Source: a virus
Virus record (IMG/VR): IMGVR_UViG_3300020021_000050
Location: 1 to 22,553 of that record
Strand: one strand, 5' to 3'
DNA: 22,553 nucleotides
Below are positions 1 through 22,553 of the stretch, piece after piece (position 1 is the first letter of the stretch; every line of letters starts with the position of its first letter). The position numbers and the translations under genes were made by a program. The notes below the pieces were generated by a model. That model worked only from the letters and a program-made list of their open reading frames with translations, was not told the origin of the DNA and did no database searches.

Positions 1-191
1 TACACGTAGCGCAGGCCCACGGCGAGCGCTGTCAGAACGGTCTGCGCGGCGGACAAAGAGGTAACATTGGCCGCCATGTAAGCGGCGATCTGCGCCGGGG
101 TCGCGGTGACAAGCTGCTGCAGCAATGCCTGCGACTGCGCGTCCATCAACCGTTGGTGCGCGGGCGGGACTGGAACGGTGACGGCGCTCAT
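1..191 (-). CDS. Partial phage gene downstream of the tail module, cut by the window edge
   Basis: An ATG at 191 opens a frame with no stop to the left edge, giving at least 63 residues (begins MSAVTVPVPPAHQRLMDA). The start overlaps the stop of the upstream gene as ATGA at 188-191, the coupling used throughout this block, which supports it as real. The visible part is a soluble alanine- and glutamine-rich helical sequence (for example LLQQLVTATPAQIAAYM, then NVTSLSAAQTVLTALAVGL). From memory, small proteins of this look occur just after the tail tip genes in other siphoviruses, but I cannot assign a function. The C-terminus lies outside the window. Confidence 0.6.
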   Translation of the reverse strand, partial: MSAVTVPVPPAHQRLMDAQSQALLQQLVTATPAQIAAYMAANVTSLSAAQTVLTALAVGLRYV

Positions 192-673
192 AATAGGGTA
201 AAGCTCCCAACGTAATCGAGGAAGGGAAAGCACGGGATTGATACAGCGTAGCTACCTGGCGCGCCAAAGGTCAGCGCGAGCGTGCCGCTTGCATCGCATA
301 CGCCGCTCAAGGTCGCATCGCCGCTGATCGCATAGGCCGCGCCTGCGGGCACGCCGCTTAAGGTCACGACGCGCGCCGCGACGGCTGAGGTAATCGGGCA
401 CGCCCCGCGAAGCACAACGGTTTTGCTAGAAGTATTGAAGCGCTGCGTGGACGCATTGAATGCGCCCGCAATCGGCACGCCATTGGACGGCGCATTCAAC
501 AGTGCCAAAGCCGGGAAAGCGCTGTACACAGGCGGCGTACCGGGTGTGCCGGGCGGCGAGCCGACTGGCGCCGGAACGCCCGGCGTCGCGATGCCTGGCG
601 TTTCATCGCTTACCGTCAATACCGCCCCGACTAAAGCGCCCGTGGCCGGATCGTAGAAACTCCAGGTACTCAT
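188..673 (-). CDS. Tail-associated protein with PG-rich linker (161 aa)
   Basis: Starts with ATG at 673 inside an ATGA overlap with the stop of the tip gene at 670. The frame stays open to 853, but that extension lies in another frame of the tip gene and does not look like a phage protein start. The protein opens with STWSFYDPATGALVGAVL, a short module that I associate with small proteins after the tip gene in related phages. Residues about 30-47 form a proline/glycine linker with PGxP steps (TPGVPAPVGSPPGTPGTP). The remainder is a small-residue beta-rich domain (about 60-161) with two cysteine-containing turns (GACPITS, GVCDASG). Position suggests a virion component at the tail tip or fibre. 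Function is not established. Confidence 0.7.
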   Translation of the reverse strand: MSTWSFYDPATGALVGAVLTVSDETPGIATPGVPAPVGSPPGTPGTPPVYSAFPALALLNAPSNGVPIAGAFNASTQRFNTSSKTVVLRGACPITSAVAARVVTLSGVPAGAAYAISGDATLSGVCDASGTLALTFGAPGSYAVSIPCFPFLDYVGSFTLL

Positions 674-3600
674 CGTTTGTATTCCCGCACTTTTATCATC
701 GCTATCCCGGCATTCATCGTAAGGAACGTTCCACCGCCCGCTGCCACGGCTGCGACAAAACCGAGCGTGTATGTATTCGCGCCGATTGGCGGCGTGGCAT
801 CGACCACAGAGAGCATCAGCGGGCTCAAGTTCACCCAATTGCTCGCGCTCCACCCTGGATTTGTAACCGATGAATATGTCGCGATGGGAGAGGAAGGGAT
901 CAGCGTACCGTTTCTATAGATGCCAAGACTAAAACTCCAAGAGGTCAGCGCACCGTTGATGAACGCCGATGTGACCCCGCAAGATAGGTCAATTGCAGCC
1001 GGAAACCCGTGCCCTGTGATAATCAAAGCTATGGGCGTGATGAAATTTGCCAGCGGCGCTGCACCTACTGCCTGAGAGAATCCGGCTGCCGATACGCCGC
1101 CATAAAACGCGCTTGCGACGGAGCTGGCCGCATTGGCATCGAGCTGCGCCGTGGTCAGCACCGGGATAACCGCACCGGGTCCGAACTCAACCGAATTCAC
1201 GCCGCCGCCTGGCAGATAGATCCCTATATCTGCAAAGAGCGTCAGCCCGCTCACCGTGACCGAACGCAGCGTCGCACCATTCTGAAAGTACCTGACCGTC
1301 GCACCGTCATACGTGATCGCAAAATAATCTGTCGCGGCAAAAGTCCCAAAGGCGCCGACCAATCCGCCACCCTCATAGATCGCGATTGCGCTACCCGACG
1401 CCTGCAAATTGATGGCGTAAGTCAGGTTCACAAAATTGATCGTGGCGGGAGGGCCGCCGCTCACCAGCCCGATCATGATGTCGTGCGCAGCGTCATTTGC
1501 TTTCGCAACCAAGTGGCACGTCGGGTATCCCATGATGCTGTATGCATCCGCCGTTAGCCAACTGCTGCTGCCGCCAGCGATCTTTGAGACGTTGGTATCC
1601 GATACCACGCACTCGCCGCGCGCGATGAACTGCTGAGGCGTCGCTGGCGAGTACGGCAGAAATGATATGTCGGTAAAGCCCTGGCCTGTCTCAAAGAAAT
1701 CGCCGAACAGAAAAAGCGGCCCAGCGTTGCCGTAGGGCTTTTGCAAAATCAGTACGCTGTTGCGATACCAATAGAAATTAAAATTATCATAGGCGACCGC
1801 GAACACATCCGACGCAGACGCGGCGGCGCCAAAGTTGCCCAGGTTTACGCCGTTGAAAAGAATGTGGCATGTGCTGGATGCCGCGTGCGGATACCAGCCT
1901 GCGAGCGTATATAGCAGACCCGATGTGTCGCCAATCGTCGGGGCTTTGGACAGGCCAATAAATAACGCGTCGGTGCCTGCATTGATGCGCGCCGATACGA
2001 TGCAGCCGTTTGAATAGCTCTCCTTGCTCTGAAAATTCTTACTTCCCCATCCATTGCCGCCGAAGGCGTTCGAGACGGCGCTTGTCCCCGCTGCGGCCAC
2101 CGTTGCGGACATCGGCGATAGCGTGAAGGGCTGCGCCGCCGTGCCCGTTGGCGTGAAGTCGATGCCGTACACCGCATTGCCCGCATTGCCTAAAGCGATC
2201 TGTAGAAAGAGCACCAGCCCGGTGATAGGCACGGAGCGAATCAAAACACCGTTGACGTAATACGCTACGTGCTTTCCGTCGTAGACGATATTGAGCAGCG
2301 TGCTCGTAGTGTAGGCGCCGAACGTGCCGATCCCGACGCCGCCTTCATAAATTTGCAGCACGCCGCTTGCCGCCATATAAAACGCATAATTTAAATTAGC
2401 AAAGCTGTTGCTCGTGAGCGGGTTCACCGTCAGGCCGAGCATGGAGGCTTGGTTCGCGTCGCTCGCGCCCGCATAGCAGGATGCGGAACACGTCGCATAG
2501 GACTGGGCTGAATAGCACGAGGCATCCCACAAGCTCGAGCCGCTGCTCTTGAATGCCGTATTGCCCGCGATGGTGGCGCCCGCTGATCCCACAAGCGTCA
2601 GTGCACCCGGCATGTTCTGTCCCGCGTTCACATTCGCCAGCACATGCGAGTAAGCGGTGACAGCGCCCAATGACTGATAGGATTTTTGGAAAATGTTAAA
2701 GCTGCAGAATTTAAAATAAACGGTCTGGCCCATCATGCCGACGTCGAACGGCACGCGGAATATTCCGGCATCAATGCGCGCAAACTGACTACCGATTGCG
2801 TGCAAGCCAGCCGTCGACCCGTACTGCGCGCGGCGCAGCGTCGTTAAATTGTAGCTACCTAAGCCAGTCAGTGCGGCGTTTTGAAACGCCATTATTTCGC
2901 CGTCGACATAAATCAACGTGCGCAGGTTCGCGTAGTCCGCGCCGCTGCCGCTAACAAGTTGCAGGGTGGTCGTCGCTGCGTTCGTCAGCGCCAGCGAAAG
3001 CGTGTCGGCTGTGTCAGGATCGGCATGACTCGGCAAGCTCGCCGTCAATGCCCCGTAGCGCGCGGCGCCATTCACCGTACCCGCGTAAATGTATGCGACG
3101 TTATCTAGCGACATGTAGACGTCGCAGCCGCCCCACGATCCCGCCGCGCCTTGATCGACCGCCACCCACAGCTCATAGCCGCCGACCGCGCTCACCAACA
3201 GTGGCGGCCCGTTGAATATCAGCGGCGTTGCGACCGATGGTGGCGCCACGCCGTAGTTGCTCGCGAAGCCCTGCGCGGCCTGCCAATTATAAAGCGGCGC
3301 GGATGCGGACCCCACCAACATATCCTCGGCGGTGATCGTAATCAGATCGTTTTCGTCGTCGTCCACTTCGGTGATGCGCACTAATTTATTCGTAATGCCC
3401 AGAACCTTGTCGGTGATTGAGACCAAATCCATCGGCTCAAGCAGGGAATAATCTATGCGCACCTGAAAAATGAAAGAGCTGCGGATATACAACTGCCGCT
3501 GGAGGATGAGCTGTGCGACTTGCCGGGCGACCGGCGCGGTGGTGATCTGGTGGAAGCTCATCGTCGCCATGACGCGCACGCCATTCAAGGCGATGTCCTG

Positions 3601-4587
3601 CGCATCGGTCGCCTCCGCGATCGCCGTGTTATAGGCGTTGCTGCGATCAAGGTACTCGACGCGCACCGTGTTGTAGGTATCCGCGAGCGGCAAGCGCGAG
3701 ACCACCACGGGGTCGGCGGTCGTGCCCGTTGTGCCGGGCATATAGTCATCGTCGGTAAATGCGAACAGCGGCGTCAGGTTCGGCGTGTACGTTCGACCGT
3801 TGCCCGTTACGCTGCTATCCGCATAGGGCACGATGTTGAGCACGCCCGCCGACATGAAGCCGTTGGAGTTCGTAAGCTGCAACTGCTCGGTTATAAAATC
3901 GACCGCCTGGCGCTGCGTGCTCTCATACGGGCTGATGAAAAAGCCCATCGCGATGCAGTAGCTTTGATAGGTCAAGGGGCCCGCGCCCTGGATGGTGCCG
4001 AGGGCGTTGAAGCTGGCGCCGTGATTCGGGTCCGTGCAGTAATCGACGAGAATCGCGGAAGGCTCCGCGTCGTTTATCGTCCCCGCGCTGAAAGGCAGCA
4101 GCCCCGTGACTTCAAAGGTGTAATTCGGTAGCGCTGCCGATGAACCGAGCGAATAATTCGCGACGGCGACGTAGGCGGTGTGATCGTAGGGGACAGCTTG
4201 CGCGGGGAAATTTGTGGTCAGATAGCTCCACACCGGCTGTCCGCCCGCGCCCGAAAAGAGCGTAAGCCCTGCGGCGGCGAGCGTTGTTAATACTTTGTCT
4301 TGAAAGACTTGACCAATGCCGGTGATCTGGCCTTCGCACAGACCCATAATCATCGAGGCCGTGTAGGTATAGGTTGTGTTACTGGAGCCGCCGCCGCCGC
4401 CCTTGCCACCGGCCTGCTTCGCCGTGTGCGCGGTCGCGATGAAATTTCCGTACCAGAGCAGCGTCAAGGGGATGCGGTTTTGCCCGTAGACGAGCGCTAT
4501 CGCGTTGCCATAGCTGGATTGATTGACGGCGATGGAATTTAAACGCACGTCGGTCGTCGACTGCGTTTTGCTGCCGCCTAAGCTCAA
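670..4587 (-). CDS. Tail tip / host-specificity protein (gpJ-like, Phage-tail_3), 1305 aa
   Basis: Central tail tip protein, the counterpart of lambda gpJ and the large gene-transfer-agent tip protein, expected at the distal end of the tail. I chose the TTG at 4587: it overlaps the NlpC/P60 stop as TTGA and has GGAG nine bases upstream. The first downstream ATG falls inside the conserved domain, and the open extension to 4743 lies over the NlpC gene in another frame. From this start, residues 1-80 are a conserved N-terminus (LGGSKTQSTTDVRLN, YGQNRIPLTLLWYGNF, a glycine run, then MIMGLCEGQI). About 290-425 fit the Phage-tail_3 region (DTYNTVRVEYLDRSNAYN, LEPMDLVSITD). About 663-1138 hold three tandem ConA/SPRY-like domains, and about 1139-1305 a C-terminal beta domain. 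Transcribed after the peptidase gene and before a small tail-associated gene. Confidence 0.9.
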   Translation of the reverse strand: MSLGGSKTQSTTDVRLNSIAVNQSSYGNAIALVYGQNRIPLTLLWYGNFIATAHTAKQAGGKGGGGGSSNTTYTYTASMIMGLCEGQITGIGQVFQDKVLTTLAAAGLTLFSGAGGQPVWSYLTTNFPAQAVPYDHTAYVAVANYSLGSSAALPNYTFEVTGLLPFSAGTINDAEPSAILVDYCTDPNHGASFNALGTIQGAGPLTYQSYCIAMGFFISPYESTQRQAVDFITEQLQLTNSNGFMSAGVLNIVPYADSSVTGNGRTYTPNLTPLFAFTDDDYMPGTTGTTADPVVVSRLPLADTYNTVRVEYLDRSNAYNTAIAEATDAQDIALNGVRVMATMSFHQITTAPVARQVAQLILQRQLYIRSSFIFQVRIDYSLLEPMDLVSITDKVLGITNKLVRITEVDDDENDLITITAEDMLVGSASAPLYNWQAAQGFASNYGVAPPSVATPLIFNGPPLLVSAVGGYELWVAVDQGAAGSWGGCDVYMSLDNVAYIYAGTVNGAARYGALTASLPSHADPDTADTLSLALTNAATTTLQLVSGSGADYANLRTLIYVDGEIMAFQNAALTGLGSYNLTTLRRAQYGSTAGLHAIGSQFARIDAGIFRVPFDVGMMGQTVYFKFCSFNIFQKSYQSLGAVTAYSHVLANVNAGQNMPGALTLVGSAGATIAGNTAFKSSGSSLWDASCYSAQSYATCSASCYAGASDANQASMLGLTVNPLTSNSFANLNYAFYMAASGVLQIYEGGVGIGTFGAYTTSTLLNIVYDGKHVAYYVNGVLIRSVPITGLVLFLQIALGNAGNAVYGIDFTPTGTAAQPFTLSPMSATVAAAGTSAVSNAFGGNGWGSKNFQSKESYSNGCIVSARINAGTDALFIGLSKAPTIGDTSGLLYTLAGWYPHAASSTCHILFNGVNLGNFGAAASASDVFAVAYDNFNFYWYRNSVLILQKPYGNAGPLFLFGDFFETGQGFTDISFLPYSPATPQQFIARGECVVSDTNVSKIAGGSSSWLTADAYSIMGYPTCHLVAKANDAAHDIMIGLVSGGPPATINFVNLTYAINLQASGSAIAIYEGGGLVGAFGTFAATDYFAITYDGATVRYFQNGATLRSVTVSGLTLFADIGIYLPGGGVNSVEFGPGAVIPVLTTAQLDANAASSVASAFYGGVSAAGFSQAVGAAPLANFITPIALIITGHGFPAAIDLSCGVTSAFINGALTSWSFSLGIYRNGTLIPSSPIATYSSVTNPGWSASNWVNLSPLMLSVVDATPPIGANTYTLGFVAAVAAGGGTFLTMNAGIAMIKVREYKR
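1174..2601 (-). other. Three tandem ConA/SPRY-like domains inside the tip protein
   Basis: Protein-level repeats, not DNA repeats. Copy 1 covers about 2146-2601, copy 2 about 1648-2142 and copy 3 about 1174-1644. Copies 1 and 3 share the order YA(F/I)-x-L/M-x-ASG, IYEGG, G-x-FG, a YDG-x-x-V-x-Y(Y/F)-x-NG strand pair, then LRSV or IRSV and LFL or LFA. Copy 2 keeps LFIGLS, LGNFG and AYDNFNFYWYRNSVLI. This is the look of jelly-roll glycan- or ligand-binding domains seen in phage tail proteins. The assignment rests on the motif pattern only. Confidence 0.65.
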
Positions 4588-5039
4588 GTGATCGCGCTCC
4601 AGTAAGACTCGAAACGATCCGCCAGCGTGCGCAGTTCGATCAGCTCGACGTTGCGCGAAGGCCGGTGCGCGTGAATGCCGACAAGCTCGCCGCCGCCTTG
4701 CGCGTCCGGCACGCTCACGATGATGACGCCGTGGCTCACGCACTTGCCGAAGTTGTAGAGCGCGACGTCGCCCAATTCCGGCGTTTCAATTTTGTGCGCG
4801 TGCTGTATGACGCCCGCTAAATAGATTTCTTCCGATTGGTGGAAGTACCACTCGCCCTCGTAGTTGCCGGGGTCGAAATCCGGTGCGACGATGCCGACCG
4901 ATTTGTAAACCTCAATCAGCAGCCAGACGCAATCAACGCCCACGCCTTTGATATGTGCCTGATGGTGGTACGGGGTGCGCAGCCACGAAAAGGCCTCGGC
5001 GACGATTTGCGCGCGTAGCAGATCGGTATCAAGGGACAT
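4584..5039 (-). CDS. NlpC/P60 family tail peptidase (gpK-like), 151 aa
   Basis: Cysteine peptidase of the NlpC/P60 superfamily, the counterpart of lambda gpK and the gene-transfer-agent tail-tip peptidase, thought to cleave peptidoglycan cross-links at the tail tip during DNA entry. The catalytic set is visible: Cys37 in GVDCVWL, His103 in CVSHGVII, and a third polar residue at His123 or His125 in GIHAHRPS. The helix after the nucleophile (LLIEVYKSVGI) and the GDVALYN strand are typical. At 151 residues it is a lone catalytic domain with no Mov34/JAB half. It starts at ATG 5039, overlaps the DUF2163 stop by 11 bases, and shares TTGA with the tip gene. Its place between hub and tip genes matches family order. 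Confidence 0.88.
   Translation of the reverse strand: MSLDTDLLRAQIVAEAFSWLRTPYHHQAHIKGVGVDCVWLLIEVYKSVGIVAPDFDPGNYEGEWYFHQSEEIYLAGVIQHAHKIETPELGDVALYNFGKCVSHGVIIVSVPDAQGGGELVGIHAHRPSRNVELIELRTLADRFESYWSAIT
4597..4600 (-). promoter_or_regulatory. Ribosome binding site for the TTG-initiated tip gene
   Basis: On the minus strand GGAG lies at 4600-4597, followed by nine bases and then TTG at 4587. It sits inside the 3' end of the NlpC/P60 gene. This decides the start of the tip gene, for which no ATG is available at the N-terminus. Confidence 0.65.
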
Positions 5040-6042
5040 AGGTATTTATTCCGAGCGTCCCCGAGAACGACGACCCGGCGCCCTGGCCGCCCTGGCCGCC
5101 AACGGAAGGTGCGGGGTTCGATTGCGTGCCGCCGTCGTAGAGGGTTTCTGGTTGCGGCACGTAGGGCGCGCCGCGATAGTGGGGAAGATTCGAGGCACCG
5201 ACGCCGCCGATGATGAATTTGCCCGAGCTGCACATTGCTTGCGATTTATCGCAGCCCGGCACGATGCTGTAGGTGTCACCGATTGAGGGGAGCGCGGCCC
5301 ATGGAACGACTGCCGTCACCACGCCCGCCGCAAATGCGGAGACCGCATAGCTGGCCCCGTTGAGCACGCCAGAAGTGAACGTGATGACCCCAAGCGCGAA
5401 ATACCCAGACGCTTGAGCCAAGGCCGACGACGTGATCGCGAGCGCACCGACGCCCCCGGTGATCGCGCCCGTGTAAGTATTGGCGCTCTTGACCAAGGTA
5501 CAGCCCGCGTCGAATAGCGCATGCACGCAACCGGTTTGCAGAATGTTGCGTGGCATTTGCACGTTTAACACCTGCACCAGATCGTTGACCGTGATGTCTA
5601 CGGAGAACCTTCCGGCCTGCACTTGATCGACGATGCCGACGAACCACTTGACGATGCCGGGCGAGGTGTCCATTTGCGCGCCCGGCGCGGGCGCCAAGAA
5701 AAATCCTTTCGATATCGTGATAATTCCGCCATCAAATGCGCCAGCCCGGCACGCGCTTAAGAATCCCGCGCCGCCCAGCGTCACGGGGCCTGCGGGGTTA
5801 TCGGGCTGGGGCTCGATGGTCAGGTCCACCGACTGCACGGCTAGGCCCACAGCCTGCGTGAAAGCGCTGCGTATGATTGACAGGCCAGTGAGCCAGGTAT
5901 GGCCGCCGACCGTGATCGCGGTATCAGCGTTGGTGAAGTAAAACGACTGCGCGAGATTCGGTAGCGTGAGGGTGTAGAACTCGAACTTAATAGATTGGCC
6001 GCCCGCCAAAATGGCGAGCGTGGCGGCGCTGGCTGCCTTCAC
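5029..6042 (-). CDS. Baseplate hub protein, DUF2163 with C-terminal BR0599-like region (337 aa)
   Basis: Hub-type baseplate protein related to lambda gpL and the gene-transfer-agent hub. Residues about 15-160 are the beta-rich N-terminal domain (FEFYTLTLPNLAQSFYFTNA, WLTGLSIIRSAF). Residues about 160-300 carry the conserved PRNILQTGCVHALFDAGC and GCDKSQAMCSSGKF segments. Cys172, Cys181, Cys264 and Cys271 form the four-cysteine set that in gpL relatives binds an iron-sulfur cluster, so a cluster is inferred here. The C-terminus (about 310-330) is a glycine/serine-rich tail. The start is GTG at 6042, sharing a base with the DUF2460 stop (TAGTG), and no ATG fits the N-terminus. It lies between DUF2460 and NlpC/P60, the usual order. 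Confidence 0.87.
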   Translation of the reverse strand: MKAASAATLAILAGGQSIKFEFYTLTLPNLAQSFYFTNADTAITVGGHTWLTGLSIIRSAFTQAVGLAVQSVDLTIEPQPDNPAGPVTLGGAGFLSACRAGAFDGGIITISKGFFLAPAPGAQMDTSPGIVKWFVGIVDQVQAGRFSVDITVNDLVQVLNVQMPRNILQTGCVHALFDAGCTLVKSANTYTGAITGGVGALAITSSALAQASGYFALGVITFTSGVLNGASYAVSAFAAGVVTAVVPWAALPSIGDTYSIVPGCDKSQAMCSSGKFIIGGVGASNLPHYRGAPYVPQPETLYDGGTQSNPAPSVGGQGGQGAGSSFSGTLGINTYVP

Positions 6043-7274
6043 TACAGCTTGACCTGTTTCAGCGTGACCTTTTTATTTTCCCAAAACTTGTTCATGAACT
6101 GCGAGGCAGTGAACGAGTCATCATCGAAGCGGCAGCGGTAGAAGAACGAGCCGGTCCAAGTGAGAAGGAGTCCGACTGTGTAGACGACGGTGCTCGCGAT
6201 GATGCCTGTCAGACCAAGCGTATAGTCGGCCTGGGTGATCGGCGCGGCGGCGGTAAACACCGTCGCGGTTGGCACCGATGCATTCTCTAGTTGCAATCCG
6301 CATGCGTAAAATGCAGCGAAGCCCGCAGCCCCAACATAAGCGGGCGCCGCATCAGCGGTGGCGGAAGTTACAAAGCACGCAATAGCGGTGCCAGCGCTAT
6401 TCTTGGTCGCGGTTATCGAGCATTTGTACCAACCGGTGCCGCCGCCACCAGGGGCAAGGCTGCGGCCGATAGAGACGCGAATGTTCGACCAGTTAGCACC
6501 GCTGATATTTGAGGTGCCGATTACGCCAGTGAACACGTTGAAATAGCACGAAGCGGTCTGACTGCCCGTTGACTCCTGCATCAGCAATTGCACCCAATTG
6601 CGGTTTGGGAACACATAGGCCGAAAATGAATAGTCAAGTCCTGTGGTCGCGGGCACTACAGCCGCTTGCCCAACGGTGTGCTGCACATTAGCGGTGGAGG
6701 TTTCAGATAACAGCGTCGGAAAGAGGACGGTGCCTCCGAACGTGGTGAAGGTTCCTGACACCACCGCGGTAAAATTCGATAAGACCCACGCCGCATTCGT
6801 GAGGTCCATATTGCTAAGCAGATACAGCGTGCGCGAAGTGGCCGACAACGGCTCATTGATTCCGAATCGATTCAAGCTGAGCGCGGGCACGCCGTTGAAA
6901 TTCTGAATCAGCTCCGCGCCGCCCGGACCTCCCGCATTTTGATAGGTCACGGTAATTTGGTAGCTATTAGACACGCCGTCTGTGGTAGCAAACTGCATCG
7001 CGGCGACGGCGTTGAAAGCGGGATCGGAAAATAGAAACGTGTCCCACTTACCCTTGCACGCCATGAACAACCCGGACAGCGCTTTCAAATCGCTCACAGT
7101 CACGTAGTCGCGGAGCAGCTCGTATTGCAGCTCGAATGTCATGAGCGGGTATTGCTGATAGGCAATGCGGGATTCTTTGCCGGACAGCGCGGCTTGAAGG
7201 CCGGTGTTGTAGCCGGGCGAGCGCGTGTTGCCGAAGGTCAAGCCCGGCAGCACGGGATAAACTAGATTGCCCAC
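6042..7274 (-). CDS. Distal tail protein, DUF2460, interrupted by a lectin-like insertion (410 aa)
   Basis: The outer parts match DUF2460 distal-tail proteins, which form the ring linking tail tube to baseplate. N-terminal half: YPVLPGLTFGNTRSPGYNT, then FELQYELLRDYV and GKWDTFLFSDP (residues 5-85). The family C-terminus returns near 346 with ITQADYTLGLTGII and LLLTWTGSFFYRCRF. Residues about 147-345 are extra and resemble phage carbohydrate-binding jelly-roll domains: LLSNMDLTNAAWV, SFSAYVFPNRNWVQL, CYFNVFTGVIG, GGTGWYKCSITA, FYACGLQLENAS. DUF2460 proteins are usually near 200 residues, so the insert about doubles the length. Start is GTG at 7274 directly after the tape measure stop (TAAGTG), with AGG just upstream. 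The inserted domain suggests glycan contact at the baseplate, which is inference. Confidence 0.85.
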   Translation of the reverse strand: MGNLVYPVLPGLTFGNTRSPGYNTGLQAALSGKESRIAYQQYPLMTFELQYELLRDYVTVSDLKALSGLFMACKGKWDTFLFSDPAFNAVAAMQFATTDGVSNSYQITVTYQNAGGPGGAELIQNFNGVPALSLNRFGINEPLSATSRTLYLLSNMDLTNAAWVLSNFTAVVSGTFTTFGGTVLFPTLLSETSTANVQHTVGQAAVVPATTGLDYSFSAYVFPNRNWVQLLMQESTGSQTASCYFNVFTGVIGTSNISGANWSNIRVSIGRSLAPGGGGTGWYKCSITATKNSAGTAIACFVTSATADAAPAYVGAAGFAAFYACGLQLENASVPTATVFTAAAPITQADYTLGLTGIIASTVVYTVGLLLTWTGSFFYRCRFDDDSFTASQFMNKFWENKKVTLKQVKL

Positions 7275-9917
7275 TTAACCTGTCTTCGCCATGAATCGGC
7301 TGTTGAGCTTATTGAGCGACGCGGATACCGCGCCCGCGTTCTGGTTCATCCATTTGACGAATGAGGGGCCGTCCATTGCGCTGACTTGAATCGAGGGGCT
7401 GAAACTGCTGCCGCCCGCGCTGCTGTTGTTATCGGCCAGGCCGCGAATCACATCCGCGTGCTTCGCCGGGAGAATCATTTCCTTAGCATGGGTCTGCATC
7501 AGCGGGTTCACGCCTGCCGGAATATCGTAGCCGCCCTCAGCAGAGCCGAAGGCCATGACGCCCGCGTAGGCCGCCGCCGCTTCAATGGGTCCTAGAATCC
7601 AGCCCACATAAGGGATCGCCGCCGCCGACTTCCACGCATTGCCCGCCGCGACGCTGGCGGCGTCCTGTTTCTGCGCCATCGTCGAGGACTTGCTGATCGC
7701 GTTCCCGGTAATGGCGTTGATGAGCTGCTGCGCGAGCACTTTCGCCAGGCTGTCGACCACAGCGCCGGTGACATCCTGAAACATTCCTTTCACCGCGCCG
7801 CTGATCGTCGTCGTGCCTTTCAGAAAACCCGAGATGGTGCTTTGAAATCCCGACTGCATGGTGGCGAACATCGCCTTATATTCTTTGTTGGAATCGGCGA
7901 CGGATTTGGCGCGCAGCTTGTCCATCGCGGCGTCGTGCTGGACTTGCAGCGCCAATATTTCCTGATTGGTCTGCGCGAGCTTCGCGACGTTCTCGAATGG
8001 GTCTTGTGCGAACAGCGCGAATTTCTTTTGCAGCGCCGCGACCTTTAACTGATAGCGCGCGTCCTCGAATTCTTTTTCTTGCGCTAGTAGCGTCTGGTCG
8101 CTGGTCTTGCCGAGCTGATTTTCGAGCTGCGCTTCGCGCTCGGCGGTGTCGATTTTCGACAGCTCCAGCGCGTCGGCGGATTTCGCATAGGCTTCGTCAA
8201 TCGCCAATTGCTGCGACTTCATCTGGCGCTCAATCGCCAGCACGTCGCCCGCCGCTTTGCTTGCTTCTTTGCTGCCCGGCTGGGCTTGCGCAATCTTCGC
8301 GGCGATCTGAATAGCGAGCGCCAACTTGGCTTGTAGATTATTTTTAAATGCGTTTTCTTGTTCCTTCAAGTCCGCGATTTCCTCCGTGTACGCGGCTTTC
8401 GCGATGGCGCTTTTCAGCTTGTTAGAATTTTTCTCAATCTCCAATCGCTGCGCTGAGCCTTCCGCCGCGCGGCTTATGTTGTCGTCCCAAAACTGTTTCT
8501 CTTGCGCGAGCGAGAACTGAATGAAAGTGCCCTTGGCGGTTTGCGCCGTATCCCATGCCGCTTTCTTAGCGGCGAGTTCGGCGTTCAATTCCTGCATCAG
8601 CGCGGCGAGCTTGGCGGTCGCGGCCTTGGCGCGCTCGCCCGAGGAATCATCCGTCGCGGTCACGGGCGGCTTGGCGCCCGCCTCATCGAGCAGCGCGGCC
8701 TGCGCTTTGTTGGCGCCGTCCTGCAAAATCTTGAGCATGGTTTCTTCATGCTTGCGCGCGTGGTCCTGCGCATCCTTCGTGCCCTTGTCCCACGCCGCCG
8801 AAACAGCGGACCACTTACCCTCGCCAGCGAGCGCGCTGAACATCGCGGCGGATGTGGCGCCTAGTCGAATAAATCCGTCCGCCATCATTTCAATAAATTC
8901 GACGATGCCCTCGACCCCGACTTTGATAACGGTCGAGACGCCAATAAAGGCGACGGAAATCACGCGCAGAACATTAGTGAAGAATTCCATAGCGGTCATG
9001 GATTCGCTGCTCTGCCCGAAGACCGCCATGATGGCGCTGCCTATCGAGGCGAATATGGAACCTAGGCCGCTGAGCAGCGCCTTCGCGTTATCCCACACGG
9101 CGCTAAACGCGGTGCCGAGGAATTGCACGGCGACGCGCATGATCGCGACCGCTTGCGGGCCGACGCTGCCGAGCCATTCGCCCATCGAGGACAGAACCGG
9201 CATCAGCGCCTCAGCGACGACCTTGCCGACCGCTTCCATGACTTCGTGCGAATCAACCAGGGCGTCGCGATAGCGACCCACCGCCGCAACGTTCTCAGTC
9301 CCAACGGTCAGGCCCAGCGCATCGGCTTTGACTTGCGCTTCCTCCATCGCTGCGCGAGTCAGGCGCAATGCCTCTTGAGCGGCGAGCCAGCCCTTACCGT
9401 AAATCTTCACGCCCTCGACGTTGCGATCCGTGCCCGCCTGGACCTTCATCAGTGCTTCGTTCACGTCCAACTGAATGTCGAGCGTGTTGCGGTAATCGCC
9501 GTTGCTGTCGCGGGTCGCTACCCCTAACGCTTTGAAGGCGCCCTCATTTTTATTGAGGGCCATCGTTATTTTTTGATTGCCCGCAGTCAGTTGTTCCTGC
9601 GTGACGTGCGTAGCATCCAGCGCTACGCGCAATTGCGATGCCGCTGTGCTTGAAATACCGAACTGCTTACCTAACGCGACCGAGCTGACGGTGGCATCGA
9701 CGGTCGAGCCGATTATTTCTTTGAAGGCGGCGCCGCCCGCCAGCACCGCGGTGAAAGCGAGAAACGCGCCCTGCACTTTCTCCAGCGTCGCGTTGATCGA
9801 CTCGAAGCTAGCCTTTATAGACTCAGCCGCTTCTTTCGATTGGATTTTGGCCGCTTCCAGCGCTGCACCGAAGCCGGTATCTTCCGCGCCTATGCCAATT
9901 TTTACATCATCAGCCAT
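7275..9917 (-). CDS. Tape measure protein (gpH-like), 880 aa
   Basis: Sets tail length and fills the tube before injection. It is the longest alpha-helical protein here and sits between the G/GT chaperones and the distal tail gene, the invariant place for tape measures. Residues 1-230 are mainly helical with an early hydrophobic patch (AFLAFTAVLAGGAAF). About 235-345 hold several hydrophobic helices (IMRVAVQFLGTAF, LGSIFASIGSAIMAVF, VISVAFIGVSTVI). About 425-680 is charged coiled-coil-like sequence. About 680-880 resembles the lambda-tail C-terminal region, with GAVKGMFQDVTGAVVDSL, VGWILGPIEAAAAYAG and HAKEMILPAKHADVIRGL. The usual rule of about 0.15 nm per residue predicts a tail near 130 nm. 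ATG at 9917 lies nine bases after the GT stop. I see no peptidase or lysozyme motif inside it. Confidence 0.92.
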   Translation of the reverse strand: MADDVKIGIGAEDTGFGAALEAAKIQSKEAAESIKASFESINATLEKVQGAFLAFTAVLAGGAAFKEIIGSTVDATVSSVALGKQFGISSTAASQLRVALDATHVTQEQLTAGNQKITMALNKNEGAFKALGVATRDSNGDYRNTLDIQLDVNEALMKVQAGTDRNVEGVKIYGKGWLAAQEALRLTRAAMEEAQVKADALGLTVGTENVAAVGRYRDALVDSHEVMEAVGKVVAEALMPVLSSMGEWLGSVGPQAVAIMRVAVQFLGTAFSAVWDNAKALLSGLGSIFASIGSAIMAVFGQSSESMTAMEFFTNVLRVISVAFIGVSTVIKVGVEGIVEFIEMMADGFIRLGATSAAMFSALAGEGKWSAVSAAWDKGTKDAQDHARKHEETMLKILQDGANKAQAALLDEAGAKPPVTATDDSSGERAKAATAKLAALMQELNAELAAKKAAWDTAQTAKGTFIQFSLAQEKQFWDDNISRAAEGSAQRLEIEKNSNKLKSAIAKAAYTEEIADLKEQENAFKNNLQAKLALAIQIAAKIAQAQPGSKEASKAAGDVLAIERQMKSQQLAIDEAYAKSADALELSKIDTAEREAQLENQLGKTSDQTLLAQEKEFEDARYQLKVAALQKKFALFAQDPFENVAKLAQTNQEILALQVQHDAAMDKLRAKSVADSNKEYKAMFATMQSGFQSTISGFLKGTTTISGAVKGMFQDVTGAVVDSLAKVLAQQLINAITGNAISKSSTMAQKQDAASVAAGNAWKSAAAIPYVGWILGPIEAAAAYAGVMAFGSAEGGYDIPAGVNPLMQTHAKEMILPAKHADVIRGLADNNSSAGGSSFSPSIQVSAMDGPSFVKWMNQNAGAVSASLNKLNSRFMAKTG

Positions 9918-9926
9918 GGCTTAAAC

Positions 9927-10483
9927 TCACAGTGGCGAGGCGCCGGGAAATTCCGCCAGCGTCGCTAGTAATTCGTTGGGTGTGCCGGGCGCTTCCGCTA
10001 TGGCCTTGGTCTCAATCCCTAAGTAGGCTTGCACCATGGCGCGCAGCGTCGGGTGCGTGCGGCAGTATTCGGTCCAAGCTTTCAGGCGAGGCAAGTCCCA
10101 GTCATTGCGAACCTGATCCCACGATTGCCCCGTGGTCGCGATCAGGTGGCAGAAGACGTGTGACCAATCTACGGAGGACTGCTCGCCTTGGCTTTTTCCT
10201 CGGCGGCTGCCTTGCGGCGCACGCCCGCGACGTCCATCACGGCGAGCATCACGTCCGCCATATCGGAGACGTCCATGATTTCGCCCAAGCGCTCGCGCGT
10301 CATATCGGGATAGTTCCGATTGATCGCCGCAAGCGTCACGTCGATGACGGTGCTTACCGATGCGGGGTCTAGGCCGCCCTCGAATGTCTTCAACCGATGC
10401 TGAAAGATTTCGAGATTGCCCAAGGACAGGGGCGGCACTAAATAATTAGTGCCGCCTAAAATCACCTCAATACCGGGCAGCAT
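9927..10483 (-). CDS. Tail assembly chaperone, -1 frameshift product (GT-like), about 185 aa
   Basis: Long product of the lambda G/GT-type chaperone pair. From ATG 10483 the ribosome would read frame 0 to the A-rich run at 10193-10199, slip back one base, and continue to TGA at 9927-9929. The -1 frame reads SQGEQSSVDWSHVFCHLI, then TTGQSWDQVRNDWDLPRL, EYCRTHPTLRAMVQAYLGI and EFPGASPL. This matches my memory of the T-part of such chaperones, with the tryptophan and LPRL features. That frame contains no ATG, GTG or TTG from near 10259 down to about 10100, so independent initiation of the whole domain is unlikely. In lambda the T part contacts the tube protein and the G part binds the tape measure. 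This protein should be made in small amounts relative to the short form. Confidence 0.8.
10169..10483 (-). CDS. Tail assembly chaperone, short form (G-like), 104 aa
   Basis: Frame-0 product ending at TAG 10169-10171. Chaperone that coats the tape measure protein during tail assembly and is absent from mature virions in lambda. Visible features: LPGIEVILGGTNYLVPPLSL at the N-terminus, the segment AAINRNYPDMTRERLGEIMD, and a charged lysine/alanine-rich end where the frameshift lies. ATG at 10483 shares one base with the tube protein stop (TGATG). An in-frame GTG one codon earlier at 10486 is an alternative. It lies directly between the tube and tape measure genes, the expected position. Confidence 0.85.
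   Translation of the reverse strand: MLPGIEVILGGTNYLVPPLSLGNLEIFQHRLKTFEGGLDPASVSTVIDVTLAAINRNYPDMTRERLGEIMDVSDMADVMLAVMDVAGVRRKAAAEEKAKASSPP
10193..10199 (-). promoter_or_regulatory. Probable -1 ribosomal frameshift slippery site (GGAAAAA)
   Basis: In frame 0 the codons are GAG GAA AAA GCC. A one-base slip gives GGA AAA, so the A-site lysine tRNA re-pairs fully and the P-site has only a G-U contact in the middle position. The site lies seven codons before the G stop, and the -1 frame then runs to 9927 with recognisable T-like sequence. The neighbouring AAAAAG could also act by single-tRNA slippage, so the exact slip codon is inferred. Confidence 0.65.
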
Positions 10484-11247
10484 CACGCATCCGACGTCGC
10501 GTAAGTCAGCACCGTTCCCGCTGCGTTCGCGAAGGCGTCGAACTCAAACGAGGGAATCGCAAAGTCATCCAGCTTCGTCGAGAGCCCGAGCTTCGTGCTG
10601 ATGCAATTGGGCAAGCTGATGGTCAGAATCTTGCCCGAGTACGGCATCACGAGGTCAGCCTGGAAGGTTGGCGCGTAGCCCATCGGCAGATTTGCCACGT
10701 TACCTACGCGCGCGGTCGTTGAGGTCGCCGCATAGTTGTAGCTTATATACATGCGCAAGCCCACATCCGCCGCCGCGAACGTATAAGAGCCCGCTGCCTC
10801 CATGTACTGCCCTGTGGCGGGCGCGCTGACGACCCGCACCAGCGGCACGCCCGTAGGCCCCATCACGCCTAGATCGTAGCCATAGGTGCCAGAGCTGGGC
10901 GGCACGACCAGAATCAGGAACGTCGTAATCGGAACCGGCGTGCCGGTCGTGTCGATCAAATCGGCGTTGATGCCCGCCGTGAGTGCTTGCCCGAATAGCA
11001 GCGAGCCCCATAGCAAGCCGTTGATCTGCGCCATTGCTGCCTTGCCGGTGACCTTGCCCTTGCCGCGCCCGATGGCGAGGGGGAACTGGCTGCTGCCGTA
11101 GAGCATTTTTGTGTCAAACGAAATGTCCACCGCTACGTCTTGCAGCGCGCCGAATCTGACCGGCGTTGCAAGCGCTATGGGGTTGCCGAAGGCGTCTTGC
11201 GTGGGCGTGCCGACGAGGCTGCCCGAACCAAATACATACTGGGTCAT
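10483..11247 (-). CDS. Major tail tube protein, 254 aa
   Basis: Expected to polymerise into the tail tube. The identification rests on position (after the terminator-like gene, before the G/GT chaperones) and a beta-rich composition typical of lambda gpV-like tube proteins. Visible parts: MTQYVFGSGSLVGTPTQDAF with VRFGALQDVAVDISFDTKML near the N-terminus, GRGKGKVTGKAAMAQINGLL around residues 61-80, and YAPTFQADLVMPYSG to FAIPSFEFDAFANAAG at the end. ATG at 11247 has a clear AGGAG eight bases upstream, one of the best ribosome sites in the window and fitting for an abundant product. At 254 residues it is near the usual size. A small beta insertion around residues 120-180 (PPSSGTYGYDLGVMGPTG) may form a surface loop. 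Confidence 0.8.
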   Translation of the reverse strand: MTQYVFGSGSLVGTPTQDAFGNPIALATPVRFGALQDVAVDISFDTKMLYGSSQFPLAIGRGKGKVTGKAAMAQINGLLWGSLLFGQALTAGINADLIDTTGTPVPITTFLILVVPPSSGTYGYDLGVMGPTGVPLVRVVSAPATGQYMEAAGSYTFAAADVGLRMYISYNYAATSTTARVGNVANLPMGYAPTFQADLVMPYSGKILTISLPNCISTKLGLSTKLDDFAIPSFEFDAFANAAGTVLTYATSDA

Positions 11248-11255
11248 AAACTGCT

Positions 11256-11261
11256 GCTCCT
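11256..11261 (-). promoter_or_regulatory. Strong ribosome binding site of the tube gene
   Basis: AGGAGC on the minus strand, eight bases before ATG 11247, in the 36-base gap after the terminator-like gene. This is one of few late genes here not started by an overlapping stop codon, which fits high expression. Confidence 0.65.
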
Positions 11262-11283
11262 AAAAAAGACGTTGGGAGAAAAA

Positions 11284-11706
11284 TTACGACGCGAGGCTGG
11301 CGCTTGCGGTCGGTGTTAAATATTTGACGAGGAAGGTCAGCTCGACGATCAGCGCTGTGAGGTCCGCGACCTGCATATCCCAGCGGGTTGTTTTCTCGAT
11401 GCAGCGCGCGGCGAGGCCGCCCAGCGTTGTGTCTGACTGAATCAGCCCGGTAATTTGCGCAAGGTACGGGTCGGCGACGGAATCGGGCACGACGCCGCGC
11501 ACAATGAGGGTTAAGGTCACATGCAGTTCGCGCAGCGCGATTTCGTTCGCGATCTTGACGACCTGCTCCTCAAGCGGCTTCAGGACAAGCACGGCGCCTT
11601 CGCTGCGCGCTATCGCCGCCTCGCGCGAACGGAATACTGTCAGGCCGGTAATGGCCCCCACTTGCGCCGCGATATAAATCAAAATATTTTCCCGCGCTGT
11701 CGACAT
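11284..11706 (-). CDS. Tail terminator / completion protein, gpU-like (140 aa)
   Basis: Small protein in the position of lambda gpU or HK97 gp10, which cap the tail tube and join it to the head. The sequence has an N-terminal helix (RENILIYIAAQVGAITG), a strand with VLVLKPLEEQVVK, a central beta pair (ELHVTLTLIVRGVVPD), a helix (PYLAQITGLIQSDTTLGGLA) and a closing strand (ADLTALIVELTFLVKYLTP). This alpha/beta order and length fit the family, but no single motif is diagnostic. ATG at 11706 directly follows the TAA of the upstream attachment gene with no gap. The next gene is the tube protein, as expected. Confidence 0.65.
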   Translation of the reverse strand: MSTARENILIYIAAQVGAITGLTVFRSREAAIARSEGAVLVLKPLEEQVVKIANEIALRELHVTLTLIVRGVVPDSVADPYLAQITGLIQSDTTLGGLAARCIEKTTRWDMQVADLTALIVELTFLVKYLTPTASASLAS

Positions 11707-11982
11707 TTAATTTGCCTCCAGCACGGCTCGGCTGAATGCGCCGTCGTCAAGTGTGTTGACCGTCAGGACCGTATAGGCGACGGCGGCGATACTGATTTGC
11801 GCACCGTACAAAAGGCCCGGCATATCGGTGGTGCGAAAAGTTATTTCGTACTGATCCGAAGACACCCGGTCAGACAAAATGTCCTGGCCTGGCACATCGA
11901 ATAGAACAGTGATGGAGGCGCCGCCATGAATGGCGGCGACGCCAAAATCTGCCAGGAAGCCCGGCAGATTTTCCGCGAACAT
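11707..11982 (-). CDS. Head-tail attachment protein, FII-like (91 aa)
   Basis: Small beta protein at the head-tail junction position. It begins MFAENLPGFLADFG, has a central segment QYEITFRTTDMPGLLYGAQI and ends IAAVAYTVLTVNTLDDGAF. The final Y-x-V-x-x-V-x-x-x-DDG-x-F pattern resembles lambda FII-type attachment proteins, in which this strand set forms the ring between connector and tail. ATG at 11982 overlaps the upstream stop as ATGA, and the gene ends immediately before the gpU-like start. The order FII-like, U-like, tube, G/GT is that of lambda. Confidence 0.6.
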   Translation of the reverse strand: MFAENLPGFLADFGVAAIHGGASITVLFDVPGQDILSDRVSSDQYEITFRTTDMPGLLYGAQISIAAVAYTVLTVNTLDDGAFSRAVLEAN

Positions 11983-12356
11983 CAGAAGCTCTTAGCGCGG
12001 CAGAGTGCGGTTGCACTCAGTACGACGGGGCCGGTTACCACAGTGCCGAGGACGCGGACCCACCGACGCATGGCAGTGCGCAGGACCACAGCTTTTTGCG
12101 GCGTATTGGCAACCGACGCCCCGAAGGTGCCGTTGCTAACCGTCGCCAGATTGGTGCCTACGTTGTCGTCTGCATCCTGAATCACGGCCGCAATCGAGCC
12201 GGTCAATGCGCCGATGTTGAGCAGAAACAGCACATAGCCTTCCAGCGGGACCAGATTCAAATCGGTCCAAGCACCCGTAGCGGCTGCGGTATTTGCCGCC
12301 GATATGGGTGCCAGTAAGTTGATAGCGATGGCGGCGGAGGCTTCATTGTTAAGCAT
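11982..12356 (-). CDS. Head-region beta protein, possibly capsid decoration (124 aa)
   Basis: Starts at ATG 12356, preceded by AAGGA seven bases upstream. The frame is open to 12458, but the extra part covers the previous gene and is arginine-rich shadow sequence. The protein has LLAPISAANTAAATGAWTDL, then GYVLFLLNIGALTGSIAAVI followed by QDADDNVGTNLATV, and a closing RRWVRVLGTVVTGPVVLSAT. From memory, proteins with a QDaDD-type turn and an R-x-VRVxGTV strand lie just after capsid genes in many siphoviruses and are virion-associated. Decoration of the capsid is a plausible role but not proven. Predicted beta-sandwich, no signal peptide or clear membrane segment. Confidence 0.7.
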   Translation of the reverse strand: MLNNEASAAIAINLLAPISAANTAAATGAWTDLNLVPLEGYVLFLLNIGALTGSIAAVIQDADDNVGTNLATVSNGTFGASVANTPQKAVVLRTAMRRWVRVLGTVVTGPVVLSATALCRAKSF

Positions 12357-12618
12357 AAGATTTTCCTTTCGAGTGTTGAGATGGGGCAGGACCGCCGCTG
12401 ACGAGCGGATGCACGTCGGTGCTCGGATTCGTATCTGCGGCAGGCGGGCTCGCCACATCGTTGTGCGATGGGTCTAGGTAGATCGCGCGGCCATTGCCGA
12501 CGAACTCAGAAGCGAGCAAGGACGGAAGCGTCAGCTCTGCCCCGACTTCCTGGACAACGCTTTTGATGTAGGTGGACGCGATCATTTTCACGCGACGGGT
12601 AGATGGGTTGTTAGCCAT
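12349..12618 (-). CDS. Small head-region protein of unknown function (89 aa)
   Basis: ATG at 12618, with GGAG twelve bases upstream, gives MANNPSTRRVKMIASTYIKS. The open frame continues upstream to 12672, but that part runs through the hairpin after the capsid gene. The first half has the look of a conserved small phage protein (VGAELTLPSLLASEFVGNGR, then AIYLDPSHNDVA). The second half is proline-rich and probably disordered (SPPAADTNPSTDVHPLVSGG). It overlaps the next gene by eight bases, so the two are probably co-translated. Placement between capsid and head-completion genes suggests a head role. I do not recognise a family. Confidence 0.65.
   Translation of the reverse strand: MANNPSTRRVKMIASTYIKSVVQEVGAELTLPSLLASEFVGNGRAIYLDPSHNDVASPPAADTNPSTDVHPLVSGGPAPSQHSKGKSYA
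12364..12368 (-). promoter_or_regulatory. Ribosome binding site deciding the start of the 124-aa gene
   Basis: AAGGA on the minus strand seven bases ahead of ATG 12356. It lies in the end of the preceding 89-aa gene and supports the short start over the longer open frame. Confidence 0.6.
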
Positions 12619-12640
12619 ATGTGTTTCGTACTCCAGAAAT

Positions 12641-12668
12641 GCAAAGGCCCCGCGAGGGGGCCTTTTGC
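12641..12668 (-). terminator. GC-rich hairpin after the capsid gene (terminator or processing site)
   Basis: Minus-strand AAAGGCCCC, loop CTCGC, GGGGCCTTT: nine perfect pairs, extendable to GC-AAA/TTT-GC with one bulged A. It lies 22 bases past the capsid stop (12690) and ahead of the 89-aa gene. The tail after the stem is CCTTTGCATTTCT, a poor U-run, so it may be a partial terminator or a 3' stabiliser for capsid mRNA rather than a full stop. Confidence 0.55.
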
Positions 12669-12689
12669 ACAATCGACGTTGAGGAAGTT

Positions 12690-13985
12690 TTAGGTGACGG
12701 TGGCCGCGTATCCGAACGCCGCGCCGTAGCGCACGCCGACGTCCACCGAGGTCAATGCCCGCACGCCAATGATTCCCGCTTGGAACACCGCGTATGGATT
12801 CACCTCAATTGCCAGCACGCCCCACTCCGCGAGGATGACCTGCGAGAAGTCACCGAACAGCAGGCTCGCCGCTGGCATCTGATTGGAGCTGAACGCCCCG
12901 AAGCCCGCGACCTGCCCCGTCAGCATGTTGCCCACCCACAAAGGCGTATCGGTATTTGCAAAGCGATTGCGCCCCATCAACAAACCCGCAGTCGCAGGCG
13001 GCCCGACGTAGGTGCAGCCCTGCGCCAAGAGGTTTGCGCCCGCGAGCGCCGCCTGAAACTGCACCAGGGTCGGATAGTTCGTCGTGGTGCCGCTGATTGC
13101 GGCAACGCTGGTCGCGTTGATGATGCCGAGCGGTTGACCCCCTGAGCCAAGTCCGTTAATGCCTGCCTTGTCGATTGCCAACGCTGTGACCTTCGCCAAG
13201 TCCGACATCACGATTCCTTCCGCCGAGGGCGAGGACTGAATCATCAACTGTCGGCTGATCGTGGTGTAGGCACCGACGTTATGCGGCGACATAGCCAACT
13301 GGCCGAACGTCTGTTCGGTTTCAGTGATATTCGTAGCATCATCCGCCAGCCAAAACGCCGACGCCGCGCCGACCTGCCGGGGAATCGTGACGTTGCCGAT
13401 GAGCCCTGACATGCGCGTGCATCCGGCCAGCAACAGCACCGAGGAATTGCGCATCAGCTCAATGAAGCTCTGATTCACGGTATCGACCAAGTAGCCGCCG
13501 TTCGCTCCGCCACCGGCTAAATCCAACGGCGCGCGCTGTGCCCGCATTGGCATCTGTCGCGTCTGGATTTCATACGGCACGTAGAATGCCTTCGCGCTCA
13601 AGTTCTGATCGTTGGTGCGCTTAAGGATTTCTTTGTGCGCCTCGTACTCCAAACCCGCGTGCTTCCAATCGCCGGTCAATATGGCGTTGATCCCGCGAAA
13701 TATTGAGAAGCGCTTCGTCTCATCCTGCGACAGCCCCAGCTCGGCGAGCGACTTGGTTTTGACTTCGCGCTGCGCGCGCACATCCAGCACGCCCAAGATT
13801 TCGACGCCCACTTGCGCATCGCTCAAGCCCTGGTCAATCCATGCCTCGGCCTGCGCCGGGTCGATTTTGTGGCGCGTCGCCAACGTGTTGATTGCTTTGA
13901 TACGAACACGCTCAAGACTGGCGCTGTCCGTTCCTGCTGTTGCTAGGGCGGCAAGCCGCGCAGCCTCGATTTGTTCCGGGGTCAT
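12690..13985 (-). CDS. Major capsid protein, HK97 fold (431 aa)
   Basis: Builds the icosahedral shell. Residues about 24-70 (LERVRIKAINTLATRHKIDP to QVGVEILGVLDVR) match the helical segment that in fused relatives lies between protease and capsid domains and probably acts as the removable scaffold (delta) part. The shell domain follows from about 155: GGYLVDTVNQSFIELMRNSS (N-arm and spine helix start), IPRQVGAASAFWLADDATNI (E-loop region), VGAYTTISRQLMIQSSPSAE, AGINGLGSGGQPLGIIN, and near the end FGDFSQVILAEWGVLAIEV. ATG at 13985 overlaps the protease stop as ATGA. The order portal, protease, capsid is standard. A hairpin follows the gene. Confidence 0.93.
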   Translation of the reverse strand: MTPEQIEAARLAALATAGTDSASLERVRIKAINTLATRHKIDPAQAEAWIDQGLSDAQVGVEILGVLDVRAQREVKTKSLAELGLSQDETKRFSIFRGINAILTGDWKHAGLEYEAHKEILKRTNDQNLSAKAFYVPYEIQTRQMPMRAQRAPLDLAGGGANGGYLVDTVNQSFIELMRNSSVLLLAGCTRMSGLIGNVTIPRQVGAASAFWLADDATNITETEQTFGQLAMSPHNVGAYTTISRQLMIQSSPSAEGIVMSDLAKVTALAIDKAGINGLGSGGQPLGIINATSVAAISGTTTNYPTLVQFQAALAGANLLAQGCTYVGPPATAGLLMGRNRFANTDTPLWVGNMLTGQVAGFGAFSSNQMPAASLLFGDFSQVILAEWGVLAIEVNPYAVFQAGIIGVRALTSVDVGVRYGAAFGYAATVT

Positions 13986-14668
13986 TGAAAGACCTCTATC
14001 GTTGGTGAATTAATATTTGCCGCCGCGAGTGCGGCGGCATCGGCGTCGACCTTGGCCTGCGCCTCGGCGGCAACGCGCTCGACTTCTTGGTCGGCGAGCA
14101 ATTTGATTGCCGCCTCTTGCTCTAGGGTTCGTTTAGCTACCAGCGCCGCATCTGCAATCGTTTCTGATGCGATCCGCACGCCGTGCTCGACGAAGCGCTC
14201 GGCGGCCCGCCCTACGCCTACGGTGGCGTCAGCGGGCACTGTGCAAATTGAGATTTCCATGCCAGCCCACGACGTAACCAGAAAATCGCCGGGCGTCGAA
14301 TCGTCGATGTCATCGACGCTGTACATGAAGGACACGTTGCGCAGAATCTTGTCCTGCACCATGCCGAGCACTTCGTTGCCGCGCGGCGTATTGGCGAAGC
14401 GCACCTTTGCGTGGCCGCGCTTGTCATCGCCTATGCTGGCGTTCTCGACGACGCCGATTACGTCGTCCATGTTGTGGTTGAACAGCAGCGGCGCGCCGTT
14501 GTTGAGGCGGTCCAAATTTCCCGCGCCGCGCTTATGCGAAAGAATCTCTGTGCCATAGAAGCGCGGCACGCGCGCCTCAGATGAGAAGGTCAGATCGACG
14601 GTGCGCGCTTCGACGTTGACCCCGCTCGGCTCTAGGGTCACGAAGCGTTGTTGCGGTTTTAATTTCAT
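13982..14668 (-). CDS. Prohead maturation protease, HK97 (S78) type, 228 aa
   Basis: Serine protease that removes the capsid scaffold segment and itself during head maturation. His65 in LLFNHNMDDVIG and Ser113 in RNVSFMYSVDD are the likely catalytic His and Ser, and the strand WAGMEISICTVPADATVGVG matches the conserved end of the S78 catalytic domain (E-x-S-x-x-x-VPADA). Catalytic part about 5-155. Residues 160-215 are an alanine/glutamate-rich helix (VAKRTLEQEAAIKLLADQEV), probably scaffold-like. ATG at 14668 overlaps the portal stop as ATGA, and the stop overlaps the capsid start in the same way. In relatives these two genes can be fused. Here they are separate but coupled. Confidence 0.9.
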   Translation of the reverse strand: MKLKPQQRFVTLEPSGVNVEARTVDLTFSSEARVPRFYGTEILSHKRGAGNLDRLNNGAPLLFNHNMDDVIGVVENASIGDDKRGHAKVRFANTPRGNEVLGMVQDKILRNVSFMYSVDDIDDSTPGDFLVTSWAGMEISICTVPADATVGVGRAAERFVEHGVRIASETIADAALVAKRTLEQEAAIKLLADQEVERVAAEAQAKVDADAAALAAANINSPTIEVFQ

Positions 14669-16440
14669 ACTTTTTTCCTAGTGAATTTTGGAAGGAGGCG
14701 CAGCCGGGGACGCATCCGTGACGGCACCTCCTCCGGGTCGGGATCGGCGGCGGGCTCTGGCAGGTCCGCGTTTTCGGCGTCGATGGGATCGCCGCCGCTA
14801 TCGACCATTACCGGCTCTAAATCGGTATCGGGCGGCACAGCGCCCGGCGCCCCTGGCACGCCTGGCACGCCGCCGACTTTCGGCGGTGCAATCATCTGCG
14901 GTGCGTTGGGATCGCCCGCGACCGAGCCCTTGGTCATGGCTGGGATGAACACCTCGGGCGAGGTGGTGAATTCGAGGTCGAGGTTCTGCATCGCGTCCAA
15001 TTCGCGCCGCCGCTCATTGAGTACGTCTTCCAAATCCTGACCAGATCCGGTGGCCGCGACGACCGCGCTCACCGTAGTGAAGCCAGCCGCGACGGCTTCC
15101 TGGTAGGCTTTGATTTCCTTGACGGGATCGACCCACGTCCAGCCGCGCGGCTTGAACAGCGCGTCCTCATATTTTTCCGGCGCCAGTGCGTAGTCGGTGA
15201 CGCTGATCGTCTTAAGCGCGCTCGCATAAATCGCTTGCTGCAACCAAATTTTGTGGATCGGCAGGCGGAACGCGCGGATGTACCAGGCTTGGTGCACGCG
15301 AAATAAATCGCGGTCATCAATCACGCCCATACGCGAGGATGAGTAATTGCTCTGGCTGTAATCGCGCGACAGCGATTCGTAGCTGATGCCGGTGCCCGCC
15401 GCGACTTCGCGCAGCATGTAGCGCATGAAGCCGTCCATAGCGGCGTTGGGACGATTCGGCGATACGAAATTTAATTTCTCGCCGGGGCCTAAGCGCTCGA
15501 TGGCGCCCGGCTCCATCGCCATTTGCTGCGTGCCGTCTGGCTGTTCCTCGCCGAGCGAGCCGTCGGGGTCCGGCGTTTCAATCGTGGCGAAATAGTTCGC
15601 CGCGCCGCGCGCCGCAACTATCTCCGCTTCCGAATAGCCGTCCATGTCATTCAAGCGGCGCGCCGCTGTATGAAGCCAGGGCTCGCCGCGCGATTGCGGC
15701 CAGCGGTCAATCACATACAAGTGAATAATTTGCGCAGCCGGAACGCGCTCATACATATCTGAGCCCGTGGTGCCGAAGCTCGCGCGTATGTCGCCGGGGT
15801 GGCGCCGCCGCAGCCAGTACGCTTGCGGGCGTCCGAAAGCATCTTGCTCAATACCAAAGCGCGTTTGTCCGTTGCCGACGCCTTCCGCGCTCGGCTGGAA
15901 AAATTCATCAGCCATGCGCTCGGCTTCTATCAATTCGAGCGCAATCGGAATCTTTGAATCACCGAAGGCGCTCAAGTGAATGCGAACGATGCACTCGCCC
16001 GCGTCGAATACCTGGCCCATCACCGCGCGCTCTAGATCGTGGAAATGTAGTGCGCCGCCCGTGTGGCAATTGCACGCCGCTTCCCAGCGCGCGAACTGCG
16101 TCTGAATGTCGTCGTTGATGCGGTTGTTGTAGTCGCCCCGGCTGGTCATGACCGCCGCTTGCAAGCCGACGCCCTGGCCGATGACGTTGTTGACGATGAT
16201 GCCGTGCGCGCGCTTGGCGTAGCTGGCGTCGCGCACCAATTGACGCGAGCGCGTGCGCAGCGCCGTCAGGCTGGTCGCCAGTTCCGTGTCGGCGGAAGTA
16301 TTTAAGACCGACCAGCCGCTGTTTAATCGCGTGGGCCGCGCTGCCGCGTACATGCGCGTAGCTGTGCGGCCCGATGGCTTCGGCGCGCTCAAGCTGGCCC
16401 ACGCCGCGCGCAGGCCCGCTAAAAGCTTGGCGCTATCCAC
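14665..16440 (-). CDS. Portal protein, lambda gpB family (591 aa)
   Basis: Dodecameric ring at one capsid vertex through which DNA is packaged and ejected. It matches the Phage_portal_2 family: NVIGQGVGLQAAV near residue 85, GQVFDAGECIVRIHL near 142-156, HLYVIDRWPQSRGEPWL in the middle, and the characteristic GTGISYESLSRDYSQSNYSS with SRMGVIDDRD in the stem region. The C-terminus (about 525-591) is a low-complexity tail with collagen-like GGVPGVPGAPGAVPP and acidic DPDPEE. The start is GTG at 16440, overlapping the connector stop by eight bases. The first in-frame ATG (residue 30) is possible but would cut an N-terminal helix. Neighbours (connector upstream, protease downstream) agree. Confidence 0.93.
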   Translation of the reverse strand: MDSAKLLAGLRAAWASLSAPKPSGRTATRMYAAARPTRLNSGWSVLNTSADTELATSLTALRTRSRQLVRDASYAKRAHGIIVNNVIGQGVGLQAAVMTSRGDYNNRINDDIQTQFARWEAACNCHTGGALHFHDLERAVMGQVFDAGECIVRIHLSAFGDSKIPIALELIEAERMADEFFQPSAEGVGNGQTRFGIEQDAFGRPQAYWLRRRHPGDIRASFGTTGSDMYERVPAAQIIHLYVIDRWPQSRGEPWLHTAARRLNDMDGYSEAEIVAARGAANYFATIETPDPDGSLGEEQPDGTQQMAMEPGAIERLGPGEKLNFVSPNRPNAAMDGFMRYMLREVAAGTGISYESLSRDYSQSNYSSSRMGVIDDRDLFRVHQAWYIRAFRLPIHKIWLQQAIYASALKTISVTDYALAPEKYEDALFKPRGWTWVDPVKEIKAYQEAVAAGFTTVSAVVAATGSGQDLEDVLNERRRELDAMQNLDLEFTTSPEVFIPAMTKGSVAGDPNAPQMIAPPKVGGVPGVPGAPGAVPPDTDLEPVMVDSGGDPIDAENADLPEPAADPDPEEVPSRMRPRLRLLPKFTRKKV

Positions 16441-17032
16441 GGTCGAATCTCACATAGAGGCGCTTGCCATCATCCAAGCCGTTCGCGATGCGCTCCGCGC
16501 GCTGCTCATGGAAGACCCGCCAGGCAATCAGCGAGCGGGATTTCATCAAATCCAGCGGATTCATTTTTTCGAGGGAGCGATTGCCTATCGTGTACTTGGC
16601 TGTGTCGGTCAAGATGCGACCCGCCAGCAGCGTGTCGATGGCGTCCAGCAGCGCGCGTGCCGGTGTACGCGCGTCGATGGGCGTCCCTACGCTTAGATCA
16701 GGCGTGACTACCATCCAGCCCTCGACCGCCGTGCTGCGCACGCCTGCGAGGGTTGCGTAGGCCTGCCACCGATACTTGCCCGGCACGATGGCGGCGGTGG
16801 CCGCGAAGCTAATCACGAAGGTATCGCCGGACGTGGTGATCGCGGCGCCCTTGATCGAGAACGCTGCGGTAGCGTTCGCGAAATAGTAGGCCAGCGTGTA
16901 GCCCTTGCCAGCCGGATACAGCCGCAGATTTTTTGTCCACTGCCAGGTATCGCCAGCGACCGCCGTTTCTAATTCGTCGATGATCGCCTGCGGCGACAGC
17001 CACCAGGACAAGGCGGATAAGTCGTCAAGCAT
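16433..17032 (-). CDS. gpW-like head-tail connector fused to an N-terminal beta domain (199 aa)
   Basis: Sits between the large terminase and the portal, the place of lambda gpW. Residues about 120-199 (ARALLDAIDTLLAGRILTDT, YTIGNRSLEKMNPLDLMKSR, and the end GLDDGKRLYVRFDR) resemble gpW-type connectors, with the NRSLxK turn and helix followed by a basic V-x-F end. Residues about 28-112 form a separate beta domain (DTWQWTKNLRLYPAGKGYTL, GDTFVISFAATAAIVPGKYR, WQAYATLAGVRSTAVEGWMV) like an Ig or BppU_N-type sandwich. Lambda gpW is only 68 residues, so this is a fusion. ATG 17032 lies eight bases after the terminase stop without a clear ribosome site, and the end overlaps the portal start. Confidence 0.7.
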   Translation of the reverse strand: MLDDLSALSWWLSPQAIIDELETAVAGDTWQWTKNLRLYPAGKGYTLAYYFANATAAFSIKGAAITTSGDTFVISFAATAAIVPGKYRWQAYATLAGVRSTAVEGWMVVTPDLSVGTPIDARTPARALLDAIDTLLAGRILTDTAKYTIGNRSLEKMNPLDLMKSRSLIAWRVFHEQRAERIANGLDDGKRLYVRFDRG

Positions 17033-17040
17033 GTTCGGGG

Positions 17041-19026
17041 CTACCAGTTGTTAGTGAAGTTCGGTCGGCGCTGCGGGCGCATCACTTGCACCATCCGCGC
17101 AGGTTTCGGCAGCATCGGCGGCGGTGCTTCAATGGGCGATTCAATCGGCGCCGCTGGCGGCGCCGTGTCGCTCGCTGGCGCTGACGCGGCGTCCTTGGTC
17201 AAGCGGGCGCGCGCCTTTGCCCAATCCCCAGCACGGAAGCGCGGCAGCCCTAGCTGATGCGCCGCCGCCAGCGCATACACGGCACAGTCGAGCGCTTCGT
17301 TGCGGCGACCATTCGGCAACAGCCACTCTTGCGTAGCGAAGCCCTTGACGTATTTCGTCACAAGCCGCTCGGCGGTCAATTGGTCGTAGAAATCCTCGGT
17401 CAGCGCGCTCGATGTATGAACGTAGCCGGGACCGGGAAGCGCGATGTTGATGCGCGCATAGATCACTTTTTTCGCCGCCGTCGATCCGACCGGCCAGAGC
17501 TTCACGCCGCCTGTGACTAATCTGCCGCCTTTGGAAATGTCGCGAAGCTTCGGCTTGCCCATGATGGGTTTGTCGGCGTAGCGCTGGCCTTGAATCGCTA
17601 AGATTTGCTGCAAGCCATACGGCGTGCGGCGCATCGCATTCAATCGGCAAAAGGTATAGACCTCTTGCGTGTGCATGCCGCCCGAATCAATGCAGACGGT
17701 GCGCGGCACAACCTGCGCGCCCAGCTCGTGGTCAATCGGGCGCTCCAAAGATTCTAAAAGCTGGCCCCACACGACTTCGCGCGCCGGATCGCCGTCCAAT
17801 CGGTCGCGCGCGACGATCCACGATTCCTGGCCCTCGCCGTAGGCCCAGTAATAAACCTCTAAGCGATCCCCCTGCACATCGACGCCAGCGGTCAGCATCA
17901 GGCCGCCCGAGGGCACGAAGTTCAAAGGGTAATTTTCCGCGCGCTGCATCAGCACGCCCGGCTCGACTTCATCCTTTGAGCTTTCCCAGACCTCGCCTAA
18001 GCAGGTATTGACCCAGGTTTGCAATCGCGTCGGATTATCTTTTGCCGCGAGGAATTCTTTCGCGATACGCGCCAGGCTCGACCACGGCGAGTACAGCTCG
18101 CTAATGTGGAATCCCGCGACGCCTCTGAATGGCACCGAAGCGCGCCACTCGCCCGTCGCAACCCCTTCGACCTTTTGGCCCTCGCTCCACTCCGCCGCGC
18201 AGTGCGGGCAGAAATAGCTCGCGCGCTCCGGTTCATTCGGCGGCCACTTCACGTTCGCCCATTTGAGCGTTTGCATTTCCGTGCAGTGCGGACAGGGCAC
18301 ATAAAAATAACGCTGATCGGATTCGGCGAAGGCCGCCTCGATGCGGCTCGCGCCTTTCACCGTTGGCGTCGATACCTTGACGCGCTTGCGGTTCCAAAAA
18401 TTGTTGGTGCGCTTCTCCGCCAACGATATCGGGTCGCCTTCCGTGCCCGCGCTGATCGGATACTTATCAATCTCATCCGCCAGCAGTACGCGGATCGGGC
18501 GCGACGCCAAGCTTGCCGGCGAATTGGCACCGGCTAGCGTTAGCTGCCCGCCTTGGAATTGCTTGTGCAGAACCGTGTTGCCCGAATCGCGCGAGGTCGC
18601 GCGCGCAACCTTTTCGCTTAAGCTCGGGCTATCGCGCAGCATTGGCGCGATACGATCTTTAGAGAACGCCTCCGCCATTTCGACGGTCGGCTGCAAAAAT
18701 AGAATCGGGCACGGGTCGTAGTCGATGAAGTAGCCGGAAATATTATTTAAGATTTCCGACTTGCCGACTTGCGCCGACGTCATAAACACGACGTCCTGCA
18801 CCATCGGATCGTTCACGACGTCCATCATTTCGCGCTGATACTCAGCGCGCGCCGTGCGCCATTGGCCCGGCTCGGGTGATGCCTCGCTAGATAGCTGGCG
18901 TCTCGCGTCCGCCCATTGGCTCACCGTGTACGTCGGCGGCGGCGCTAGCACCTTCCTCATCGTCAGCCACAAGGTCTTGAACGCCCTCGTATCCGCCGCC
19001 AGAGAGTTCGATAAGGGCTTGGTCAA
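17041..19026 (-). CDS. terL: Terminase large subunit, lambda GpA family (661 aa)
   Basis: Packaging motor and nuclease. N-terminus has PTYTVSQWADARRQLSSEAS, typical of GpA. Walker A is TSAQVGKS (83-90, a non-classical form usual for GpA) and Walker B is RVLLADEID (179-187, Asp184/Glu185). Two CPHC pairs (Cys245/248 and Cys273/276) form a probable zinc ribbon. The nuclease domain shows Asp383 in GVDVQGD, Asp447 in CIDSGG and Asp580 in NEALDCAVYA. The end (about 610-661) is proline-rich. The start shown is TTG 19026, which keeps the helix FKTLWLTMRKVL before the conserved region. ATG at 18960 is the alternative (639 aa). Either start overlaps the small subunit gene, by 140 or 74 bases. GpA enzymes usually make cohesive ends, which is inference here. 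Confidence 0.93.
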   Translation of the reverse strand: MTKPLSNSLAADTRAFKTLWLTMRKVLAPPPTYTVSQWADARRQLSSEASPEPGQWRTARAEYQREMMDVVNDPMVQDVVFMTSAQVGKSEILNNISGYFIDYDPCPILFLQPTVEMAEAFSKDRIAPMLRDSPSLSEKVARATSRDSGNTVLHKQFQGGQLTLAGANSPASLASRPIRVLLADEIDKYPISAGTEGDPISLAEKRTNNFWNRKRVKVSTPTVKGASRIEAAFAESDQRYFYVPCPHCTEMQTLKWANVKWPPNEPERASYFCPHCAAEWSEGQKVEGVATGEWRASVPFRGVAGFHISELYSPWSSLARIAKEFLAAKDNPTRLQTWVNTCLGEVWESSKDEVEPGVLMQRAENYPLNFVPSGGLMLTAGVDVQGDRLEVYYWAYGEGQESWIVARDRLDGDPAREVVWGQLLESLERPIDHELGAQVVPRTVCIDSGGMHTQEVYTFCRLNAMRRTPYGLQQILAIQGQRYADKPIMGKPKLRDISKGGRLVTGGVKLWPVGSTAAKKVIYARINIALPGPGYVHTSSALTEDFYDQLTAERLVTKYVKGFATQEWLLPNGRRNEALDCAVYALAAAHQLGLPRFRAGDWAKARARLTKDAASAPASDTAPPAAPIESPIEAPPPMLPKPARMVQVMRPQRRPNFTNNW

Positions 19027-19456
19027 TGGCGATCTTTAATCGGTCCACGATGTACGCGGGGTCCGATTTATTCGTAAGTTGTGGCCCCTCCGTTGAGGGG
19101 ATTGCGCGCAAGCGCTGGCGACAATTCGCGAGCATCTTTGTGACGCCATCGCGCACGGCTTCTAGCTCTAGTAGCTCGCCGCGTCGCACTCGATTTTCGG
19201 TCTGGACCTTTTCCGCCTGCGCAGCGACCAGCTTTAATTTTTCCGCCGTCATGCTGGCGCCGTCCGCCGTGCCCGCTGGACCGCGCCGCTTTAGTTCCGC
19301 TTGTAGGTGGCGGATATACCAAAGGGTAATTTTATTTAGGTCGTACTCATTGCGACCTATCTTCTCGGGGAAACCGGACTCCCTTGCAAGCTGGCCGACG
19401 CGCTGCACGCTGACATTCAGCACGCGCGAGACGGTGCCTACATCGACGGGTGTCAT
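18887..19456 (-). CDS. terS: Terminase small subunit, Nu1-like (189 aa)
   Basis: DNA-recognition subunit that brings the large terminase to the packaging site. Residues 1-60 are a winged-helix-like region (VGTVSRVLNVSVQRVGQLAR, then ESGFPEKIGRNEYDLNKI), a pattern shared with lambda Nu1: a helix-turn-helix followed by a G-x-x-x-YDL strand. Residues about 70-150 form a long helical oligomerisation part (LVAAQAEKVQTENRVRRGEL, CRQRLRAIPSTEG, IVDRLKIAIDQALIELSG). The C-terminal tail is acidic (ADDEEGA). ATG at 19456 overlaps the upstream stop as ATGA. A TTG five codons earlier (19471) is less likely. The last 140 bases overlap the large subunit gene in another frame. Confidence 0.85.
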   Translation of the reverse strand: MTPVDVGTVSRVLNVSVQRVGQLARESGFPEKIGRNEYDLNKITLWYIRHLQAELKRRGPAGTADGASMTAEKLKLVAAQAEKVQTENRVRRGELLELEAVRDGVTKMLANCRQRLRAIPSTEGPQLTNKSDPAYIVDRLKIAIDQALIELSGGGYEGVQDLVADDEEGASAAADVHGEPMGGRETPAI

Positions 19457-20145
19457 CCTGATACATTCCAAAACAGCGCGCCCTTCGGTGCTTGGCGCTC
19501 GAATACTTCCCAGCCCTTGGCGTCGTAGTTACGGGCGCTGGGGAATGGCGCCTCACCTTTCGCGTCGGATTCAAAGGGCGCCGGGTAAATTATCTGTCGC
19601 GCCCTGCCGGTATCGCTGTCCTTTTTGCCGACGATCACGGCGACGAAGTTCGCCTGCGGCCACGCGCGCTGTAGCGAGCGCGTCAGGACGCCGCTGCCGG
19701 TCACGCTCCAGACTTCCGACGGGGCTACTTGCAGCGAGCGCGCCGCCGCCGCTATGGATTCAATCGAGCGCGGGTCTTCGACGCCGAACGGGATCAGATA
19801 CGCCCCGACCTTCGCGGCGTAGTCGCGCGCGCGGGCCTTGACGACGTTCAAATAGCCGTGCGGAACCATGACGACCTTTGCCCCTGCCGCCTTGGCTGCC
19901 AACGTCAGCGGGTGCGGCGTGCTGCGCTTCGCTGTGAATACGGTGGCCCTGCGGCCTGCGGCCATGGCGCAAAGCGCTAAGGCGACCTGTGCGTAGCCCT
20001 GCGCCGGGCTCGCGTAGACAAATTCTTGAGCGTCGCTGCTGTCAATCAACGGCATGATCGCGCGCATCTTGGTGCCGCCGCGCAATAGATCATCACGCAC
20101 CACCAATCTGCCTCCATGCTCGCGCACAATTGGCGCGGCCAGCAT
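19453..20145 (-). CDS. PLP-dependent fold-type II-like enzyme, phage form (230 aa)
   Basis: Resembles fold-type II pyridoxal-phosphate enzymes such as D-cysteine desulfhydrase, ACC deaminase and threonine synthase. Seen: VVRDDLLRGGTKMRAI at 15-30, like the xREDL-x-GGNKxR segment of those enzymes, with Lys26 as the candidate PLP lysine; YASPAQGYAQVALALCAMAA (44-63); AAKAAGAKVVMVPHGYLN (83-100); LIPFGVEDP (117-125); and a glycine loop VTGSGVLTR (148-156) in the phosphate-binding position. It ends YDAKGWEVF and GALFWNVSG. At 230 residues it is shorter than the usual 300-400, so part of the substrate domain is missing. ATG 20145 shares a base with the methyltransferase stop (TAATG), and its own stop overlaps the terminase start. 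Substrate unknown. A phosphoribosyltransferase-like fold is an alternative, though I favour the PLP match. Confidence 0.6.
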   Translation of the reverse strand: MLAAPIVREHGGRLVVRDDLLRGGTKMRAIMPLIDSSDAQEFVYASPAQGYAQVALALCAMAAGRRATVFTAKRSTPHPLTLAAKAAGAKVVMVPHGYLNVVKARARDYAAKVGAYLIPFGVEDPRSIESIAAAARSLQVAPSEVWSVTGSGVLTRSLQRAWPQANFVAVIVGKKDSDTGRARQIIYPAPFESDAKGEAPFPSARNYDAKGWEVFERQAPKGALFWNVSG

Positions 20146-21734
20146 TACAGAATCTCACCATACTGCGCCGCTGGATCAGCGCTCGCGTCGGTCGCTGGTG
20201 GCGCTTCGTCGCTGGCTTCCTCGGGCACCGCGACGTCGACTTCGCCGCATGCAGCGGTCGCTACCTTCGGGTCGCCCTTGATAAATACCAAAACATTTTG
20301 GTGCGTCTTGCCCAGCTTGCGCGATACGCTGAATTGTCGGCCTACTCTGATCGGTAGCGAACCTATGGCGGTCAGCAAGATCGCCTCGTTGTACAGCTTC
20401 AAGCCCGCGTCAATGAATGCCTGGACCGTATCGCCGACGAAATTGTAGTAAGCGCCGTCGTTGCCGCGTACCTCGCCGACCACGAAGCACGCGAAGCGGT
20501 CGGGCTTCAACATCCGGCACGATGCCGCAATGATGTCGCGGTAGGCCGCGCGAAATTCTGGATAGGCCAGCGTTGATAAATCTTTTGGATCGTCGCTGTA
20601 GACTTCTAGGTCCGCGTAGGGCGGGCAGCTAAAGAGGAAGTCAGCCTCGACGCCGAAGCACAGCGTCTCGATGTGGCGGCTGTCGCCGCAATTCCAAACG
20701 GGCGCCAGCGGATCGTTCGCGCAGACCGTGGTGGCCTGCGCGCGGTTCGCTAGCACTTGATGCTCGCTCAGCTCATTGCCGATGTACTGACGGCCCAGCT
20801 TGGCGGCGACGATGCCGCGAACGCTGCCGCCCGCGAAAGGGTCAAGGATGGTGCCGCCCTTCGGCGTGAACCAGCGGTAGGCAATCTCGCAAAGTACGGG
20901 GTCGAAGATTGACGTCCCGCCCTGCCATTGCGAATTTGCGCCGCTACCCTGTCCGGGAATTGCGCGGTGCTGTGCTTGCCGCTGCGACGCATCGCCGAAC
21001 GCCTTGGCGTAGCGGTACGGGTCCGTCGTTGTGCGGTGGGTCAGCCCGCCGCGCAGGTCTTCCGTCTCATCCGCCTCCCGCTTCGCGCGGGCGGTATAGC
21101 CCCCGGTGTTGCAGACTTCGGAGAAGCCCAGCGTATTCTCGCCGCGCCCCAATTCGCTGCGAATACCTAGCGCGATCCAGTCGCGTTTGCGATCTTGCCA
21201 CCAGCCCTCGCGCGCATTGAAGACGCTAAACGGCGGAATCAGAAAGCGCTCAGCCAGCGAGCCGTTGCCCGGCGCCGTCTGTTCGCCCTCGCCTTCCGCG
21301 CCCGGTCGCATGTCGCCTAGCAATCCGGCGAGTTCGCTTTCCTCGAAGCCTACGTTGATGAGGTCGAAACCACCCAGCGCTAAGTCTTTCAGCTCGGTCG
21401 CCAGCATGCCGAAGTCCCAGCCCGCGTTCATTGCCAGCTTATTGTCAGCGATGACATAGGCGTGCTTCTGGGCGTCGGTCCAATGGCGCGCGACGATCAC
21501 GGGTACATCGGCAAGCCCTAATTTCAGCGCCGCCTGTAGTCGTCCATGGCCTGCCAGAATGGTGTCATGTTCGTCAATTAGAATCGGGATCGTAAAGCCC
21601 CACTCGCGGATCGACGCCGCGAGCTGCGCGACTTGTTCCGGCGAATGCGTGCGGGAATTTCGCGCGTAGCCGATCAGCGTAGCCAGCGCCCTGCGCTCCG
21701 TCGTAAAAGGCGGCGGCGAAAGCTCGGCGCTCAT
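20145..21734 (-). CDS. ParB-domain / DNA methyltransferase fusion protein (529 aa)
   Basis: Residues about 15-110 are a ParB/Sulfiredoxin-type N-terminal domain (YARNSRTHSPEQVAQLAASI, then TILAGHGRLQAALKLG and YVIADNKLAMNAGWD). Residues about 165-485 are an adenine/cytosine-N4 type DNA methyltransferase: the SAM motif ILDPFAGGSVRG (296-306) and the catalytic FSCPPYADLEVYS (368-380), with Cys rather than D, N or S before PPY, and a closing KTHQNVLVFIKG. Motif I comes before motif IV, unlike beta-class enzymes that carry DPF-type motifs. The middle (RKRDWIALGIRSELGRGEN) may be target recognition. The tail after 490 is acidic and alanine-rich. Enzymes of this layout are common near phage terminases. 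They can protect DNA from host restriction, but the target sequence cannot be read here. Confidence 0.85.
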   Translation of the reverse strand: MSAELSPPPFTTERRALATLIGYARNSRTHSPEQVAQLAASIREWGFTIPILIDEHDTILAGHGRLQAALKLGLADVPVIVARHWTDAQKHAYVIADNKLAMNAGWDFGMLATELKDLALGGFDLINVGFEESELAGLLGDMRPGAEGEGEQTAPGNGSLAERFLIPPFSVFNAREGWWQDRKRDWIALGIRSELGRGENTLGFSEVCNTGGYTARAKREADETEDLRGGLTHRTTTDPYRYAKAFGDASQRQAQHRAIPGQGSGANSQWQGGTSIFDPVLCEIAYRWFTPKGGTILDPFAGGSVRGIVAAKLGRQYIGNELSEHQVLANRAQATTVCANDPLAPVWNCGDSRHIETLCFGVEADFLFSCPPYADLEVYSDDPKDLSTLAYPEFRAAYRDIIAASCRMLKPDRFACFVVGEVRGNDGAYYNFVGDTVQAFIDAGLKLYNEAILLTAIGSLPIRVGRQFSVSRKLGKTHQNVLVFIKGDPKVATAACGEVDVAVPEEASDEAPPATDASADPAAQYGEIL

Positions 21735-21744
21735 TCTGCTGTCA

Positions 21745-21951
21745 TCACGGCCCGAAGGTCGTCGTAACCCACGCGACCAAGCTGAGCACGTCTGCCGCGT
21801 TGAGGGTGTTCGGCATGCCCCGCACGTTGAGTATGCAAGCCCCGTTTGAATCGACGGTCGCGGCCAGTAGTCCGCTCGGCGCGCTCCATGGCGGCGGCAC
21901 GGTTGCTGCGGCGGCGAGTTCCGTGGCGGCGTATTCGGAGGCTTTACTCAT
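21745..21951 (-). CDS. Small unknown phage protein (68 aa)
   Basis: ATG at 21951 overlaps the preceding stop by eight bases, and its stop is ten bases before the methyltransferase start. This tight packing is the main support. The sequence has an alanine-rich helix (SKASEYAATELAAAATVPPP), a short beta part (GLLAATVDSNGACILNVRG) and a helix with DVLSLVAWVTTTFG. It has no signal peptide, clear transmembrane segment or metal motif. I do not recognise a family. Co-translation with the methyltransferase suggests a shared function, which is only an inference. Confidence 0.6.
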   Translation of the reverse strand: MSKASEYAATELAAAATVPPPWSAPSGLLAATVDSNGACILNVRGMPNTLNAADVLSLVAWVTTTFGP

Positions 21952-22249
21952 GGTCGTCCTTCAACAGCTCATTTGAAATCGTGTCGTCTTCCGCCACGTC
22001 ATAGATTGGTGCGTGAGCAGCGCGCGGCGTGGCGCGCATTTCCAGCGGCATGCCATAGCAGCGCCGGTAAGCTTCGGCGTAGGTCATGCCGCTGTCGTGG
22101 AAAGCGCGGCCCGCCTTGCCAGCTTTAAAAATTGCAATTCGCACATGCTCGCGCCGATATGCGCGCGAAGAAACCGGGCCGAAGGTATCGCCGCCGCCCG
22201 CAAATTCCCGCACGAAGCTGCGGTCAATATCTTGAGCGTTGTAATTCAT
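21944..22249 (-). CDS. Small unknown phage protein (101 aa), first gene of the coupled block
   Basis: Begins at ATG 22249 after the 188-base gap, so it is probably the first gene of the transcript. The ribosome site is weak (AAGC just upstream). The protein is basic and helical in its first two-thirds (NAQDIDRSFVREFAGGGDTF, YRREHVRIAIFKAGKAGRAF, MTYAEAYRRCYGMPLEMRAT) and acidic at the end (DVAEDDTISNELLKDDHE). Composition is consistent with a nucleic-acid-associated or regulatory protein, but I see no specific motif and cannot name a function. It overlaps the next small gene by eight bases. Confidence 0.6.
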   Translation of the reverse strand: MNYNAQDIDRSFVREFAGGGDTFGPVSSRAYRREHVRIAIFKAGKAGRAFHDSGMTYAEAYRRCYGMPLEMRATPRAAHAPIYDVAEDDTISNELLKDDHE

Positions 22250-22437
22250 TGCTTTGCAAAATCTTGCGGCTGTAAAATAAAAACCGCTGTAATTTTTTTC
22301 TGCCTAGCCCTTTTCCGGGCTTTGAATTACCCGCGAGCGAGCGGCCCTCTAAGTACCTTTGAAATTTGCGCCGTATAGCTAAAGTTTTTTCGGCGCGCTG
22401 TAATTATCATTTGCTAAGCCGCGCCGCTTTGCTTTCT
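22250..22437. promoter_or_regulatory. Non-coding leader ahead of the packaging block
   Basis: The only gap of note (188 bases), AT-richer than its surroundings, with poly-A/T tracts and three copies of TTACAGC on the minus strand (at 22397-22403, 22286-22292, 22269-22275). GCGCCG at 22369-22374 pairs with CGGCGC at 22391-22396 across a short loop, and AGCCC/GGGCT near 22306-22321 forms a weak hairpin. A promoter is expected here, but no convincing -35/-10 pair can be named. Confidence 0.4.
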
Positions 22438-22553
22438 TTACTTGGCAGTACGCAGCGCTACAGTGATAGCCCTATCGAACTCTAATGGGAAGCGCTGGCG
22501 TGCCATCCTTGCACCTACTCCATAGAAGTCGAAGCGCGCACGATATGCTGGCG
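22438..22553 (-). CDS. C-terminal end of an unidentified gene, cut by the right edge
   Basis: A minus-strand frame open from the window edge to TAA at 22438-22440, coding PAYRARFDFYGVGARMARQR then FPLEFDRAITVALRTAK. The mix of aromatic and charged residues looks like a real protein end rather than shadow sequence, and the reading direction matches the rest of the block. It is short, so chance cannot be excluded. No family recognised. An internal ATG (22507) would give only a tiny peptide. Confidence 0.45.
   Translation of the reverse strand, partial: PAYRARFDFYGVGARMARQRFPLEFDRAITVALRTAK

Follow-up and report, generated by a model that had tools for sequence, protein, structure and literature searches.

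The window, i.e. the whole stretch of 22,553 nucleotides that was analysed (positions 1 to 22,553 of the IMG/VR virus record IMGVR_UViG_3300020021_000050), carries a ParB-methyltransferase gene (MTase) overlapping a gene for a 230-aa compact fold-type II PLP enzyme (PALP). These two enzymes may form a phage DNA hypermodification module, in which the MTase would attach a SAM-derived group and PALP would act on its amino-acid part, a reading that we put somewhat short of an even chance. The evidence consists of the PLP fold and its conserved residues, the overlap of the genes in one operon, their near-obligate co-occurrence, their repeated fusion, and a sister clade of MTases in which an AdoMet decarboxylase (SpeD) takes the place of PALP. 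From these observations we infer that the transferred group is larger than methyl, as well as the order of the steps and the product.

Organization of the locus

The following features, all on the minus strand, are relevant here:

17041..19026 (-): terminase large subunit (TerL), GpA type, conserved neighbour (PF05876 and PF20454)
18887..19456 (-): terminase small subunit (TerS), conserved neighbour (phrog_57, 8.6e-26)
19453..20145 (-): PALP, 230-aa compact fold-type II PLP enzyme (PF00291, phrog_7093, AF2 model and structure comparison)
19516..19527 (-): Y207-D208-A-K210 of PALP, predicted catalytic Tyr and acid beside PLP N1
19678..19701 (-): TGSGVLTR (aa 149-156) of PALP, predicted PLP phosphate-binding loop
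20068..20070 (-): K26 (in GGTK) of PALP, predicted Schiff-base Lys
20145..21734 (-): MTase, 529 aa, ParB_N plus amino-type DNA methyltransferase-like transferase (Pfam above cut-off, phrog_498 6.3e-130, AF2 model)
20616..20630 (-): catalytic motif IV SCPPY (aa 369-373) of the MTase (motif and alignment)
20814..20843 (-): SAM-binding motif I DPFAGGSVRG (aa 298-307) of the MTase (alignment)
21141..21257 (-): conserved linker region 'IPPFSV.NAREGWWQDRKRDWIALGIRSELGRG' (aa 160-198) of the MTase (comparison with relatives)
21294..21710 (-): ParB-like N-terminal domain (aa 9-147) of the MTase (Z 15.6, rmsd 2.0 over 131 residues to the CTP-binding ParB 7bnr)

The coordinates, strand and overlaps of the MTase, PALP and TerS genes given in a preliminary description of this DNA were all correct. 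The MTase and PALP genes meet in TAATG, the last base of the stop codon TAA (20147-20145) being the first base of the PALP start codon (20145-20143), while the PALP stop codon overlaps the TerS start codon in ATGA (19456-19453). The adjoining terminase genes were also correctly named. The remaining genes of the window are siphovirus-type structural genes. Among the tail genes, a 254-aa protein (10486-11247, minus strand) strongly matches phrog_8234 (1.6e-82), a family of unknown function.

The earlier assignment of a ParB-methyltransferase fusion with SAM and PPY motifs was confirmed. Both domains score above their Pfam cut-offs (ParB_N, 27.9 bits against 26.3; N6_N4_Mtase, PF01555, 37 bits against 26.7), and motifs I and IV are both present. 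The AF2 model of the MTase reached a pLDDT of 78.9 overall, with values mostly above 90 in the MTase and ParB domains and disorder around residues 200-275. The modelled catalytic domain is nearest to the tRNA N2-guanine MTases TrmN (3tma; Z 17.8, rmsd 2.2, 180 residues aligned) and Trm11, which likewise modify an exocyclic amine. The ParB-like domain (21294-21710, minus strand) resembles CTP-binding ParB/Noc proteins, with a Z of about 15.5.

Fold and active site of PALP

A sequence-only search of the PDB with PALP yielded no convincing match, and fold comparison was therefore used. The AF2 model, with 68 relatives in the alignment, has a pLDDT of 96.2 and a pTM of 0.91. Two solved structures share the top Z of 23.9, namely D-cysteine desulfhydrase (4d9f; rmsd 2.2, 228 residues aligned) and the ACC deaminase homologue 1j0a (rmsd 2.1, 230 aligned), followed at slightly lower scores by ACC deaminase 1tzk (Z 23.4) and CysM 2bhs (Z 22.4). 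By its predicted structure PALP is thus a fold-type II PLP enzyme in compact form, of the kind represented by ACC deaminase and D-cysteine desulfhydrase, a relationship that the preliminary description had supposed. PALP matches phrog_7093 (8.5e-36) and PF00291 (E 9.5e-7), the latter with 28.9 bits and hence under the gathering cut-off of 35 bits, whereas its relatives L271 (39.2 bits), L146 (54.4 bits) and Vincenzo gp2 (40.6 bits) are above it. A comparison of PALP with the PADLOC defence families gave no match.

Alignment of PALP with E. coli D-cysteine desulfhydrase (DcyD) used the longer related proteins from Vincenzo, Pam4 and L146 as intermediates. The lysine singled out earlier, and part of the glycine loop, proved invariant in the 68 relatives: K26 aligns with DcyD K51, and the loop, in which S151, G152, L154 and R156 do not vary, aligns with GSAGTHAGL of DcyD. 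Y207, D208 and K210 are invariant in the same 68 sequences, and Y207 aligns with DcyD Y287. In ACC deaminases an acid directly follows the catalytic Tyr, comparable to D208 after Y207 in PALP. In DcyD, K51 forms the Schiff base and Y287 takes the C-alpha proton, and the T315L/T288E mutant of this enzyme was designed on the basis of a comparison with ACC deaminases (PMC3344862). The invariant residues argue for PALP being a working PLP enzyme, as predicted from these alignments. The Ser78-type residue that binds the substrate carboxylate is absent from PALP, where an invariant Gly (G50, 68 relatives) takes its position, which makes D-cysteine or ACC an unlikely substrate.

Association of PALP with the methyltransferase

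The preliminary description mentioned similar neighbours in other phages, and a neighbourhood check found the pair widely, in some cases fused. Of the three outcomes named there as refuting the idea, a fold unlike PLP enzymes and a lack of co-occurrence were checked, and neither was observed. Among 50,697 phage records searched at the sensitivity of tblastn, only 3 contained PALP, but it was found in at least 578 IMG/VR stretches, these loci having been picked by similarity to the queries and many contigs being fragments, so that the counts are not frequencies. The MTase is present in 88 of the 92 PALP loci from phages and IMG/VR. Two of the other four start at a contig edge, one (L009) shows less than 2 kb upstream, and in the fourth (L018) the MTase is found on the same contig at a distance of about 10 kb (L138). 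In bacterial genomes, a first scan with the window PALP as query returned no loci; with a prophage relative as query 29 PALP loci were found, mostly in Rhodobacterales and Hyphomicrobiales, of which 23 have the MTase and the remaining ones are partial matches. No PALP relative was found in plasmids. The pairing is beyond chance, as it is seen again and again in IMG/VR (hundreds of contigs) and also in prophages of bacteria.

Among the dereplicated MTase loci, 65 of 76 PALPs are located within 300 nt of the MTase domain, either downstream or upstream, and 74 of 76 are on the MTase strand. Several contigs have the MTase as two ORFs, ParB-linker and catalytic, with PALP between these halves. Three fusion arrangements were identified: (i) PALP inserted between MTase motifs I and IV, in Erythrobacter phages R6L (gp1) and ZS04 and in contig L271 (its close relative L272 has no such insert); (ii) a different, second-type PALP at the same insertion site, in Pam4 gp70; and (iii) a C-terminal PALP fusion, in L146. 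Annotations of the named relatives go no further than DNA methylase, carboxylate deaminase or PLP enzyme, and no functional description of the pair was found in the open-access literature, in line with the earlier suggestion that the module is undescribed.

Some further loci are worth recording. In R6L the fused MTase-PALP gene is preceded, at a distance of about 1.4 kb, by a PAPS-reductase-like gene (gp7; L002, 4374-5417), and likewise in ZS04. Two large T4-like phage contigs carry PALP distant from the terminase genes (L009, 1723-2475; L059, 3959-4717), and in the latter a more distant MTase (FTSPPYFDREQYS) is found two genes upstream of PALP. In the bacterial genome contigs L296, L302 and L304 PALP is present as two adjacent reading-frame pieces, showing that there are broken copies or sequencing errors.

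Many close relatives of the MTase have no PALP and stand directly next to the terminase genes. On the MTase tree, built with FastTree and containing many weak branches, the presence of PALP changes at least nine times on supported branches and 18 times in the best tree, while motif I remains unchanged, and no alignment column tracked PALP presence with support. The earlier proposal that DNA is marked or protected before packaging was not favoured, as the terminase neighbourhood is common to MTases without PALP and the MTase is in one contig fused to a putative DNA polymerase. In this fusion (L013, 8902-12183) a single 1094-aa ORF comprises the MTase and a putative family-A DNA polymerase region, recognized by eye (ADAAQIEFRL, YGARSIKLAV), which suggests that modification may be coupled to synthesis.

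A sister clade paired with AdoMet decarboxylase

The MTase search also identified Croceibacter phage P2559S (L173, 3368-5009) and Pseudomonas phage ZRG1 (L176, 3347-5192), in which a SpeD gene overlaps the MTase gene. In IMG/VR (L177-L254, genes overlapping or abutting), SpeD directly downstream of the MTase is the rule in this sister clade. The SpeD proteins pass Pfam AdoMet_dc, and their pyruvoyl-serine motif is intact in 42 of 42 (one by eye). SpeD of P2559S is a proven AdoMet decarboxylase that restores spermidine synthesis in E. coli delta-speD, and the methyltransferase goes unmentioned in the text of that paper (PMC9992855). SpeD and PALP occurred together in no record tested.

The partners are associated with different forms of motif I, which reads FAGD[ST]xFG in SpeD-paired MTases and FAGGSVRG in PALP-paired and most unpaired ones. 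After dereplication at 95%, GD[ST]xF was present in 42 of 42 SpeD-paired MTases compared to 2 of 129 without SpeD. The acid-site residue, Asp in all 42, is Gly in the PALP-paired relatives; in the window MTase G303 occupies this site and R306 that of the Phe. Within the SpeD clade, twelve rows have no SpeD in their records, which may be fragments. Seven of these have lost the Asp (L179, L211, L227, L253, L239, L244 and L256), two keep the motif (L181 and L196), and a sub-clade of three (L246, L252 and L255) keeps the Asp with Lys replacing Phe (FAGDTQKG or FAGDTYKG), possibly reflecting a further cofactor or chemistry. An independent-pairs test of SpeD against motif I on supported branches, where changes are too few, gave two to three agreeing pairs and none opposing (p 0.25); the link is drawn from the contingency table and the losses within the clade, not from independent counts.

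Decarboxylated SAM (dcAdoMet) is bound in polyamine aminopropyltransferases by the acid of the motif hhhhGGG(D/E)G(G/A) (PMC11107197). The Asp of the SpeD clade matches the motif-I position of this acid (GGGDGA in E. coli SpeE), as placed by motif and not by structure. The SpeD-paired MTases are therefore candidate DNA aminopropyltransferases.

Proposed mechanism and alternative explanations

We propose that the ParB-MTase would transfer a SAM-derived group onto an exocyclic base amine, and that PALP would cooperate in processing the amino-acid portion of this group. Since PLP chemistry requires the amine of an amino acid and a methylated base offers none, the transferred group would be expected to contain the amino-acid chain of SAM. 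In the preferred route the 3-amino-3-carboxypropyl (acp) chain of SAM would be transferred first, followed by PLP chemistry at C-alpha on the DNA, e.g. decarboxylation to aminopropyl, or deamination. Fold-type II enzymes mostly eliminate, deaminate or racemise their substrates, and decarboxylation is unusual among them. Taken alone, this specific route is rather doubtful. A plausible benefit would be that the phage DNA is masked from host restriction.

PALP might instead act before the transfer, turning SAM, or an amino acid derived from methionine, into a modified cofactor for the MTase, as SpeD does by making decarboxylated SAM. SpeD holds the same operon position in the sister clade, and in some phages PALP is inserted beside the SAM-binding motif. 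A changed cofactor should nevertheless leave a mark on the MTase pocket, as seen with the SpeD partners, whereas GGSVRG is found with and without PALP. As PALP is gained and lost with no change in motif I and no tracking column, it probably does not supply a changed cofactor, and we regard action before transfer as unlikely; action on the MTase product appears the more likely alternative. The same uniformity of the MTase, in which no residue separates PALP-paired from unpaired proteins, would also allow for plain methylation plus an unrelated PLP step. In another view the enzyme encoded beside the terminase genes carries out ordinary methylation and PALP is a metabolic passenger in loose linkage, which would agree with the many close relatives that have the terminase genes directly next to the MTase and no PALP. 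Such loose linkage fits poorly with the three fusion arrangements, the insertion between split MTase halves or the strong co-occurrence despite changed gene order, making it distinctly improbable.

Two further explanations concern PALP itself. By consuming SAM or a related amino acid it could starve SAM-dependent host defences while the MTase methylates separately. Lower SAM levels could result from SpeD as well as from a PLP enzyme, and the phage SAM lyases known to act against BREX (PMC12783734) provide a precedent. Starvation would, however, harm the adjoining MTase, and an independent anti-defence gene would be expected to occur alone, while PALP is fused into the MTase and is rarely found without it, so that we give this explanation little credence. 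It is highly improbable that PALP is a non-catalytic, regulatory subunit of the MTase with a PLP-fold scaffold: its length of only 230 aa, against about 330 in characterised relatives, and the loss of the S78-type carboxylate residue would suit such a role, but K26, Y207, D208 and the phosphate loop show no variation among the 68 sequences, as expected of a working PLP site.

Implications

Modifying their DNA is one of the main ways in which phages counter restriction, and phage "methyltransferases" are for the most part taken to transfer methyl. In the present case a single MTase family swaps between two partners with amino-acid chemistry, SpeD or a PLP enzyme. In the clade paired with SpeD a residue of the SAM pocket changes with the partner. 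This swap suggests that phages attach whole SAM-derived side chains to DNA, beyond methyl. It is conceivable, though with the balance against it, that this family of phage "DNA methyltransferases" does not methylate and attaches longer SAM-derived chains, i.e. aminopropyl from dcAdoMet in the SpeD clade and a PLP-reworked amino-acid chain in the clade of the window. If true, this would imply new modified DNA bases, possibly with positively charged aminopropyl or acp-derived groups, a role in DNA for phage SpeD, which has so far been read as polyamine metabolism, and new tools for placing amine handles on DNA. Each type is represented among cultured phages (PALP in Erythrobacter phage R6L and Microcystis phage Mae-JY30, the second PALP type in Mycobacterium phage Vincenzo, SpeD in P2559S, and no partner in phiFL3A and B054), making direct testing possible.

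Comparison with known systems

The closest precedent for the module is the CmoA-CmoX-CmoY 5-carboxymethylcytosine system, in which carboxy-SAM serves as the substrate of a phage MTase homologue and the base is then hypermodified by a third enzyme; the search in that study yielded no CmoA-associated carboxymethyltransferase candidates of the N6 or N4 type (PMC12783734). What the two systems have in common is a phage DNA-MTase homologue that is paired with another enzyme, frequently in the vicinity of ParBc domains. The transfer of a group beyond methyl is proven for CmoA-CmoX-CmoY (PMC12783734) and proposed for the window MTase. CmoX is a cytosine-C5 enzyme with SPPC, whereas the window encodes an amino-MTase with SCPPY and an N6_N4 Pfam match, and its family has a PLP enzyme, or SpeD in the sister clade, as partner, unlike the Cmo system.

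Enterococcus phiFL3A gp36 and Listeria B054 gp77 share the ParB, linker and MTase architecture at 38-51% identity, and in phiFL3A the gene is near the terminase genes, as in the window; unlike the window MTase, neither has a PALP or SpeD partner. Spermidine/spermine aminopropyltransferases have their motif-I dcAdoMet acid in common only with the SpeD-paired sister clade. With Gly (G303) at the acid site and Arg three residues on, the window MTase is not predicted to use dcAdoMet.

With the D-cysteine desulfhydrase/ACC deaminase family PALP shares the whole fold (Z 23.9, rmsd 2.1-2.2 over 228-230 residues), the Schiff-base Lys, the catalytic Tyr and the glycine loop, and with ACC deaminases also the acid after the Tyr. 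It is about 100 residues shorter, at about 15% identity, and the Gln-Ser-Asn-His substrate loop of that family is replaced by Gly-x-Ala-Gln. Unlike the members of that family, PALP accompanies a DNA MTase, in phages as well as in prophages.
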